Shown here piece by piece: positions 1-64,000 of a stretch of DNA of 64,000 nt. The translations under genes and the position numbers were made by a program. Position 1 is the stretch's first letter; each line of letters starts with the position of its first letter. The DNA comes from Clostridiales bacterium (GTDB lineage Bacteria; Bacillota; Clostridia; Saccharofermentanales; Saccharofermentanaceae). The stretch lies in the NCBI GenBank assembly GCA_017617525.1, contig JAFZWA010000006.1, positions 1-64,000 of the forward strand, given 5' to 3'. The notes under the pieces were generated by a model. That model saw only the letters and a program-made list of their open reading frames with translations. It had not been told where the DNA came from and made no database searches.

Positions 1-852
1 CTCGAAGGAAGACTTACCGGATTTATCGATAATGTCACCGCGGCGACGCAGAAACTCAGCAGCTTGCAGGGTGAGCAGACAAAGCTCGAAAGCAAGCTCG
101 AAAGATACGAACTCGAAGTTGACGATTGTAAGAATCGTCTGTGGGAGAACCACGAGCTTACATATGATAACGCATCCGAATACCGGATCGAGATCGAAAA
201 CCTCTCCGCGATGCAGAAGCGTATCAGTGAACTGCGCGGAAAGATCAAAGAGATCGGTTCCGTTAATGTTAACGCGGTCGAGGAATATCAGAAGATCAAC
301 GAGCGCTACGAATTCATGTGCGCGCAGAGAGATGATATTGAGAAGGCAAAGGCAGATCTTGCCAAAGTCATCGATGAACTCATTCGTGAGATGAAGCAGC
401 AGTTCATGTCGCATTTCACGCAGATCAACGAGAACTTCAAGACTGTATTTGCCGATCTTTTCAACGGCGGTACTGCTGAGATACTTCTCGAAAATGAAGA
501 AGATGTTCTCAACTGCGGTATCGAGATCAAGGCACAGCCTCCGGGAAAGAAACTGCAGAGCTTGTCGCTTCTTTCCGGTGGTGAGCGTTGTCTTACGGCC
601 ATCGCGCTTCTGTTTGCGATCCTGCAGCTTCGTCCGTCTCCGTTCTGCGTACTCGACGAGGTTGAGGCGGCTCTTGACGACGCGAACGTTAACCGTTTTA
701 CGGACTTTGTAAGAAGATACTGTGTGAAGTCGCAATTCATTCTCGTTACTCACAGAAAAGGTACGATGGAGGCCTGTGACCGTATGTACGGTGTCACGAT
801 GCAGGAACGCGGTATTTCGAAGATCCTTTCGATGAGACTATCTGACGTATAA
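1..852 (+). CDS. smc: Chromosome segregation protein SMC, C-terminal part (5' end outside window)
   Basis: The reading frame is open from the first base and ends at 852, so only the last 283 residues are present. The first part is charged and heptad-like, which fits the returning coiled-coil arm. It leads into the C-terminal ABC-type head: the signature LLSGGER lies near 565-588 and the Walker B/D-loop segment VLDEVEAALDD near 649-681. SMC dimers bind ATP between two heads and, with ScpA and ScpB, organise and separate the origin regions of the chromosome. ftsY starts 11 bases downstream, the usual Bacillota arrangement. Identity is clear from the signature and the context; the N-terminal head and hinge cannot be judged here. 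Confidence 0.95.
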   Translation, partial: LEGRLTGFIDNVTAATQKLSSLQGEQTKLESKLERYELEVDDCKNRLWENHELTYDNASEYRIEIENLSAMQKRISELRGKIKEIGSVNVNAVEEYQKINERYEFMCAQRDDIEKAKADLAKVIDELIREMKQQFMSHFTQINENFKTVFADLFNGGTAEILLENEEDVLNCGIEIKAQPPGKKLQSLSLLSGGERCLTAIALLFAILQLRPSPFCVLDEVEAALDDANVNRFTDFVRRYCVKSQFILVTHRKGTMEACDRMYGVTMQERGISKILSMRLSDV

Positions 853-863
853 AGGAGATTAGT

Positions 864-1775
864 ATGGGTATATTCGATAAGTTCAAAAAAGGTCTGGCTA
901 AGACAAGAAATTTCGTAGCTGAAGGTATTACGAAGATCTCGGCTTCCATGGGTCGCTTTGACGAGGATATGCTCGATGATCTCGAAGCGCTTCTCGTACA
1001 GGCTGACTGCGGTGTTGGCGCAAGTTTGGATATCATGGACGAAGTCCGTGATTCGATCAAAAAGACCGGCGATGACAGTAAAGAAGCCGTTATGCACGTT
1101 GTTTCCGAGCGTATGCTCTCGATCCTCGGTGAGAAGAAGACACTTCAGATCGAAGATAACAACCTGAACATCATCCTTATGGTCGGTGTAAATGGTACAG
1201 GTAAGACAACAACGGCTGGTAAGCTCTGCCTTCGTTATAAGAACCAGGGCAAGAAGGTCATGCTCGCGGCGGCAGATACTTTCCGCGCGGCAGCGATCGA
1301 ACAGCTTGCTGCCTGGGGCGATATGACGGATACACATGTTATCTCTCATGAAGAAGGTTCCGACCCGGCGGCTGTATGCTATGACGCGGTTCATTCCGCG
1401 ATCGCAAAGCGTGCTGACGTCCTGATCATCGATACGGCAGGAAGACTTCACAATAAGCAGAACCTGATGGATGAACTTAGCAAGATCTGCCGTGTTATCG
1501 AAAGAGAAGCTCCGTCCGCGAATACGCAGGCGCTTCTTATCATTGACGCGACAACCGGTCAGAACGCGGTCATCCAGGCGGAAGTATTCAGCAAAGCCGT
1601 TAAGATCTCCGGTATCGGTATCACGAAACTCGACGGCAGCGCGAAGGGCGGTGTCGCTATCGCGGTCGCTCATAATACAAAAGCACCGATCTTCCTCGCG
1701 GGCTTAGGTGAGAGCGCAGAAGACCTCGTAGACTTCGATCCGGAAGTCTTTGTAAAGTCGCTTCTCCCGCAGTAA
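864..1775 (+). CDS. ftsY: Signal recognition particle receptor FtsY
   Basis: This is the membrane-associated SRP receptor GTPase that docks Ffh-ribosome complexes at the translocon. The 303-residue protein is essentially the NG domain: an N-terminal four-helix region (about 1-95), a P-loop GVNGTGKTTT near residue 108, DTAGR near 190 and TKLDG near 253. It lacks the long acidic A domain of E. coli FtsY, as is common in Bacillota. AAGGAG lies 7 bases before the ATG. It follows smc closely and precedes ylxM-ffh, so both halves of the SRP targeting pathway are encoded together. Confidence 0.97.
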   Translation: MGIFDKFKKGLAKTRNFVAEGITKISASMGRFDEDMLDDLEALLVQADCGVGASLDIMDEVRDSIKKTGDDSKEAVMHVVSERMLSILGEKKTLQIEDNNLNIILMVGVNGTGKTTTAGKLCLRYKNQGKKVMLAAADTFRAAAIEQLAAWGDMTDTHVISHEEGSDPAAVCYDAVHSAIAKRADVLIIDTAGRLHNKQNLMDELSKICRVIEREAPSANTQALLIIDATTGQNAVIQAEVFSKAVKISGIGITKLDGSAKGGVAIAVAHNTKAPIFLAGLGESAEDLVDFDPEVFVKSLLPQ

Positions 1776-1809
1776 TCATTATTTATTCAAAGGTGTTAAG
1801 TAAAAACAC

Positions 1810-1838
1810 TTGACAGCTCTCCGATTGTTTGTTATTCT
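1810..1838 (+). promoter_or_regulatory. Sigma-A-type promoter for ylxM-ffh
   Basis: A perfect -35 TTGACA (1810-1815) is followed by a 17-base spacer and a -10 TATTCT (1833-1838, 4 of 6). The ylxM start is 28 bases after the -10. A short inverted repeat (GTGTT at 1794-1798 and AACAC at 1805-1809) sits directly upstream of the -35; it could be the weak end of the ftsY transcript. Confidence 0.7.
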
Positions 1839-1866
1839 TCATTATCGTGTGAAGGAGGGTACCTCT

Positions 1867-2187
1867 ATGGACAGCGTTCAAGTGTGCATGTTGCTGGATT
1901 TTTACGGGCAGTTGCTGACTGATCGCACGAGAGAGATCCTTGAACTTCGTTTTCAGGAGGATATGTCCCTGGCGGAGATCGCCGAAGACCTCGGTATTTC
2001 CAGACAGGCGGCGCACGACGCGATCCATCGCGGAGTCGATTCTCTTACAGGTTACGAAGAGAAGTTGAAACTGGTGGAACGCTTCACACAGCAGAAAAAG
2101 ACGATCAACAGTGCTTTTAAAGCATTGGAAGAACATAATGAAGAGAAGGCTAAAAAACTTCTTTCTACATTAGTTGAGGAATTATAA
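1867..2187 (+). CDS. ylxM: YlxM-family helix-turn-helix protein
   Basis: A 106-residue protein of the YlxM/UPF0122 family. The visible core is a sigma-70 region-4-like helix-turn-helix (LTDRTREILELRF, then LAEIAEDLGISRQAAHDAI at about residues 20-57), followed by a charged helical tail. In related bacteria ylxM lies directly before ffh and is linked to the SRP pathway, but its biochemical role is not settled. The ATG at 1867 was chosen over an in-frame upstream start at 1810 because a strong GAAGGAGG lies 8 bases before it and the upstream start overlaps the promoter -35. ffh begins 5 bases after the stop. Confidence 0.92.
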   Translation: MDSVQVCMLLDFYGQLLTDRTREILELRFQEDMSLAEIAEDLGISRQAAHDAIHRGVDSLTGYEEKLKLVERFTQQKKTINSAFKALEEHNEEKAKKLLSTLVEEL

Positions 2188-2192
2188 GAAGA

Positions 2193-3578
2193 ATGTTTGA
2201 AAGTTTATCGACAAAACTTCAGAATATCACCGCGAAGATGCGCGGAAGTGCCCGTGTTACGGAGGCCGACATCAAGGCAATGATGAAGGAGATCCGTATG
2301 GCGCTTCTCGAGGCGGATGTTAACTATTCCGTCGTTAAGGAATTTGTCGCGGATATGTCCGAAAAGTGCAAGGGCGCTGACGTCATGAAGAGCCTGACTC
2401 CGGGTCAGCAGATCGTTAAGATCGTTCATGAGTCCTTGATCGAGCTCCTTGGTGAGACATCCAGCAAACTTGCGGTTTCTCCTTCGGGTTTCACTGTGAT
2501 CATGCTCTATGGTCTTCAGGGTGCAGGTAAAACAACGACTGCCGCGAAACTCGGAAATATCCTGAAAAAGAACGGCAAGCGTCCGCTCCTTCTTTCTGTC
2601 GACGTTCACCGTCCGGCAGCTGCTAAGCAGTTGGAGGTCCTCGCGCAGAAGATCGACGTTCCGTCCTTTATCATGCCGGAAGAAAAAGATCCGATCGTTA
2701 TCGCCAAAGCAGGTATCGAGCGCGCGAAGTATCTCCTTTGCGACACACTGATCGTCGATACCGCCGGTCGTATGACCGTTGATGAAGAACTCATGGACGA
2801 ACTCATCAAGATCGGTGATTTCGTTAAGCCTCACGAGAAGCTCCTCGTAGTCGACGCCATGATCGGTCAGGAAGCTGTTGCCGTAGCTCAGAGCTTTGAA
2901 GAGAGAATCGGTCTTGACGGTTTCATCATGACAAAACTCGATGGTGACGCCAGAGGCGGTGCGGCACTTTCTATCCGTAAGATGACAGGTAAGCCGATCA
3001 AGTACATCTGCGTAGGTGAAAAGATCGAGAATATCGAAGAGTTCTATCCGGACCGTATGGCGGATCGAATCCTCGGCATGGGCGACGTTCTTTCCCTTAT
3101 CGAGAAAGCTCAGCAGAACATCGACGAGGAAGAAGCCGCAAAGTCCGTTGAGAGAATGCTCAGCAATACATTTAACATGGATGACCTTCTTTCTCAGTTC
3201 GAGCAGATTAAGAAGATGGGTTCCATGAAGGATGTACTTAAAATGATTCCGGGTGCTGCCGGAAAGATCAAAGATGAAGACATCGACGATAAGGTTATCG
3301 ATACCAATATGGCAATCATCCGTTCCATGACGAAGAAAGAACGTCGTGTTCCGAATATTCTGAACGCCAGCAGAAGAAAGAGAATCGCTCAGGGTTCAGG
3401 TACAACGGTACAGCAGGTAAATCAGCTGATCCGTCAGTATGAGCAGACATCCGAGATGATGAAGAAATTCTCCAAGATGTCGAAAGGTAAGAAAGGCTTC
3501 GGCAAAATGTCGGGCATGGGAGGCTTCCCGGGAATGGGTCCCGGCGGCTTCGGCGGGAAAGGTAAGTTCCCGTTTTAA
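2193..3578 (+). CDS. ffh: Signal recognition particle protein Ffh (SRP54)
   Basis: GTPase that binds signal sequences emerging from ribosomes together with the SRP RNA and delivers them to FtsY. It has 461 residues: an N domain (1-90), a G domain with P-loop GLQGAGKTTT (about 106), DTAGR (about 191) and TKLDGDARGG (about 248), and an M domain (about 300-435) with methionine-rich helices and the SGTTVQQVNQL RNA-binding segment. The tail after residue 430 is a Gly/Phe/Met/Lys-rich low-complexity stretch, common in Bacillota. It is co-transcribed with ylxM. The SRP RNA gene itself was not found in the window. Confidence 0.97.
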   Translation: MFESLSTKLQNITAKMRGSARVTEADIKAMMKEIRMALLEADVNYSVVKEFVADMSEKCKGADVMKSLTPGQQIVKIVHESLIELLGETSSKLAVSPSGFTVIMLYGLQGAGKTTTAAKLGNILKKNGKRPLLLSVDVHRPAAAKQLEVLAQKIDVPSFIMPEEKDPIVIAKAGIERAKYLLCDTLIVDTAGRMTVDEELMDELIKIGDFVKPHEKLLVVDAMIGQEAVAVAQSFEERIGLDGFIMTKLDGDARGGAALSIRKMTGKPIKYICVGEKIENIEEFYPDRMADRILGMGDVLSLIEKAQQNIDEEEAAKSVERMLSNTFNMDDLLSQFEQIKKMGSMKDVLKMIPGAAGKIKDEDIDDKVIDTNMAIIRSMTKKERRVPNILNASRRKRIAQGSGTTVQQVNQLIRQYEQTSEMMKKFSKMSKGKKGFGKMSGMGGFPGMGPGGFGGKGKFPF

Positions 3579-3587
3579 GAATTGATG

Positions 3588-3660
3588 TTCACGCGAAACT
3601 TCTGAGCCCAAGTGCTTTTCCCAAAGAAAGCCGAGGGAAAGCGGGGGCTGAACGCGAGAA
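3588..3660 (+). promoter_or_regulatory. Nested stem structure upstream of rpsP (candidate RNA leader)
   Basis: Three nested inverted repeats occupy the ffh-rpsP gap. The outer one is TTCACGCG (3588-3595) with CGCGAGAA (3653-3660), one A-A mismatch. The middle one is AGCCC (3605-3609) with GGGCT (3645-3649). The inner one is GCTTTTCCC (3614-3622) with GGGAAAGC (3635-3642), one bulge, around a 12-base loop. No T-tract follows, so a simple terminator for ffh is unlikely. A ribosomal-protein leader, or a processing stem that separates ffh from the translation genes, is a better reading. Function is inferred from structure only. Confidence 0.5.
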
Positions 3661-3706
3661 TATATAGAAAAACAATATAAACGTTATTGCTAGGAGGAAA
3701 TGAAAA

Positions 3707-3955
3707 ATGGCAGTAAAAATTCGTCTGAGAAGAATGGGTGCAAAGAAGGCTCCTTTTTATCGTGTAGTAGTCGCTGACGGTCGTTATCCGCGTGACGGTC
3801 GCTTCATCGAGGAGATCGGTACTTACAATCCGCTGACAGATCCGGCTGAGATCAAGATCGATAACGAAGCCGCTAAGAAGTGGATCGCTAACGGTGCACA
3901 GCCGACTGATACAGTTCGCGCTCTGCTCAAGAAGTCTGGTGCTATCGAGAAGTAA
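3707..3955 (+). CDS. rpsP: 30S ribosomal protein S16
   Basis: An 82-residue S16, a small-subunit assembly protein that binds the 5' domain of 16S rRNA. The family start [20 protein letters not shown] and the later segment [13 protein letters not shown] are intact, and the length is normal. TAGGAGGAAATGAAAA gives a strong ribosome binding site. It heads the rpsP-khpA-rimM-trmD block, 128 bases after ffh, and is preceded by the structured leader at 3588-3660. Confidence 0.98.
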
Positions 3956-3973
3956 TATCGCTTCGAATACAAT

Positions 3974-4013
3974 AAGGAGGCAAGCAGCACACCTACTTCT
4001 ATCTACATGCTGC
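3974..4013 (+). promoter_or_regulatory. khpA translation start region: distant Shine-Dalgarno and start-codon hairpin
   Basis: AAGGAGG (3974-3980) is the only good ribosome binding site before khpA, but the first in-frame ATG is at 4007, 26 bases later, far beyond normal spacing. Between them GCAGCA (3984-3989) can pair with TGCTGC (4008-4013), which would place the TG of that ATG inside a stem. When folded, the next in-frame ATG (4025) would lie about 14 bases from the Shine-Dalgarno through the stem. This is a structural observation; its effect is inference. Confidence 0.4.
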
Positions 4014-4252
4014 AAATTGTAGAAATGGAATTATTAACTACAATGGCCAAGTCTTTGGTCAACCATCCTGAGGATGTATCCGTAAAGAAATCCGAGAGAG
4101 GAAACACTGTTGTTCTCGAGCTCTCCGTTAACCCTGATGATATGGGTAAAGTAATCGGCAAGGGCGGCAGAAGAGCACAGGCGATCCGTTCCATCATGAA
4201 GGCTAAGTATCTTCGTGAAGGTAAGCGTGTCATCGTAGATATCGTCGGATGA
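4007..4252 (+). CDS. khpA: KH-domain RNA-binding protein KhpA (YlqC)
   Basis: A small (75-81 residue) single KH-domain protein. The KH signature GKVIGKGGRRAQAIR and the following helix are complete. In other Bacillota KhpA pairs with KhpB/Jag and affects cell division and small-RNA biology. The stop overlaps the rimM start (ATGA), so the two are translationally coupled. The start is uncertain. ATG 4007 gives MLQIVEMELL..., while ATG 4025 gives MELLTTMAKSLV, which aligns better with the usual family N terminus (M-x-x-L-x-x-x-AKSLVDxP). Only a distant AAGGAGG supports either. Confidence 0.9.
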   Translation: MLQIVEMELLTTMAKSLVNHPEDVSVKKSERGNTVVLELSVNPDDMGKVIGKGGRRAQAIRSIMKAKYLREGKRVIVDIVG

Positions 4253-4773
4253 AGGATTACCTGATCATAGGAAAATTAGGCGGCGCTCACGGCGTTCGGG
4301 GAGAGGTGAAAGTCATCCCTCTCACGGACGATGTGCGCCGTTTTTCTTCTTTGAAGGAGTGCATGATCCTCGATGAGAAGGAACATGTGAAAGAGACCCG
4401 CTGTGTCGAAAAGTCCCGTGTCGATGATACCCGTACGCTAATTAAGTTCAAGGGCATCGATGACAGAGACGAAGTCGCGAAACTTACGGGCTTTTATATC
4501 GGTGTATCCAGAGAAGACGCGGTCAAGCTTCCGGAAGGAAGATACTTTATCGCGGATCTGATCGGACTTACCGTTGTCGATGAGACAAGAGGAGAACTCG
4601 GTAGAATCAAGGACATCATCAATTCCGGTGCCAGCGACATCATCATCGTCGGAAGAAAGGGCAAGAATGAGCTTCTGATCCCTTATTTGAACGCGATCGT
4701 TAAGAATGTCGATATTGATGCTGGGAAGATGGATGTCGTTCTGCCGGAAGGCCTTTACGAGATCTACGAGTGA
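4249..4773 (+). CDS. rimM: Ribosome maturation factor RimM
   Basis: This 174-residue protein assists maturation of the 30S head through S19. The N-terminal RimM domain opens with KLGGAHGVRGEVKV (about residues 9-22). The C-terminal PRC-barrel (about 95-170) contains YFIADLIGLTVVD and ends with VVLPEGLYEIYE. Length is normal. It overlaps khpA by four bases, and trmD follows 7 bases after the stop, so the S16-KhpA-RimM-TrmD block is one tightly coupled unit. Confidence 0.97.
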   Translation: MKDYLIIGKLGGAHGVRGEVKVIPLTDDVRRFSSLKECMILDEKEHVKETRCVEKSRVDDTRTLIKFKGIDDRDEVAKLTGFYIGVSREDAVKLPEGRYFIADLIGLTVVDETRGELGRIKDIINSGASDIIIVGRKGKNELLIPYLNAIVKNVDIDAGKMDVVLPEGLYEIYE

Positions 4774-4780
4774 GGCGTTT

Positions 4781-5524
4781 ATGAAGTTTTCGGTCCTGAC
4801 GCTATTTCCAAAACAGGTGAAAGACTTTCTCAGTGAAAGCATCATCGGTCGCGCCGAAGATAAGGGGATCCTTTCGATCGAAACGATCGATATCCGTGAT
4901 TTCTCCGGTAACCGTTACGGTAAGGTCGACGATACACTGTTTGGAGGCGGTACCGGTATGCTCATGCAGTGTGAGCCGGTTTATCAGGCTTTTTCGTCTC
5001 TTTATGACGCGGAAAAAGATCCGAAGCCTCACTGTATCTTCATGAGCCCGAAGGGTTCCGTTCTGACGCAGGAGAAGGCAAAAGAACTCAGTAAATACGA
5101 TCATCTCGTCATCCTCTGTGGTCATTATGAAGGTATTGATCAGCGAGTTCTTGATGAGATCGTGGATGAAGATCTTTCGATCGGAGACTACGTTCTGACC
5201 GGCGGTGAAGTTGCCGCGTGTGTCGTGATCGACTGCGTTTCCAGAATGATCGAAGGCGTTCTTCCGAATTCCGAAGCCTACGAAGAAGAATCTCACATGA
5301 GCGGCTATCTTGAAGCGCCGCAGTATACAAAGCCGAATATCTGGCATGACAGGGAAGTTCCGGAAGTCATGCTTTCGGGAAACCATGCCAAGATCAAAGA
5401 ATGGAAGCGTATCCACGGTCTTTACGATACATGGAAGCGTCGTCCGGATATGCTTTCGAAACTGGATATTTCTTCCGAGGACTGGAAGAAGATCCTTGAC
5501 ATTGAAAAAGAACAACAAGGTTAA
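4781..5524 (+). CDS. trmD: tRNA (guanine-N1-)-methyltransferase TrmD
   Basis: SAM-dependent enzyme that makes m1G37 next to the anticodon and prevents +1 frameshifting. It has 247 residues starting MKFSVLTLFPK. The deep-trefoil-knot SPOUT core is visible as LVILCGHYEGIDQRV and SIGDYVLTGGE, with the family motif SHMSGYLEAPQYT later. The start at 4781 was chosen over an in-frame upstream codon at 4706 because it matches the family N terminus and follows GTGAGG closely after rimM. Length and motifs are normal. Confidence 0.97.
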   Translation: MKFSVLTLFPKQVKDFLSESIIGRAEDKGILSIETIDIRDFSGNRYGKVDDTLFGGGTGMLMQCEPVYQAFSSLYDAEKDPKPHCIFMSPKGSVLTQEKAKELSKYDHLVILCGHYEGIDQRVLDEIVDEDLSIGDYVLTGGEVAACVVIDCVSRMIEGVLPNSEAYEEESHMSGYLEAPQYTKPNIWHDREVPEVMLSGNHAKIKEWKRIHGLYDTWKRRPDMLSKLDISSEDWKKILDIEKEQQG

Positions 5525-5544
5525 CATCAAGGGGGAGACAAAAA

Positions 5545-6192
5545 ATGAGAATCGAAGTTGAGAACGAACAGATCGTTGCTCGTAAGAAACAGGAGTACGA
5601 AGATCTGGTAAAAGAAATGGAAGCAAAAGGCCTTGAAGCAAGGCTTGAGAGGATCAGCATCATAACGGCGAATGTTGTCAGCATACTCGTGATGTTGATC
5701 GCAGGCGCCATCGGATATGGTTTGTTTTTTCTGATCCACGGCAAAGACGCATTTGAATACTCAAAACTTTTCGGTTTTGAATTCCCGTGGGGATTCCTGT
5801 TTTTTGCGGTCGTGTATGTGATCACGATCTTTATTCATGAGTTCATACACGGATTCTTCTGGCATTTTGCCTGCGAAAAGAAGTGGGGCAGTATTGATTT
5901 CGGTTTTAATGCCAAACTCCTTACTCCATATTGCCACTGCCGTGAGGCACTTACCGTAAAACGCTATTTCTGGGGCTCGATAGCTCCGACGCTTTTTCTC
6001 GGAGTCCTTCCGATCATGTTCGGCCTCATTATCCCGAATCTGTTTCTGATCACGATCGGTGTGATCGGTGTTGTCGGAGGATCCGGCGACATGATGGTCA
6101 TCTGGACACTGAGAAAACATAAAGATTGCATGCTTTTCGACCACCCGCATGAGGTCGGATACGCCTATTTTGTAGAGAAAACGGGCGAGTGA
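5545..6192 (+). CDS. DUF3267-type integral membrane zinc metallopeptidase
   Basis: A 215-residue membrane protein with a charged N-terminal helix (1-30), hydrophobic segments at about 32-58, 70-105, 140-165 and 168-188, and a zinc-binding HEFIHG motif within the second one. A further membrane-proximal segment has the CHCREAL cluster. This layout fits the DUF3267 family, predicted intramembrane zincins; the substrate is unknown. A GGGGGAGA ribosome binding site precedes the ATG. It sits 20 bases after trmD and before rplS, genes that are normally adjacent, so it appears to be inserted into the translation cluster. Family assignment is confident, function is not. Confidence 0.75.
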   Translation: MRIEVENEQIVARKKQEYEDLVKEMEAKGLEARLERISIITANVVSILVMLIAGAIGYGLFFLIHGKDAFEYSKLFGFEFPWGFLFFAVVYVITIFIHEFIHGFFWHFACEKKWGSIDFGFNAKLLTPYCHCREALTVKRYFWGSIAPTLFLGVLPIMFGLIIPNLFLITIGVIGVVGGSGDMMVIWTLRKHKDCMLFDHPHEVGYAYFVEKTGE

Positions 6193-6235
6193 AGCGCAAA
6201 AGAAAGAAATATGAGTGCTTTTCGAAAGAAAACAC

Positions 6236-6264
6236 TTGCATATGAAAATTCGTTATGTTATCAT
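6236..6264 (+). promoter_or_regulatory. Promoter for rplS
   Basis: TTGCAT (6236-6241), a 17-base spacer and TATCAT (6259-6264) make a good sigma-A promoter just after the DUF3267 gene. It allows rplS to be transcribed independently of trmD. A copy of the iterated GTGCTTTT octamer (6215-6222) lies just upstream. Confidence 0.7.
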
Positions 6265-6271
6265 TTAACGG

Positions 6272-6325
6272 CTAAAAGGGATGGTCCGCTGCGTGATCCC
6301 GCATGAACATCTATCGGAAGAGGAG
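6272..6325 (+). promoter_or_regulatory. Candidate L19 (rplS) leader RNA
   Basis: The rplS leader contains GATG (6280-6283) paired with CATC (6308-6311) around CCGCTGCGTG and GCATGAA. An alternative pairing is GGGAT (6278-6282) with ATCCC (6296-6300). The layout recalls the L19 leader family of Bacillota, in which L19 is thought to bind its own mRNA. The match was made from memory of its general shape; a covariance-model search would decide it. Confidence 0.45.
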
Positions 6326-6334
6326 GAAACAAAG

Positions 6335-6688
6335 ATGGATTTAGTTAAAGCAGTCGAGCAGGATAATCTGCGTAATAGCTATTCCGAGGTCGAGATCGGT
6401 GATCTTGTAAAAGCACACCTGAAGATCAAGGAAGGTTCCCGTGAGCGTATCCAGGTATTTGAAGGCTATGTGATTGCACGTAAGGGCGGCGGTCTTTCTG
6501 AGACCATGACAATTCGCCGTCTCTCCTATGGCGTAGGTGTTGAGCGTGTATTACCCGTTCATTCTCCTAACATTGATAAGATTGAGATCGTCCGTAAGGG
6601 CCGTGTAAGAAGAGCGAAGCTTTATTACCTGCGTGGTCGCGTTGGTAAAGCCGCTAGAATCACAGAGAAGCTTTCTTCCAAGAAGTGA
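6335..6688 (+). CDS. rplS: 50S ribosomal protein L19
   Basis: A 117-residue L19, located at the 30S-50S interface. Family motifs [23 protein letters not shown] and [23 protein letters not shown] are intact. The start at 6335 ([13 protein letters not shown]) matches the family and has AGAGGAGG 9 bases upstream; an in-frame upstream start lies inside the leader structure and is rejected. It has its own promoter and terminator, so it is a single-gene unit here. Confidence 0.97.
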
Positions 6689-6715
6689 TTCTGATACGAT
6701 TTATCGATTTCAAAG

Positions 6716-6744
6716 AGGCTGTCTCATTCGAGGCAGCCTTTTGT
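6716..6744 (+). terminator. Rho-independent terminator of rplS
   Basis: AGGCTGTCTC and GAGGCAGCCT form a stem with one G-U pair around a 4-base loop, followed by TTTTG. A TATAAT (6750-6755) immediately after it probably serves rbgA; its -35 (TTCGAG, 6727-6732) is weak and overlaps the terminator. Confidence 0.8.
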
Positions 6745-6793
6745 TATGCTATAATTATTTCTGCAGAAATAAGTATCGAGGAGTTCTTTCCGA

Positions 6794-7678
6794 ATGGAGA
6801 ATAAAGGCAATATCAACTGGTTTCCGGGTCATATGCGAAAAGCACTGAACGAGGTTTCAGATAAGCTGAAATATGTCGATATCGTGTTTGAAACGGTAGA
6901 TGCTCGTATCCCGATCTCCAGCAGAAATCCCGAACTGGATAATCTCGTGGCAAAAAAACCGCGTATCGTCGTGCTGAATAAGGCCGACCTGGCGGATGAA
7001 AACATCACCAATTCCTGGCTTTCCTACTATAAGTCCAAAGGCATTTCTGCGATCGCGATTGATGCTTCCCATAAGAAGGGTCTCGATAAGCTTCGTTCCA
7101 TGGCAGTGGATATGTGTAAAGATGTTCTTGCGAAAGCTGAGGCAAAAGGCCGTCTGGGCCGTCCCGTCCGTGCCATGGTCGTTGGTGTCCCGAACTCCGG
7201 AAAGTCCACGCTGATCAATGGCCTTTGCAACCGAAAGATCGCGATCACCGGTGATATGCCGGGTGTTACCCGTGACTTTAAGTGGGCAAGATCCGACGGA
7301 CAGCTCGAACTGATGGATATGCCGGGTGTTCTGTGGCCGAGACTCGGCACCCCGAGAAATCAGCTCGTGCTGACGCTGACCGGTGCCGTAAAGGTCGAAG
7401 TTGTCGATGTCGTTGACGTTGCTTTTTCCGGAATGAAACTGATCGAAAAGCTCTATCCGGACGCTTTCTATGCGCGATATAAGCTTGATCCGATCGGTTC
7501 CGAGGATTATATCGAAGATGATTACGAAAGATTCGAAGAGGCGGCTCGCCATATGGGTTGCATCCTTTCCGGCGGAAGGATCAATGATGAGCGTTTCGCC
7601 AAACTTCTGCTGGATGACTTCAGAAACATCAGAATAGCAAGGATCTCGCTGGAAACGCCGGATCAACCGAAGGAGTAA
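6794..7678 (+). CDS. rbgA: Ribosome biogenesis GTPase RbgA (YlqF)
   Basis: Circularly permuted GTPase needed for late assembly of the 50S subunit. Motif order confirms the permutation: G4 NKADLAD (about residue 57) comes before G1 GVPNSGKSTLING (about 133) and G3 DMPGV (about 177). The N terminus NWFPGHMRKAL is characteristic. The 294-residue length is typical. It stands between rplS and rnhB as in many Bacillota, and rnhB begins 4 bases after its stop. Confidence 0.96.
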   Translation: MENKGNINWFPGHMRKALNEVSDKLKYVDIVFETVDARIPISSRNPELDNLVAKKPRIVVLNKADLADENITNSWLSYYKSKGISAIAIDASHKKGLDKLRSMAVDMCKDVLAKAEAKGRLGRPVRAMVVGVPNSGKSTLINGLCNRKIAITGDMPGVTRDFKWARSDGQLELMDMPGVLWPRLGTPRNQLVLTLTGAVKVEVVDVVDVAFSGMKLIEKLYPDAFYARYKLDPIGSEDYIEDDYERFEEAARHMGCILSGGRINDERFAKLLLDDFRNIRIARISLETPDQPKE

Positions 7679-7682
7679 TACT

Positions 7683-8312
7683 ATGACACGTGAAGAAAAG
7701 CTGATCGAAAAATATGAAGTCATGTCTGCATTCGAAAAGGAATGCATTGAAGAAGGTACTCCGATCGCCTGTGGTATCGACGAAGCGGGAAGAGGTCCTC
7801 TCGCTGGTCCTGTCGTAGCGGCAGCCTGTATCCTTGATCCTGAAAAGCCGATCTATGGACTGGATGACTCGAAGAAGCTTTCTCCTAAAAAGCGCGATCA
7901 GTTATATGACGAGATCATTGCGAAGGCAAAGTGCTTTTGCGTGATCAGAGTCGAGCCGAAAGAGATCGATGAGGTCAATATCTTAAACGCGACGAAGAAC
8001 GCGATGCGTGCCTGTGTAAAAGGACTTGCTATCAAGCCGGATGTGCTTCTGATCGATGCTGTAAATCTTGAAGGAACAGGTATTCCGGTTAAACCGATCA
8101 TTAAAGGCGACGCAAAGTCGAATTCCATCGCTGCGGCTTCGATCCTGGCAAAGGTTTCTCGAGACCGCATCATGGAAGAATACGATAAGGAATATCCGGG
8201 ATACGGATTTGCCCAGCACAAGGGGTACGGAACCGCGGCTCACTATGCGGCGATCCATGAGCTTGGCATCTCTCCGATCCATCGTATGAGCTTCTTGAAA
8301 AAGATGCATTGA
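7683..8312 (+). CDS. rnhB: Ribonuclease HII
   Basis: Removes RNA primers and misincorporated ribonucleotides from DNA. It has 209 residues. The catalytic carboxylates are in GIDEAGRGPLAGPV (about residues 31-44), DDSKKLSPKKRD (about 60-71) and LIDAVN (about 122), and SNSIAAASILAKVSRDR and HKGYGTAAH are also present. It has an N-terminal extension of about 28 residues relative to the minimal enzyme, common in Gram-positives. It is coupled to rbgA upstream. A large hairpin follows the stop. Confidence 0.97.
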   Translation: MTREEKLIEKYEVMSAFEKECIEEGTPIACGIDEAGRGPLAGPVVAAACILDPEKPIYGLDDSKKLSPKKRDQLYDEIIAKAKCFCVIRVEPKEIDEVNILNATKNAMRACVKGLAIKPDVLLIDAVNLEGTGIPVKPIIKGDAKSNSIAAASILAKVSRDRIMEEYDKEYPGYGFAQHKGYGTAAHYAAIHELGISPIHRMSFLKKMH

Positions 8313-8316
8313 TTTC

Positions 8317-8381
8317 GAAAACATTCTTTTCGAGCGGGTCCTCGGGCTTTGCCCTGCGGAGGCTTCTCAAAGAATGTTTTC
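8317..8381 (+). repeat. 65-base hairpin between rnhB and yraN
   Basis: A perfect 13-bp inverted repeat (GAAAACATTCTTT at 8317-8329, AAAGAATGTTTTC at 8369-8381) encloses an inner stem: CCTC (8340-8343) with GAGG (8359-8362) and GGGC (8344-8347) with GCCC (8351-8354). No clear T-tract follows. It may end rnhB transcripts weakly on either strand or stabilise their 3' ends. Confidence 0.65.
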
Positions 8382-8420
8382 ATCTTAAAGGGATTTCTCA
8401 GTTTCAATGAGGTTCACAAT

Positions 8421-8783
8421 ATGACGAGAAACCAAGATATTGGAAAGAAATCTGAAGAGTATGTCGCTAATTATCTGGAACTGCGTGGTTCTAAGATCCT
8501 TGCGCGTAATTATTCCGTGCATAATGTCGGTGAGATCGACATTATCTGCGAGTATAAGAATAGAATTCTGGTCATTGAAGTGAAATCCCGAGACAGCAGA
8601 GAGCGTTACGGTACTCCTGAAGAAGCCGTCACGAGATCTAAGCAGCAGAAGATCATGCGAACGACCTTACAGTACTGTAAAGAGAATCATATTGATCTGG
8701 AACACGTTTCTTATTTTGTTGCAGGCGTGATCCATGATGTGTCCGGGAACATCATTGACGTGCAGTTTACACCGTTCTTCTGA
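8421..8783 (+). CDS. YraN-family (UPF0102) nuclease-fold protein
   Basis: A 120-residue protein of the UPF0102/YraN family, which has a restriction-endonuclease-like fold. The conserved line GEIDIICEYKNRILVIEVKSR (about residues 41-61) contains the expected E-D-ExK acidic/Lys cluster. The family is widespread next to rnhB, and its cellular role is not firmly known. The ATG at 8421 (MTRNQDIGKKSEEYVANYL) fits the family N terminus, with GAGG 9 bases upstream; an in-frame upstream ATG at 8349 lies inside the hairpin. Confidence 0.9.
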   Translation: MTRNQDIGKKSEEYVANYLELRGSKILARNYSVHNVGEIDIICEYKNRILVIEVKSRDSRERYGTPEEAVTRSKQQKIMRTTLQYCKENHIDLEHVSYFVAGVIHDVSGNIIDVQFTPFF

Positions 8784-8808
8784 TATTCACTCGTTAAAAT
8801 GTCATTGA

Positions 8809-8834
8809 AGAACCCGTGAAAACGGGTTCTTTTG
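8809..8834 (+). terminator. Terminator after yraN
   Basis: AGAACCCG and CGGGTTCT pair around a short TGAAAA loop and are followed by TTTTG. It closes the SRP/translation cluster. Confidence 0.85.
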
Positions 8835-8873
8835 TATATTTCAGCGAAAATGTCTTATTGTCTTGCAAGTTGC

Positions 8874-8902
8874 TTGTCAAATACTTTCATTTATAACATA
8901 AT
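8874..8902 (+). promoter_or_regulatory. Promoter for the aspartate aminotransferase-purB unit
   Basis: TTGTCA (8874-8879), 17 bases, CATAAT (8897-8902). Transcription from here leaves an untranslated leader of about 105 bases before the ATG at 9014, including a GTGCTTTT octamer (8970-8977). No known riboswitch was recognised in the leader. Confidence 0.65.
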
Positions 8903-9013
8903 ATACAAGGCTAAAAGCGCGAATGGTTTTGTGAAAATGCAAGACCGGAGAAATCAAATTTCTTTTCAAGTGCTTTTCGAGCAAAATATAAAGCAATGGC
9001 AAGGAGGCCAATC

Positions 9014-10303
9014 ATGAAGACTTATCTTGAACTGAGCAAGGCAGAGTTGAAGGATACTCTCAAGATTTTGGAGATGCGTTATAACGAACTGAAATCCCGT
9101 AATCTCACTCTGGATATGACGAGAGGTAAGCCGAGTCCGGACCAGCTGGACATCGCAAATGAGATGCCGTCCCTGCTCGATACAAATAACCTTAAGGCAG
9201 AAGACGGTTCTGACTGCCGTAACTACGGTGTTCCGTTCGGTCTCAAGGAATCCAGAAATCTCTTCGGTGAGATCCTGGGCATTGATCCGGAACTCGTAAC
9301 TGTAGGTAACAACTCCAGCCTTCAGCTGATGTACGATACACTTTCTCGTTCTTTGATCTTCGGAGAGATCGAGTCTGAAAAGCCGTGGGGTCAGATCGAA
9401 GGCCGTAAGTGGCTTTGCCCGGTTCCGGGTTATGACAGACACTTCCTCGTTACCGAGACTCTCGGTTTCGAACTGATCCCGATCCCGCTTGATGAGAACG
9501 GCCCGGATATGGATATGGTTGAAAAGCTCGTTGCTGAGGATGCTTCGATCCTCGGTATGTGGGCGATGCCGCTTTACAGCAATCCGGACGGTTACATCTA
9601 TTCCGAAGAAGTCTGCAAGAGACTTGCTTCCATGAAGACAGCGGCTCCGGATTTCAGGATCCTGTGGGATAACGCTTATGTTGTTCATCACCTCTACGAT
9701 GATGAGGCGAAGCAGGGAACACTCCCGGATATCTTAAAGCTCTGCCGTGAGGCCGGAAACCCGAACCGTGTATATGAGTTCGCTTCCACAAGTAAGATCT
9801 CTTTCGCAGGTGCAGGTATTGCTTGCATGGCCGCTAACGAAGAGAACACAACTCGCGCGAGAAAGTATCTCGGTGTTCAGTCCATCGGTCCGAACAAGAT
9901 CATTCAACTGATGCACGCGAAGTACATCCCGAACCTCGAGGCTGTTAAGAAGGTCATGTCCAAGCAGGCAGAGATCCTTCGTCCGAAGTTCGAAATGGTT
10001 CTTAAGACACTTCAGGATGAGTTCATGGGCAGCGGTATCGCACATTGGAATTCTCCGCTGGGCGGTTACTTCGTATCTGTTTATCTTCTGAACGGAACTG
10101 CTAAAGAGACAGTTCGTCTTGCCAAGGAGTGCGGTGTTGCGTTTACACCTGCCGGCGCGACCTATCCTTACAAGAAGGATCCGAACGACAGCAACCTTCG
10201 TATTGCTCCAAGCTTCCCGAAGGTAGAAGATATCGAAACAGCCGTTACAGTTTTCGCCGTTTGTGCTAAACTAGCAGCTGTAAGAAAACTTTTGGAGGAG
10301 TAA
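9014..10303 (+). CDS. Aspartate aminotransferase, class Ic (MocR-like fold)
   Basis: A PLP enzyme of 429 residues that resembles subgroup Ic aspartate aminotransferases (Aminotran_MocR-type domain) rather than E. coli AspC. Visible are DMTRGKPSPDQLD (about 35-47), the substrate/PLP region NNSSLQLMYD, WDNAYVVHHL with the PLP-contacting Asp and Tyr, and the Schiff-base lysine in STSKISFAGAG (about 262). The likely reaction is aspartate plus 2-oxoglutarate to oxaloacetate plus glutamate. AAGGAGG 6 bases before the ATG fixes the start. purB follows after 3 bases, so aspartate and adenylosuccinate metabolism are co-transcribed. Confidence 0.88.
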   Translation: MKTYLELSKAELKDTLKILEMRYNELKSRNLTLDMTRGKPSPDQLDIANEMPSLLDTNNLKAEDGSDCRNYGVPFGLKESRNLFGEILGIDPELVTVGNNSSLQLMYDTLSRSLIFGEIESEKPWGQIEGRKWLCPVPGYDRHFLVTETLGFELIPIPLDENGPDMDMVEKLVAEDASILGMWAMPLYSNPDGYIYSEEVCKRLASMKTAAPDFRILWDNAYVVHHLYDDEAKQGTLPDILKLCREAGNPNRVYEFASTSKISFAGAGIACMAANEENTTRARKYLGVQSIGPNKIIQLMHAKYIPNLEAVKKVMSKQAEILRPKFEMVLKTLQDEFMGSGIAHWNSPLGGYFVSVYLLNGTAKETVRLAKECGVAFTPAGATYPYKKDPNDSNLRIAPSFPKVEDIETAVTVFAVCAKLAAVRKLLEE

Positions 10304-10306
10304 GAC

Positions 10307-11740
10307 ATGAAGGATATCTACGAAAGCCCGCTGAATTCCCGTTATTCCAGTAAGGAAATGAAGGCGATCTTCTCGCCTGATCATAAGTTTAAGACATGGA
10401 GACAGCTTTGGATCTACTTAGCTTCCTGTGAAAAAGAACTTGGCTTGAACATCACTGATGAACAGATCGCTGAGCTCGAGGCTTCCAAGGACGATATCAA
10501 CTACGATGTCGCTGCAAGAGAAGAAAAGCTTGTTCGTCATGACGTTATGGCACATGTACATGCTTACGGTGAGCAGTGCCCGAAGGCAAAGGGAATCATC
10601 CACCTCGGTGCTACATCCTGCTATGTAGGTGATAACACAGATATCCTTCTGATGCGTGAGGCTTTGATCCTGACAAGAAAGAGACTTCTTGCCGTTATCG
10701 AAAAGCTCGCTAAGTTCGCAGATGAGTACAAGGCGATGCCGACACTTGGTTTTACTCACTTCCAGCCGGCTCAGCTCGTAACTGTAGGTAAGCGTGCTAC
10801 TTTGTGGCTCCAGGATCTCCTGATCGACCTCGATGAACTCGATTACACACTGTCCTGCCTCAAGCCTCTCGGCTGCAAGGGTACAACAGGTACACAGGCA
10901 AGCTTCCTCGATCTTTTCCAGGGTGACCACGAGAAGGTTGAAAAGCTCGACCAGATGATCGCTGAGAAGATGGGTTTTGAAGCTTCCATCTCCGTATCCG
11001 GTCAGACATATACAAGAAAACTCGACGCGAAGGTCCTCAATACTCTTTCCGGTATTGCGACATCCGCGCATAAGTTCAGCAACGACATCCGTCTCCTTCA
11101 GCACCTGAAAGAGATCGAAGAGCCTTTCGAGAAGACACAGATCGGTTCTTCCGCTATGGCGTATAAGAGAAACCCGATGAGATCCGAGCGTATCTGCTCG
11201 CTTTCACGTTATGTCATTGCTAACGCTCTGAACCCGGCTATGACAGCTTCCGAGCAGTGGTTCGAGAGAACACTGGATGACTCCGCGAATAAGCGTATTT
11301 CCGTACCGGAAGCTTTCCTCGCAGTAGACGCGATCCTGAGCATCTATCTCAACGTTGCCTCCGGTCTCGTTGTTTACCCGAAAATGATCCACAATCACAT
11401 CATGAACGAATTGCCGTTTATGGCCACTGAGAACATCATGATGGAGGCTGTTAAGCGCGGTGGTGACCGTCAGGAACTTCACGAGAAGATCCGTGTTCAC
11501 TCCATGGCTGCAGGTAAGGTCGTTAAGGAAGAAGGTCTTCCCAATGACCTCTTGACTCGTATCGCTGATGACCCGGCTTTCGGTCTTGATAAGGATTCCC
11601 TGGATACACTTCTGGATCCGAAGCTCTACATCGGCTGTTGCCCGGAGCAGGTTACTTCTTTCCTGAAGAACGACGTTGAGCCGATCCTCAAGATGTACGC
11701 TTGCGAGCTCGACATGGAAGAGCCTGAACTGAACGTTTGA
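10307..11740 (+). CDS. purB: Adenylosuccinate lyase
   Basis: Cleaves SAICAR and adenylosuccinate, releasing fumarate, in purine synthesis. It has 477 residues of the fumarase/aspartase superfamily. The signature GSSAMAYKRNPMRSE (about residues 281-295) holds the flexible catalytic loop, with HDVMAHVHAYGEQCP and GATSCYVGDNTD earlier. The length and the TFLKND/PILKMY C terminus fit the longer, eukaryote-like form. It lies 3 bases after the aminotransferase gene. Confidence 0.95.
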   Translation: MKDIYESPLNSRYSSKEMKAIFSPDHKFKTWRQLWIYLASCEKELGLNITDEQIAELEASKDDINYDVAAREEKLVRHDVMAHVHAYGEQCPKAKGIIHLGATSCYVGDNTDILLMREALILTRKRLLAVIEKLAKFADEYKAMPTLGFTHFQPAQLVTVGKRATLWLQDLLIDLDELDYTLSCLKPLGCKGTTGTQASFLDLFQGDHEKVEKLDQMIAEKMGFEASISVSGQTYTRKLDAKVLNTLSGIATSAHKFSNDIRLLQHLKEIEEPFEKTQIGSSAMAYKRNPMRSERICSLSRYVIANALNPAMTASEQWFERTLDDSANKRISVPEAFLAVDAILSIYLNVASGLVVYPKMIHNHIMNELPFMATENIMMEAVKRGGDRQELHEKIRVHSMAAGKVVKEEGLPNDLLTRIADDPAFGLDKDSLDTLLDPKLYIGCCPEQVTSFLKNDVEPILKMYACELDMEEPELNV

Positions 11741-11777
11741 TCCTTTCTTAATCAACGAGGATATGTAAGGATAGAAT

Positions 11778-12917
11778 ATGAGCATTTATCTAGACAATAG
11801 TGCAACCACGAAGCCACTTCCCGAAGTGGCTCGTTTGGTTTATGAAACCTTGAGCGGAGAAGAGACTTTCGGTAATCCGGGATCTCTTCATCGTCTTGGC
11901 GTTCTGGCCGAAAAGGACCTAAATGAGAGCCTCGATAAGATCAGTATGCTCCTGTCCTGCAAAAAAGAAGAGCTCTATTTCACATCCTGTGGTTCCGAGT
12001 CTGTGAATACTTCCATCCTCGGTTATATGCATCAGAATCCGAGAGCAGGGAAGAAGGTCATCTCCACGAAGACCGAGCATAAGGCATCGCTGGAGTCTCT
12101 CGAAAAGCTCGCAAAAGAAGGCTACGAGATCTGCTATCTTCCTGTCGATAAGGACGGTAAGCCGGATCTTGAGGCACTTTCCGATGCGATCGATGAGAAT
12201 ACCGCGCTTCTTACTTTTACTCATGTAAACAATGAAACAGGATCGATACTGCCGCTTCAGGAGATCATCGAGATCCGAAATAAGAAGAACAGAAATACGA
12301 AGATCCATCTGGACTGCGTCCAGTCCCTTGGAAAACTCCCGATCTCTCTTTCTCGTATGGGCATCGATATGGCTTCTTTTTCCGGCCACAAGATCCATGC
12401 GCTTAAGGGCTTCGGACTTCTTTATATCAAGTCCGGCGTTCGTGTCGCGCCTTTGATCTTAGGCGGCGGCCAGCAGAGAGGTATGAGATCCGGAACGCAG
12501 AGTCCGTACCTGGCAAGTGCATTTGCATTAGCTTTGGAAAAAGCACTTGATAACATCGACGCCAATCTTTCGAAAATGACCGAGATTCGTGATCACTTCG
12601 CTTCCGATCTGAAAGCACTCGGTGCGGAGATCCTTTCTCCGTCTGATGCTCTTCCTTATGTTCTGAATGTGTCTTTTCCGTCTTTTCAGTCGGAAACCAT
12701 GTTACACTGTTTAGAGGAAAAGGAGATCTTCGTATCGACGGTTTCCGCCTGCTCTTCGAAAACGAAGAAAGTCAGCTATGTTCTGACAGAGATGGGCATC
12801 CGCCGTGAGATCGCGTCAAATGCCGTAAGATTCAGCTTCAGTAGATTCAATACGAAAGAAGAACTGGATCAGACGATCACATCGATCAAAGAGATCTACG
12901 AGAGATATAAGGTCTAA
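11778..12917 (+). CDS. Cysteine desulfurase (NifS/IscS-like), thiI-linked
   Basis: A PLP enzyme of 379 residues that takes sulfur from cysteine as a persulfide. It has the N-terminal YLDNSATTKPLPEV, the PLP lysine in SFSGHKIHALKGFGLLY (about 203) and the active cysteine in VSACSSKTKK (about 325). Its position 19 bases before thiI, as in many Bacillota, suggests that it supplies persulfide sulfur for 4-thiouridine in tRNA. A second paralogue is encoded at 20664. Confidence in the enzyme class is high; the specific partner is inferred from position. Confidence 0.93.
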   Translation: MSIYLDNSATTKPLPEVARLVYETLSGEETFGNPGSLHRLGVLAEKDLNESLDKISMLLSCKKEELYFTSCGSESVNTSILGYMHQNPRAGKKVISTKTEHKASLESLEKLAKEGYEICYLPVDKDGKPDLEALSDAIDENTALLTFTHVNNETGSILPLQEIIEIRNKKNRNTKIHLDCVQSLGKLPISLSRMGIDMASFSGHKIHALKGFGLLYIKSGVRVAPLILGGGQQRGMRSGTQSPYLASAFALALEKALDNIDANLSKMTEIRDHFASDLKALGAEILSPSDALPYVLNVSFPSFQSETMLHCLEEKEIFVSTVSACSSKTKKVSYVLTEMGIRREIASNAVRFSFSRFNTKEELDQTITSIKEIYERYKV

Positions 12918-12936
12918 TCAATAAGGAGTCATATTC

Positions 12937-14157
12937 ATGAGTAATTCTTACAGAACCATCATTCTGGCCAGAATGGGCGAGATCGCGCTCAAGGGTTTAA
13001 ACCGCGGTAAGTTTGAAAGACAGCTGATCGATAACTTGAGATGGAGACTGAAGGAGTACGGTGCTTTTTCCATCGTACAGAGCCAGTCCCGTATCTGGAT
13101 CGAGCCGAAAGATTCTAACCCGGATGTTCTTGAGGATAAAGAGAACGCCAATCAGGTGCTTCGTGCCGTAACTCAGGTATTCGGACTTGTTTCCGCGAGC
13201 CTTGTCTGGAAGTTCGACGGTGACATGGAATCCATTAAAGATCACGCGCTGATGCTCACAGATGAGATCCTTTCCGAGCATGACTATAAGACTTTTAAAG
13301 TTGAGAGCAAGCGCGGCGACAAGCGTTTCCCGCTGGCATCTCCAGAGATCTGCGCGGATGTCGGTGAAAAGATCCTGATCGCGCATCCGGAACTTACCGT
13401 TGACGTACATAATCCGGATTTCATTATCTATGTGGAAGTTCGTGAGAATCGTTTCGTATACAGCGAAAAACTTGAGGGCCACAGAGGTCTTCCGGTCGGA
13501 ACGGCAGGGAAGGGCATGCTCCTTCTTTCCGGCGGTATCGACAGCCCGGTAGCCGGTTACATGATGGCTTCCCGTGGTATGCAGCTCGAAGCGATCTATT
13601 TTCATTCCTATCCGTACACCAGTGAGCGTGCGCTCGAGAAGGTCAAGGATCTGGCAAAGATCGTTTCCCAGTATTCCGGAACGATCCTTCTGCATGTATG
13701 TAACTTCACTGACATCCAGCTCGACCTTTATAAGAACAGCCCGCAGGATATGCTGACGATCACGATGCGTCGTATCATGTTCGAGATCGCCGAGGAACTC
13801 GCCAATAAGCAGGGATGTAAGTGCCTGATCACGGGTGAGTCCTTAGGTCAGGTCGCCAGCCAGACGATCGAGGCGATCCAGATCACGAACGAAGTCGTTA
13901 AGACCATGCCGGTATTCCGTCCGTTGATCGGACTCGACAAGGAAGAGACATGTAACATTTCCCGCCGTATCGGTGCTTTTGAAACATCGATCCTTCCTTA
14001 TGAGGACTGCTGCACGGTTTTCGTTGCCAAGCATCCGAAGACACACCCGCAGAAAAAGCACATCATCGAGGCGGAAGAAAAGCTCGATATTCCCACACTT
14101 GTTCAGAAGGGTGTCGAGGGCATCACGACCTATAAGATCGAACGTACTTCGAAGTGA
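12937..14157 (+). CDS. thiI: tRNA 4-thiouridine synthetase ThiI
   Basis: Adenylates U8 of tRNA and transfers sulfur to it; it may also serve thiazole synthesis. It has 406 residues: an N-terminal ferredoxin-like and THUMP region (about 1-170) and a PP-loop ATPase domain with LLLSGGIDSPVAGYMM (about 189-204) and the conserved LITGESLGQVASQT. It has no C-terminal rhodanese domain, the usual short form of Gram-positives, so it depends on a separate desulfurase, provided by the gene just upstream. Start ATG 12937 follows AAGGAG. Confidence 0.95.
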   Translation: MSNSYRTIILARMGEIALKGLNRGKFERQLIDNLRWRLKEYGAFSIVQSQSRIWIEPKDSNPDVLEDKENANQVLRAVTQVFGLVSASLVWKFDGDMESIKDHALMLTDEILSEHDYKTFKVESKRGDKRFPLASPEICADVGEKILIAHPELTVDVHNPDFIIYVEVRENRFVYSEKLEGHRGLPVGTAGKGMLLLSGGIDSPVAGYMMASRGMQLEAIYFHSYPYTSERALEKVKDLAKIVSQYSGTILLHVCNFTDIQLDLYKNSPQDMLTITMRRIMFEIAEELANKQGCKCLITGESLGQVASQTIEAIQITNEVVKTMPVFRPLIGLDKEETCNISRRIGAFETSILPYEDCCTVFVAKHPKTHPQKKHIIEAEEKLDIPTLVQKGVEGITTYKIERTSK

Positions 14158-14200
14158 ACATTCTTCATGATAAAACCTTGAAGTTTATGCAAGTTGCGAC

Positions 14201-14229
14201 TTTACGGAAGCAGATAATTTGATTATCAT
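14201..14229 (+). promoter_or_regulatory. Promoter and palindrome upstream of glyA
   Basis: TTTACG (14201-14206), 17 bases, TATCAT (14224-14229). A perfect palindrome with 6-base arms, GATAAT-ttg-ATTATC (14213-14227), overlaps the -10 and could be an operator. The regulator is unknown. Confidence 0.5.
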
Positions 14230-14267
14230 ATTAGAGTAATTTTGTATCACATTGTTGGAGGTATCCC

Positions 14268-15512
14268 ATGTTTGAACATATTAAGGCAGAAGATCCTGAG
14301 GTATTTCAGGCGATTACGCAGGAAGTTGAGCGTCAGCGCAATAAGATCGAGCTGATCGCTTCTGAGAACTTCGTCACCGAGGCTGTTCTTGAGGCAGCAG
14401 GTTCCCCGCTTACAAACAAGTATGCTGAGGGTTATCCGGGAAAGAGATACTACGGCGGATGCGAATATGTTGACATCGTGGAGTCCCTGGCTATCGAAAG
14501 AGCTAAGAAGCTCTTCGGTGCTGAGCACGTAAACGTTCAGCCGCACTCCGGTGCTCAGGCGAACACAGCCGTTTACTTCGCAATCCTCGAGCCGGGCGAT
14601 AAGATCCTCGGTATGGACCTTTCTCACGGTGGACACCTCACACACGGTATGAAACTCAACGTTTCCGGCCGCACATATCAGTCTGAGTTCTATCAGGTAG
14701 ATCCTGAGACACAGACCATCAACTATGACAAGCTCCTCGAGCTTGCTAAGGAAGTTAAGCCGAAGGTCATCGTTGCAGGTGCTTCCGCTTATCCGAGAAT
14801 CATCGACTTTAAGAAGTTCCGTGAGATCGCTGATGCTGTTGGCGCATACCTCTTCGTAGATATGGCTCACATCGCAGGTCTCGTTGCCGCAGGTCTTCAC
14901 CCGAACCCGGTACCGTACGCTGACTTCGTTACTACAACAACACATAAGACACTTAGAGGACCGCGTGGCGGTATCATCATGTGCAAAGAAGAGTATGCGA
15001 AGAAGATCGACTCCGCAGTATTCCCGGGCCAGCAGGGTGGTCCTCTGATGCACATCATCGCTGCTAAGGCAGTTGCATTTAAGGAAGCTCTTTCCGATGA
15101 GTTCCGTGCTTATCAGGGTCAGATCGTTAAGAACGCTGCAGCTCTTGCTGACGGTCTTATGAAGAGAGGCGTTAACCTCGTTTCCGGCGGCACTGAGAAC
15201 CACCTCATGCTGATCGACCTTCGTGGTACAGGCGTTACAGGTAAGGAACTCCAGCTTCGTCTTGATGACGTAAACATCACAGCAAACAAGAACACCATTC
15301 CTTTCGATCCGGAAAAGCCGTTCGTAACATCCGGTGTTCGTGTTGGTACAGCTGCTGTTTCCGCTCGTGGAATGAAGGAAGCTGACATGGATGTTATCGC
15401 TGACTGCATCGCTAAGGCGATCTTCTCCTTTGAAGAATCCAAGGAAGACATCAAGGCTGCTGTTGCAGGTCTGACAGCTAAGTATCCGCTCTATCCGGAT
15501 ATGAAGTACTAA
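14268..15512 (+). CDS. glyA: Serine hydroxymethyltransferase
   Basis: Interconverts serine and glycine with tetrahydrofolate, the main source of one-carbon units. The 414-residue enzyme has [13 protein letters not shown], the PLP lysine in [14 protein letters not shown] (about 226) and the [13 protein letters not shown] active-site segment. GGAGG lies before the ATG. It has its own promoter after thiI, and rarA follows across a hairpin (15517-15550). Codon use is strongly biased, as in a highly expressed gene. Confidence 0.97.
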
Positions 15513-15516
15513 TAAA

Positions 15517-15550
15517 TCTTTCCGAAAAAGCGGAGACCCGCTTGGAAAGA
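15517..15550 (+). repeat. Hairpin between glyA and rarA
   Basis: TCTTTCC (15517-15523) pairs with GGAAAGA (15544-15550), and inside it AAGCGG (15528-15533) pairs with CCGCTT (15538-15543). There is no T-tract, and the rarA ribosome binding site (GAGG, 15555-15558) begins 4 bases after the stem. It may attenuate read-through or mark a processing point. The loop carries CGGAGACCCG, related to the loop of the aroF terminator. Confidence 0.6.
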
Positions 15551-15567
15551 AATTGAGGAACGATAAT

Positions 15568-16923
15568 ATGGGCGTCAATGAGGAATACAAAAAGAGAGAA
15601 CCTTTGGCATTCCGCATGGCGCCTCGTTCTTTGTCCGAATACATTGGCCAGGAGCATATCCTCGGTGAAGGTAAGATGTTAAGAAGGATGATCGAGGCAG
15701 ACCGTCTGTCCTCAATCATCCTTTTTGGCCCTCCGGGCACCGGTAAAACGGCTCTGGCTCGTTTGATCGCTCATACCACCTCCGCGAAATTCGAGCGCAT
15801 TAACGCGGTCACAGCGGGCGTAGGAGACATCAAGCGTATCGTGGAAGACGCGAAGAACCCGATATTGACCCCAAACGGTAGGGTAGTGCTTTTCGTAGAT
15901 GAGATCCATCGATTCAATAAGATGCAGCAGGACGCGCTCCTTCCGCACGTTGAAGACGGAACGGTCATCCTGATCGGAGCTACGACTGAAAACCCGTTCT
16001 TTGAAGTGAATAAGGCTCTGATCTCAAGATCAACCGTCCTTTCTTTAAAACCGCTTACCGATGAGAATATCATCGCGATCTTAAAACAGGCCTTAAACGA
16101 TAAGGAGAGAGGACTCGGTAACGAGCCGATCGATATCTCCGACCGTACTCTTGCATATATTGCCGATCTTTGTAACGGGGACGCGCGTATCGCGCTTCGC
16201 TCGCTTGAACTTGCCTATATCACGACGCCTCCGGATGATAAGGGGACCATCAAGATCGATGAAGAGATCATGCAGGACTGCATGCAGAAGAGATCCCTGG
16301 CCTTTGACACAGACGGGGAGAGTCATTATGACAATATCTCCGCCATGATCAAATCCATGCGTGGAAGTGATCCGGATGCCGCGATCTTTTATCTTGCCCG
16401 TGCGCTTCACAGTGGAGAAGACATCGAATTTCTCGCTAGACGTATCCTGATCTGTTCTTCGGAAGATGTCGGTATGGCGAACCCAAACGCGATCCTTGTC
16501 GCCATGGCCGCCTATCAGGGCGTTATGGCTGTCGGTATGCCTGAAGCGCGTATCCTTCTTGCCGAAGCTGCCGTTACCGTAGCGACCAGTCCCAAATCGA
16601 ACAGCGCTTATATGGCGATCGATAAAGCACTTGCCGACGTCGCAAATAAGCGTACCGGTGAAGTTCCCATGCATCTTCGTAACGCGCCCGCAAAGGGAAT
16701 GCTGGATATGGGATATTCTGTCGGCTATAAGTACGCACATGATTTCCCGGAGCACTATGTGGACATGCAGTTCCTGCCGGATGAAATGGTCGGAACGAAG
16801 TACTATGAGCCCGGAACTTTAGGCTATGAGAATCAGATCCGTAAGTGGATGGATCACCTGAAAAACGGCACTCCGCTCAAAAAACCGGATAACACATCTG
16901 ACAATCCTTCTGACAAGAAGTAA
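15568..16923 (+). CDS. rarA: Replication-associated recombination protein A (RarA/MgsA), AAA+ ATPase
   Basis: A clamp-loader-like AAA+ ATPase that acts at stalled replication forks. It has 451 residues: Walker A GPPGTGKTALA (about 54-64), Walker B LFVDEIHRFNK (about 107-117), sensor 1 GATTENPFFEVN, sensor 2 region GDARIALRSLE, and the C-terminal tetramerisation part LYPNAP-like NAPAKGMLDMGYSVGYKYAHD. The start at 15568 (MGVNEEYKKREPLAFRMAP) was preferred to 15553 because GAGG lies 9 bases before it. Confidence 0.94.
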   Translation: MGVNEEYKKREPLAFRMAPRSLSEYIGQEHILGEGKMLRRMIEADRLSSIILFGPPGTGKTALARLIAHTTSAKFERINAVTAGVGDIKRIVEDAKNPILTPNGRVVLFVDEIHRFNKMQQDALLPHVEDGTVILIGATTENPFFEVNKALISRSTVLSLKPLTDENIIAILKQALNDKERGLGNEPIDISDRTLAYIADLCNGDARIALRSLELAYITTPPDDKGTIKIDEEIMQDCMQKRSLAFDTDGESHYDNISAMIKSMRGSDPDAAIFYLARALHSGEDIEFLARRILICSSEDVGMANPNAILVAMAAYQGVMAVGMPEARILLAEAAVTVATSPKSNSAYMAIDKALADVANKRTGEVPMHLRNAPAKGMLDMGYSVGYKYAHDFPEHYVDMQFLPDEMVGTKYYEPGTLGYENQIRKWMDHLKNGTPLKKPDNTSDNPSDKK

Positions 16924-16967
16924 CAAATTATTCACGAAACATAAACAGATTTCTGTGTAATTGTGCA

Positions 16968-16997
16968 TTGACACTTTCTGCTTCAAAATCATATAAT
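16968..16997 (+). promoter_or_regulatory. Strong promoter for the marR-ABC transporter operon
   Basis: Perfect TTGACA (16968-16973) and perfect TATAAT (16992-16997) with an 18-base spacer. Both boxes at full consensus make it the strongest-looking promoter in the window, fitting a gene pair that is held off by a repressor. Confidence 0.85.
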
Positions 16998-17019
16998 CTA
17001 ACCCAGTTAGCAAATTGGG
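16998..17019 (+). promoter_or_regulatory. Putative MarR operator
   Basis: Two overlapping palindromes directly follow the -10: CTAAC-cca-GTTAG (16998-17010, perfect) and CCCAGTTAGCAAATTGGG (17002-17019, 14 of 18 symmetric). They cover the expected transcription start and reach the ribosome binding site (GGGAGG). This is the position for autorepression by the MarR protein encoded next. Confidence 0.6.
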
Positions 17020-17027
17020 AGGATAAT

Positions 17028-17492
17028 ATGGCTTCAGAAAAAGAAGTGCTCGATCTACTCGCGAAATTCAACAGCATAAAGCCTTGGGCATTCGTGCAGC
17101 ACATGGATATGTCTTCCATGGGTATCGGAAATGTTTTGCTGTTTCTTATATCTTCCGGAAGAGAAGTTTCCGCAGGTGAGATCAGCGAGTACATGAATGT
17201 CAGTACGGCGCGTGTGGCAGTGCTTTTGAAGAAGATGTCGGAAAAAGGACTGATCGATAAGCGCTCCGATCCGGAAGATAAGAGAAAAGTCATGGTATCT
17301 ATAACTCCCAAAGGAATCGAAGCATTTGAAGAGAGAAAGAGAGAAGTTCTTCTTTATGCCGGGCCGATCGTGGAACACTTCGGTGTGGAGAAGGTCGATG
17401 ATTTCATTAATTCATGCAGAGATATCACGAACATCGTTGATCAAATAGAACAAGAACAGCAGAAGAAAGCTTACTGGCGCAATAAGAAATAA
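17028..17492 (+). CDS. MarR-family transcriptional regulator
   Basis: A 154-residue winged-helix repressor. After an N-terminal helix (1-35) come a hydrophobic helix, a helix-turn-helix (GEISEYMNVSTARVAVLLKKM, about 65-85) and the wing GLIDKRSDPEDKRKVMVSITPKG (about 90-112), then a dimerisation helix. GGGAGG 7 bases before ATG 17028 fixes the start; an upstream in-frame ATG at 16968 overlaps the -35. The ABC transporter gene starts 26 bases downstream, so it probably represses itself and the exporter. The inducing ligand is unknown. Confidence 0.92.
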   Translation: MASEKEVLDLLAKFNSIKPWAFVQHMDMSSMGIGNVLLFLISSGREVSAGEISEYMNVSTARVAVLLKKMSEKGLIDKRSDPEDKRKVMVSITPKGIEAFEERKREVLLYAGPIVEHFGVEKVDDFINSCRDITNIVDQIEQEQQKKAYWRNKK

Positions 17493-17518
17493 ACACAAAA
17501 GAATGGAGACAGAAAAAC

Positions 17519-20500
17519 ATGCTTGAACTTAAAGACATCGTGAAGATCTATCCTGCGGGTGGGAATCCGGTCGAGGCACTAAAGGGCATAAACCTTTCTT
17601 TCAGAGACAGCGAGTTCGTATCGATCCTTGGTCAGTCCGGATGCGGTAAGACCACAATGCTGAACATCATCGGCGGTCTTGACCAGTACACATCCGGTGA
17701 CCTGATCATCAACGGAAGATCGACAAAAGAGTACAAGGACAGAGACTGGGATACCTACCGTAACCACACGATCGGATTTGTTTTCCAGACATATAACCTG
17801 ATCCCTCATCAGAACGTTCTCGCCAATGTTGAGATCGCGCTTTCTCTTTCCGGTGTCAGCAAGAAAGAACGTCGTGAGCGCGCGACGGAAGCTCTTAAGA
17901 AGGTAGGTCTCGGCGATCAGCTTAAAAAGAGACCTTCAGAAATGTCCGGTGGTCAGATGCAGCGTGTTGCTATTGCCCGTGCTCTCGTTAATAACCCGGA
18001 TATCATCCTCGCCGATGAGCCGACAGGTGCTCTTGATACAGAGACCAGTGTTCAGGTCATGGATATCTTAAAAGAGATCTCCAAAGATAAGCTCGTTATC
18101 ATGGTTACACATAACCCGGAACTTGCCGAAAAGTATTCCACACGTATCGTAAGAATGCTCGATGGTAAGATCACAGGTGATTCCGCTCCGTTTACTGAAG
18201 AAGAACAGAAGGAAGCAGATAAGATCGCTGCAGATGTTGCGGCTATGGATAAAAAGGCTAAGAAAGAGGCAGCTGAGAAGAAGCCTTCCATGTCTTTCTT
18301 CACATCTTTCTCTCTTTCTCTGAAGAACCTTTTCACCAAGAAGGGAAGAACGATCCTTACTTCATTTGCCGGATCGATCGGTATCATCGGTATCGCATTG
18401 ATCTACTCTGTATCTCAAGGTACTCACAACTTTATCGATGACGTACAGGAAGATACGATCTCCGCGTATCCTTTGGAGATCCAGGCGCAGACAGTTGACC
18501 TCAGTACTCTTCTGAACGCTTTTGTCGGAAACGAAGAGCAGGCGACTGTTCATGAAAAAGATGCTGTTTATCAGAAGTATAAGATCTACGATATGATGAA
18601 CTCTCTTATCGCTGTCGAGACACAGGAAAATGACCTTTCTTCCTTCAAGAAGTACATTGAAGATGAAAAGGCAAAGGGTGACAGCAAATTCGCGAATGCT
18701 CTTTCCGGTGTTCAGTACGGTTATGATATGAACCTTGCGATCTATACAAAGAATATCGAGGGCAAGATCATTCATTCCGATACTAATGAACTTATGTCCG
18801 CGCTCCTCGGTGAGTATACTAAGACAATGTTCAACATCGACATGTCCAGCATGTCTTCAGAGAGCTCTCAGTCTTCCCAGCTGATGGGAAGTTCAATGAC
18901 TCTTTGGAGTGAACTTCTCCCGGGTAAAAACGGTGAGGCGACAAACCCGGTTACACATAAGCAGTATGATGTCATCTATGGCCGCTGGCCGGAACAGTAT
19001 AATGAGATCGTTCTTTTCCTTGACGAGAACAACGAGCTTAATGACTATACTCTCTATGCTCTTGGTCTGAAGACAGAAGAAGATATCACGGAAATGATGA
19101 AGTGCGCTATGAATAAGCAGCCTCTGAATTATTCCGATCAGCACTGGTCCTACCAGGAGATCTGCGATCTCGAGTTCCGTATGGTCCTCCCGTGTGATTG
19201 CTGGAATTATGATCCGACAACAGGTCTTTATGTTGACCTTCGTCAGTCTGACGCCGGACTTCAGTACCTCTACGATAACGGCATGACACTTAAGGTCGTC
19301 GGTATCGTTCGCCCGAATGAGGATGCTGTTTCTACATCCCATCACGGTACGATCGGCTATACACATATGCTGACCGAATACATCATCAACGAGAGCCAGA
19401 ATTCCGAAGCGATCGCGGCTCAGCTGGAAAGCCCGAACATTGACGTTACATGCGGACTTCCTTTCAAAGAGGAGACAGCTGCCGTAACTGAGGAAGATAA
19501 GGCTGCATACTTCAGAGAATTCGTTGGTAAACTCGACGATCAGGGTAAAGCTGATCTCTATGTTAAAGTCATGAGCATCCCGACAGAAAAGAGCATCCAG
19601 GATTATGTTGATCTGGCGCTTTCTCAGCTTGACCGTCCGACCATGGAAGCCATGATGATGGAACAGATGACAACGGAAATGGGCATGGATGAAGCTACCG
19701 TTAAGGGTTACATCGAGCAGATGTCCGACGATGATATGAAGCAGGCTTTCGCGAAGGGAATCCGTGAACAGTACCTTGCCGAGTATGCAGCGAAGATGGA
19801 GCAGGAACTTGCGACAAAGACACCTGCCGAGCTCGCAGCCGCACTTGATCAGAACATGGATAAGTTCTCTGATGCAGAGTGCGCCGGATTCTATGACAGT
19901 GCTCTTGAGTTCTCTCTGTTCACTTATGATTACACACTGATCCGTCTCGGCTGCCTCGATCTGGATAAGCCGTCCGCGATCCGTCTGTACGCGAACTCTT
20001 TCGAAAACAAAGATACAGTAGTTGACTGCATCGACGAGTATAACGAGAACGTTCCTGAGCTTCAGAAGATCAAGTACACAGACTACATCGGTATCCTGAT
20101 GTCTTCCGTTACGACGATCATCGACGCGATCACATATGTACTTATCGCCTTTGTAGCGGTATCCCTCATCGTATCTTCGATCATGATCGGTGTTATCACT
20201 TTGATCTCTGTTCAGGAAAGAACAAAGGAGATCGGTATCCTCCGTTCTCTCGGTGCTTCGAAGAAGAATGTCTCCAGAATGTTTAATGCGGAGACGATCA
20301 TCATCGGATTTACATCGGGCTTGCTGGGTGTATTGATCACGTATCTGTTATTGATCCCGATCAACATCATCGTTCACAGCCTGACAGGTCTTAACAACCT
20401 GACCGGTGTTCTGCCGATCCCGACAGCGATCATCCTGATCATCATCAGTATGCTTCTGACATTGATCGCAGGTATCATCCCGTCTCGCTCCGCAGCGAAG

Positions 20501-20533
20501 AAGGATCCGGTAGTTGCCCTCAGAACTGAGTAA
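17519..20533 (+). CDS. ABC transporter, fused ATPase-permease (MacB-like)
   Basis: A 1004-residue fusion. The N-terminal nucleotide-binding domain (1-225) has Walker A GQSGCGKTT (about 39-47), signature MSGGQMQR (about 141), Walker B IILADEP (about 161) and is of the LolD/MacB class. A linker leads to a first membrane helix (about 278-300), then a very large extracytoplasmic domain (about 300-860) and three C-terminal helices (about 862-890, 917-950, 965-990) with the FtsX-type segment QERTKEIGILRSLGASKKNV. Such proteins act mechanically on peptides, lipids or antibiotics at the envelope. Co-transcription with a MarR regulator suggests inducible defence or drug resistance; the substrate is unknown. 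Confidence 0.9.
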   Translation: MLELKDIVKIYPAGGNPVEALKGINLSFRDSEFVSILGQSGCGKTTMLNIIGGLDQYTSGDLIINGRSTKEYKDRDWDTYRNHTIGFVFQTYNLIPHQNVLANVEIALSLSGVSKKERRERATEALKKVGLGDQLKKRPSEMSGGQMQRVAIARALVNNPDIILADEPTGALDTETSVQVMDILKEISKDKLVIMVTHNPELAEKYSTRIVRMLDGKITGDSAPFTEEEQKEADKIAADVAAMDKKAKKEAAEKKPSMSFFTSFSLSLKNLFTKKGRTILTSFAGSIGIIGIALIYSVSQGTHNFIDDVQEDTISAYPLEIQAQTVDLSTLLNAFVGNEEQATVHEKDAVYQKYKIYDMMNSLIAVETQENDLSSFKKYIEDEKAKGDSKFANALSGVQYGYDMNLAIYTKNIEGKIIHSDTNELMSALLGEYTKTMFNIDMSSMSSESSQSSQLMGSSMTLWSELLPGKNGEATNPVTHKQYDVIYGRWPEQYNEIVLFLDENNELNDYTLYALGLKTEEDITEMMKCAMNKQPLNYSDQHWSYQEICDLEFRMVLPCDCWNYDPTTGLYVDLRQSDAGLQYLYDNGMTLKVVGIVRPNEDAVSTSHHGTIGYTHMLTEYIINESQNSEAIAAQLESPNIDVTCGLPFKEETAAVTEEDKAAYFREFVGKLDDQGKADLYVKVMSIPTEKSIQDYVDLALSQLDRPTMEAMMMEQMTTEMGMDEATVKGYIEQMSDDDMKQAFAKGIREQYLAEYAAKMEQELATKTPAELAAALDQNMDKFSDAECAGFYDSALEFSLFTYDYTLIRLGCLDLDKPSAIRLYANSFENKDTVVDCIDEYNENVPELQKIKYTDYIGILMSSVTTIIDAITYVLIAFVAVSLIVSSIMIGVITLISVQERTKEIGILRSLGASKKNVSRMFNAETIIIGFTSGLLGVLITYLLLIPINIIVHSLTGLNNLTGVLPIPTAIILIIISMLLTLIAGIIPSRSAAKKDPVVALRTE

Positions 20534-20566
20534 GTAATTAAACGCCTGCTTTAAGAAGGTTCAAAG

Positions 20567-20609
20567 AGTATTCCGTGTTGTCCTTTAAGATGACGCGGAA
20601 TACTTTTTT
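20567..20609 (+). terminator. Terminator of the ABC transporter operon
   Basis: AGTATTCCG (20567-20575) pairs with CGGAATACT (20596-20604). The stem continues inward through seven further pairs including G-U wobbles, and TTTTTT follows. A TATAAT (20628-20633) with a weak -35 lies 19 bases later and probably starts the next gene. Confidence 0.85.
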
Positions 20610-20663
20610 AGTGCCGCTTTATTGGGCTATAATGAGAGTAATCTTTTGATGATTGGAGATCAC

Positions 20664-21770
20664 ATGGATCGCATTTATCTGGACAATGCCGCTACAACCA
20701 AGATCCGACCGGAAGTGCTGGATGCGATGACGAATGCTTATTCCGAGTACGGGAATCCTTCGTCCGTTCATCGTGAAGGCCAGCACGCTAAGAAGGTCTT
20801 GGAAGAGGCGCGTGAAACTATCGCTTCATGTTTGAATTGTGATCCCACCGAGATCATCTTTACCTCCGGCGGGACCGAATCAGATAACTGGGCCGTTAAG
20901 TGTGCTTGTGATTCTCATGTCATCACCTCATCGATCGAACATCCTGCAGTTTTGAAGTCTTGTGAGATGCTCGAAAAGCACGGTTTAAAGGTCACTTATC
21001 TTCCTGTTGATAAGGATGGTGTAGTCTTGCCCGATTCATTGCGAAAAGCACTTGTCGCTGATACTTCTCTGGTATCGATCATGATGGCGAATAACGAGAT
21101 CGGAACGATCGAACCGATCCGTGATCTTTGTAGTATAGCGCATGATCATGGCGCTTTATTTCATACAGATGCCGTGCAGGCTGTAGGTTCTTTTGCTGTG
21201 GATGTAAAAGAGCTCGGAGTGGATCTGCTATCTTTTTCCGCGCATAAGTTCTATGGCCCGAAAGGAATAGGCGGACTTTATGTAAAGAAGGGGACAACTT
21301 TGTCTTCGCTTATAAACGGCGGATCCCAGGAGTTTCATAAAAGAGCGGGAACGGAGAATGTTCCCGCGATCATCGGTATGGCGGAGGCTCTTAAGCTTTC
21401 CGTTAATGCAATGAATGAGACTTCTGTGCGCATCCGTAGTTTAAGAGATCTACTTACGAGTGTCATGAAAGAGAAGTTCCCTCGGGTGCTTTTCCACGGG
21501 AATGATTCATCGACTCATCCCGGAATCGTCAACTTTTATGTTCCCGGAATGGATGGGGAGAAGACCTTGCTTCTTTTAGATGTAAAAGGGTTTGCCTGCT
21601 CCGGCGGTGCGGCATGCTCTTCCAAAGACAATGCCGAATCTCATGTTCTGACCGAGATCGGTGCGACAAAAGAAGAAGCGAAGAATTCGCTTCGTGTCAG
21701 TATCGGTGCGTATAACACTGAAGATGAAATATTGGCGTTTGCTGATGCGCTAAAAAGCATCCTGAACTAA
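20664..21770 (+). CDS. Cysteine desulfurase (IscS/NifS-like), second paralogue
   Basis: A 368-residue PLP enzyme closer to canonical IscS/NifS: YLDNAATTKIRPEV at the N terminus, TSGGTESDNWAV, the PLP lysine in SFSAHKFYGPKGIGGLY (about 199) and the catalytic cysteine loop GFACSGGAACSSKD (about 321). No iscU or other Fe-S assembly gene is adjacent, so the sulfur acceptor cannot be read from the context. ATG 20664 has TGGAG 6 bases upstream; upstream in-frame codons overlap the promoter. Its stop abuts the stop of the opposite-strand PHP gene. Confidence 0.93.
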   Translation: MDRIYLDNAATTKIRPEVLDAMTNAYSEYGNPSSVHREGQHAKKVLEEARETIASCLNCDPTEIIFTSGGTESDNWAVKCACDSHVITSSIEHPAVLKSCEMLEKHGLKVTYLPVDKDGVVLPDSLRKALVADTSLVSIMMANNEIGTIEPIRDLCSIAHDHGALFHTDAVQAVGSFAVDVKELGVDLLSFSAHKFYGPKGIGGLYVKKGTTLSSLINGGSQEFHKRAGTENVPAIIGMAEALKLSVNAMNETSVRIRSLRDLLTSVMKEKFPRVLFHGNDSSTHPGIVNFYVPGMDGEKTLLLLDVKGFACSGGAACSSKDNAESHVLTEIGATKEEAKNSLRVSIGAYNTEDEILAFADALKSILN

Positions 21771-22589
21771 TTAAATCAGCGGCTCACCGTGGCGTTTTCT
21801 CGCGACGTAGTAGGAGTTTTCCGTAAATCCGAACGTGCTCAGATATTCCGCGACTTCCTTAAAGTGTACGCAGAGCGTATCACTTGTGTGTGAATCCGAT
21901 CCCAAAGAGATGTTTCTTCCGCCAAGTTCATAGTAACGCTTCAGGATCTCCGGATCCGGAAGCGCGTCCGCGAGGCCCTTTTTACGCATCTTATCGACAG
22001 ATCTCGTATTGATCTCAAGACACTTATCCTTAGAGATGATCGCGGAAAGGAAACGATCGAAGCTTTCCGGGCACTGCGCGTATTTGATCTGCGGATTCTC
22101 ATAAGGCGCGTAACGGTTGATGTAGTCGTAGTGTCCGACGATATCAAAGTTATTGCAGCCTTCGACCAGATCGGCCATTTCTTCGATATAACGCGTATAT
22201 ACGTCGATCATCGGCTCTTCGTATCCGTCACGGAAGAAGTACGGGTCTTTTCCTTTATAGAGGTGATTGGACATGATGACGCTGTCAAAAGGATATTTGG
22301 CGATCATGTCGTCATAGAACGCACACAGATGCTTCTGGTAGCCGAGTTCGATACCTCGATAAAGCGGAAGATCACCCGCGTATTCGATCCAGGACTTGGA
22401 TTCTTCAAAGAATGAAGGAATGTCGAAGATCTGGGATTCACCGATATCGTGCGGGTAGTCACCCTCATAATGTTCGGTGACCGCAACACCGTTCATACCA
22501 AGTGCTTTACAAGAATCGATAAGCTCTTTGGCAGACATTTTCGCGTCTGAACTGAAGTGTTTCGTGTGATTGTGATTATCTGTGTACAT
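21771..22589 (-). CDS. PHP-domain phosphoesterase (histidinol-phosphatase-like)
   Basis: A 272-residue PHP-domain protein. Metal-ligand motifs are visible: TDNHNHTKHFSSDAKM at the N terminus, VTEHYEGD, GIELGY, SNHLYKG, VGHYDY and the C-terminal SLGSDSHTSD. The order fits the HisK/HisJ histidinol-phosphate phosphatase group, but many PHP proteins act on other phosphoesters and no his gene is nearby, so the substrate is left open. The start at 22589 (MYTDNHNH) follows GAGG and matches the family; a longer in-frame start exists at 22628. It converges on the cysteine desulfurase with no bases between the stops. Confidence 0.82.
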   Translation of the reverse strand: MYTDNHNHTKHFSSDAKMSAKELIDSCKALGMNGVAVTEHYEGDYPHDIGESQIFDIPSFFEESKSWIEYAGDLPLYRGIELGYQKHLCAFYDDMIAKYPFDSVIMSNHLYKGKDPYFFRDGYEEPMIDVYTRYIEEMADLVEGCNNFDIVGHYDYINRYAPYENPQIKYAQCPESFDRFLSAIISKDKCLEINTRSVDKMRKKGLADALPDPEILKRYYELGGRNISLGSDSHTSDTLCVHFKEVAEYLSTFGFTENSYYVARKRHGEPLI

Positions 22590-22620
22590 AAATGCCTCAA
22601 TTTCTAAGTGGTCAGTCGAG

Positions 22621-22649
22621 TTTACCACGACATTATGGTATCATATATT
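22621..22649 (+). promoter_or_regulatory. Promoter for the M18 aminopeptidase
   Basis: TTTACC (22621-22626), 17 bases, TATATT (22644-22649). A GTGGT...ACCAC inverted repeat with an 11-base spacer overlaps the -35. The divergent PHP gene starts only 32 bases upstream of the -35. Confidence 0.55.
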
Positions 22650-22690
22650 CGTATTTTTTGTTTAATTTCTTTCTTAGAAGGAGTGATTAT

Positions 22691-24148
22691 ATGGCTAAAG
22701 AGAAAAAGTCCGAAAAAGAACTGAAAGAGAAGAAGACCAAGGTCTCCAAAAAAGAGAAAAAGGAGCTTTTTGCCGAGTATCCGAACCTCTGGGAAGTGCG
22801 TTCTCAGGACGATATCGATCACATGATGGCATTTGCCGAGGAGTATATGGCTTTCCTCGACATCTCCAAGACTGAGCGCGAGTTCGTTAATAACGCCGTT
22901 GAGGCTCTGACGGACAAGGGTTTCGTTGATATCGATACGAAAAAAGCACTGAAGGCCGGCGATAAGGTCTACGCTTCCATCAAGGGCAAGGGTCTGATGT
23001 TCGCTGTTGTCGGTAAGGAGGACATCGTTAAGGGTATGAATATCCTCGGTGCGCATATCGACTCTCCGCGTCTGGATCTTAAGCCGAATCCGATTTATGA
23101 AGAGGATGAGCTCGTATTCTTTAAGACCCACTATTATGGCGGTATCAAGAAGTATCAGTGGACAACGATCCCGCTGGCGATCCACGGTGTCATCATGAAG
23201 AAAGACGGCACAAAGCTTGAGCTTTGCGTCGGTGAAAAGGATGACGATCCGATCTTCTACATCTCCGATCTGCTTCCGCACCTGGGTTCCGAGCAGATGA
23301 GCCAGAAGGCAAATGAATTCATTAAGGGTGAAGACTTAAACGTCATGATCGGCGCAAGCAAGCTTCCGGATGATGATTCTTCAAATGCCTGCAAGTACGC
23401 GATCCTGAAGCTTCTCAATAACGAGTATGGTATCGATGAAAAGGATTTCGTCTCTGCCGAGATCGAGATCGTTCCTGCCATGAAGGCTCGTGATGTTGGA
23501 TTTGACCGCGCGCTCATTGCGGCTTACGGTCACGACGATAAGGTCTGCGCTTATCCGGCTCTGATGGCGCTTATGGCTCAGGAAGTTCCGGCAAGAACAT
23601 GCGTATGCATGCTTTCCGATAAGGAAGAGATCGGTTCTTACGGTAACTCCGGCGCTCAGTCCCGCCTTTATGAGAACTTCCTCGTAGAAGTATTCGCTAA
23701 AGCAAACGGCGGCTACGACGAGCTCGGTTACAGAAAGTGCATCGCTAACACCAAGATGCTCTCTACCGACGTTTCCAACGCTTTCGATCCGAAGTACGCG
23801 AATGTTTCCGATAAGAGAAACACTGCTTACCTCAACAAGGGCGTAAAGATGGAAAAATACACAGGCGCTAGAGGCAAGTCCGGCGCAAGTGACGCAAACA
23901 GTGAATTCTTCGCATCCATCCTTCGAATCTTTGCCGAGAACGATATTCCGTGGCAGACCGGAGAGCTCGGTAAGGTCGACGCAGGCGGCGGCGGAACGAT
24001 CTCCGCTTATCTCGCGAAGCTCGGTATGGAAGTTATCGACTGCGGTGTTCCGGTACTCTCGATGCACGCTCCGTATGAAGTCATCAGCAAGATGGATCTG
24101 TATTTCACATATCTTGCCTATAAGTGCTTTATTGAAAACATAAAATAA
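22691..24148 (+). CDS. M18-family aminopeptidase
   Basis: A cytosolic zinc aminopeptidase of 485 residues, related to aspartyl/aminopeptidase I enzymes. Metal-binding segments are GAHIDSPRLDLKP (about 118-130), DKEEIGSYGNSGAQS (about 310-324), LSTDVSNAFDP and VLSMHAPYEVISKMD near the end. The first 40 residues are very lysine/glutamate-rich (KKSEKELKEKK...), a charged extension not needed for catalysis. AAGGAG precedes ATG 22691. It likely trims peptides during protein turnover. Confidence 0.92.
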   Translation: MAKEKKSEKELKEKKTKVSKKEKKELFAEYPNLWEVRSQDDIDHMMAFAEEYMAFLDISKTEREFVNNAVEALTDKGFVDIDTKKALKAGDKVYASIKGKGLMFAVVGKEDIVKGMNILGAHIDSPRLDLKPNPIYEEDELVFFKTHYYGGIKKYQWTTIPLAIHGVIMKKDGTKLELCVGEKDDDPIFYISDLLPHLGSEQMSQKANEFIKGEDLNVMIGASKLPDDDSSNACKYAILKLLNNEYGIDEKDFVSAEIEIVPAMKARDVGFDRALIAAYGHDDKVCAYPALMALMAQEVPARTCVCMLSDKEEIGSYGNSGAQSRLYENFLVEVFAKANGGYDELGYRKCIANTKMLSTDVSNAFDPKYANVSDKRNTAYLNKGVKMEKYTGARGKSGASDANSEFFASILRIFAENDIPWQTGELGKVDAGGGGTISAYLAKLGMEVIDCGVPVLSMHAPYEVISKMDLYFTYLAYKCFIENIK

Positions 24149-24150
24149 GG

Positions 24151-24156
24151 TATAAT
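24151..24156 (+). promoter_or_regulatory. -10 element and leader hairpin before aroF
   Basis: A perfect TATAAT starts 2 bases after the aminopeptidase stop; only a weak -35 (TTTATT) is seen 17 bases upstream. The leader has a small hairpin (GTGGTGC 24179-24185 with GCATCAC 24191-24197, one G-U pair). Confidence 0.5.
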
Positions 24157-24214
24157 GCCTTTTCGTAGTATGGTAGGTGTGGTGCATGGAGCATCACAAG
24201 AAAGAAGGTAAAAC

Positions 24215-25240
24215 ATGATTATTGTAGTAAAGCCGGGCGCCAGTGATACCCAAGTACATGAGATCATTGACGTTTTGGAAAGAAACGAACTGAAGGCACA
24301 CGTTTCCGAAGGTGCCGAGCGTTTGATCATTGGTGTTATCGGTGATAAATCCCGTCTGACACCGGGCTCTCTCGAGGTCTTAACAGGCGTTGAGAAGATC
24401 GTTCCGATCATGGAGTCCTATAAGCTCGCGTCCCGTCAGTTCCGTCCGGAAGGCACTTCCTTTAATGTAAAAGATGTTGTCATCGGTGGTGATGAACTTG
24501 TCATGATGGCAGGTCCGTGTGCCGTTGAGAGCGAAGAACAGGTCGAGGCAGTTGCTTCCAAGATGGTTGCCTGTGGCGTAAAAGTCCTTCGTGGCGGCGC
24601 TTATAAGCCGAGAACTTCTCCGTATGCTTTCCAGGGCCTTGAAAAAGAAGGTCTTAAGATCCTTCGTCGTGTCGCTGACCGTTATGGCCTTCTGGTCATC
24701 AGTGAAGTTACATCCGAGAACGATATCGAATACGCTTCGAATTACCTGGATATCATCCAGATCGGCGCCAGAAATGCCCAGAACTTCCGCCTTTTGTCCG
24801 CTGTCGGCAAGTCCGGTATTCCGGTCATGCTCAAGCGTGGTATCGCGGAAACGATCGATGAGTGGCTGGGTTCTGCCGAGTATATCATGAGTGAGGGTAA
24901 CTACCACATCATGATGTGCGAGCGTGGTATCAGAACGTTCGAGACAGCAACCAGAAGTACGCTGGATATCAGCGCGGTTCCGGTCCTTAAGGGTAAGACA
25001 CATCTTCCGATCATCGTTGATCCGAGTCATGCCGCGGGAAAAGCACCTTACGTGCAGCCTCTGGCTCTCGCCGCTATCGCAGCCGGCGCAGACGGACTCA
25101 TCATCGAGGTTCACCCGGATCCGAAGCACGCTCTTTCCGATGCCGCTCAGCAGCTGACACCGGAAGCTTACGCAGAGCTTGCACAGCGTGTTAAGGAAAT
25201 GGCTGCGATCGTTAAGAGATCCTATCCTAAGTGTGTCTAA
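24215..25240 (+). CDS. aroF: 3-deoxy-7-phosphoheptulonate (DAHP) synthase, type I-beta
   Basis: First enzyme of the shikimate pathway: phosphoenolpyruvate plus erythrose 4-phosphate to DAHP. It has 341 residues: an N-terminal ferredoxin-like regulatory domain (1-70, MIIVVKPGASDTQVHEI) and a TIM-barrel with MAGPCAVES, GGAYKPRTSPYAFQG (PEP binding), QIGARNAQNF and VDPSHAAGK (metal/substrate binding). The N-terminal domain is the type that confers feedback control by aromatic products in related enzymes. It is a single-gene unit with its own promoter and terminator. Confidence 0.95.
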   Translation: MIIVVKPGASDTQVHEIIDVLERNELKAHVSEGAERLIIGVIGDKSRLTPGSLEVLTGVEKIVPIMESYKLASRQFRPEGTSFNVKDVVIGGDELVMMAGPCAVESEEQVEAVASKMVACGVKVLRGGAYKPRTSPYAFQGLEKEGLKILRRVADRYGLLVISEVTSENDIEYASNYLDIIQIGARNAQNFRLLSAVGKSGIPVMLKRGIAETIDEWLGSAEYIMSEGNYHIMMCERGIRTFETATRSTLDISAVPVLKGKTHLPIIVDPSHAAGKAPYVQPLALAAIAAGADGLIIEVHPDPKHALSDAAQQLTPEAYAELAQRVKEMAAIVKRSYPKCV

Positions 25241-25263
25241 ACACGAATAATTCATAAGCAAGA

Positions 25264-25323
25264 AAAATCCTTTCTGGCGTCGACCTTGAACTTGCTTCTT
25301 CGGAGACTCGGAAAGGATTTTAT
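25264..25323 (+). terminator. Long-loop terminator of aroF
   Basis: AAAATCCTTTC (25264-25274) and GAAAGGATTTT (25311-25321) form an 11-bp stem around a 36-base loop, followed by T-rich TTTTATTC. The loop ends with CGGAGACTCG (25301-25310). Confidence 0.8.
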
Positions 25324-25330
25324 TTTATTC

Positions 25331-25359
25331 TTGTCAACGAGATCTATTTGTGTTAAGTT
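25331..25359 (+). promoter_or_regulatory. Promoter for the T-box/leuA transcript
   Basis: TTGTCA (25331-25336), 17 bases, TAAGTT (25354-25359, weak). It begins just after the aroF terminator and about 12 bases before the T-box leader. Confidence 0.5.
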
Positions 25360-25371
25360 AAGAAAGTAATA

Positions 25372-25641
25372 ACACGTTGAAGGGGATCAGTAGAGATCTT
25401 CCACTTCTTATAGAGAGCCCGGGACGGTGGAAGCCGGGTAGAAGAGAGGTTTTGAACTCGCCCTGGAGTGCGCTTCGTTGAAAGCTTAAGTAGATGAAGT
25501 CGGAGGCTCACCGTTATCAGAGAGCAGGATATCGGAATTGTTCCTGTATCCGATGAGTGCATCACAAGAAGTGATGAACAAGAGTGGTACCGCGGAAGTC
25601 AGGCTTTCGTCTCTTATTTGAGACGGAAGCCTTTTTGTTTT
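25372..25641 (+). ncRNA. T-box riboswitch (leucine) controlling leuA
   Basis: A leader of about 270 bases with the hallmarks of a T-box: the Stem I segment AGAGAGCC...GGTGGAAGCCGGG (about 25412-25440), the segment GAACTC (25455-25460) opposite GGAGTGCG, the conserved T-box AGAGTGGTACCGCGG (25581-25595), and a terminator stem (AGGCTTTCGTCTC 25601-25613 with GAGACGGAAGCCT to 25632) followed by TTTTT. The trinucleotide CTC at 25457-25459 is the likely specifier, a leucine codon, which agrees with leuA downstream. Uncharged tRNA-Leu would stabilise the antiterminator and permit leuA transcription. The specifier was assigned by position and context, not by folding. Confidence 0.93.
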
Positions 25642-25683
25642 GACATTTTTTCTGCAAGTAGCAGAAGAAGAGGAGGGAAGAAG

Positions 25684-27336
25684 ATGAATACAGGTAAGTA
25701 TCGTATGCCGGTGATGATTGATTTTCCGGAACGCACATGGCCGAACAACAAGATCACAAAAGCTCCGATCTGGTGCAGTGTAGATCTTCGTGACGGTAAT
25801 CAGGCTTTGGAGGTTCCGATGGATCTAAATCAGAAAGTCCAGTTTTTCGATTACCTTGTAAAGCTCGGTTTCAAAGAGATCGAGATCGGCTATCCGGCCG
25901 CGTCTGACACCGAATATGAGTTTACCCGTTATCTGATCGATAATGATCTAATCCCAAAGGATGTCACGGTCCAGGTTTTGACCATGGCTCGTGAGGACGT
26001 CATCAAGAAGACTTTTGATGCCGCAAAGGGCGCAAGATCAGCGATCGTGCACCTTTATAACTCGACGTCAAAACTTCAGCGCGAGGTCGTTTTCGGCTTT
26101 GATAAGGATCAGTGTAAAGCACTGGCAATTAAGGGCGCGCAGATGATCCAGGCAGAGATCGATTCCGATGAAAGTAACACGAACTGGCATCTGGAATATT
26201 CTCCGGAAAACTTCTCCGAGACAGAGCCGGAGTTTGCCGTGGAGATCATTGATGCCGTACTGGATGTCTGGAAACCGACACCGGATAACAAGGTCATCAT
26301 CAATCTCCCTGAAACCGTTGAAATGACGTATCCGAACGTGTTTGCGGACCAGGTTGAATACTTTGCGACACATACAAAATACAGAGATTCTATCATCATT
26401 TCCGTGCATACACATAATGATCGTGGAACCGGTGTAGCTTCGTCTGAAATGGCGTTGCTGGCAGGTGCGGATCGTGTTGAAGGAACGCTTTTCGGAAACG
26501 GTGAAAGAACCGGAAACGCCGATATTGTAACGATTGCGATGAATATGTTCATGCAGGGCGTAGACCCGAATCTGGACTTTTCGAACATTGATGAAGTCAT
26601 TGATATGTATGAAGGATGCACAGGAATGCGTATCGGAGACCGTCAGCCATGGGCTGGAAGGCTTGTATTTACGGCGTTTTCAGGCACTCATCAGAATGCG
26701 ATCCAGAAAGGCATGGAAAATGTCAAAAAAATAAATAATTGGTATGTACCGTATCTGCCGATCGATCCGAAGGATGTAGGCCGAAACTACGATCCGATCA
26801 TCCGTATCAACAGTCAGTCCGGCAAAAACGGCCTGGCATACATCATGGAACGCAATTATGGCTTGCATCTGCCGAAATCGTTCCAGAAAGACTTTATGCA
26901 GATCGTTACGGCCGAATCTGAGAATCGTCACAGTGAGCTGATGCCACAGGAGCTTTTCGAACTGTTCGACGAGGTTTATGTAAATGTTATGACACCATAT
27001 CATATGGTTGGTTATCGTGAAGAATCTCTCGGAGATAAAAAAGCTCACGTTACTGTGAATCTGAAATTCGGTGACCAAACGATTCAAGTTAACGGAGATG
27101 GTATCGGTTTGTTGGATGCGTTCTGTAATGGTATCGAAAAAACACTCGACATCAAATTGTCGATCCGAATGTATAACGAGCATGCTATTAAGAGCGGATC
27201 TGACTCGGCAGCTATCACATACGTACAGATCGCTGACAAAGATGGAAACCTGCATCTCGGAGCCGGCATTTCAAGTTCCGTAACCAAATCATCACTGAGA
27301 GCTGTTGTATGCGCGTTAAATAGAATGATTCGCTGA
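25684..27336 (+). CDS. leuA: 2-isopropylmalate synthase
   Basis: Condenses 2-ketoisovalerate and acetyl-CoA in the first committed step of leucine synthesis. The 550-residue protein is of the longer LeuA2 type shared with actinobacteria and fungi: N-terminal RYRMP-like YRMPVMIDFPERTWP, catalytic WCSVDLRDGNQAL (about 37-49), metal site SVHTHNDRGTG (about 240) and a C-terminal LeuA regulatory domain (about 430-550) for leucine feedback. The start at 25684 has GAGGAGGG upstream; an in-frame start at 25618 lies in the T-box terminator. No other leucine-pathway gene follows. Control is by T-box and probably also allosteric. Confidence 0.96.
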   Translation: MNTGKYRMPVMIDFPERTWPNNKITKAPIWCSVDLRDGNQALEVPMDLNQKVQFFDYLVKLGFKEIEIGYPAASDTEYEFTRYLIDNDLIPKDVTVQVLTMAREDVIKKTFDAAKGARSAIVHLYNSTSKLQREVVFGFDKDQCKALAIKGAQMIQAEIDSDESNTNWHLEYSPENFSETEPEFAVEIIDAVLDVWKPTPDNKVIINLPETVEMTYPNVFADQVEYFATHTKYRDSIIISVHTHNDRGTGVASSEMALLAGADRVEGTLFGNGERTGNADIVTIAMNMFMQGVDPNLDFSNIDEVIDMYEGCTGMRIGDRQPWAGRLVFTAFSGTHQNAIQKGMENVKKINNWYVPYLPIDPKDVGRNYDPIIRINSQSGKNGLAYIMERNYGLHLPKSFQKDFMQIVTAESENRHSELMPQELFELFDEVYVNVMTPYHMVGYREESLGDKKAHVTVNLKFGDQTIQVNGDGIGLLDAFCNGIEKTLDIKLSIRMYNEHAIKSGSDSAAITYVQIADKDGNLHLGAGISSSVTKSSLRAVVCALNRMIR

Positions 27337-27395
27337 GTACAATTCATCGTTCAGAAGAAAATAAAACGCTCCTGAGCGGTCATCGCTTAAAAAGT

Positions 27396-27446
27396 AAAAT
27401 CATCGTTCGCTGAATCCTTACGGAAAGGCTCCGATGATTTTTCTTT
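27396..27446 (+). terminator. Long-loop terminator of leuA
   Basis: AAAATCATCG (27396-27405) and CGATGATTTT (27432-27441) form a 10-bp stem followed by TCTTTTT. The 26-base loop holds a small CCTT/AAGG stem. Confidence 0.75.
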
Positions 27447-27664
27447 TTAAATATGTGAAGTAGTTGTGGGAATACTTAGTATATGATTTGTGGAATAACT
27501 GTAAGGAAAGGCTCCGAAGATTATACTTTTTATTTTGTTATCGTTTTGCGCTAAGGTTCGATGATTAGGATTTTTCCTTTTAATTGATTGAGAGAGGTCT
27601 GTTATATGTTGGATTCTCATATTATTTGATCGGAGAGGGCCCTTTTCTGTGTTTTTCCTCTTCC

Positions 27665-27696
27665 CAATTAAACAAAACTGTGATTTTGTTTAATTG
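27665..27696. repeat. Perfect 13-bp AT-rich palindrome
   Basis: CAATTAAACAAAA (27665-27677) and TTTTGTTTAATTG (27684-27696) around CTGTGA. It lies between convergent transcription units, with no strong T-tract on either side. It could be a weak bidirectional terminator or a protein-binding site. Confidence 0.5.
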
Positions 27697-27758
27697 CATA
27701 TATATTTTTCCGGGGTTCTCTTTTTCAAAATTGGAATTCTTCTTCCGCTTCTTCTTCC

Positions 27759-27791
27759 AAAAAAATAATGGACCAATGATTGATCCATTAT
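27759..27791 (-). terminator. Terminator of the 189-residue membrane protein gene
   Basis: On the minus strand ATAATGGATCAA and TTGGTCCATTAT pair (one mismatch) and are followed by TTTTTGG. The stem overlaps the stop codon at 27788. Confidence 0.7.
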
Positions 27792-28357
27792 GTTGCAGGC
27801 TGTGTTGCTGATGATTCCGATGCACTTGTATTGGATGGAATCGGTGTGACGTTTTGAACGTCCGGAGCGATCGCGTTGTTTGTTGTTTCTGTCGCGAACG
27901 GATCACTCTGTGTTAATTCATCCAGTTCATTGACGCCGATCATCTGTTTGTACTCTGTGTAATCGACCTTCGGTTTGAACCAGCGGTATGTCATGACAAG
28001 TACCAGAAAGATAATGCAAGCGATCAGGATCTTTCTGATGATCAATAACGCTCGCTCTTTTCTGTACTTCCTATCTACATATTCTTTTGTTGTATATCCT
28101 ACAAGCACATATACCTTTGAAATGGACTTTCTCTTAGGCATACGTCTGTGTTCGGCGATCTTTGCTTTTACGCGGTTTCTGATCGCGTCCGGAAGGTTTT
28201 TGAAGAACTGAACGGTCGTACGGCCCAGGAACGCAAAGAATCCGCCGATAGTATCTAAACTATCGACAGAAACGTCCTCTTCTTCCATCAGGTCCTCTTC
28301 TTCAAAGATTTCCTCTTCCTCTGGAATTGTGTTTTCATTAAGCTTTTCTTCTTCCAT
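27788..28357 (-). CDS. Hypothetical acidic single-pass membrane protein
   Basis: I do not recognise this 189-residue protein. Residues 1-35 are extremely acidic (long Glu runs), residues 50-103 are basic (RNRVKAKIAEHRRMPKRK, KEYVDRKYRKER), 104-124 form one membrane helix, and the last 60 residues are Ser/Thr/Pro/Asn-rich and probably outside the cell. The charge pattern predicts the N terminus in the cytoplasm. There is no ribosome binding site before the ATG. Instead an extended -10 TGCTATAAT ends 7 bases before it, so the mRNA may be leaderless. It follows the small membrane protein gene next to lexA and might also be read from that SOS-linked promoter region. Confidence 0.7.
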   Translation of the reverse strand: MEEEKLNENTIPEEEEIFEEEDLMEEEDVSVDSLDTIGGFFAFLGRTTVQFFKNLPDAIRNRVKAKIAEHRRMPKRKSISKVYVLVGYTTKEYVDRKYRKERALLIIRKILIACIIFLVLVMTYRWFKPKVDYTEYKQMIGVNELDELTQSDPFATETTNNAIAPDVQNVTPIPSNTSASESSATQPAT

Positions 28358-28364
28358 GTGTTAG

Positions 28365-28373
28365 ATTATAGCA
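28365..28373 (-). promoter_or_regulatory. Extended -10 promoter positioned for a leaderless transcript
   Basis: On the minus strand TGCTATAAT (28373-28365) is a perfect extended -10. Seven bases separate it from the ATG at 28357, so transcription should begin at or one base before the start codon. No convincing -35 is seen. Confidence 0.6.
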
Positions 28374-28381
28374 CACTTATG

Positions 28382-28564
28382 TTATTCCTTTAGGAAGTTT
28401 TCTGTCACAACATGTATTTTTCCAAGCTCTCTATCTTTGATTTCCGCGTCATTTCGGGCATCTGCTTGATGTTTTAGTACCGTTGCTCCAAGTATGACCA
28501 TGATCACCAAAGATAAGATCATGAACCATTTGATTATGAGTATCATTTTGTCATAGTATTTCAT
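28382..28564 (-). CDS. Small single-pass membrane protein divergent from lexA
   Basis: A 60-residue protein with a short N-terminal segment (MKYYDK), a membrane helix (about 8-29) and a charged tail of about 30 residues. AAAGGTG lies 5 bases before ATG 28564; a longer in-frame start (28639) would overlap the SOS box. It has no recognisable domain. In other Gram-positives the gene divergent from lexA is often a small SOS-induced division inhibitor with one membrane helix (YneA, DivS types). Size, topology and position fit that role, but no LysM domain is present and the match is by analogy only. Confidence 0.6.
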   Translation of the reverse strand: MKYYDKMILIIKWFMILSLVIMVILGATVLKHQADARNDAEIKDRELGKIHVVTENFLKE

Positions 28565-28621
28565 CTTTTCACCTTTCTTCGTGATCGCCTGAAACAGCGT
28601 GATTTCAAGTCGAACGGAATG

Positions 28622-28635
28622 CGAACAATCGTTTG
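28622..28635. promoter_or_regulatory. LexA (SOS) box
   Basis: CGAACAATCGTTTG matches the Gram-positive SOS box CGAACRNRYGTTYC at 12 of 14 positions and overlaps the lexA -35. It lies between lexA and the divergent small membrane gene, so LexA bound here could control both. A further half site (TCGAAC, 28610-28615) is nearby. Confidence 0.8.
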
Positions 28636-28661
28636 ACAACGGATTGTGGTAATGATAAGAT
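28633..28661 (+). promoter_or_regulatory. lexA promoter
   Basis: Perfect TTGACA (28633-28638), 17 bases, TAAGAT (28656-28661). The -35 overlaps the SOS box, consistent with autorepression. Confidence 0.8.
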
Positions 28662-28691
28662 AACTATAAATATACTTACGGAGGCAGGAAT

Positions 28692-29333
28692 ATGAGCACT
28701 TACAAGTTTACTAAGAGCAATTTGAAAGAGACTCTCGAGATTATTTACGCTTTTATTGTTAATTTCGTAAAGACCGAAGGTTATCCGCCGTCCGTTCGTG
28801 AGATCTGCCAGGGCGTTGGTATTCGCTCCACTTCTACTGTTCATGCGCATCTTCACCGCCTCATGGAAGAAGGAAAGATCGAGTATATTCCCGGAAAACG
28901 TCGCGCGATCATGATCAAAGAGACAAATACAGATATGAACTCTTCCGCTGCGAAGAGAATTCCTCTCGTAGGTACCGTTACCGCGGGTGTTCCGATCCTT
29001 GCCGAAGAGAATATCGATCACTATATGCCCTTCCCTTCCGAGTATTTCAATACTTCCGAGTATTATCTCCTGAAGGTTCGTGGCGACAGCATGATCAATG
29101 CGCATATCTGTGACGGCGACTATGTGATCGTTCGTCGTAAGAATATGGCAAACATCAATCAGATCGTTGTTGCTTTGATCGGTAACGAAGCTACCGTTAA
29201 GCGTCTCGTTTATAAAAAAGGCCACGCGGCTCTTCATCCGGAAAATCCGGCATATAACGATATTCCTTTTGAAGATGATGACTGTAAGATCATCGGTATC
29301 GTTGACGGTGTTTTCAGAACAAAAGTAAACTAA
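28692..29333 (+). CDS. lexA: LexA repressor
   Basis: SOS repressor and self-cleaving serine protease, 213 residues. The N-terminal winged helix-turn-helix reads PPSVREICQGVGIRSTSTVHAHLHRL (about 34-59). The cleavage site is Ala-Gly in TVTAGVP (about 97-103). The catalytic serine is in VRGDSMINAH (about 133) and the lysine in NEATVKRLV (about 170). All key residues are present, so RecA-stimulated cleavage should work. The gene is preceded by an SOS box. Its stop overlaps the hfq stop on the other strand by two bases, and no terminator separates them. Confidence 0.96.
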   Translation: MSTYKFTKSNLKETLEIIYAFIVNFVKTEGYPPSVREICQGVGIRSTSTVHAHLHRLMEEGKIEYIPGKRRAIMIKETNTDMNSSAAKRIPLVGTVTAGVPILAEENIDHYMPFPSEYFNTSEYYLLKVRGDSMINAHICDGDYVIVRRKNMANINQIVVALIGNEATVKRLVYKKGHAALHPENPAYNDIPFEDDDCKIIGIVDGVFRTKVN

Positions 29334-29647
29334 ACAGCGTTTGCTGAAATAAATACCGCGGTTCTTCTTTGCGTGTCACTTCTCTGTTTCGGAATTTCAG
29401 GAAGTAAGACACGCATTCCGTTTCTTGGAGCGATATAACAGATAGAATGCTGAAAGAGCATGATCTGCGTCATTTCGTTATGGACGATGATCGTGTCCTT
29501 ATCGTAGCAGTCGATGATCCCTTCGATGACCTCACCTGTGCGGGTCAGAATCTCTACGGTGATGTAGTCTTTGCGGCATTTGTTTAAGAAGTAATCGTGT
29601 GCTTTAATCGGGTTTCTTTTCTGAGCTGAGATTGTGTCAGGGACCAT
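29330..29647 (-). CDS. hfq: RNA chaperone Hfq (divergent)
   Basis: A 105-residue Hfq. The Sm-like core spans about residues 15-78: KAHDYFLNKCRKDYITVEILTRTG, then IDCYDKDTIIVH and MLFQHSICYIAP. D in HDYFLN corresponds to the conserved QDxFLN Asp. However, the canonical YKHAIS of Sm2 is FQHSIC here, so the proximal-face Tyr-Lys pair is replaced. A C-terminal tail of about 25 basic residues follows. ATG 29647 has AAGGAGG upstream inside a perfect hairpin. It is last in the miaB-mutS-mutL-miaA-hfq series, the order seen in many bacteria. Confidence 0.88.
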   Translation of the reverse strand: MVPDTISAQKRNPIKAHDYFLNKCRKDYITVEILTRTGEVIEGIIDCYDKDTIIVHNEMTQIMLFQHSICYIAPRNGMRVLLPEIPKQRSDTQRRTAVFISANAV

Positions 29648-29684
29648 TAGTTTGTACCTCCTTAGAATATTGGTGTACAAACTA
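29648..29684 (-). promoter_or_regulatory. Perfect 10-bp hairpin enclosing the hfq ribosome binding site
   Basis: In the hfq mRNA the arms TAGTTTGTAC (29684-29675) and GTACAAACTA (29657-29648) pair perfectly around a 17-base loop that ends in AAGGAG. The start codon follows the stem directly. The Shine-Dalgarno is thus held in the loop and stem base, and the ATG is stacked on it. This is a strong candidate for translational (auto)regulation. A DNA operator with the same symmetry cannot be excluded. Confidence 0.7.
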
Positions 29685-29752
29685 TACCATTTTCAAATCA
29701 GGATATCTGTATGTTATATGCCAAGTTTTATACCCGTTTCTTATATTCTGAT

Positions 29753-30697
29753 TTACAGATATGAAGTGATCTTATAATCCGACAGTTCTTCCGATGAGAT
29801 CCAGTTTACATCGTCCATGTGACGGAACCAGGTAAGCTGTCTTTTTGCGTAGTTTCTGGAGTGCTGTTTAAGGAGCTCGACGCAGCTTTCAAGAGAGGAT
29901 TCACCCTTTAGATAAGGGAAAAACTCCTTATATCCGATCGCCTGCATCGCCGTGCAGTCCGAAGGAAGATCCTGTTTGAAAAGCCATTCTGCTTCTTCTA
30001 AGATTCCTTCTTTCATCATGATGTCTACTCGAAGATCGATCCTTCTATAAAGCTCATCTCTCGGCCAGTCGATCGCGAATAAAACGAAAGGATATCTCGG
30101 TCCGTTTTGGGTCGACGCTTCGCGGATCTCTTTAGTGGTTCCGGATACCGTTTCCAGAAGCGCCAGCGTGTGGATTACGCGCTTTGTATTGTTCGGATGG
30201 ATCTTCTCCTTACATTCGGGATCAAGTGCGATAAGACGCGAATAGATGCCATCGATACCGTCTCTTTCAAATTCGGTTCGCAGCGCTTCTTCTTTCTCAC
30301 GATCGATCGGAGCACCTGAAAAATCGAATCCTTTCTGAAGTGCCTGCACATATTGGCCCGTTCCTCCGCAAAAAACGGGAAGAACATTTCGAGAAAGGAG
30401 TTCTTCGATCTTTGCGTATGCGTGATCGAGAAAAGTAGCGACATTAAATGGCTGATCCGGATCTACAAGATCGATCAGGTGATGAGGTACTTCCCTCTTC
30501 TCTTCTTCTGTCGGCTTTGCCGTTCCAACGGTGAGATGGCGATAGATCTGCATGGAGTCACAGCAGCAGATCTCACCATTTACTTCTTTCGCCGCGCGTA
30601 TGGAAAGCGATGTCTTTCCGCTTGCCGTCGGGCCGCAGATGATCGGGATCGCTTTGTATCCGGTCTTTTCAAGTTTTTGGGTTACGATCGGATCCAT
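29753..30697 (-). CDS. miaA: tRNA dimethylallyltransferase MiaA
   Basis: Adds a dimethylallyl group to A37 of tRNAs that read UNN codons; MiaB later thiomethylates the product. It has 314 residues with P-loop IICGPTASGKTSLS (about 19-32), CCDSMQIYRHLTVGTAKPT and the tRNA-contacting NNTKRVIHTLALLE and YAKRQLTWFRHMDD segments. It starts 11 bases after mutL and precedes hfq, as in E. coli and many other bacteria. Confidence 0.97.
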   Translation of the reverse strand: MDPIVTQKLEKTGYKAIPIICGPTASGKTSLSIRAAKEVNGEICCCDSMQIYRHLTVGTAKPTEEEKREVPHHLIDLVDPDQPFNVATFLDHAYAKIEELLSRNVLPVFCGGTGQYVQALQKGFDFSGAPIDREKEEALRTEFERDGIDGIYSRLIALDPECKEKIHPNNTKRVIHTLALLETVSGTTKEIREASTQNGPRYPFVLFAIDWPRDELYRRIDLRVDIMMKEGILEEAEWLFKQDLPSDCTAMQAIGYKEFFPYLKGESSLESCVELLKQHSRNYAKRQLTWFRHMDDVNWISSEELSDYKITSYL

Positions 30698-30708
30698 TTA
30701 TCTCACCA

Positions 30709-32685
30709 TTACACGATTCGCTTAAACTCTTTTTCGATCTCTTTTTCGGAAAGACGGATCACGATCGGACGTCCATGCGGACAGTGATACGGATCCTTGA
30801 GCTTGGAAAGATCTTCAAGTAGTCCTTTGATCTCGATATCGTGAAGCTTATCATGTCCTTTGACAGCGGCTTTGCAGGCGCTTGTCGCAAGAGAAAGGAT
30901 CAGCGCGTCATTTCTTGTTTTACTTGCGTTCATCCATTCATCGATCATATCAATAAACGCGCTGGAAACGTTCTGCGGATCGATCTCCGCGGGAACGGAT
31001 CTGATCGCGAGTTCATTGTCGCCGAGAGAAGAGATCTCGAATCCGATATCACTTAATTCCTGCTCATGTTCTTCAATGAAGTTGATATCAGATCTGGAAA
31101 GAGAAACAACGGCCGGTGCCAGAAGCGGCTGAGATACGACCTTCTTTTCCATTTCCATGGCGACGAGCTTCTCGTAAAGCACTTTCTCATGCGCTGCGTG
31201 CTGGTCGACCATGATGAGCGTTCTGTCGGTGCTTTCCATAAGAATATATGTGTCAAACAGAGTTCCGATCACACGGGAAGAAACCAGCTCATGCAGGCTC
31301 TCTTCCCTAGTCTGAGGAACGAGTTCCTGAACTTCCGGTAACTCTTGTTGCGTAACTTCCTGGACCGCCTCCTGTTTTACTTCGGAAACATCCGATGGTG
31401 CCGGGCTTTCCGTTACATCCGGAAGTTCAGGCATGACAGGTTCTTTTACCGTAGGAGCGAAGGTAACAGGTGCTTTTGGAGCGGTATCAGATACGGAATA
31501 CTCTTTCCTAGGCTCAGTAAAATAGAGATTCTGAAATCCGATATTCTTGGAATAATCAGCCTTGGGAGTTTCCGCTTTTGGAGCCGGAGCAACGTGATTG
31601 GAAACAACGGGAGCAGAAACTGCAGGTGTCGCAGGAGCATCGCCGGCAGGTGCTTTTTCCGAAGAATCCTTACCGAAGGAATAATCCACGCTCATCGCTT
31701 CCTGGGAAAGCGTATTTACGAGCGCGTGATAAACGGCTCTGTAGATCATGGACTCGTTGCTGAAACGGACTTCGGCCTTCTGAGGATGGACGTTGACGTC
31801 GAGATCCTGGGACGGAATATAGATGTCCAGGATGACGAAAGCGTACTTGCCTTTCATCAGCATATTCGTGTATGCCGCGTCGATCGCGGATGTGATCGTC
31901 TTGCTTCTGATCAGGCGCTGATTAACGAAGATGATCTGCTCGGAACGAGACGCTCTGGAGATCTTCGGAAGTCCGGCAAAGCCTTTCACGGTGATGCCGT
32001 CGATATTGCTGTCGATCGGACGGCAGGCACTGACGATATCCTTGCCGTAAACGCTGTATAAAGCGGACTGTTCGTCACAGTTACCCGGGCTCTGAAGGAC
32101 AGTCTTTCCGTTCTTGATGAACTTGAAAGAAACATCGGTATGGCAGAGGATAAAACGTTCTACCAGGACCTGAATGTAATTGGCTTCCGTCTGGTCCTTC
32201 TTCAGGAACTTAAATCTTGCGGGAAGATTGTAGAACAGATCACGTACTTCAACGGTCGTTCCGGAGGGCATACCGATCGGCTCACAGGAAATAAACTGAC
32301 CGCCTTCATACTTCACACATGTGCCCTTTTCGGCAAGAGGTTCTTTCGTAGAAAGAGTAACACGTGAAGCTGCCGCGATACTTGCGAGAGCCTCGCCTCG
32401 AAATCCCATGGAATGAAGTGAAAAGAGTTCATCCAGGGTCCTGATCTTACTTGTGGCGTGACAGATAAAAGCGGTCTTAGCGTCCTCTTCGTCCATTCCG
32501 CATCCGTTATCGCGAACACGGATCAGACGGATACCTCCGTCCTGGATCTCCACGGTGATCTGGGTAGCTCCCGCGTCGAGAGAGTTCTCCATCAGTTCTT
32601 TTACGATAGACATCGGCCTTTCAATGACTTCACCGGCGGCAATGGCATTGGAGGTAGCGGCATCTAAGATATGAATTCTTGACAT
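30709..32685 (-). CDS. mutL: DNA mismatch repair protein MutL
   Basis: 658 residues. The GHKL ATPase domain (1-330) has ELMENSLDAGAT, DNGCGMD and GFRGEALASI. A Pro/Ala/Glu-rich linker (about 345-450) follows, then the C-terminal dimerisation domain, which carries the endonuclease motif DQHAAHEKVLYE (about 493-504), ACKAAVKG and CPHGRP. The presence of DQHAx2Ex4E means this MutL nicks DNA itself, as expected in a bacterium without MutH. AAAGGAG at the end of mutS serves as its ribosome binding site, so the two are coupled. Confidence 0.97.
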   Translation of the reverse strand: MSRIHILDAATSNAIAAGEVIERPMSIVKELMENSLDAGATQITVEIQDGGIRLIRVRDNGCGMDEEDAKTAFICHATSKIRTLDELFSLHSMGFRGEALASIAAASRVTLSTKEPLAEKGTCVKYEGGQFISCEPIGMPSGTTVEVRDLFYNLPARFKFLKKDQTEANYIQVLVERFILCHTDVSFKFIKNGKTVLQSPGNCDEQSALYSVYGKDIVSACRPIDSNIDGITVKGFAGLPKISRASRSEQIIFVNQRLIRSKTITSAIDAAYTNMLMKGKYAFVILDIYIPSQDLDVNVHPQKAEVRFSNESMIYRAVYHALVNTLSQEAMSVDYSFGKDSSEKAPAGDAPATPAVSAPVVSNHVAPAPKAETPKADYSKNIGFQNLYFTEPRKEYSVSDTAPKAPVTFAPTVKEPVMPELPDVTESPAPSDVSEVKQEAVQEVTQQELPEVQELVPQTREESLHELVSSRVIGTLFDTYILMESTDRTLIMVDQHAAHEKVLYEKLVAMEMEKKVVSQPLLAPAVVSLSRSDINFIEEHEQELSDIGFEISSLGDNELAIRSVPAEIDPQNVSSAFIDMIDEWMNASKTRNDALILSLATSACKAAVKGHDKLHDIEIKGLLEDLSKLKDPYHCPHGRPIVIRLSEKEIEKEFKRIV

Positions 32686-32687
32686 AA

Positions 32688-35387
32688 CTATTCGTCTCCT
32701 TTTGCTTTCTCAATAAGTGAATAAAGTATATTCATCGCCTCCAGTGGCGTAATTCTGGAAATGTCCAAATTGACCAGTTCGGTTCTCAGAGAATGAGAAT
32801 CGGCCGGCTCTGTCCGGTTCGGGGCAAACAACGGGATCTGACCTGAGATCGGTCCTTCAAACGTCTCCCCTTCCCCATCGGTATAGTTGATCTGCATCTT
32901 TTTCTTATCCAGCTCGGAAAGAATCACATTCGCTCTTTCAACGACCTCGGTCGGAACGCCTGCAAGACGGGCTACTTCAATACCGTAACTGTCAGAGGTA
33001 CCGCCGGTTGAGATCTTATGGAGGAAGGATACTTCCTTGTTCTTCTCTTCTACTTCAACGTGCGCATTGTATACACCGGTCAAAGTCTTTTCGAGCTGAT
33101 TGAGTTCGTGATAGTGCGTCGCGAAGATCGTTCTCGCGAACATGATCGATCTGTTTGCGATGAACTCTATGATGGCCCACGCGATCGCTAAGCCGTCGTA
33201 TGTACTTGTTCCGCGTCCTACTTCATCCAGGAGCAGCAGGCTCTTATAGGTACCGTTTCGAAGGATTCCGGATACCTCGTTCATTTCGACCATGAATGTC
33301 GATTGACCAAGAGAGATATCATCCGAAGCGCCGATCCTCGTAAAGATACGGTCGACGATACCGATATGCGCAAATGATGCCGGTACGAAAGAACCGATCT
33401 GCGCGAGAAGCACGATCAGAGCGGTCTGACGCATGTATGTAGACTTACCGGCCATGTTCGGACCTGTAAGGATCATGATGCGGTGGTTCTCTTCATCCAT
33501 AGAGATTCCGTTAGGTACGAACTCTCCTTCTTTGAGCATCTTCTCAACGACCGGATGACGTCCGTCTTCGATGACAAGTGCTGTAGTATCGTCTACCTTC
33601 GGTCTGCAGTAGTTGTTTCTTTCCGCGAGTTCGCCAAGGGACATGATGACATCGAGAACAGCCAATGCTGACGCGACACGGTACAGACGATGCACCTGCG
33701 ACGCGATCTTTTCTCGCAGTTCACAGAAGAGATCATATTCGAGTGAAACTAGTTTCGCTGTCGATCCAACGATCGTATCCTCGATGCTCTTGAGTTCCTC
33801 GGTGATATAGCGCTCACCGGTCGTAAGCGTTTGTTTTCTGATATATCTTTCAGGAACCAGCGGAACGTTGCCTTTGGAAACTTCAATATAGTAACCGAAG
33901 ACCTTGTTATAGCTGATCCTCAGATTCTTGATACCGGTCTCTTCTTTCTCTTTTGCTTCCATCTCGAGGATGATGGACTTACCATCTTTGCTCGCGCGAC
34001 GGAGCCTGTCTGCCTCTTCGTTATATCCGTCTTTGAACATGCCGCCTTCTTTTACGGAGATCGGCGGATCCTCGCAAAGCGCTGCTTCCAGAAGTTCATA
34101 TATATCTGACAGGTCTTCAAGGTCGGAAACCGTATCTTTAAGAACACCAGCCTGGAAATGCGCGGCACATTCTCTGATATAAGGAAGCTTTGAAAGTGTG
34201 TTTCTTAGGTTCAGAAGGTCTCTGGCGTTAACTGATGAAAGTGCGATACGAGATGCCAGTCTTTCCATATCGTGCACACCGAGAAGGGCTTCACGAAGCT
34301 CCTGGCGGTGGATAAAGTCATTCTTCGCTTGTTCAACGGCGTCAAGTCTTGCTGTGATCGAAGACACGTCGATCAGAGGCTCTTCGATATATTCACGAAG
34401 TCTTCTTCCGCCCATGGATGTCTGCGTCATATCGATCGCCCAGAGAAGACTTCCCTTCTTTTGTTTCGAGCGGATCGTCGACGTGATCTCGAGATTCGTT
34501 CTCGTCGCGACATCAAGTTCCATCGTGTCAGAGACTTCATAGATCCTGGCGGTAGAAAAATGCGTGACCTGTGCCTGCTGTGTCTCATCGAGATAAGCCA
34601 GGATCGCGTCGATCGCGGAGGTCAGAAGGATGTTCTTGGTTTCTTCGGCAAAAGAACTCTTCCCCTTTTTCTTTCCCGTGCTTTCTTTCTTATAACTATC
34701 CGGAAGGACGCGATCGGAAAGTCCCGCTGAGAAATCGGCGTTCGGACGCAATGTCACAGATCCTACGAGATTGTCGCATACATAGTTAAATAGTTCGTCT
34801 TTGCTGAAATCTTCGTTGAAGATCAGCTCGGACGCTCTGTATTTCGAAAGCATGTTGACCAGGTGCTGCGCGGTATTTCCCGTGATCAGCTGTGTCGCTT
34901 CCATGGTTCCGGTCGTAATGTCCGCGGCGGCAAGGCCGTACTGCATGCCGACCTTATAGACACACACGAGGAAGTTGTTTTTCTTTTCATCCAGACCGTT
35001 TGTGTCAATGACAGTACCCGGCGTCAAAACACGAGTGATCGAACGCTTGACAAGTCCTTTTGCCAAGGCCGGATCTTCCATCTGTTCACAGATAGCGACC
35101 TTATAGCCCTGTGTGATCAGACGCTGCATATACGAAGACGCGGAGTGATGCGGAACACCGCACATCGGAGCGCGCTTTTCGAGCCCGCAGTCTCTGGATG
35201 TCAGAGTGAGTTCGAGGATACGTGAAACCAGGATGGCGTCGTCAAAGAACATCTCATAGAAGTCTCCGAGACGGAACATGAGGATCGCGTCACCGGCCAG
35301 TTTCTTCATCTCGAAATACTGGCGCATCATCGGAGAGAGCGTCGACACATCAACGGCTGCATATGTTAAAAGATCGTCGTTATTCAT
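32688..35387 (-). CDS. mutS: DNA mismatch repair protein MutS
   Basis: An 899-residue mismatch-recognition ATPase. The N-terminal domain has the Phe-x-Glu wedge in RLGDFYEMFFDDA. The C-terminal ABC domain has Walker A GPNMAGKSTYMRQ, signature STFMVEMNE and Walker B LLLDEVGRGTSTYDG, followed by the helix-turn-helix and dimer region. The C terminus keeps a beta-clamp-like segment (QIPLFAP). The start at 35387 was chosen because ATG overlaps the miaB stop (ATGAATAA) and GGAG lies 10 bases upstream; an in-frame ATG at 35408 is the alternative. Confidence 0.97.
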   Translation of the reverse strand: MNNDDLLTYAAVDVSTLSPMMRQYFEMKKLAGDAILMFRLGDFYEMFFDDAILVSRILELTLTSRDCGLEKRAPMCGVPHHSASSYMQRLITQGYKVAICEQMEDPALAKGLVKRSITRVLTPGTVIDTNGLDEKKNNFLVCVYKVGMQYGLAAADITTGTMEATQLITGNTAQHLVNMLSKYRASELIFNEDFSKDELFNYVCDNLVGSVTLRPNADFSAGLSDRVLPDSYKKESTGKKKGKSSFAEETKNILLTSAIDAILAYLDETQQAQVTHFSTARIYEVSDTMELDVATRTNLEITSTIRSKQKKGSLLWAIDMTQTSMGGRRLREYIEEPLIDVSSITARLDAVEQAKNDFIHRQELREALLGVHDMERLASRIALSSVNARDLLNLRNTLSKLPYIRECAAHFQAGVLKDTVSDLEDLSDIYELLEAALCEDPPISVKEGGMFKDGYNEEADRLRRASKDGKSIILEMEAKEKEETGIKNLRISYNKVFGYYIEVSKGNVPLVPERYIRKQTLTTGERYITEELKSIEDTIVGSTAKLVSLEYDLFCELREKIASQVHRLYRVASALAVLDVIMSLGELAERNNYCRPKVDDTTALVIEDGRHPVVEKMLKEGEFVPNGISMDEENHRIMILTGPNMAGKSTYMRQTALIVLLAQIGSFVPASFAHIGIVDRIFTRIGASDDISLGQSTFMVEMNEVSGILRNGTYKSLLLLDEVGRGTSTYDGLAIAWAIIEFIANRSIMFARTIFATHYHELNQLEKTLTGVYNAHVEVEEKNKEVSFLHKISTGGTSDSYGIEVARLAGVPTEVVERANVILSELDKKKMQINYTDGEGETFEGPISGQIPLFAPNRTEPADSHSLRTELVNLDISRITPLEAMNILYSLIEKAKGDE

Positions 35388-36873
35388 CGATAAAACTCTC
35401 CAATTCACCTTCTACTGAGTATGGCTTCGCGCGTGTGATGCGCACCATAGCAAGCATTCCTTCAAACTTATCCGCGTCAAAATCCTGTGCAGTACTGTCG
35501 ATCTCCTTGCCATCCAGTTCGATGCCGGCAGGTATCCGGAAATTTACAAGACGGTTGGAATTTGTTCTTCCCGTAAGGACATCCGGAGCGGTCGCGCTCT
35601 TTCCTTCAATCAGGATCTCTTCAGTCTTTCCGACAACGGACTCATTCGACGCGAAAGTCAGCGCGTTCTGAAGATCAAGAAGTCTTCCGAAACGCTCGGT
35701 AACAACATCCTGCGGGATCTGATCCGGATAGTCGGCCGCTTTTGTTCCCGGACGTCGGCTGTACTGGAATGTAAAAGCACTGTCGAACTTGCACTTTTCG
35801 ACGACATCCAAAGTCGCCTGGAAGTCCTCTTCTGTTTCTCCCGGGAAACCGACGATGATATCTGTCGTCAAAGTCGCGTCGGGAAGTTCTTTTCTAAAGA
35901 GCATCGCGGTCCTAAGATATTGTTCCTGATCGTAGTGACGGTTCATTCTTTTAAGAACGACACTGGATCCGGACTGCATCGGAAGATGCAGATGACGCTC
36001 TATATTCGGATATTTTTTCATTGTGTAGATGACTTCTTCCGAGATATCCTTCGGATGAGATGTCATAAAGCGGATACGTGAAAAGCCCGGGATCTTCGCA
36101 GCTTCTTCCAGAAGCTTGGCAAACGAGATCTCGTCTTCTTTATCGTTTCCATAGGAGTTCACGTTCTGACCTAAAAGCATGACTTCCTTATAACCTTGCG
36201 AAGCAAGATCACGAAGCTGGGAAAGGATCTGTTCGGAGGAACGGGATCTTTCACGTCCGCGAGTATATGGAACTACGCAATATGTGCAGAAGTTATTGCA
36301 TCCGTACATGATCGGAACGAGCGCGCGGAACTTTCTTTTGTGAAGTACAGGAACATCCACATCGTCAACGAGATAATCCTCGTCAGATACTGCGAATACA
36401 CGCTTTCTCTGGTTCAGCTTTTTATCCAGGATCGCCGGAAGCATATGGATATCGGCAGGACCGAAGCAAGCGTCTACATATGGAAAACTCTTCTTGATGC
36501 GGTCGATATTCTCCTGCTGCTTCATCATACATCCGCAGACAGCGATAAACATGTCGCGGTTCTGCTTCTTTTGAGCCTTATATGCGCCGAGATTGCCGAA
36601 AAGACGGATGTCTGCGTTTTCTCGGATCGTACATGTGTTAAAGATAAGAAAGTCCGGGGACTGATCTTCCGAAGCCTCAACAAGACCTATCTCCTGAAGG
36701 ATGCCTTCGATCTTTTCGCTGTCGGATTCGTTGAGCTGGCATCCATAGGTCTTCACACGGTAAGTTAACGGTTGACCGCGGTCGATGCCCGCCTCGGTAA
36801 TGCGCTTTTTCAGCGACGGAATAAGAGAGTTATAGCGCGATAACTCATCTTGCGATACAATAACAGTTGACAC
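35380..36873 (-). CDS. miaB: tRNA-2-methylthio-N6-dimethylallyladenosine synthase MiaB
   Basis: A radical-SAM methylthiotransferase acting on i6A37 of tRNA. It has 497 residues. The auxiliary-cluster cysteines are in KTYGCQLNESDS, FNTCTIRENA and AVCGCMMKQ, and the radical-SAM motif is CNNFCTYC (CxxxCxxC). A TRAM domain (about 395-470) closes the protein. The start codon is GTG, with GAGG 9 bases upstream. It heads the operon that also carries the mismatch repair genes and miaA, so both enzymes of the ms2i6A37 pathway are encoded together. Confidence 0.96.
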   Translation of the reverse strand: MSTVIVSQDELSRYNSLIPSLKKRITEAGIDRGQPLTYRVKTYGCQLNESDSEKIEGILQEIGLVEASEDQSPDFLIFNTCTIRENADIRLFGNLGAYKAQKKQNRDMFIAVCGCMMKQQENIDRIKKSFPYVDACFGPADIHMLPAILDKKLNQRKRVFAVSDEDYLVDDVDVPVLHKRKFRALVPIMYGCNNFCTYCVVPYTRGRERSRSSEQILSQLRDLASQGYKEVMLLGQNVNSYGNDKEDEISFAKLLEEAAKIPGFSRIRFMTSHPKDISEEVIYTMKKYPNIERHLHLPMQSGSSVVLKRMNRHYDQEQYLRTAMLFRKELPDATLTTDIIVGFPGETEEDFQATLDVVEKCKFDSAFTFQYSRRPGTKAADYPDQIPQDVVTERFGRLLDLQNALTFASNESVVGKTEEILIEGKSATAPDVLTGRTNSNRLVNFRIPAGIELDGKEIDSTAQDFDADKFEGMLAMVRITRAKPYSVEGELESFIDE

Positions 36874-36925
36874 GTAAATGACCTCGATTTCTATTTCGAT
36901 TTATTTCGTTGTTTTTGACTCTTTA

Positions 36926-36954
36926 ATGATACATGAACAGCGTCGATTTGTGAA
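36926..36954 (-). promoter_or_regulatory. Promoter of the miaB-mutS-mutL-miaA-hfq operon
   Basis: On the minus strand TTCACA (36954-36949), 17 bases, TATCAT (36931-36926). In the same gap a plus-strand pair TTGTGA (36948-36953) and TTTAAT (36972-36977) could serve the divergent dacF-like gene, but is weaker. Confidence 0.65.
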
Positions 36955-36996
36955 CGAGATCGAGTAACATTTTTAATGATTCGGGGATATGGTTTT

Positions 36997-38421
36997 ATGC
37001 GCAAAAAGCACTTGTTATGGAGAATGTGTTCGTTCCTTATTGCGTTTACCATTCTCTTTTCCGCTTTTTCCTCGTCTCTCCTTGCTGACGGGGAGGAACA
37101 AAAAGAGAGTAACAATCAGTCCTCTTCCCTTCAAAACCCCGTAGAAGGCCTTCTTGACCCGAATCCGTCAGGTCTTCCGATTCCCGGAGCGGAATCCTAT
37201 CTTATCTATGACGCACTTTCCGATACGATGCTGATCGGTTATCAGTATGATATGAAACGAGCTCCGGCTGCGATCTCTCAGATCATGACCGTTCTTCTTG
37301 CTCTTGAAAACCTTGAGTTTTCCGATACGATCACGATCACGAAAGAGATGTATGAGACCATTCCGGAGGATTATGTCAGGATCGGCTTTTCCGAAGGCGA
37401 AGTCGTTACTGTTGAACAGTGTGTTTACGCGAGCCTTTTAAAATCCGCAAATGACGCATGTATCGCACTTGCCGTAAAGATCAGCGGCAGCGAAGATGCG
37501 TTTGTCGACAAAATGAATCAGAGAGCGGTCGAGCTTGGTTGCACAAATACGCATTTTACGAATTCCTACGGTCTTTCTGACGGGGAAAATAAAACGACGT
37601 GTCAGGATATGTCTCTGATCTTAAAGGAAGCACTTCGCCATCCGGATTTCTCCTCTATCAGTACCTGCACATCTTATACGATCGACCCGACGAATACCTT
37701 TAATGACAGACGTGTCCTGAATAACGCAAACCGCTTTATTTCCACGCCTTCAACTGCGTATGAGTATTATATCGGTGGCAAGACCGGTTATTCAGCCGAG
37801 TCCGGTTATACGATCATCGCTGGTGCCGAAAAGGACGGAAGGCGATTGATCGGTGTCTTTTTAGGAGCAAATGACGCGGAAAACAGATATCTGGCTTTAA
37901 GTGAGCTTTTCGAGTACTGTTTTACGAACTATACAACAACAATGATCGAAGAAACAGAATTGAGCGGTTCTGTAAAAAACGCCACATCTCAGATCGAAAA
38001 CGCGATTATCGGAACAAATCTTAAGATCAGCAATTCTTCCCTTCGACTACTCGAGTATTACACGATCCACACTTCAGTAGCGAATGGTGGTTACGGAAAC
38101 GAGATCGATTTTGACGGTGTCGTTATCGATCCGCAGGCGAAGACTCAGGAGCTGAATCTTCCAATCTACCGTACTTTCAGCAATAACGCATCTTATAAGA
38201 TCGGCTATCTTAATGTAACGATCATCGATGAGTCGAGGATCAACGAGGAAGACGAAACTGTCGCTTCTAAATCAGACAAGAAAGATACGAAAGAGATCAT
38301 CGTAACGATCCTTATCGTCGCAGGGCTGACACTCTTAGCAGGAGCAGCGATCTTCCTGTTCGTAAAGATGGTCAAAAAGAGAAGGTTCAATAAGACCCAC
38401 AGAAATCCGAGGATCCTCTGA
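36997..38421 (+). CDS. DacF-like D,D-carboxypeptidase homologue lacking catalytic Ser and Lys
   Basis: A 474-residue protein of the S11 penicillin-binding family with an N-terminal signal/anchor helix (about 9-28), a peptidase domain (about 58-300), a C-terminal domain, a membrane helix near 440-462 and a basic tail. The segment that should read APASxTKxMT reads APAAISQIMT: the nucleophilic Ser is Ala (codon GCG, 37270) and the general-base Lys is Gln (CAG, 37279). The other motifs are intact, SAN at residue 150 and KTG at 262. It cannot be a normal carboxypeptidase and may be a substrate-binding or regulatory pseudoenzyme. The start was set at 36997; 36976 is also in frame. The stop abuts tldE. 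Confidence 0.85.
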   Translation: MRKKHLLWRMCSFLIAFTILFSAFSSSLLADGEEQKESNNQSSSLQNPVEGLLDPNPSGLPIPGAESYLIYDALSDTMLIGYQYDMKRAPAAISQIMTVLLALENLEFSDTITITKEMYETIPEDYVRIGFSEGEVVTVEQCVYASLLKSANDACIALAVKISGSEDAFVDKMNQRAVELGCTNTHFTNSYGLSDGENKTTCQDMSLILKEALRHPDFSSISTCTSYTIDPTNTFNDRRVLNNANRFISTPSTAYEYYIGGKTGYSAESGYTIIAGAEKDGRRLIGVFLGANDAENRYLALSELFEYCFTNYTTTMIEETELSGSVKNATSQIENAIIGTNLKISNSSLRLLEYYTIHTSVANGGYGNEIDFDGVVIDPQAKTQELNLPIYRTFSNNASYKIGYLNVTIIDESRINEEDETVASKSDKKDTKEIIVTILIVAGLTLLAGAAIFLFVKMVKKRRFNKTHRNPRIL

Positions 38422-39780
38422 TCACTCGCCGGCGATGGAAACGTTCGGGATCAAAAGACTCGGAGACTGCGTATGTGTCGCCTCAGGAGAAAGATATTCC
38501 ACGTCATTTCCCAGAGCTTCTACTTTCATAAGAACATCATAGAAATTGTCCGCGATCGTGATCTGATTTACAGGCTCGGCCAGTTTTCCGTCACGGATCA
38601 CGAAGCCTTCCGTCATCAGCGAGAACTCACCGGAAATACCGTTGATCCCGGCATGAAGGCCATGAAGCGCTGTGATGAAGATGCCGTTTCCGGCCTTCTC
38701 GATCAGCTGTTGCTGTGTATATTCTCCATTTTCAAAATGCAGATTCGTTGATGAAACACCGATAGAGGATTTCGCGCCACCGCGGAACCCGTTACCTGTG
38801 GTCTCAACGCCTGCTGCCAGAGCCGTTTTTCTGTTATGAAGCTCGGATTTGAAAACTCCTTTGTCGATCAGAACGGTTCTTTTCGAGCTGACACCTTCGC
38901 TATCGAAAGGAATGCTCAGCTGGCTTCCCTCGATCATGCCTTCATCGATCAATGTGATCTTCTCATCCGCGATCTTCTCTCCAAGCTTTCCGACAAGGCG
39001 GGACAGGCCTTTCTGGATCGCGTCCGCGGAAAAAGCACCGGCAAACGAAGCCAGGAGCGAATTTGCGGCGAAACGGTCGAGAACTACGTATGTCTTTTCA
39101 GAAGGCACCGGCTTGGCGCCGAGCTTGGAAATGATCTTTTTACCGACATAATCCGTGCATTTCTTAGCATCGAAATCAGAAAGATCGGAAAATACCCATC
39201 CCTTACCTGCTGTCTGAACATCGTCTCCGTCCTTGGCACGACATCCAAGATAAATGTCGAAACAGTTCTCGCGAGATTCGCAGAGCATGCCCTTACTGTT
39301 CTTGATATAGAGCTCACCCTCGGAATATGAGGTATAGCAGTCATCTACGGCCTCGATACGCTTGTCGTATGCAAGAAGGCCTTTCTCAAGTTCCAGAGCT
39401 GTCTTGGAAAGGAAATCATAGTCGATCTTGGCAAGGTCGTCGTTGTATCCGTTAAATTCAGGGTATTCCTTCTCACCTTCATAGACAGTGATCTTTTCCT
39501 TAACTTCGAGAACACCGCAGTTATCTTTTGCCTGAGACAGCAAAAACGGGATCATATCTTTCTGCAGATCTTCTGTATAGGCATAACCCATCTGTCCGTT
39601 CAGAAGTCCTCTGAAAGAAAGCCCGCATGAATCAGAACTCTCGAACTGGATGATCTGGCCTTCTCTTGCGGCGATCGTCATGGAAGAATCAGACTCATAA
39701 TATACTTCGGACTCGAGGAAGCCTTCCTTCTCGGCTCTATTTAAAAGTTCATCGATCAATTTACGAATATTGCTGTCCAT
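38422..39780 (-). CDS. TldE/PmbA-family protein
   Basis: A 452-residue partner of TldD. Together they form the TldD/TldE metalloprotease, known for processing microcin B17 and removing leader or misfolded peptides. The usual TldE traits are visible: an N-terminal alpha/beta domain, the glycine-rich GNGFRGGAKSSIGVSSTNLHF region and the C-terminal GISGEFSLMTEGFVIRDGK segment, with no HExxxH. TTTGGAG precedes its ATG. It lies 24 bases after tldD, so the two subunits are co-expressed. Its natural substrate here is unknown; no modified-peptide cluster is adjacent. Confidence 0.92.
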   Translation of the reverse strand: MDSNIRKLIDELLNRAEKEGFLESEVYYESDSSMTIAAREGQIIQFESSDSCGLSFRGLLNGQMGYAYTEDLQKDMIPFLLSQAKDNCGVLEVKEKITVYEGEKEYPEFNGYNDDLAKIDYDFLSKTALELEKGLLAYDKRIEAVDDCYTSYSEGELYIKNSKGMLCESRENCFDIYLGCRAKDGDDVQTAGKGWVFSDLSDFDAKKCTDYVGKKIISKLGAKPVPSEKTYVVLDRFAANSLLASFAGAFSADAIQKGLSRLVGKLGEKIADEKITLIDEGMIEGSQLSIPFDSEGVSSKRTVLIDKGVFKSELHNRKTALAAGVETTGNGFRGGAKSSIGVSSTNLHFENGEYTQQQLIEKAGNGIFITALHGLHAGINGISGEFSLMTEGFVIRDGKLAEPVNQITIADNFYDVLMKVEALGNDVEYLSPEATHTQSPSLLIPNVSIAGE

Positions 39781-39804
39781 ATCTGCTCCAAATTCTAATC
39801 AACT

Positions 39805-41190
39805 TTATGCCTGACCACCGACAGTGATCTCGGAAACGCGGATCGTCGGCTGACCGACATCGACTGCCACATTACCGCTAATAGAGCCACACATGCCCTG
39901 AGAAAGCTTCAGATCGTTTCCGACACGATCGATATTCATCAGGACCTCTCCGCCCTTACCAATGAGCGTAGCGCCCTTTACAGGCTCACAGACTTTACCG
40001 TTTCTGATGATATATGCTTCGTTAACGGCGAAGTTGAATTCACCCGTCGTGGTATCCACAGAGCCGCCGCCCATATTTGCCGCGTAGATTCCGTACTCTG
40101 TATCCGCGATGATCTCTTCCGGTGTGCTCGATCCGGCCGCGATAAAAGTATTCGACATACGGGATGTCGGAGCGAACGCGTAATTCTGCCTTCTCGCGCA
40201 GCCGGTGGAAGGTTCATTCATTCTTCTGCTGCCGATCTTATCGACCAAGTAACTATTCAGGATACCGTCTTTGATCAGAAGGTTCGTCGTAGAAGGTGTA
40301 CCCTCGTCATCAACTTCGTAGCTGCCCCATTCTTTCGCGATCTTCGCGTCGTCATAAGCCGTAACGAGCGGGCTTGCGATCCTTTGGCCCTTCATATCGG
40401 TAAAGCACGAAGCTTTGATACCGACAGCGGTCGCTTCAAGAGAATGTCCGCAGGCCTCATGGAAAATAACACCGCCGAATCCGTTTCCGATAACAACAGG
40501 CATTTTACCTGACGGACACGGTTTCGCGCTGATCATGGTTACTGCTACCTGAGCAGCCTTTGTTGCGATCTCATCAATGTCGGTTCTTTCGAAGAATTCG
40601 TATCCTTCTCCGCTTCCCGGCGCGTAATAACCGGTCTGCTTGTCGTCTTCGGAACTGGCGACTGCCTGCACCATGATCCTTGTGCGGCAGCGATTGTCTT
40701 TGATGTAAAGACCGTCGGAATTCGCGATCCATACGTCTCTTTCGAGATCCGCGGTAGATGTACCGGTCTGAGTGATCAGTTCAGAATAAGCTTTAGCTGT
40801 TTCAGCCGCTTTCCTGAGCTTTTCGACCTTTAAAGACTTGGAAACATCCGTCGGCGAAGTCTCATACTTCTGTGAAAAGTATTCCATCATCGGTGAAAGC
40901 ACTATGGTTTTCCCGGCCGGTGCGTCAGCCAGAGAAGCGGATGCGTTTTTCGCCATTCGGATGAGCTTATCCTCATGAAGAAGGTCGTTGGAATACACAT
41001 AAACGCACTTGTCGCCTTCCAGGATGCGGATGCCGATACCAAGGTCCAGGCTGGATCCTGTGCTTTCGACAACACCATTCAAAAGCGAAACGGATGATAC
41101 TTTGCTTCGCTCGATATAGACCTCGGAAAAATCACCACCGTGGGAAAGTGCCGCGGTGAGGATCCTTTCGATACTTGTTTTACTCAGCAT
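39805..41190 (-). CDS. tldD: Metalloprotease TldD
   Basis: The catalytic subunit, 461 residues. The zinc motif HEACGH lies in GVIFHEACGHSLEATAV (about 245-261), with further conserved GGGSVDTTTGEFNF and the C-terminal GMCGSISGNVAVDVGQPTIRVSEITVGG. In structures of the family a third zinc ligand comes from the C-terminal region. AGGAGG lies 9 bases before the ATG. It is the first gene of the tldD-tldE pair, 28 bases after the acyl-CoA ligase gene. Confidence 0.94.
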   Translation of the reverse strand: MLSKTSIERILTAALSHGGDFSEVYIERSKVSSVSLLNGVVESTGSSLDLGIGIRILEGDKCVYVYSNDLLHEDKLIRMAKNASASLADAPAGKTIVLSPMMEYFSQKYETSPTDVSKSLKVEKLRKAAETAKAYSELITQTGTSTADLERDVWIANSDGLYIKDNRCRTRIMVQAVASSEDDKQTGYYAPGSGEGYEFFERTDIDEIATKAAQVAVTMISAKPCPSGKMPVVIGNGFGGVIFHEACGHSLEATAVGIKASCFTDMKGQRIASPLVTAYDDAKIAKEWGSYEVDDEGTPSTTNLLIKDGILNSYLVDKIGSRRMNEPSTGCARRQNYAFAPTSRMSNTFIAAGSSTPEEIIADTEYGIYAANMGGGSVDTTTGEFNFAVNEAYIIRNGKVCEPVKGATLIGKGGEVLMNIDRVGNDLKLSQGMCGSISGNVAVDVGQPTIRVSEITVGGQA

Positions 41191-41218
41191 TAGGAAATGC
41201 CTCCTGACTAATTACGTC

Positions 41219-42922
41219 TTATTTCTTGTACTGTCTTCTGATCTTCTTACTTGTCGTCTTATCGAATTCAGTATCACGGAGAACTACGCGTTTGATGTGC
41301 TTATAGTTCACAAGGTTCTTATTGACTTTGGCGACTTCGTCTTCCATGAGCTGCTGGACCGCGTCGTCATCCGGATTATTGCCGAGAAGCTTCTTCACTT
41401 CTTCCATGCACGGGAAGATCGTTACGGTGATGATAACGTCATCGTTTTCTTCTTCACCGGATACCAGGCATTCCTCAACATAATCGGACATGCAGAGCAT
41501 GGTCTCGATCTCTTCAGGGAATACGTTTTTACCGTTCTTAGCGATAATAACGTTCTTCTTACGGCCTGTGATGATGCAGAATCCGTCTTTGTCGATGTAT
41601 CCGAGGTCACCGGTGTGGTAATAACCATTCTCGTCGATCGCTTCTTTTGTAGCATCTTCGTTCTTGTAGTAACCCATCATGACGTTATCGCCCTTAGCGA
41701 TGAATTCACCGATGCCGTTCTCATCTTTGTCGATGACCTGAACATCAACATCCGGAAGCGGAAGTCCTGCCGCGCGGTTATTAAAATCGCAGTCACGGTT
41801 CAGAGCTAGGATCGGAGCACATTCTGTAAGGCCATAACCCTGAATGCAGGCAAAGCCCATGTCCTGCATATCCTGAAGGATCTGAGGATCGATACCGGCA
41901 CCGCCGCTGATGATCAAGCGGAGACTGCCGCCGAATGTCTCATGAACCTGCTTAAAGATCTTCTTTCTCTTATCGATACCGAAGAACAGAAGGAACTTAC
42001 AGAGCTTACGGCCGAACTCGAACTTTCTGGCCATCTTCTTTGTCGCTTTTGCCTTTGACATGATGCTCTTATGGAACTTTTCAAGCATAAGCGGAACGAC
42101 CAGGATGATAGTTACGTGGGACTGCTGCATGTTCGGCACGATATAGCGAAGTCCTTCACAGATCGCGATATGGGAACCACGATATACCTGGCAAAGGAAG
42201 CCACATGTGCACTCATATGTGTGATGCAAAGGAAGGACCGAAAGGAACATATCGTTCTGGTCGATATATGTCATCGAACACATACCTTCGAGGTTCTTGC
42301 AGATATTCTTCTGGCTGAGCATAACTGCCTTGGACTGCGCTGTTGTACCGCTGGTAAACAAAAGAACTGTCATCGCTTCTCTGTCGAGCGGAGCGTCGAG
42401 GAAAAGTCTGTCGCCTTCGTCCAGGAGCTTCTGACCGTTATTGAGAACGTCGTAGAAGTACTCGACGCCTTCACGGTCTGTCTTATCCATGCAGATAAAA
42501 GTCTTTACATTCGGGATCTGGTCTTTGATCTCGTCCAGTACTTTCTGTTTGGAAGAAGAATAGATCACGCAGTTAACTTCGGCGCGGATCAGGCAAGAAG
42601 CCACTTCGTCTGCCGGAAGTTCTTTATCCAGAGGAACAACTATACCTGTTCCGTTTGTAGTTGCCAAGTACGAAACGTACCACTCATATCTCGTTTCAGC
42701 CAGGATCGCGATTCGAGATCCCAGTCCGCAAAGATGCGAAAGGCCTGTACCCATGGCCTGAACAGCTTTGTTGTATTCGTTAAACGTATAATACTCGTAA
42801 TCCCCGCCCTTTACCTTCTTGTAGTAAAAAAGCGGAAGATCTCCGTAAAGTTCGACACTCTGCTTGAGCATGTCGCGAAGATCTTCGATATGTCGTACGT
42901 CATAAAGAGGAATATTCTTCAT
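41219..42922 (-). CDS. AMP-binding acyl-CoA ligase (long-chain type)
   Basis: A 567-residue adenylate-forming enzyme. Motifs: P-loop LLFTSGTTAQSKAVML (about 187-202), GYGLTECAPILALN (about 354) and the C-terminal hinge YHTGDLGYIDKDGFCIITGRKKN with NVFPEEIE. The layout fits long-chain fatty acid-CoA ligases of the FACL group, which activate fatty acids with ATP and CoA. No beta-oxidation genes are adjacent, so a role in recycling exogenous or membrane fatty acids is more likely than catabolism. It has its own promoter overlapped by a long palindrome. Confidence 0.88.
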   Translation of the reverse strand: MKNIPLYDVRHIEDLRDMLKQSVELYGDLPLFYYKKVKGGDYEYYTFNEYNKAVQAMGTGLSHLCGLGSRIAILAETRYEWYVSYLATTNGTGIVVPLDKELPADEVASCLIRAEVNCVIYSSSKQKVLDEIKDQIPNVKTFICMDKTDREGVEYFYDVLNNGQKLLDEGDRLFLDAPLDREAMTVLLFTSGTTAQSKAVMLSQKNICKNLEGMCSMTYIDQNDMFLSVLPLHHTYECTCGFLCQVYRGSHIAICEGLRYIVPNMQQSHVTIILVVPLMLEKFHKSIMSKAKATKKMARKFEFGRKLCKFLLFFGIDKRKKIFKQVHETFGGSLRLIISGGAGIDPQILQDMQDMGFACIQGYGLTECAPILALNRDCDFNNRAAGLPLPDVDVQVIDKDENGIGEFIAKGDNVMMGYYKNEDATKEAIDENGYYHTGDLGYIDKDGFCIITGRKKNVIIAKNGKNVFPEEIETMLCMSDYVEECLVSGEEENDDVIITVTIFPCMEEVKKLLGNNPDDDAVQQLMEDEVAKVNKNLVNYKHIKRVVLRDTEFDKTTSKKIRRQYKK

Positions 42923-42957
42923 ACTACCGTCCCCGTGTTTCGTAAAATGCCGTCAAA

Positions 42958-42988
42958 TCGATAAAATTCAACATTTTCATTTTATCGA
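42958..42988 (-). promoter_or_regulatory. Palindromic operator at the acyl-CoA ligase promoter
   Basis: Perfect 10-base arms TCGATAAAAT (42958-42967) and ATTTTATCGA (42979-42988) with an 11-base spacer. On the minus strand the upstream arm contains the -10, and the second arm covers the expected transcription start. It looks like a repressor site, though a weak terminator for the upstream gene is an alternative. Confidence 0.55.
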
Positions 42989-43007
42989 AATGTGCTTATT
43001 TGTTCAA
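42979..43007 (-). promoter_or_regulatory. Promoter of the acyl-CoA ligase gene
   Basis: On the minus strand TTGAAC (43007-43002), 17 bases, TAAAAT (42984-42979), which is embedded in the palindrome. Confidence 0.6.
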
Positions 43008-43023
43008 CCGATAATACCTAATT

Positions 43024-43599
43024 TTATAGTTTTTTCGGAATCTCGTATTTCCTTAGAGCCGCACGCTTTTCCTTGTAGTCCGGACAGTATTTTGATACCT
43101 GTGCCCAGAACTTTGCGGAATGGTTCATGTAATAAAGGTGCGAAAGCTCGTGGATCAGTACATAATCGAAAAGCTCCGGCTCGACCTCCAGTAGATAAAC
43201 ATTGAGGGAAATGTTGCCCTTACTGCTGCACGAGCCCCATCTGCTCGACATATTCCGGACATAGATCTTTACCGGTTTTTTGCCGTCATATACCGCGAGA
43301 AAAGCACTTGCCCTGGCCTTTATGATCCTTGCCTTTCTTTTCTGCTCTACCGCATCGATATACGGAAGATATGTCTTACTGAGCTGTTTGATACGGTGCT
43401 TTTCGATCCAACTGACATTCTGTTCGACAAAACGATCTATATCCTTTAAAGGCATGCGTTTTGGGGCATGCGCGATGACATTGCCGTTCTCATCGATACT
43501 GATACGAAGTCTCTTTAAACGCGCATAACGAACTGTAACCGGGATCCGAAGAACCCCGGTTACATGTTCTTTTACTTCATATGTCTTTCGACCGCGCAA
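43024..43599 (-). CDS. YgjP-like (M48-type, DUF45) metallopeptidase
   Basis: A 191-residue protein of the YgjP/DUF45 family. It has an N-terminal IPVTVRYARLKRLRISIDENGNVIAHAP segment, a basic middle and the C-terminal gluzincin motif HELSHLYYMNHSAKFW (HExxH with the downstream NHSxxFW), preceded by SSRWGSCSSKGNISLN. Members are thought to be zinc peptidases, with unknown physiological substrates. The best start is TTG at 43599, with GGAAGG 8 bases upstream. It is the last gene of the pyr operon by position, 2 bases after the pyrE stop, and is probably co-transcribed. Confidence 0.82.
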   Translation of the reverse strand: MRGRKTYEVKEHVTGVLRIPVTVRYARLKRLRISIDENGNVIAHAPKRMPLKDIDRFVEQNVSWIEKHRIKQLSKTYLPYIDAVEQKRKARIIKARASAFLAVYDGKKPVKIYVRNMSSRWGSCSSKGNISLNVYLLEVEPELFDYVLIHELSHLYYMNHSAKFWAQVSKYCPDYKEKRAALRKYEIPKKL

Positions 43600-43601
43600 G
43601 A

Positions 43602-44459
43602 TCAGGACCTTCCCGGAACGTATCCGCGAGAGATGGCCATCTCGGCGCGTTGCTTCGGCTTACCGCCGAGAGCGATCTGCTCATCGATGAAATCAGGATG
43701 AGCTGTAAGAAAAGCCTTCATGTAATCGATCGGATTCTCCATGAAGTGAGCGACCATGTCGCGCTGCGCTTTTGTAAGGATCCCCTTCTCAACGCCCTCA
43801 TCAAAGAGAGAAAGCTCGATCTTAGCGAAGGTGTACATGTTTACGCCTTCCGCCTTAAGGTTAGCTTCACCGCCCTGAAGACGGTCGATAACGGCGATCG
43901 TATCTGTGATAGTAGCGCCTGTACCACGGATGGACGGAATCCAAGCGTTTGTGTAAGAAGATGCTTCTGTGATCAGGTCAGCGATATGAAGGGATACTTT
44001 ACCGGAAAGGTCTCCCTTACCTACCTTAACAGCCTTCTCTTCTACATTCTCGGAATAGTATGTCTCACCATCCTTGAAGATGGAAAGGTGCGGCTTTCCA
44101 AGAAGATAAGCCGGCATCAGGGAGAAGAAATAATCGCGACGCTCACCACCGGAGATCACGTCGAAATCCAGTTCTTTTGCCTTAGCGACGATAAGATCGA
44201 TAACGGCCTTATAGGATTCGGAAGTCTCATACTGCTTCTTTACAAAAGAGAGGATCGTTGTCAGAAAATCTGTACGATCGCCGGCAGCTGCCTCTTCGAT
44301 CAGAGCCAGAAGCTCATTTGCTTTCTGCTCGGACTCGAGAAGAAAGTGTGTATTTACATAGAAAGGGCCGAGAGTTCCGGAAGCATACCAGAACGGCTTC
44401 TCCGGATCGCTGACACGTACGGCATTCGTCTCAAAAAGATAATCGGCAATTGATTTCAT
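43602..44459 (-). CDS. pyrE: Orotate phosphoribosyltransferase, long divergent form
   Basis: Converts orotate and PRPP to OMP. The 285-residue protein is longer than the classic PyrE of about 210 residues. The conserved phosphoribosyltransferase features are seen in GPFYVNTHFLLES, VISGGERRDYFFSLMPAYLLGKPHLSIFKDG and LHIADLITEASSY, where the usual VVxDDVxTTG PRPP loop is altered to an ADLIT form. The last 90 residues (KIELSLFDEGVEKGILT...) are an extra domain. Position between pyrD and the end of the pyr operon supports the call. ATG 44459 has GGAGG 6 bases before it and overlaps the end of pyrD. Confidence 0.85.
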   Translation of the reverse strand: MKSIADYLFETNAVRVSDPEKPFWYASGTLGPFYVNTHFLLESEQKANELLALIEEAAAGDRTDFLTTILSFVKKQYETSESYKAVIDLIVAKAKELDFDVISGGERRDYFFSLMPAYLLGKPHLSIFKDGETYYSENVEEKAVKVGKGDLSGKVSLHIADLITEASSYTNAWIPSIRGTGATITDTIAVIDRLQGGEANLKAEGVNMYTFAKIELSLFDEGVEKGILTKAQRDMVAHFMENPIDYMKAFLTAHPDFIDEQIALGGKPKQRAEMAISRGYVPGRS

Positions 44460-44461
44460 GT

Positions 44462-45379
44462 TTACCTCCACAATTCAAGCGTACCGGTTAAGGACGCCAG
44501 TTCTTCGATATTGTTTTCTTTGCAGTATTTCTCAAGATCTTCCACGATCTCGACAGGACGTGTCGGATGAACGAGCGTGATCGTACCAAGCTCGACTGCG
44601 GAAGCGCCTGCGATCATGAACTCGAGAACATCTTCGTAAGTGGAAACACCACCGCATCCGACCACAGGGATCTTTACCGCGTCGTAGATGTCGTGGACCA
44701 TACGAAGAGCGACAGGTTTTACGCACGGACCGGAAAGTCCGCCGGTATTGTTATGAAGAAGCGGTCTTCTCGTTCTGATATCGATCGCCATACCGAGCAT
44801 GGTATTGATCGCGACGATCGCGTCTGCACCGCCTGCTTCTGCTCCCTTAGCAGTCTCCGCAATAGATGTGACGTTCGGTGTCAGCTTGATCCAAAGCGGA
44901 AGATCAGTTCTTTTACGAAGGTCGGAAACGAGAGCTTCGATGGCTTTCGGAGAAGATCCGATAACCATGCATCCTTCTTTAACGTTCGGGCAGGAGAAAT
45001 TCAGTTCCAGAGCGTTGATCTTTTCTTTGAAAGGATCGAGTTTTTCGACCATAGCGATATAGTCTTCATTCGAATGACCGGCGACATTGACGACAACGCC
45101 TGCTCCGCTATCTACCATAAAATCGAGCTCAGTTGCCAGGAAAGCGTCTACACCGGGGTTCTGAAGACCTACACAGTTCAGCATACCGGAAGGTGTTTCC
45201 GCTACACGAACACCCTGGTTTCCATCTCTCGGGAGAAGTGTCAGACCTTTGGATGACAGAGCACCAAGTTTACTGAGATCCATATATTCAGAAAGTTCTC
45301 TTCCGAAACCGCATGTTCCGGACGCAAGAATGATCGGATTTTTCAGGTCGACCTGACCAACTTTTACTGAAATACTCAC
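44462..45379 (-). CDS. pyrD: Dihydroorotate dehydrogenase B, catalytic subunit
   Basis: FMN-containing class 1B enzyme oxidising dihydroorotate to orotate, 305 residues. SGTCGFGRELSEYMD, the active-site cysteine loop LNFSCPNVKEG, WIKLTPNVT and GCGGVSTYEDVLEF are typical. GTG is the start codon and overlaps the pyrK stop (GTGA), so the catalytic and electron-transfer subunits are translationally coupled. Confidence 0.96.
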   Translation of the reverse strand: MSISVKVGQVDLKNPIILASGTCGFGRELSEYMDLSKLGALSSKGLTLLPRDGNQGVRVAETPSGMLNCVGLQNPGVDAFLATELDFMVDSGAGVVVNVAGHSNEDYIAMVEKLDPFKEKINALELNFSCPNVKEGCMVIGSSPKAIEALVSDLRKRTDLPLWIKLTPNVTSIAETAKGAEAGGADAIVAINTMLGMAIDIRTRRPLLHNNTGGLSGPCVKPVALRMVHDIYDAVKIPVVGCGGVSTYEDVLEFMIAGASAVELGTITLVHPTRPVEIVEDLEKYCKENNIEELASLTGTLELWR

Positions 45380-46158
45380 CAGATCACCTCCTCAGCATTA
45401 AATACCGGGCCGTCTTTGCAACAACGCTTATGCACGAATTCTTTTTCTTCCTGTTCAGCCTTGATCTTGCAAACACATACCAGGCAGGCGCCGATTCCAC
45501 AGGCCATGCGCTGCTCCAGGGAAACATAGCAGGTAAGTCCTTTAGACTTTGCCCACTCGGAAACTTTTCTCATCATGATTCCCGGGCCAACGACCATAAC
45601 AGTCATATTGGCAAGTTCTTCATCGCTCATGGTCTCAAGATAAGCCATGACGTTACCCTTTACTCCGAGATCGCCGGCATCTGTTGTCGCGTGAAAATCA
45701 CTGCACGCGCAGCTGAAACGGTCATACAGGAAAGCGTCGTTCTTGCAGCGGTATCCATTTACGACTTCACACGGGATTCCGTTTTCTTTTGCGTACTGTG
45801 TCGCAAAGAAGATCGGGAAGATTCCCGTTCCGCCACCGACGAGAAGCAGTTTCTTCACACCATCAAAATCAAAGCCGTTTCCGAGAGGACCGAGTACCGT
45901 GAAAGAATCTCCTTCACTTGACTTGATGATCTTATCTGTTCCCTTTCCTACTTTTCTGACGCCAATACTGAAAGTCTTTGCTTCCTTATCTACGGCCATG
46001 ATGCCGAAAGGACGCTTCAGGAAATACTCGCAGGAAAGATTCACGAATTGTCCCGGTCTTGCGGACAAGGCAATCTCGGGGCACGAGAACGTAAGGACAG
46101 CGCATGTCTCTCCCAGAAGTTCTTTCTTTACCAGACGAATGCTGTATTCTTCTTTCAT
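45376..46158 (-). CDS. pyrK: Dihydroorotate dehydrogenase B, electron-transfer subunit
   Basis: A 260-residue ferredoxin-reductase-like subunit that passes electrons from PyrD to NAD+. It has the FAD-binding KRPFGIMAVD, the nucleotide-binding GGGTGIFPIFFA (about 105-116) and a C-terminal 2Fe-2S cluster with cysteines in RMACGIGACLVCVC and HKRCCKDGPVF. Its presence shows that the PyrD is the NAD-dependent B type. Confidence 0.95.
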   Translation of the reverse strand: MKEEYSIRLVKKELLGETCAVLTFSCPEIALSARPGQFVNLSCEYFLKRPFGIMAVDKEAKTFSIGVRKVGKGTDKIIKSSEGDSFTVLGPLGNGFDFDGVKKLLLVGGGTGIFPIFFATQYAKENGIPCEVVNGYRCKNDAFLYDRFSCACSDFHATTDAGDLGVKGNVMAYLETMSDEELANMTVMVVGPGIMMRKVSEWAKSKGLTCYVSLEQRMACGIGACLVCVCKIKAEQEEKEFVHKRCCKDGPVFNAEEVIW

Positions 46159-46178
46159 TTCAATAATTCCTCTTTGAA

Positions 46179-47195
46179 TTAAGCTTTTGCGGATTCTTTG
46201 ATCGCATTATTGAGGTCATCTCGCATACGAAGTGCCTCTTCTCTTGTTGCCTTCTGGAATCCGAGAAGCGAAGCGCCGGAAGGACCGTGCATTTCGGTAA
46301 GTTCCATCGGATCGATGTCTTCTCTCTTTTTCCATGCACACATCAGGCTTCTGGAAGCATTTACGATACCGCCCTTGCCGTTTACGAAAGAAGCGACAGC
46401 GTCTTTTCCCGAGCCACCTTGAGCACCGTAACCCGGTACCAGGATAAGTGCGTGCGGCATGATTCTACGTGCCTTTACAGCCTGTTCCGGCCATGTGGCA
46501 CCGACAACGGCTCCGACAGAGGAGAAACCGCTCTCGCCGATAAGATCCTGCCCCCATTTTTCAACATTCTCAGCCATTGCCTCAAATACCTGACGTCCGT
46601 CTTCCAGCTTCAGGTCCTGAAGATCGCCGGCAGAAGGATTCGATGTTCTTACGAGAACATAAAGGCCTTTGCCCTTCTCTTTTGCGACATCCATGAAAGG
46701 CTTGATGCCATCGATACCGAGATAACCGTTTACTGTGATACAGTCACAGTCGAACATAGCCGCTGTTGTATCATCGATGATCTTTGTTTCGCCGATGATC
46801 GCGTTCGCGTAAGCGGTCGCTGTTGTGCCGATATCGTTTCTCTTTGCGTCTGCGATAACGAGCATGCCTTTATCGTGAGCGTACTGGATCGTCTTTCTAA
46901 GAGCCATGATGCCGTGGATACCGTACATCTCATAATATGCGAACTGCGGCTTGATCGCCGGGACTATGTCATATACCGCGTCGATCAGAAGACGGTTATA
47001 ATCGAAGATCGCCATACCTGTGGCCATCTGCATATTTGCGTGCTCTCCGCTCTTCTCTTCGTGCTTCTTTGCTTCATCCAGCCACTCATTTACCATAGCG
47101 GACGGAAGATAGTCGAGTTTCGGGTCAAGACCCATAACTGTCGGGTTATTGCACTCTTCAATTCTCTTTGTAAGTCTGTCAGCGAAGTTCGTCAT
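46179..47195 (-). CDS. pyrF: Orotidine 5'-phosphate decarboxylase, type 2
   Basis: Decarboxylates OMP to UMP. The 338-residue length and motifs place it in the longer type 2 group: MGLDPKLDYLP near the N terminus, catalytic VIADAKRNDIGTTATAYANAI (Lys and Asp of the active site), TVNGYLGIDGIKPF and LVPGYGAQGG. The ATG lies inside the end of pyrC (17-base overlap), with GGAGG upstream. Confidence 0.95.
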   Translation of the reverse strand: MTNFADRLTKRIEECNNPTVMGLDPKLDYLPSAMVNEWLDEAKKHEEKSGEHANMQMATGMAIFDYNRLLIDAVYDIVPAIKPQFAYYEMYGIHGIMALRKTIQYAHDKGMLVIADAKRNDIGTTATAYANAIIGETKIIDDTTAAMFDCDCITVNGYLGIDGIKPFMDVAKEKGKGLYVLVRTSNPSAGDLQDLKLEDGRQVFEAMAENVEKWGQDLIGESGFSSVGAVVGATWPEQAVKARRIMPHALILVPGYGAQGGSGKDAVASFVNGKGGIVNASRSLMCAWKKREDIDPMELTEMHGPSGASLLGFQKATREEALRMRDDLNNAIKESAKA

Positions 47196-48438
47196 ATGTG
47201 ATACTTCCTCCTGCGATCGTAAGTTTTACTCGGCCGGTAAGTTCCTCACCGATATAAGGCGAGTTTTCAGCTTTACTGAGGATCTCTTCTTTCGTATATA
47301 CGAAGGTTTCATTAAGATCCGCGAGCATGACATCCGCAGGCATACCCTTATCCATGGTGCCTCTTCCGAGCTTCAGGATATTCGAAGGATTCGTTGTCAT
47401 GGTCTTGATCATGTCAGCAAGAGAGATCGAACCGGTCTTTACCAGATAAGTATATCCGACTGCGAAGGCAGTTTCAAAGCCGATGATACCATTATTCGCC
47501 AGAGAGAATTCAAGATCCTTCTCATCGATGTGATGCGGCGCATGATCTGTTACGATACAGTCGATCGTACCGTCCTTAAGACCCTCGATAACGGCAAGGC
47601 GGTCGTCTTCCGTACGGAGCGGCGGATTCATCTTGAAGTTCGTATCATAAGTCTGGCAGCATTCTTCTGTCAGTGAGAAATAGTGCGGGCATGTTTCGCA
47701 AGTTACCTTAACTCCGCGTTTTTTCGCCTGTCTGATGATCTCGATGCCTTTTCTTGTGCTGACGTGGCAGATGTGGATCGGCATATCGAGGTATTCAGCT
47801 GTCTGGATATCTCTGGAGATCATGATCTCTTCTGCGATCGCCGGGATTCCGCGAAGTCCGAGTGCTGTGGAGATAGCGCCTTCGTTCATGGCACCTTCAG
47901 AAAGTGACATTACTTCGCAGTGATTCAATACCGGGATATCAAAGTCAGAAGCGTATTCAAGAACTTTCTTAAGAAGGTTTGCCGAAGCGATCGGCTTTCC
48001 GTCATCTGAGACAGCGACGATGCCGGCTTCCTTCATGAGCCCCATCTCTGAGATCTCTTTTCCTTCAAGACCTTTACTTGCGGCACCGATCGGGAAAACA
48101 TTGCAGGATCCGACCTGCTCTGCTTTTCTCAGGATGCCTTCAACAACTGCCGCGTTATCGCAGACCGGCTTGGTGTTCGGCATGCAGCATACGCTGGTAA
48201 AACCGCCCTTAGCGGCGCTTTTTGTACCTGTCTTGATGTCTTCTCTGTACTCAAAGCCTGGTTCACGAAGATGACAGTGCATGTCGACCAGTCCAGGGAA
48301 CACCGTAAGGCCTTCCGCGTCGATCACTTCATCAGCGTCACCCGAAAGAGAATCGGTAAATACACCGTTCTCGATGTATACCGTAACTTTTTCACCGGAA
48401 GCATAGTGCTTCGCGTTTTTGATCTCAATTCTTTTCAT
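47179..48438 (-). CDS. pyrC: Dihydroorotase
   Basis: Zinc amidohydrolase that cyclises carbamoyl-aspartate. The 419 residues fit the class I (Bacillota) form. Metal ligands are in VDMHCHLREPGFEYREDI, NHCEVMS and HICHVST, and the catalytic Asp in IVTDHAPHHIDEK. It overlaps pyrB by 14 bases, with AAGGAG inside pyrB as ribosome binding site. Confidence 0.96.
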   Translation of the reverse strand: MKRIEIKNAKHYASGEKVTVYIENGVFTDSLSGDADEVIDAEGLTVFPGLVDMHCHLREPGFEYREDIKTGTKSAAKGGFTSVCCMPNTKPVCDNAAVVEGILRKAEQVGSCNVFPIGAASKGLEGKEISEMGLMKEAGIVAVSDDGKPIASANLLKKVLEYASDFDIPVLNHCEVMSLSEGAMNEGAISTALGLRGIPAIAEEIMISRDIQTAEYLDMPIHICHVSTRKGIEIIRQAKKRGVKVTCETCPHYFSLTEECCQTYDTNFKMNPPLRTEDDRLAVIEGLKDGTIDCIVTDHAPHHIDEKDLEFSLANNGIIGFETAFAVGYTYLVKTGSISLADMIKTMTTNPSNILKLGRGTMDKGMPADVMLADLNETFVYTKEEILSKAENSPYIGEELTGRVKLTIAGGSITYDELR

Positions 48439-49362
48439 TCTGGTTTCTCCTTGCCATCAGTAAGTATAAGACTGCCATTCGAACCGCGACACCGTTGGTG
48501 ACCTGTTCATTGATCACTGACTGATCGCAGTCATATACGCATGTCGGAAGCTCTACACCGTGGTTGCACGGACCCGGGTGAAGCAGATATGCACCCGGTT
48601 TCGCGAGCTTCAGAATGTCCTCGGAGATAGAGTAGAATCTCGAATATTCTGCTACCGAGGGGAACAGAGACTTCTGCTGACGCTCCAGCTGTACACGAAG
48701 ACCCATGACAGCGTCTGCATCCTTCACGGCTTCAGCTACCGACTTGCAGACCGTGCATCCCATCTTATCCAGTCCGACAGGAACCATTGTTCTCGGTCCT
48801 GCTACACTTACTGTAGCGCCGAGCTTCGTGAGACCGATGACGTTGCTTCGTACGACACGGCTGTGATAAAGATCGCCACAGATGGCGACTTTCAGTCCGT
48901 CGATGTGGCCGTATTTTTCATAGAGAGTAAACATGTCCAGGAGAGCCTGTGTCGGGTGTTCATTCATACCGTCACCGGCGTTTACGATGGAAGCCTTAAC
49001 TCTGGGCGCCAGATAGTGTGGAGCACCGGACTGGCTGTGGCGCATGATGATGATATCCGTCGCCATCATGTCGATCGTTCTGGCAGTATCCAGAAGCGAT
49101 TCGCCTTTGTTTACAGAGCTTCCGGAAGTCGTGATGTTCGCGCTTGCGGAACCCATGTACTTCGAAGCAAGTTCGAAGGAGAGTCTGGTTCTCGTACTGT
49201 TTTCATAAAAGAGAGTTACTACTGATTTACCCTGAAGATGCGATGTCTTCTTATTTCCGGAAGTCAGCACCATTTTCATCATTTTGGCAGTGTCCAGGAT
49301 CTCCATGATCTCTTCTGCCGTCAACTGCTTTAATCCAAGCAGGTCTTTACTTCTAAGTCCCA

Positions 49363-49363
<1 letters not shown>
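48425..49363 (-). CDS. pyrB: Aspartate carbamoyltransferase, catalytic chain
   Basis: Joins carbamoyl phosphate and aspartate. The 312 residues include the carbamoyl-phosphate loop FYENSTRTRLSFELA (about 52-66), INAGDGMNEHPTQALLD and HPGPCNHGVEL. No pyrI regulatory chain is present in the operon, so control is probably through PyrR attenuation rather than allostery. The start overlaps the pyrR stop (TAATG). Confidence 0.96.
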
Positions 49364-50077
<714 letters not shown>

Positions 50078-50091
50078 GATACGTTGTTAAG

Positions 50092-50120
50092 ATAATAATC
50101 CAACTGTTGTCATTACGCAA
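50092..50120 (-). promoter_or_regulatory. Promoter of the pyr operon
   Basis: On the minus strand TTGCGT (50120-50115), 17 bases, TATTAT (50097-50092). The transcript would start about 15 bases before the PyrR binding hairpin. Confidence 0.55.
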
Positions 50121-50163
50121 CAGTCAAAATGCCGAATCGTGAAATTTGTGTATTTAAAGATGA

Positions 50164-50937
50164 TCACCAAACCGGTGTATCGTCATAATACCAGTTCCAG
50201 TCTTCCATATTCTCCTGGTTTTGTCTTCTTTCCTGCTGACGCTGACCATTCGCGGAATCCATCTTGCTTTGAAGCTCATCCTCGATCTCCTGCTGTCTTT
50301 GTTCTTGAGATTCAGACTGGCTCTGTGACTCTTCAGGACTCATTGTCGGTTGATTTACAGACTGACCGCCGCTCCCGTCAGTGTCAGACTGGTTGGAATC
50401 CGACTGCTGTTGCCTGCTTTCCTGCTCTGATTCCTGTTTTTCCTTTTCGTCTTCGAGGTGATCGAGCATATCCTTGATCTCATCATAAAGTCTCTGGGCA
50501 CGGTTATTGTGACCGTCTCCGTTTTTATTTGCGCAGCCATCTTCAGAAAGGATCTTGAGACAGTCATTGAGAATCTTCATAGACTCATCGATCTTCTCTG
50601 GATTTGTATAATCTTCAGCTAAAAACTTCAGTTTAGTAAGCGCCATGTTGATGCGGATCGCGCATTCCTTGCCTTCCGGTGGATTGTGCTCAAGTGCCTG
50701 CTCATAGTAGTCGAGGGCAGCTTCATAATCCATTCTCTGGTACATTACGTTACCGTTGTTATAGTAGACGATATAAGGTTCCGATACGTTCATGACCTCA
50801 AGAAGAGCGAAATTCTCGGAATAATCCTCATCTTCATATTTGGAGATGACCCACTCGTTATAACCATACGTAAAGGCAAACTTAAACAGCAGAAGGCCAA
50901 GAACCACATATGCCACGATAATGATTGTTTTTCTCAT
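50164..50937 (-). CDS. TPR-containing membrane protein of the Bat operon (BatC-like)
   Basis: 257 residues: one N-terminal membrane helix (about 4-22), a short TPR region (about 50-120, YYNNGNVMYQRMDYEAALDYYEQALEHNP), then a long Gln/Ser/Glu-rich low-complexity tail ending in WNWYYDDTPVW. The layout matches BatC-type proteins of aerotolerance (Bat) operons, thought to help assemble VWA-domain complexes at the membrane. The start overlaps the end of the preceding VWA gene by four bases. The tail is compositionally extreme and probably disordered. Confidence 0.75.
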   Translation of the reverse strand: MRKTIIIVAYVVLGLLLFKFAFTYGYNEWVISKYEDEDYSENFALLEVMNVSEPYIVYYNNGNVMYQRMDYEAALDYYEQALEHNPPEGKECAIRINMALTKLKFLAEDYTNPEKIDESMKILNDCLKILSEDGCANKNGDGHNNRAQRLYDEIKDMLDHLEDEKEKQESEQESRQQQSDSNQSDTDGSGGQSVNQPTMSPEESQSQSESQEQRQQEIEDELQSKMDSANGQRQQERRQNQENMEDWNWYYDDTPVW

Positions 50938-51899
50938 TCTCTCACCTTCCTCTTATAATAGATCAGATCGTAAAGCAGAAGTGCTACAAGCGGAATCGCA
51001 AACCAGTAATAGATATCCGCATATCCTTCCGTTCCTGTCGATCCTTCTGTCGCATAAACATCGACATCTTCATAAACATCGTCTACGACTTCACGAAGAT
51101 CCGTCGGATCCTCAATATGGTAATATCCGACACGAAGATCATCCGCGATCGACTGAAGGTTGTCCTCGTCGATCTTGGAGATGGCATCTACCATTCTTCC
51201 GCTCTTGTCTCTGGTCTGCATGTAGAACGGAGAAGAAAGATCGCCGGCAAAAGACTGAACGAGCATCTTTCCGCCTTTTTCCGTGCCGTATCCGAGAACG
51301 GCACCGCTTCCGATATACCACATGGCTTCTTCGTATGAGCCGAGTTTTTCCTTTTTACTTGTGATCTCACCATCACTGAAAAAGAAAACGACCTGCATAC
51401 GGTCACCGTCTTCATCGTAGTTTTTCTCCAGAGTCTCGAGCATCGGCTGGTACGGGAGATTCAGAGATGTTCCCTGAGCTACGTACTTAGTCGTGCCTTC
51501 GAGATTATTGACCGCCGTCATAACAATACTTGTATCGTCAGTATACGGAACGAGTCTGGTGGCGACGTTACCGAAAGAGATGACCGAAAAGCGGCAGCCT
51601 TCCATCTTATCGACGATGTACTGACAGCTATCCTTGACAGCATCCAGACGGCGTGTATTTCCGTCGAAATCCTCAGCAAGCATACTCATGGTATCGTCAA
51701 TAACAAACAAAACATCTACATTAAGATCTTTCTTCTGGACATCATGAGAGAATACCATGATGCGCAGGTTCATCGTAAAGAGAAGGCAGACGATCAGGAT
51801 CTGACGTATGAAATTCCATACGCCTCTTCTCTTCATCACCAACATGCCGATACATAAGATCGCCATGATCCAGATTGGAATGATCGGATTGATCTTCAT
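50934..51899 (-). CDS. VWA-domain membrane protein (BatB-like)
   Basis: 321 residues with two N-terminal hydrophobic segments (about 5-50), a von Willebrand A domain (about 65-270) and a C-terminal membrane helix (about 296-313) with a basic end. The metal-binding site reads FVIDDTMSM (D-x-T-x-S, a mild variant of D-x-S-x-S) with the later DGE. The start at 51899 overlaps the preceding stop (ATGA). Such proteins pair with MoxR ATPases in metal-insertion or stress complexes. Confidence 0.82.
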   Translation of the reverse strand: MKINPIIPIWIMAILCIGMLVMKRRGVWNFIRQILIVCLLFTMNLRIMVFSHDVQKKDLNVDVLFVIDDTMSMLAEDFDGNTRRLDAVKDSCQYIVDKMEGCRFSVISFGNVATRLVPYTDDTSIVMTAVNNLEGTTKYVAQGTSLNLPYQPMLETLEKNYDEDGDRMQVVFFFSDGEITSKKEKLGSYEEAMWYIGSGAVLGYGTEKGGKMLVQSFAGDLSSPFYMQTRDKSGRMVDAISKIDEDNLQSIADDLRVGYYHIEDPTDLREVVDDVYEDVDVYATEGSTGTEGYADIYYWFAIPLVALLLYDLIYYKRKVRE

Positions 51900-52915
51900 A
51901 GCCTTACCCTTCTTGTCGCGACAAAATGCACACAAAGTGCGATCGTCAAAAATCCCACAAGTGCTTCCGGATACTCAGTTGTCGTCTTTTCACTCTTGTA
52001 AATTACTGAGGTATCGGTCTTTTCTACTTCGTTGATCAGATCTTTTGCCATATCGTCGTCGGCAAGCGTGAAAAGCATTCCGCCCGTAGACTTGATACAA
52101 CGTTCGTATTCGTTGTAATCAACAACGTATTCAGGAGCAGCCGCAAATACAGTAACACCGTACTTAGTACAAAGCTCCGCGGCTTCGCTGAGTTCGACGA
52201 AAGGTTCACCATACAGTTCGTTATCGGTCGCCAGAATGATGACTCTTGTACGATCTACGTCCTCATTCTTCAGATCCGGGAACTGGAAGAGCGTGGAAGT
52301 AAGACCATCACCGATAAGCGAAGAACCCTGATCGTAGTTGTCATTTAACGTGCCATCGACGATGAAACGGTACTGATTCGCTTTCTCTGCGTCATAATAT
52401 TCACCGTAATCATTCACGCCGATCGCGATCTTGCAGGCGGTCTCGATATCTTCGAGACACTGAATGATGTAATCATAGTCATCCGTAAGCGGAACCATCG
52501 TTACAGTCTGCATGTTAAAGATCGTAATGCCGAATCTTTCACCGTGAAGTCCGGAAACGAATTCCTTAAGTTTTTCACAGACCTCAAGGTCAACCTCATA
52601 CATCGACATGGAAGTATCCAGACAAAGGTAAATATCTCGGTTATGGATCTCGGTGATCGTCTGTTTTGTTCTAAACGGGCGTGCGATAAGGCCCATCAGG
52701 ATACAAAGCGCGAGGATCAAGCTGATGATCATAATGATCGAAAAGCACTTGTACTCAATGAGCTTGTTCTTAAAGTATCTGGTTTTCTCGACATACTCAG
52801 TATTGGCGACTTTACGTCCGTTTTTAAACTTTTTGCTGTATCCATATGTAATCAGACCAAGAACGATGATCACCGGTACACCGACCGCAATGGCTAATGG
52901 GTACATTAATTCCAT
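51896..52915 (-). CDS. VWA-domain membrane protein (BatA-like)
   Basis: 339 residues: membrane helices near 5-25 and 58-80, then a VWA domain with a canonical MIDAS CLDTSMSMY (D-x-S-x-S, about residue 98) and ATDNE, and a C-terminal hydrophobic helix (about 313-330). GGGAGGTGATC precedes the ATG. The topology places the VWA domain on one side of the membrane between anchors. It forms a tandem with the BatB-like gene. Confidence 0.82.
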   Translation of the reverse strand: MELMYPLAIAVGVPVIIVLGLITYGYSKKFKNGRKVANTEYVEKTRYFKNKLIEYKCFSIIMIISLILALCILMGLIARPFRTKQTITEIHNRDIYLCLDTSMSMYEVDLEVCEKLKEFVSGLHGERFGITIFNMQTVTMVPLTDDYDYIIQCLEDIETACKIAIGVNDYGEYYDAEKANQYRFIVDGTLNDNYDQGSSLIGDGLTSTLFQFPDLKNEDVDRTRVIILATDNELYGEPFVELSEAAELCTKYGVTVFAAAPEYVVDYNEYERCIKSTGGMLFTLADDDMAKDLINEVEKTDTSVIYKSEKTTTEYPEALVGFLTIALCVHFVATRRVRL

Positions 52916-53385
52916 TTGTAGATCACCTCCCTCGCGTCACGGATAGAGTCCTCTGTCTGTTTATCGGTTCTTTCCGCGAATTCAGGCGCGTAGAACTCTT
53001 CGATCAGTTGACTGATCTGATTGATATTGTAGGCTTTAAGTTCATTCAGGGAGAAATTCTGCGCCTGAACGCCGGTAACGTCATAAACAAACATACGGAC
53101 GATCGCGGAAAGCTCCTGGTGAACTGTTCTTACATCCATCTGGCCGTCTCTGTACTGCTGCTCTACATATGCGATCTTGCCGAGATATTCTCTCTGAGCG
53201 TCGGCAAGAGTCTTCGGCTTGAAGATCTGAGTGACCGGAGCCTTCGGCTTAGCTGGTTTTCTGAGCCTGATAAGAATAGACAAAAGTACGATCGCGACAA
53301 GGGACGCGACGATAACGATCACGATGAGAACGATCGGCCAGATGCTGTAGGAGTATGGATCTTGTAATTCAACGGATACCGGCAT
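52906..53385 (-). CDS. Membrane-anchored Bat operon protein (DUF4381-like)
   Basis: 159 residues with one strong membrane helix (about 17-42) followed by a soluble helical domain (SAIVRMFVYDVTGVQAQNFSLNEL). Position and size fit the DUF4381-type component found between DUF58 and VWA genes. It overlaps both neighbours. No catalytic residues are evident; it is likely a structural subunit. Confidence 0.65.
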   Translation of the reverse strand: MPVSVELQDPYSYSIWPIVLIVIVIVASLVAIVLLSILIRLRKPAKPKAPVTQIFKPKTLADAQREYLGKIAYVEQQYRDGQMDVRTVHQELSAIVRMFVYDVTGVQAQNFSLNELKAYNINQISQLIEEFYAPEFAERTDKQTEDSIRDAREVIYKWN

Positions 53386-54244
53386 ATCTGTGTCTCTCCA
53401 ATAGTTCTGTGATCTTCATAGTGATATTTTCTTTGCTGTCAACATCCGTGCTGATGATCGCGTGATGTTTCAGCTTCTTCTCATTCTCCTGAGAGATCTT
53501 GGTCTTGATATCCTGCTCCATCTTGATCAACTTCTTGTCCATAGTAACAAAACGGGGCAGATATCTGTTCTTTTCGATCTTATATGCACGATCGCCTGTA
53601 AGATCTGCGTCTTTAATATTGATAAAGAGCATATCGTGCTGGCAGATCAGTTTTTTCAGGACCTGTTCGGAAACGGATGAAATTCCGTTCATGTCAGTGA
53701 CGACAAAGACGACCATCTTTCTTCTGAAGTTCTTCAAAAGATATTCAAGTGTCTTATTCAGGTCGGATTTCTTCGAGTTCTTGATGTCCTTGTCATACTT
53801 TGAAAGGAAGTTCTCAATGTCATAAAGACGTGTGCGAAGCGGGAAAAAGCGCATCTTTCCGTCGATATTGTAAAGAGAACCGACAAAATCGCCATTCGAA
53901 TATGCCAGGTAAGCAAGAGTGCCGGCCGCATAGATCGCTACATCCTTCTTCGTCTCACCGGTATCCGTGTCCGCAAGCATCTTTACGCCGGTATCAAACA
54001 CGATCATGATGTTGTGCTTCTTTTCGGCAATGTAGCGCTTTACGAGCAGCATACGGCTTCTGGAAGATGCCTTCCAGTCAATATCACGAATGTTATCGCC
54101 GGGAATATACTCACGGAGATCCTCGAAATTAAGGCTTTTACCCATGAAGACAGACTTATAGGAGCCATCAAGGATACTTGTCGCCTTGATATGCGTGTGG
54201 ATCGCCATATTCGACTTTATTTTCGTAATATAGTCAAGGATCAT
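53369..54244 (-). CDS. DUF58 protein of the MoxR-VWA operon
   Basis: 291 residues. The DUF58 signature GDNIRDIDWKASSRSRMLLVKRY (about 50-72) is clear, followed by a VWA-like alpha/beta fold with VFDTGVKM in the first-strand position. DUF58 proteins usually occur between a MoxR ATPase and VWA proteins, as here. The start overlaps the moxR stop (ATGA). Confidence 0.85.
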   Translation of the reverse strand: MILDYITKIKSNMAIHTHIKATSILDGSYKSVFMGKSLNFEDLREYIPGDNIRDIDWKASSRSRMLLVKRYIAEKKHNIMIVFDTGVKMLADTDTGETKKDVAIYAAGTLAYLAYSNGDFVGSLYNIDGKMRFFPLRTRLYDIENFLSKYDKDIKNSKKSDLNKTLEYLLKNFRRKMVVFVVTDMNGISSVSEQVLKKLICQHDMLFINIKDADLTGDRAYKIEKNRYLPRFVTMDKKLIKMEQDIKTKISQENEKKLKHHAIISTDVDSKENITMKITELLERHRYAGIR

Positions 54245-55230
54245 GGTGTCTGAATAGCTCCTACGATCTTATCGATGATGTGCTCGGATGTAACTCCATC
54301 CGCTACAGCTGCGAAGTTCAGGGATACACGGTGTCTGAGAACACTGTGGATCAGTGTCTTTACATCATCCGGGGTAACATAGCTTCTTCCGTTGATCAGG
54401 GCAACAGCCTTGGCAACTTCCATCAAAGCGATACAACCACGGGTACTGGAACCGAGAGTTACGTATTCGGCGAGTTCTTTTCCGATAACACCTGCCGGAT
54501 TTCTTGTCGCGCTTACGATATTGATGATGTATCTCTTGATCGCGTCGTCAAGATAAACCTTTCTGGCCATCTGCTGGAGGAAATAAACATCCTCGAGCTC
54601 TACAACGGCTTCGGAATGGGAGAATACATCCTTCTCGATACGGTTCAGGATCTCAAACTCTTCATCCTTTGTCGGATAATCGATCTTCTCTTTCAGAAGG
54701 AAACGGTCGAGCTGTGCTTCGGAGAGGAGATATGTACCTTCCTGCTCGATCGGGTTCTGTGTTGCGATAACGGTGAAGATCTTCGGCATCGCGTAGTTAT
54801 AACCACCGATCGTCGTCTGATGCTCCTGCATGACTTCGAGCATGGCGCTCTGTGTCTTCGCGGAGCTTCTGTTGATCTCGTCGAGGAGAACGAAGTTCGC
54901 ATATACTGGGCCGAGCTTTGTTTCAAACGTGTTCGTTGTATAGTTGAAGATCTGTGTACCGATGATATCACTCGGCAGAAGGTCCGGTGTACACTGGATA
55001 CGGGAGAACTTACCATTTACGGCGTCCGTAAGAGTTTTTGCCGCTGTTGTCTTGGCAAGACCCGGAACAGACTCCAAAAGGATATGTCCGTTGGAAATAA
55101 TGGCGATCAGCAAAGACCATCCGAGTCGGGTCTGACCAACCATCTTTTTGTAGTAGCATTCCGTGATCTTGGAAATGATCATTTTGCTCTTTTCAAGCTC
55201 TACGTTCGTGATTTCTGAGCGATTTTCCAT
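54241..55230 (-). CDS. MoxR-family AAA+ ATPase
   Basis: 329 residues. Walker A is ESVPGLAKTTAAKTL (about 50-64), with Walker B FVLLDEINRSSAKTQSAMLEVMQE and sensor 1 VIATQNPIEQEGTYLLSEAQLDRFL. MoxR ATPases act as chaperones that work with VWA proteins, which bind target proteins or metals. GAGAGGAG before ATG 55230 fixes the start; an in-frame start at 55257 is less supported. It heads a six-gene overlapping operon. Confidence 0.93.
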   Translation of the reverse strand: MENRSEITNVELEKSKMIISKITECYYKKMVGQTRLGWSLLIAIISNGHILLESVPGLAKTTAAKTLTDAVNGKFSRIQCTPDLLPSDIIGTQIFNYTTNTFETKLGPVYANFVLLDEINRSSAKTQSAMLEVMQEHQTTIGGYNYAMPKIFTVIATQNPIEQEGTYLLSEAQLDRFLLKEKIDYPTKDEEFEILNRIEKDVFSHSEAVVELEDVYFLQQMARKVYLDDAIKRYIINIVSATRNPAGVIGKELAEYVTLGSSTRGCIALMEVAKAVALINGRSYVTPDDVKTLIHSVLRHRVSLNFAAVADGVTSEHIIDKIVGAIQTP

Positions 55231-55286
55231 CCTTCTTCTCCTCTCAATAAATCTCAAGATTCATTGTTTATTTATTTAATAACCTA

Positions 55287-55292
55287 ATTATA
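55287..55292 (-). promoter_or_regulatory. -10 element for the MoxR-Bat operon
   Basis: Minus-strand TATAAT 57 bases before the moxR ATG; no convincing -35 is seen. The rest of the 55231-55438 gap is AT-rich and holds the terminator of the polysaccharide operon. Confidence 0.5.
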
Positions 55293-55412
55293 CTATTCCA
55301 TAAACTTGCAGAATGCAAATGACGGATTATTCACTTTTATTCTACGTTTAATAGACGACATTAAAATGTTTTCTGTTGCAAAATAGGACAACAAAATCCA
55401 AAAACTCAACAG

Positions 55413-55440
55413 AAAAGAAAAAAGCCTGGACTTCAGGCTT
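55413..55440 (-). terminator. Terminator of the polysaccharide operon
   Basis: Minus-strand AGCCTG-aagtc-CAGGCT followed by TTTTTTCTTTTC. It overlaps the stop of the GT2 gene and closes the cluster entering from the right edge. Confidence 0.9.
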
Positions 55441-56416
55441 AAATCTTCTGTGTCATACGCCGTCTTCCCCGGTCAACAGCGACAAAAAGACCCGGTGACA
55501 TACGGAATATTAAAGACGCGAGTTTCACCTTCAGACTGGAAAACGGAACCAGACGATGATCACGACGAATATCCTCGCGTGCTTTTGACCTGAATGACTT
55601 TCCATCTTCGGAATCATCCTTATAGAAAACAGTATACGAACCGAGAAGCCAACGGATCCTCTGGATCTTTAAACGGCGGATATCCGAATCAAGCATTCCA
55701 TTCTCGTTGATTCGTTCCGCATACTCATACATCATTTTGCACTGTTCGATCTGATCGTAAATGTTTCTCGCGTTTTTAGAGGTGCAAATACTGTTGGGAT
55801 GTCTTCTGTATCTGACCAAACTGTCCGGAATAACGTAAACAGACCCGCATTTATCCATTGCTTCGAAAAAGAAGATAAAGTCGACATAATTGTGATCCAG
55901 GATAAAACGGATGTCTTTGACAAGCTTGGCATCAAACAACTTGGCCCAGACGGCAGGAACAATACCTTTCTTCGTCATGCAGCTGTGAAAAGCCTCAACC
56001 CGCGTGTAAGAACCTTCTTTCGGACAACTGATGATCTCGCCGTTATGATACCTTTCAGTTCCGAAAACAACGATTCCGGCATCTTCGCGTTCCATAACGG
56101 CGACAGTTCGTTCGATCAATTCAGGAACCATGTAATCATCCGAATCAAAAAACAGGATACAATCACCTTTCGCCATTTCCAGTCCGCAGTTTCTGGCCGC
56201 ACTCGCACCTTCGTGGGGACGGTCAACTACTTTGATGCGGTCATCTGACTTGGCGTGTTCGTTACAGATCTTAAGGCAGTTATCGGTAGAACCGTCATTG
56301 ATCAAAAGGATCTCTATATTGGAATACTTCTGGTCTTGTACGCTTTGAATACATTCGTCCAACCATGGATCGACATTGTAAACAGGAATGATCACACTAA
56401 CGAGTTTATTTGGCAT
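55439..56416 (-). CDS. Glycosyltransferase family 2
   Basis: 325 residues with a GT-A fold: SVIIPVYNVDPWLDECIQSVQDQ at the N terminus, LLINDGSTDN, GASAARNCGLEMAKG and the nucleotide-sugar/metal motif FFDSDDYM (about 90-97). Such enzymes transfer single sugars to growing glycans on the cytoplasmic face. No strong membrane segment is seen, though the basic hydrophobic C terminus may touch the membrane. It is the last gene of the polysaccharide operon; donor and acceptor cannot be read from sequence. Confidence 0.9.
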   Translation of the reverse strand: MPNKLVSVIIPVYNVDPWLDECIQSVQDQKYSNIEILLINDGSTDNCLKICNEHAKSDDRIKVVDRPHEGASAARNCGLEMAKGDCILFFDSDDYMVPELIERTVAVMEREDAGIVVFGTERYHNGEIISCPKEGSYTRVEAFHSCMTKKGIVPAVWAKLFDAKLVKDIRFILDHNYVDFIFFFEAMDKCGSVYVIPDSLVRYRRHPNSICTSKNARNIYDQIEQCKMMYEYAERINENGMLDSDIRRLKIQRIRWLLGSYTVFYKDDSEDGKSFRSKAREDIRRDHRLVPFSSLKVKLASLIFRMSPGLFVAVDRGRRRMTQKI

Positions 56417-56456
56417 GAAAAAGCTCCTAAGTATTAAAGATTCAGAACGTTATGAC

Positions 56457-57983
56457 TCAGACGGCCTTAATGATCTCCTTCATACGTTCTCTTCTGAATA
56501 TCAGCATCAGTACGAAGAACAATACGAGGAAAGCAACGCCTTTGATCATAAGCTCTATAAACAGGTTATTTACTTCGATGAACCTGTAGAACACCGCGTT
56601 TACCAGCAATGCCGGAATTATGCTCAGAACCAGGGATATGGTGCCTTCAAAAGTGATCTTGTTAATGTTGGCAACTCCGTGTTTCTTCTTAAGACTATGC
56701 GTCAACATAAAATATGCGATGAGATACGAAATACTTGTTGAGAGCGCAATACCCTTATGTTGCAGGAAATGAACTGACGCGAGGTTTAAAGCGATGTTGC
56801 AGATCAAAGCAAATACTTTGATCTTAACCGGAGTTTTTGTATCCTGCATCGCGTAGAATCCACGGATAAGATAGGACTGAAGACCCATAGGAAGAACACC
56901 GACGGCATAGCAGATCATGCTTTCAGATACGATCCTGGTGGATGTGCTGTCAAAGGAACCATGTTCGAAGATGAAAGATACGATCGGCGTCGCGTTCAAT
57001 ATCATAAAGATGGAGATCGGACCGAGCAAGTAACTGATTACGGAAGCATACTTTTCAAAGGATTTCGAAAACTGATCCTTATCTCCGTTTGCAAGCAGTT
57101 TTGAAAATGTCGGGAAAGTCGCCGTAATGATGGCCGTTGCGATCATTGTAGATGCGATGTTACCGATATTTCCCGCGTAACCGAGACCGGAAATAACACC
57201 ATCCTCGAGAAACGAAGCAAGGTTTCTGTCAACAAGAAGGCTCATTGAAGACGCAACATTCTCGATAATAAGAGGCATTGTCAGAAGCACAAGGCTCTTC
57301 AACTGATCATCTTTGAAATTCATGTACTTCTTGTATTTGAAAAGCGTGCGCTTTTTCATCGCAAAGAAGATCGGCATAAGGCCGATGATGTGTGAAAGCA
57401 CGGTACCAAGGCTTAACATGAAGTACTGCTCCGCGGTCGAAGCAAGAGTAAACAGGATAACTACAACGTTTGTTACAACACCATAAAGCGCTGTACTCCA
57501 GAACAACTGATTCGCCTGAAGATATGCCTGGAATATATCCGCAAGTACGATGGGAATAATAGAAAAAGCAACGATTCGAAGCATTACGATCGCGTAAACT
57601 TCAGTTTCCGCAGACAATCCGGTCGCGAAAATCTTCAAGATGATTCCCGGGAATATATTCATTACCGCGCATCCCGCGAGAAGCACGACAAGACAGATAT
57701 TCGTGATGTTCGAGGTAAACTTGTTCTTTCCTTCCTGAGTATCGATCCTGTGGTAGAAAGGAATGAAGTTAATGTTGATCGCCGTAGCGATCGCCTGAAA
57801 AAGGATCGTCGGAATACTGTTCGTCAGCACAAACGCGTCACTGATCGGACCAGTACCGAACTTATAAGCGACACACAATTCGCGAACAAAACCGAGAACT
57901 TTAGATAATATAGTACCGATCGTCAATAGCGTAGCCGCTTTAACGATACTGCTTTTTGCGCTCTTTTTGCTTTCGCCTTCCAT
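56457..57983 (-). CDS. MurJ/MviN-family lipid-linked precursor flippase
   Basis: 508 residues with about 14 hydrophobic helices and the MOP-superfamily N terminus (ATLLTIGTILSKVLGFVRELCVAYKFG). PISDAFVLTNSIPTILFQ and the central LLVDRNLASFLEDGVISGLGYAGNI match the MurJ/MviN group. MurJ flips lipid II; homologues inside polysaccharide clusters may flip other lipid-linked glycans (Wzx-like role). Its position between a GT2 and uronic-acid genes favours the second reading, but peptidoglycan duty cannot be excluded. Confidence 0.87.
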   Translation of the reverse strand: MEGESKKSAKSSIVKAATLLTIGTILSKVLGFVRELCVAYKFGTGPISDAFVLTNSIPTILFQAIATAININFIPFYHRIDTQEGKNKFTSNITNICLVVLLAGCAVMNIFPGIILKIFATGLSAETEVYAIVMLRIVAFSIIPIVLADIFQAYLQANQLFWSTALYGVVTNVVVILFTLASTAEQYFMLSLGTVLSHIIGLMPIFFAMKKRTLFKYKKYMNFKDDQLKSLVLLTMPLIIENVASSMSLLVDRNLASFLEDGVISGLGYAGNIGNIASTMIATAIITATFPTFSKLLANGDKDQFSKSFEKYASVISYLLGPISIFMILNATPIVSFIFEHGSFDSTSTRIVSESMICYAVGVLPMGLQSYLIRGFYAMQDTKTPVKIKVFALICNIALNLASVHFLQHKGIALSTSISYLIAYFMLTHSLKKKHGVANINKITFEGTISLVLSIIPALLVNAVFYRFIEVNNLFIELMIKGVAFLVLFFVLMLIFRRERMKEIIKAV

Positions 57984-58020
57984 ACTCTTCTAGAACCTTA
58001 AACGGTCGCCTTCTCCCCCA

Positions 58021-59607
58021 TCAGGCAAATAGCAGACCGACAAGAATGATCCATCCGGTCTTGCTGAGTGGGATCGTCTCTTCAGCAACATTCGGATCAA
58101 TGATCTCCTTCTCCTTGCAATAAGCCAAAGACTTCTGCCAAAGCTCTGTCTTTCTGGCTGTCTCATAATCTTTATCCCAGAATCTCTGTTCAACGCTCTT
58201 GAATCCGAGACCCAGCTTTCTTCTGAAGCGATTGAAAACTCTGTCGAGATAGAAACCAAGCTTCTTAAAGCAGTCACGGAGATATCTGAACGGATTCATG
58301 GAACATGTATATCCCTGATCGGTAGGAAGTGCCGCAATATCCTTGCAGTACTTTTCGACCTGTTTTCTCTGCCATTTATGCATAGAATGGGAAATGCAGT
58401 TGTCGTGAGAAGCATAAGCACAAAGCTGACGGTCCATCAGAGGATCGACCTTTGTAACAACGGAACTGTAACCGTTAGTGATCGCTCCGGACTTCCAGGA
58501 GAGAACATCAAAACCTACACGGTTTCCCTTTTCAAGAAGAGTTTTCTCCTTATTTGTCTGATCGGCAACTGCCTTCAGCTTACTCTTGTTGTTATTACCG
58601 GCTTCTTTTGCCTTCGCGCCCATCCATTTCAGAGATGACACATGCGGATCAAGAATGGTGTTGAAATAAAAATCTGCGTCCTTCTTCTTAAAAAGCCACA
58701 GGAAAGGCTGACAGAAAACATTCTTGTAGTACTCGCCGGCAAGTCCGCCAAACTCAAACTCTATACTGTTTTCGATCTCCCACTGAGCCTTAAGATAATG
58801 TCTGTAGCTCAAGACCGGATCATATTCACCATCAGTGAAATTGAATCCTTTCTCAAGCCAGCCATCTTCCTTGTCTTCCAAATGGATGAGTTTCAGAGGT
58901 TCGCCGAGTTTGTCGGCGATCTTATAAACGACCTTCAGGTCCGGATTGTCATCATGACCGGTGATAACATATTTCGGCTCAGCTTTTAAATATCTTAAGC
59001 CGCTCATGATCGCACGGCTGTCTGTACCACCCGTACAGACAGCGGCGATCTTCTTATCTTTTGTCTGGCCTTCGATCGGACGAAGAACGGAAACGACATC
59101 AAGTTCATGCTTCAGATCAATAAAGTCCTGAAGTCCCTTGCTCTTCTCTGTGATCTTAGTACCGTCGAACGAATAGTAACAAGTCTTGTCTGTGCGAAGG
59201 ATCCCGGATACGATCGTTTCTTTTCCGATCGAATAGCCGGCAGCCATCATATTTGTGATCGCCTCATAATTCGGCTCCAACTCAGATGACATCTTTTCCT
59301 TCAGGCCAAGAAGGCTGTCACAGAACACACCTGTTTTTTCATCGTAGAAAAAGTGCTGTGAATTGGAATTGTCGCCGAAGAAATACCAGATACTGTCTTT
59401 CTTTGTGAAGATCACGATACGGAACCAACCGATGACTCTGTTGAAATTGAGAGTTCCGGCAAGAAAGCGGTCCACGAATTCGGAAACATCCGTCTTCTCA
59501 TCCTCGTAACTGACTAATCCGGATAGCCATACACTTCTTTCAGTAGAGTCTTCAACAAGATTGAATTTGCCTTTTGATCTCCAAAAGTCCGAAGTGAGTT
59601 GTTCCAT
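58021..59607 (-). CDS. Asparagine-synthetase-like protein without glutaminase cysteine
   Basis: 528 residues. Residues 1-150 resemble the glutaminase-like domain of AsnB (GWFRIVIFTKKDSIWYFFGD) but start MEQLTSDFW, so the N-terminal nucleophilic Cys is missing. Residues 185-400 form a PP-loop ATPase domain with VCTGGTDSR (191-198), equivalent to SGGxDS, and EFGGLAGEYYKN. It can probably adenylate a carboxylate but not release ammonia from glutamine. Some polysaccharide clusters encode AsnB-like enzymes that amidate uronic acids; the adjacent uronic-acid pathway suggests that role or a related ligation. The exact reaction is inference. Confidence 0.72.
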   Translation of the reverse strand: MEQLTSDFWRSKGKFNLVEDSTERSVWLSGLVSYEDEKTDVSEFVDRFLAGTLNFNRVIGWFRIVIFTKKDSIWYFFGDNSNSQHFFYDEKTGVFCDSLLGLKEKMSSELEPNYEAITNMMAAGYSIGKETIVSGILRTDKTCYYSFDGTKITEKSKGLQDFIDLKHELDVVSVLRPIEGQTKDKKIAAVCTGGTDSRAIMSGLRYLKAEPKYVITGHDDNPDLKVVYKIADKLGEPLKLIHLEDKEDGWLEKGFNFTDGEYDPVLSYRHYLKAQWEIENSIEFEFGGLAGEYYKNVFCQPFLWLFKKKDADFYFNTILDPHVSSLKWMGAKAKEAGNNNKSKLKAVADQTNKEKTLLEKGNRVGFDVLSWKSGAITNGYSSVVTKVDPLMDRQLCAYASHDNCISHSMHKWQRKQVEKYCKDIAALPTDQGYTCSMNPFRYLRDCFKKLGFYLDRVFNRFRRKLGLGFKSVEQRFWDKDYETARKTELWQKSLAYCKEKEIIDPNVAEETIPLSKTGWIILVGLLFA

Positions 59608-59670
59608 TAGTTTTCTTCCCTTCCGGCGACAGGATTCACTTTACACTGTCACACAACCGATTAATGACGA

Positions 59671-60999
59671 TTACAGTCTCCAGAAACGCATGCCGGACGC
59701 CTTAAGCTCGTCCATACGATAGAGAGACTTAACATCAACAAGAACCTTCTCCTCGTCTGCCAGTTCAGGCTTGAAGAGTTCCTTGAGCTTGATCATGGAC
59801 ATGGAACGATATTCGTTATGACCAACAGCAACGATAACGCAGTCAGCCTTCGGAACATCTTCCCAAGGTGTAAGATCAACACCGTACTCGTGCTTAGCAA
59901 CAGCAGCGTCAGCCCAGGAGTCTGTAACGATCGGGTTGATGTCATATTCCTTAAGTCTGTTGATGATATCAACGACCTTACTGTTTCTTGTATCCGGGCA
60001 GTTCTCTTTAAATGTGAGACCCATGATAACAACAGTAGCCTTCTTCGGAGCCATACCGGCTTCGATCATTTCCTTGATAGCGGCGTCTGCTACAAAAGCA
60101 CCCATGGAGTCGTTTACCTGGCGGCCGTTAAGAATGATCTGGCTGTGATAACCGAGTTTCTCGGAGATGTTTGTCAGATAGTACGGGTCAACTCCGATGC
60201 AGTGACCACCAACAAGACCCGGCTTAAAGCCGAGAGCGTTCCACTTTGTGTTCATACCTGCGAGTACTTCATCAGTATCGATCTTGAGCTTATCGCAGAT
60301 GATAGCGATCTCGTTCATGAAAGCGATGTTGATGTCACGCTGGCTGTTCTCAACAACCTTAACAGCCTCAGCTGTCTTAATGTTGGATACCGGGAAAGTA
60401 CCTGCCTTGATAACGATGTCATAGACCTGCTTGATCTCCTTAGCGGACTCGTCATCCATACCGGAAACAACTTTTCTGATGTTTGTCAGAGTGTGGACAC
60501 GATCACCCGGATTGATTCTCTCAGGGCTGTAACCGATCTTCCAGTCAACACCGCACTTGAGGCCGGATTCCTTTTCAATGATCGGGATGCAGATATCTTC
60601 TGTAACACCCGGATATACCGTAGACTCAAAAACAACGATCGTTCCTGCAGAAAGATTCTGACCAACTGTTCTGGAAGCGCCTTCTACAGGACGAAGATCA
60701 GGTGTGTTATCCTCGTTTACCGGTGTCGGAACAGCAACAACGATGAATCTTGCTTCCTTAAGCTTTGTCGGATCAGCTGTGAATTCAACAGTTGTATCTT
60801 TGATCGCATCGCCAACCTCATTGGTAGCGTCGATACCGTTCTTGTATTCGTTTACACGCTTTTCATTGATATCAAAACCGATAACCTTGATGTGCTTTGC
60901 GAACTCAACGGCGATAGGCATACCTACATATCCCAAGCCGACAAGAGCGAGCTTCTCTTTACCTGAAATCAATCCTTGATAGATGTTATTAAACTCCAT
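59671..60999 (-). CDS. UDP-GlcNAc 6-dehydrogenase (WbpA/TviB-like)
   Basis: 442 residues. It has an NAD-binding N terminus LALVGLGYVGMPIAVEFAK (about 17-35), AVPTPVNEDNTPDL, ESTVYPGVTED, the catalytic cysteine in GLVGGHCIGVDPYYL (about 257-271) and the C-terminal UDP-binding MGLTFKENCPDTRNSKV. It oxidises the C6 hydroxyl of a UDP-HexNAc to the uronic acid. Among UDP-sugar dehydrogenases the sequence and the neighbouring WbpB/D/E homologues point to UDP-GlcNAc as substrate. Confidence 0.88.
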   Translation of the reverse strand: MEFNNIYQGLISGKEKLALVGLGYVGMPIAVEFAKHIKVIGFDINEKRVNEYKNGIDATNEVGDAIKDTTVEFTADPTKLKEARFIVVAVPTPVNEDNTPDLRPVEGASRTVGQNLSAGTIVVFESTVYPGVTEDICIPIIEKESGLKCGVDWKIGYSPERINPGDRVHTLTNIRKVVSGMDDESAKEIKQVYDIVIKAGTFPVSNIKTAEAVKVVENSQRDINIAFMNEIAIICDKLKIDTDEVLAGMNTKWNALGFKPGLVGGHCIGVDPYYLTNISEKLGYHSQIILNGRQVNDSMGAFVADAAIKEMIEAGMAPKKATVVIMGLTFKENCPDTRNSKVVDIINRLKEYDINPIVTDSWADAAVAKHEYGVDLTPWEDVPKADCVIVAVGHNEYRSMSMIKLKELFKPELADEEKVLVDVKSLYRMDELKASGMRFWRL

Positions 61000-61045
61000 A
61001 ATCTACACTCTCCTTCATCTTCGTAGTTTTTGAGCTATCAAACTA

Positions 61046-62197
61046 TTATAACAAAGCTTTCTTAATTTCCGCTACAACCAGATCAACATCTTCTTTTGTC
61101 TTATACGGGTCTAACGGAAGGCTGAGTACCGTGCTGCAAAGCTTTTCGGTTACCACACAGTCAGCGTTTGCGCTTTCTGTACCGGCAAAAGCACCCTGCA
61201 GATGCATCGGCTTAGCGTAATATACCATGGAAGGAATGCCTGCTTCTTTCAGTTTTGCCTGCAGAGCCTTTCTGTCAACGCTCTCCGGCAGCTGAACAGT
61301 GTACTGAGCCCAGGAACTGTAGAATCCTTCCGGAACTACAGGAAGAACGAGGCATGTATCTTTCAGGCCTTCTGTATACCAAGCGGCGACTTTATTGACA
61401 TCAGCCACTTCGTAATCCTTAAAAGCCTTGAACTTCGGCAGAAGTATCGCTGCCTGGATCGTATCCAGACGGCTGTTCTTACCGATACGAATGTTGTTGT
61501 ACTTAGCGTTCGGATCATTCGGATTACTTGTATCCTTACCGTGTACGCAGATGGAACGGATCAGATCTGCCCATTCATCGTTATCTGTGAAGATCGCGCC
61601 GCCGTCACCATAGCATCCCAGAGGTTTAGCCGGGAAGAAAGATGTTGTCGCGATATCCCCGAAGCTGCAGGCCATCTTACCGTTGATGCTGCCGCCGAAA
61701 CCCTGAGCCGCGTCTTCCATAAGGAGGAGATCGTACTTCTTGCAGATCGCCTGGATCGCGGAATAATCAGCCGGAAGGCCGAACAGATCAACTGCGACTA
61801 CAGCTTTTGCGCTCAGTTTACCTTCTGCCTTAACCTTGGAAACAGCCTCTTCAAGCTTAGCGGGATCCATGTTGAAAGTGCGAGGATCAACGTCAACGAA
61901 GATCGGTGTCGCGCCTTCATCTGCCGGACATTCACCGGAAGAAAAGAAAGTAAAATCAGGAACGAAAACGGCATCACCCTTACCGATTCCCCATGTTCTC
62001 ATGGCGATGGTGATGGCATCCGTGCCGTTTGCGCAGGTGATACAATGCTTAACACCAACGTATTCGGCCAGTGCTTTTTCCAGTTCCTTGATCTCAGGTC
62101 CGGAAATATAGTGAGCAGACGCGGCAACTTTAACCATTGCCTCATCGATCTGAGGTTTTAAGACCTCATACTGTTTTTGCAAATCACGAAACTGCAT
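61046..62197 (-). CDS. DegT/DnrJ/EryC1-family sugar aminotransferase (WbpE-like)
   Basis: 383-residue PLP enzyme with N-terminal FRDLQKQYEVLKPQIDEAM, HYISGPEIKELEKALAEY, VPDFTFFSSGE, the aspartate EDAAQGFGG and the PLP lysine in SFFPAKPLGCYGDGG (about 194). In the Wbp pathway it installs the 3-amino group on UDP-3-keto-GlcNAc uronate using glutamate. AGGAGG lies 8 bases before the ATG. It follows the N-acetyltransferase gene by 1 base. Confidence 0.9.
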   Translation of the reverse strand: MQFRDLQKQYEVLKPQIDEAMVKVAASAHYISGPEIKELEKALAEYVGVKHCITCANGTDAITIAMRTWGIGKGDAVFVPDFTFFSSGECPADEGATPIFVDVDPRTFNMDPAKLEEAVSKVKAEGKLSAKAVVAVDLFGLPADYSAIQAICKKYDLLLMEDAAQGFGGSINGKMACSFGDIATTSFFPAKPLGCYGDGGAIFTDNDEWADLIRSICVHGKDTSNPNDPNAKYNNIRIGKNSRLDTIQAAILLPKFKAFKDYEVADVNKVAAWYTEGLKDTCLVLPVVPEGFYSSWAQYTVQLPESVDRKALQAKLKEAGIPSMVYYAKPMHLQGAFAGTESANADCVVTEKLCSTVLSLPLDPYKTKEDVDLVVAEIKKALL

Positions 62198-62198
62198 G

Positions 62199-62765
62199 TT
62201 ACTTTACCTCCTTAAGTCCTTCACTGGACTCTTCGTATTTACGACCGCATTTTTTGCAGATAAGATCTTCAGAAAGGATTTCGCCGCACTCGCATACCCA
62301 GCCTTTTCTTCGGGCAGGCACACCGAGCATTAACGCGTGGGCAGGAACATTGCAAGCGACAACAGCGCCTGCGCCGATAAGAGCCCATCTTCCGACCTTG
62401 TGTCCGCAGACGACGGTTGCGTTGGCTCCGATACTGGCGCCCTCTTCTACAACTGTCTTCTTATAACCTGCGTGTCCCTTCGGATACTTAGCTCTCGGTG
62501 TCAGGTCATTGGTAAAGACACATGACGGACCGCAGAAAACGTAATCCTCAAGTTCAACGCCCTCATAAAGAGAAACGTTATTCTGAACCTTTACACCGTC
62601 TCCGATAATAACGTTATTGGAGACATTTACGTTCTGGCCGAAAGAACAGTTCTTTCCGATACGAGCGCCGGACTGGATATGGCTGAAATGCCATACCTTA
62701 GTGCCTTCGCCGATCTGGACATCATCATCGACAACACTGGTCGGATGAACGAAATAATCACTCAT
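62199..62765 (-). CDS. Left-handed beta-helix N-acetyltransferase (WbpD-like) with C-terminal zinc ribbon
   Basis: 188 residues. Hexapeptide repeats fill residues 5-150 (VIIGDGVKVQNNVSLYEGV, ASIGANATVVCGHKVG), giving a trimeric beta-helix acetyltransferase that would acetylate the 3-amino group with acetyl-CoA. Residues 155-180 carry GWVCECGEILSEDLICKKCG, four cysteines in a CxC...CxxC pattern that look like a zinc ribbon. The start at 62765 overlaps the upstream stop (ATGA); a longer in-frame start at 62813 is unlikely. Confidence 0.88.
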   Translation of the reverse strand: MSDYFVHPTSVVDDDVQIGEGTKVWHFSHIQSGARIGKNCSFGQNVNVSNNVIIGDGVKVQNNVSLYEGVELEDYVFCGPSCVFTNDLTPRAKYPKGHAGYKKTVVEEGASIGANATVVCGHKVGRWALIGAGAVVACNVPAHALMLGVPARRKGWVCECGEILSEDLICKKCGRKYEESSEGLKEVK

Positions 62766-63847
62766 CTCTTCTCTCCTTCTCCGAATCTGCCAACGAAATC
62801 CATAGTGCTGCAATCGTCAAGCGGCAGTTTTACCGGACGATGCTCAGCGGCTGACTTATAGATAGCAAGAACAAGCTCCAAAGCGCGCTTGCCGGCTTCA
62901 CCGTCAACATACGGTGCTCTCTTGTTCTTGATCGCGTCAATAACATCAGCATAAAGAGGTGTATGACCGAAGCCGTATACATTCGGCGGATTCTCGCCAT
63001 ATGTCTCTTTTACATATTCCGGATCATCGAGACCATCAGCGAAGTTCCACTCTTCGATGATGTTGTCACTTGTACCGGCTGCCTTAGCTGTACCCTGCTG
63101 ACCGAAGATATAAAGTGTTTCTTCAAGATTCTTCGGATAAACGTTTGTAGTACCTTCGATAAGACCGTAGGAACCGTTCTTAAACTTAACGAGAGCCATA
63201 CCGAGGTCTTCTGCCTCAAGATATGTGTGCTCGATCTGATCGGTGTAAGCCATGACCTCATCGATATCATCACCCATCATCCAACGGAGAAGGTCGATGT
63301 TATGGATGCACTGGTTCATCAGGCAGCCACCGTCCTGAGCCCAGGTTCCGCGCCACGGAGCCTGATCGTAATAACCCTTACCACGGTTCCAGCGGATATG
63401 AGCCGCACCGTGAGAAAGCTTACCAAAACGGCCTTCCTCAAGTGCTTTTCTGATGTACTGAACAGACTTATTGAAACGGTTCTGGTGGTTTGCGCATACC
63501 AGAACACCCTTTTCCTTACCTGCTGCGATGATCGCGTTAGCGTCAGCGATAGAAAGCGCGATCGGCTTTTCGATGATGACGTTGCATCCTGCAGCGATGC
63601 AATCGAGCGCGATAGCCGCGTGCTTACCGGATTCTGTTGCGATCGCTACGAGTTCCGGCTGCTCCTTTTCGAGAAGCTCTTTATAATCTGTGTATTTACG
63701 AACGTTTTCGAGGCCGAATTTCTCGGACTTTTCCTGCATGATCTCAGGAACGATATCACACATGGCAACGAAATCGAGCTTGTTGTTCTTTGCTGCCTCG
63801 ATGTGATTAGGCGAGATTCTTCCGCATCCTATAAGTGCATACTTCAT
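62762..63847 (-). CDS. Gfo/Idh/MocA-family sugar 3-dehydrogenase (WbpB-like)
   Basis: 361 residues with a Rossmann N terminus (YALIGCGRISPNHIEAAK), the conserved EKPIALSIADANAI (catalytic Lys), and a C-terminal domain with LMNQCIHNIDLLRWMMGD (conserved His and Asp). It should oxidise C3 of UDP-GlcNAc uronic acid to the 3-keto sugar, giving the substrate of the WbpE-like aminotransferase. The start overlaps the stop of the epimerase gene (ATGA). Confidence 0.9.
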   Translation of the reverse strand: MKYALIGCGRISPNHIEAAKNNKLDFVAMCDIVPEIMQEKSEKFGLENVRKYTDYKELLEKEQPELVAIATESGKHAAIALDCIAAGCNVIIEKPIALSIADANAIIAAGKEKGVLVCANHQNRFNKSVQYIRKALEEGRFGKLSHGAAHIRWNRGKGYYDQAPWRGTWAQDGGCLMNQCIHNIDLLRWMMGDDIDEVMAYTDQIEHTYLEAEDLGMALVKFKNGSYGLIEGTTNVYPKNLEETLYIFGQQGTAKAAGTSDNIIEEWNFADGLDDPEYVKETYGENPPNVYGFGHTPLYADVIDAIKNKRAPYVDGEAGKRALELVLAIYKSAAEHRPVKLPLDDCSTMDFVGRFGEGEKR

Positions 63848-64000
63848 AATGTCTTCCTTTCGTACTTATCTAAGATTTCACATATTTTTTCAGCCGCGTG
63901 GCCATCGCCGAAGGGCTGGTAAGCTGGGTTGATGGTTTGAGTCTTGCTCAATTTATCAATAATATCATTATGATCAGCTTTTGCAAGTTGATTTCTATTA
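63844..64000 (-). CDS. UDP-N-acetylglucosamine 2-epimerase-type enzyme (WbpI/WecB-like), C-terminal end
   Basis: Only the last 51 residues are in the window; the gene continues beyond the right edge. The frame reads ...INPAYQPFGDGHAAEKICEIL and ends DKYERKTL. NPxxPFGDGxAAxxI is the C-terminal signature of non-hydrolysing UDP-GlcNAc 2-epimerases. With the downstream dehydrogenases, aminotransferase and acetyltransferase, the likely form is WbpI, which epimerises the 2,3-diacetamido glucuronate to the manno form. A WecB-type UDP-GlcNAc epimerase is the alternative. Confidence 0.82.
   Translation of the reverse strand, partial: NRNQLAKADHNDIIDKLSKTQTINPAYQPFGDGHAAEKICEILDKYERKTL

Follow-up and report, generated by a model that had tools for sequence, protein, structure and literature searches.

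A membrane-anchored D,D-carboxypeptidase homologue lacking the catalytic lysine, and mostly also the serine, is conserved across a genus of Saccharofermentanaceae

Members of enzyme families that have lost their activity are common, and among the low-molecular-weight D,D-carboxypeptidases of MEROPS family S11 (PBP5, PBP6, DacB and DacF) inactive forms made in the laboratory are already known. The mutants PBP5 S44G, PBP6a S66A/G and PBP6b S63A/G, in which Ser is replaced by Gly or Ala, have harmful or null effects (PMC4916385, PMC5596342). PBP5 S44G reportedly binds no substrate and is evenly spread (PMC2909392, PMC5596342), while the D,D-carboxypeptidases of E. coli assemble into different dimers when inactive, and PBP5 in such a form perturbs shape (PMC5596342, PMC4916385). 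PBP6a of E. coli may in turn shield pentapeptides (PMC4916385). Outside the family, the closest parallel is found among the degenerate LytM factors, where the catalytically inactive protein DipM docks and activates autolysins via a conserved groove (PMC10336132). In the open-licence literature, a non-catalytic role of low-molecular-weight penicillin-binding proteins has so far been argued from made E. coli mutants, and our search of that literature returned made mutants only, with no report of a naturally inactive S11 clade conserved throughout a genus.

The homologue described here is encoded in the window, that is, the whole stretch of 64,000 nucleotides that was analysed, which belongs to a 2.47-Mb genome assembled into 64 contigs. 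Its coding sequence (36997..38421, +) was defined from the open reading frame, the PF00768 match, homology to the structures 3mfd and 4k91, and the starts of its orthologues. The frame is intact and would give 481 aa from the ATG at 36976 or 474 aa from the ATG at 36997; the latter is probably the start, since close orthologues begin there with MRKK. Residue numbers of the window protein are nevertheless counted from 36976 throughout, and a count from 36997 is 7 lower. A miaB-like gene (35380-36873, -) and a mutS-like gene (32688-35408, -), both identified by synteny and named from sequence motifs only, run divergently from the S11 homologue (together 32688..36873, -) and fix the identity of the locus family-wide, with a Pfam-confirmed mutL lying beyond them. 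With one neighbour divergent and the other convergent, the S11 homologue is a solitary gene that has no operon partner at this locus.

Membership in S11 is supported by a PF00768 score of 150.8 bits, well above the curated cut-off of 27.6, and the closest solved structures are those of B. subtilis DacB (3mfd, E 1.7e-35) and P. aeruginosa PBP5 (4k91). A signal-like hydrophobic N-terminal helix (residues 8-36; 36997..37083, +), seen in hydropathy and as helix 4-35 in the predicted model, is followed by the S11 domain with its D,D-peptidase fold (37189..37872, +) and by a beta-rich, PBP5/PBP6-like C-terminal domain (residues ~346-420; 38011..38235, +), which rests on the model and fold matches and has no Pfam match of its own. 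The protein closes with a strong transmembrane segment, predicted from model and hydropathy (residues ~441-463; 38296..38364, +), and with the basic, presumably cytosolic tail KMVKKRRFNKTHRNPRIL (38365..38418, +), which ends in Leu and was delimited by orthologue comparison. The predicted model (13 sequences; mean pLDDT 76, ~90 across most of the catalytic domain) matches S11 enzymes across both the peptidase domain and the C-terminal beta domain, with VIA Z 34 to the Streptomyces K15 peptidase, PBP5, PBP6 and DacB, and TMt up to 0.88; a predicted match of this kind is what one would expect and carries no information on function. The window protein is the same as the S11 D,D-carboxypeptidases in family, fold, SxN, KTG, C-terminal beta domain and C-terminal membrane anchoring. 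It differs from them in having AxxQ instead of SxxK and, whereas the anchor of E. coli PBP5 is an amphipathic helix, in having a true transmembrane helix with a conserved tail.

At the active site, the sequence reads PAAISQ where SxxK is expected, and both structure alignments (3mfd and 4k91) put the catalytic Ser and Lys on Ala99 (GCG, 37270..37272, +) and Gln102 (CAG, 37279..37281, +), which are residues 92 and 95 when counted from 36997. The SxN motif is present as SAN (residues 157-159; 37444..37452, +; 22/22 in the genus), KTG is likewise present (residues 269-271; 37780..37788, +; 21/22 in the genus, with one KTA), and Arg304 (37885..37887, +), invariant in 103/103 sequences, aligns with the substrate-carboxylate Arg of PBP5, Arg248 in E. 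coli. An initial annotation, made from the letters of the DNA, had described a DacF-like protein with SxxK replaced through Ala92 and Gln95, with SAN, KTG, the signal helix and the C-terminal anchor preserved and the reading frame intact, and the alignments, the hydrophobic segments and the open frame from 36976 to 38421 bear out each of these features. Its proposal that acylation is lost also stands as a reading of the sequence: acylation chemistry would be gone because nucleophile and base are both missing, and without Ser, covalent penicillin binding is expected to be absent, as it is in PBP5 S44G (PMC2909392). Annotation by domain only would mislabel such proteins as working carboxypeptidases that beta-lactams target.

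SxxK occurs at just two other places in the protein, as SLLK at 153, shared by 8/21 orthologues, and as SDKK at 433; neither is conserved and both lie off the nucleophile position, so the protein has no displaced catalytic motif. A conserved cleft on an intact predicted fold would also suit changed catalysis, by another nucleophile such as Ser101 or in another reaction. We consider this very unlikely, as Ser101 is Thr in other orthologues of the genus, no SxxK is conserved elsewhere, and the Ser position itself drifts among Ala, Gly and Ser.

To place these substitutions, orthologues were collected from the window's genus, its family (Saccharofermentanaceae) and its order. Among the 23 genomes of the genus, 22 carry one orthologue, and the sole genome without one is 79% complete; public records with orthologues from the genus are ruminant gut assemblies and 'Candidatus Scatonaster coprocaballi' of the same family. 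Lys is replaced by Gln in 22/22, and the Ser position holds Ala in 17, Gly in 2 and Ser in 3, such that the nucleophile is lost in 19/22. The recurrence of the same Lys-to-Gln change in 22 orthologues from separate genomes excludes sequencing error or chance. Moreover, the tree together with the fixed Gln suggests that the base was already lost at the root of the genus, with the nucleophile following in most species.

Selection on the protein was gauged with IQ-TREE codon models, whose omega estimates are rough (dS near or above 1) and all far below 1: the window protein, taken together with its three nearest relatives, gave 0.057 in the catalytic domain and 0.091 over residues 37-481, and catalytic-domain values were 0.041 in a second inactive clade, described below, and 0.025-0.054 in active clades. 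Purifying selection on the inactive homologue is strong, and omega in the inactive clades gives no sign of the relaxed constraint seen in a decaying gene. With its catalytic residues lost and purifying selection acting across species (22/22; omega 0.057-0.091), the protein is a probable pseudoenzyme. Missing catalytic residues are also what a decaying pseudogene or an assembly error would leave, a prospect that we regard as negligible in view of a frame open in 22 genomes, omega of ~0.06-0.09 and a locus kept family-wide; the 22 orthologues rule out both assembly error and recent decay.

In the sister genera the same gene occupies the same place, divergent from miaB-mutS-mutL, and mostly reads PAS.TK. 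Because this synteny is conserved across the family, the inactive and active proteins are orthologous and the loss occurred in situ, which rules out the possibility that an inactive paralogue was being compared with active ones. A second inactive clade comprises 18 genomes of a large sister genus, in which Ser is replaced by Ala, Gly or Thr, with Lys changed to Ile in 4, KTG to LTG or ITG in 12 and SxN to SxS in 8. One further orthologue is inactive on its own (L029, from genome G031), with Lys changed to Met alongside TxN. The tree accordingly holds two separate clades of loss and one single case, parsimony counts three transitions in active-site state (intact or inactive), and a single clade uniting both inactive groups is rejected by the AU test (p-AU 6.9e-5), so that the inactive orthologues do not trace back to one shared loss. 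The loss of Ser in the 18-genome clade is independent of that in the window's genus. Several smaller observations attach to these genomes: G031 holds two further S11 copies, L033 (G024) shows SxN changed to SxC as its single departure, and one sister-genus genome carries a second copy (L034, G089:C189) identical to the protein of G008 from the window's genus, most likely a contamination of the assembly.

Active relatives accompany the inactive protein. The window's genome encodes one other S11 protein, adjoining a gyrA-like gene and reading PASMTK, SGN and KTG, and this paralogue is intact in 21/21 genus genomes with a readable motif; a VanY-family enzyme is also present in the window's genome. 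The chemistry is covered by the gyrA-linked paralogue and, in the window's genome, by VanY. Three PF00905 penicillin-binding proteins are encoded in the window's genome as well. An extra N-anchored S11 paralogue of PASVTK type occurs in 14/18 second-clade genomes, the four without it being 74-84% complete. We rejected compensation by this extra paralogue as an explanation of the losses, for five genomes with intact orthologues carry one as well (G081, G087, G086, G092 and G105) and none was found in the window's genus; given the inexact match and the few events, a link between extra paralogue and loss is at most suggestive. The extra paralogue (L092-L111 and L148; G094, G093, G080, G095, G109 and others) has SGA replacing SxN, is anchored near its N terminus and appears mainly where the miaB-linked orthologue is inactive. 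A plasmid search returned distant S11 enzymes only.

The two inactive clades part company in the cleft. Along the genus tree (6.86 substitutions/site), Ser157, Asn159, Lys269, Thr270 and Arg304 underwent no change and Gly271 one, whereas the same six residues changed 5 times over 3.77 substitutions/site in the second inactive clade. As that clade loses both Lys269 and Asn159 and retains the protein all the same, neither residue is required for its retention. That the two are nevertheless fixed in the window's genus suggests a cleft in use there. The initial annotation had held that the rest of the active site was retained, and in the window's genus it is. The checks that it had named also come out in its favour on several points: the substitutions recur in the genus orthologues, the omega of the catalytic domain is that of an intact protein under selection, a motif-intact S11 paralogue exists elsewhere in the genome, no functional SxxK has moved to another position, and the active orthologues of the sister genera do not signal recent decay, since the loss is genus-wide with low omega. 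Its suggestion of selection for ligand binding without acylation is one possible reading. The cleft is frozen in the genus, but the second clade loses the KTG Lys and the SxN Asn and keeps the protein, so that stem-peptide binding is not the sole retained function.

The same residues bear on a more specific proposal, that the protein is a non-covalent pentapeptide receptor whose cleft binds uncleaved D-Ala-D-Ala stems and either senses precursors via the tail or shields pentapeptides, the latter as proposed for PBP6a. The freezing of SxN, KTG and the carboxylate Arg in the genus would fit such a receptor, as would the loss of the KTG Lys and SxN Asn in the parallel clade, which implies that folding by itself does not require them. 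Yet that loss also removes a ligand-binding Lys from a protein that is kept, and PBP5 S44G is reportedly unable to bind substrate (PMC2909392, PMC5596342), which leaves the receptor rather unlikely in our judgement. A bolder version, in which membrane pseudo-carboxypeptidase receptors evolved repeatedly, their outer domain reading uncleaved stem peptides and relaying the signal via the helix and the Leu-ending tail, strikes us as improbable. The peptidoglycan-sensing role put forward in the initial annotation is a possibility.

A single C-terminal membrane helix, a basic tail and a final Leu are common to both inactive clades and the active orthologues, the final Leu being found in 100/103 orthologues (21/21, 17/18, 62/64). 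In the genus, the tail takes the form KKRKFNKNHRNPxIL, with NPxIL or NPxVL as the terminal motif, and matches the catalytic domain in conservation (entropy 0.73 vs 0.71), whereas the adjoining membrane helix varies freely (juxtamembrane region 2.26, membrane segment 1.81). The tail also occurs in active orthologues and so is no hallmark of inactivity; its basic residues could serve membrane topology only. A similar basic tail is found on the gyrA-linked S11 paralogue. That tail and final Leu are conserved whatever the catalytic state might suggest a protein retained only as a membrane-anchored tail, with selection on helix and tail and the outer domain a passive fold; this is highly improbable, as the omega of the outer domain (0.057) is lower than that of the tail (0.126, from a very short segment) and the cleft is frozen in the genus.

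Combining these results, we favour, at a rough probability of 0.6, a membrane-anchored pseudo-D,D-carboxypeptidase whose retained role in wall growth is non-catalytic, namely docking or localisation, with a cleft that would still be used in the genus. A scaffold or docking role fits both inactive clades, and it is for this reason that we prefer it. An active enzyme of PBP5/DacF type would have given rise in situ to a descendant that lost its general base by the Lys-to-Gln change before the genus radiated, after which Ser-to-Ala or Ser-to-Gly changes would have removed the nucleophile in most species. The pseudo-carboxypeptidase may reside in the membrane where the wall is synthesised, and there its outer domain could dock partners, either other wall enzymes or the active paralogue in mixed dimers, and its cytosolic tail could link it to a partner inside the cell. 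The genus cleft (SxN, KTG, Arg and Gln) is probably used non-covalently, as a perhaps weak stem-peptide site or as a protein-docking groove.

DipM offers a precedent for such a mechanism, as it too has the fold of a peptidoglycan peptidase, lacks the catalytic residues and keeps a conserved groove (PMC10336132); the two folds are unrelated, and the function is experimental in DipM and inferred here. Compared with the laboratory S11 mutants, which share its Ser-to-Gly/Ala change, that of the window protein is natural, fixed in the genus, joined to Lys-to-Gln and under purifying selection. The locus thereby offers a natural experiment in which the chemistry of a D,D-carboxypeptidase is set apart from the enzyme's other roles, and, as the protein has outlived its chemistry in two independent lineages, the non-catalytic role of low-molecular-weight penicillin-binding proteins becomes testable on natural proteins.

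Elsewhere in the window, the 189-aa ORF at 27788-28357 (-) is without significant Pfam or NCBIfam match, and a LexA-type repressor gene lies at 28692-29333 (+), with an antisense ORF (28605-29237) that is probably not a gene. The conserved gene at 43602-44471 (-) adjoins pyrD/pyrK-like genes; it has no significant Pfam match, gives weak hits to orotate/adenine phosphoribosyltransferase models only, and probably encodes a divergent PyrE.
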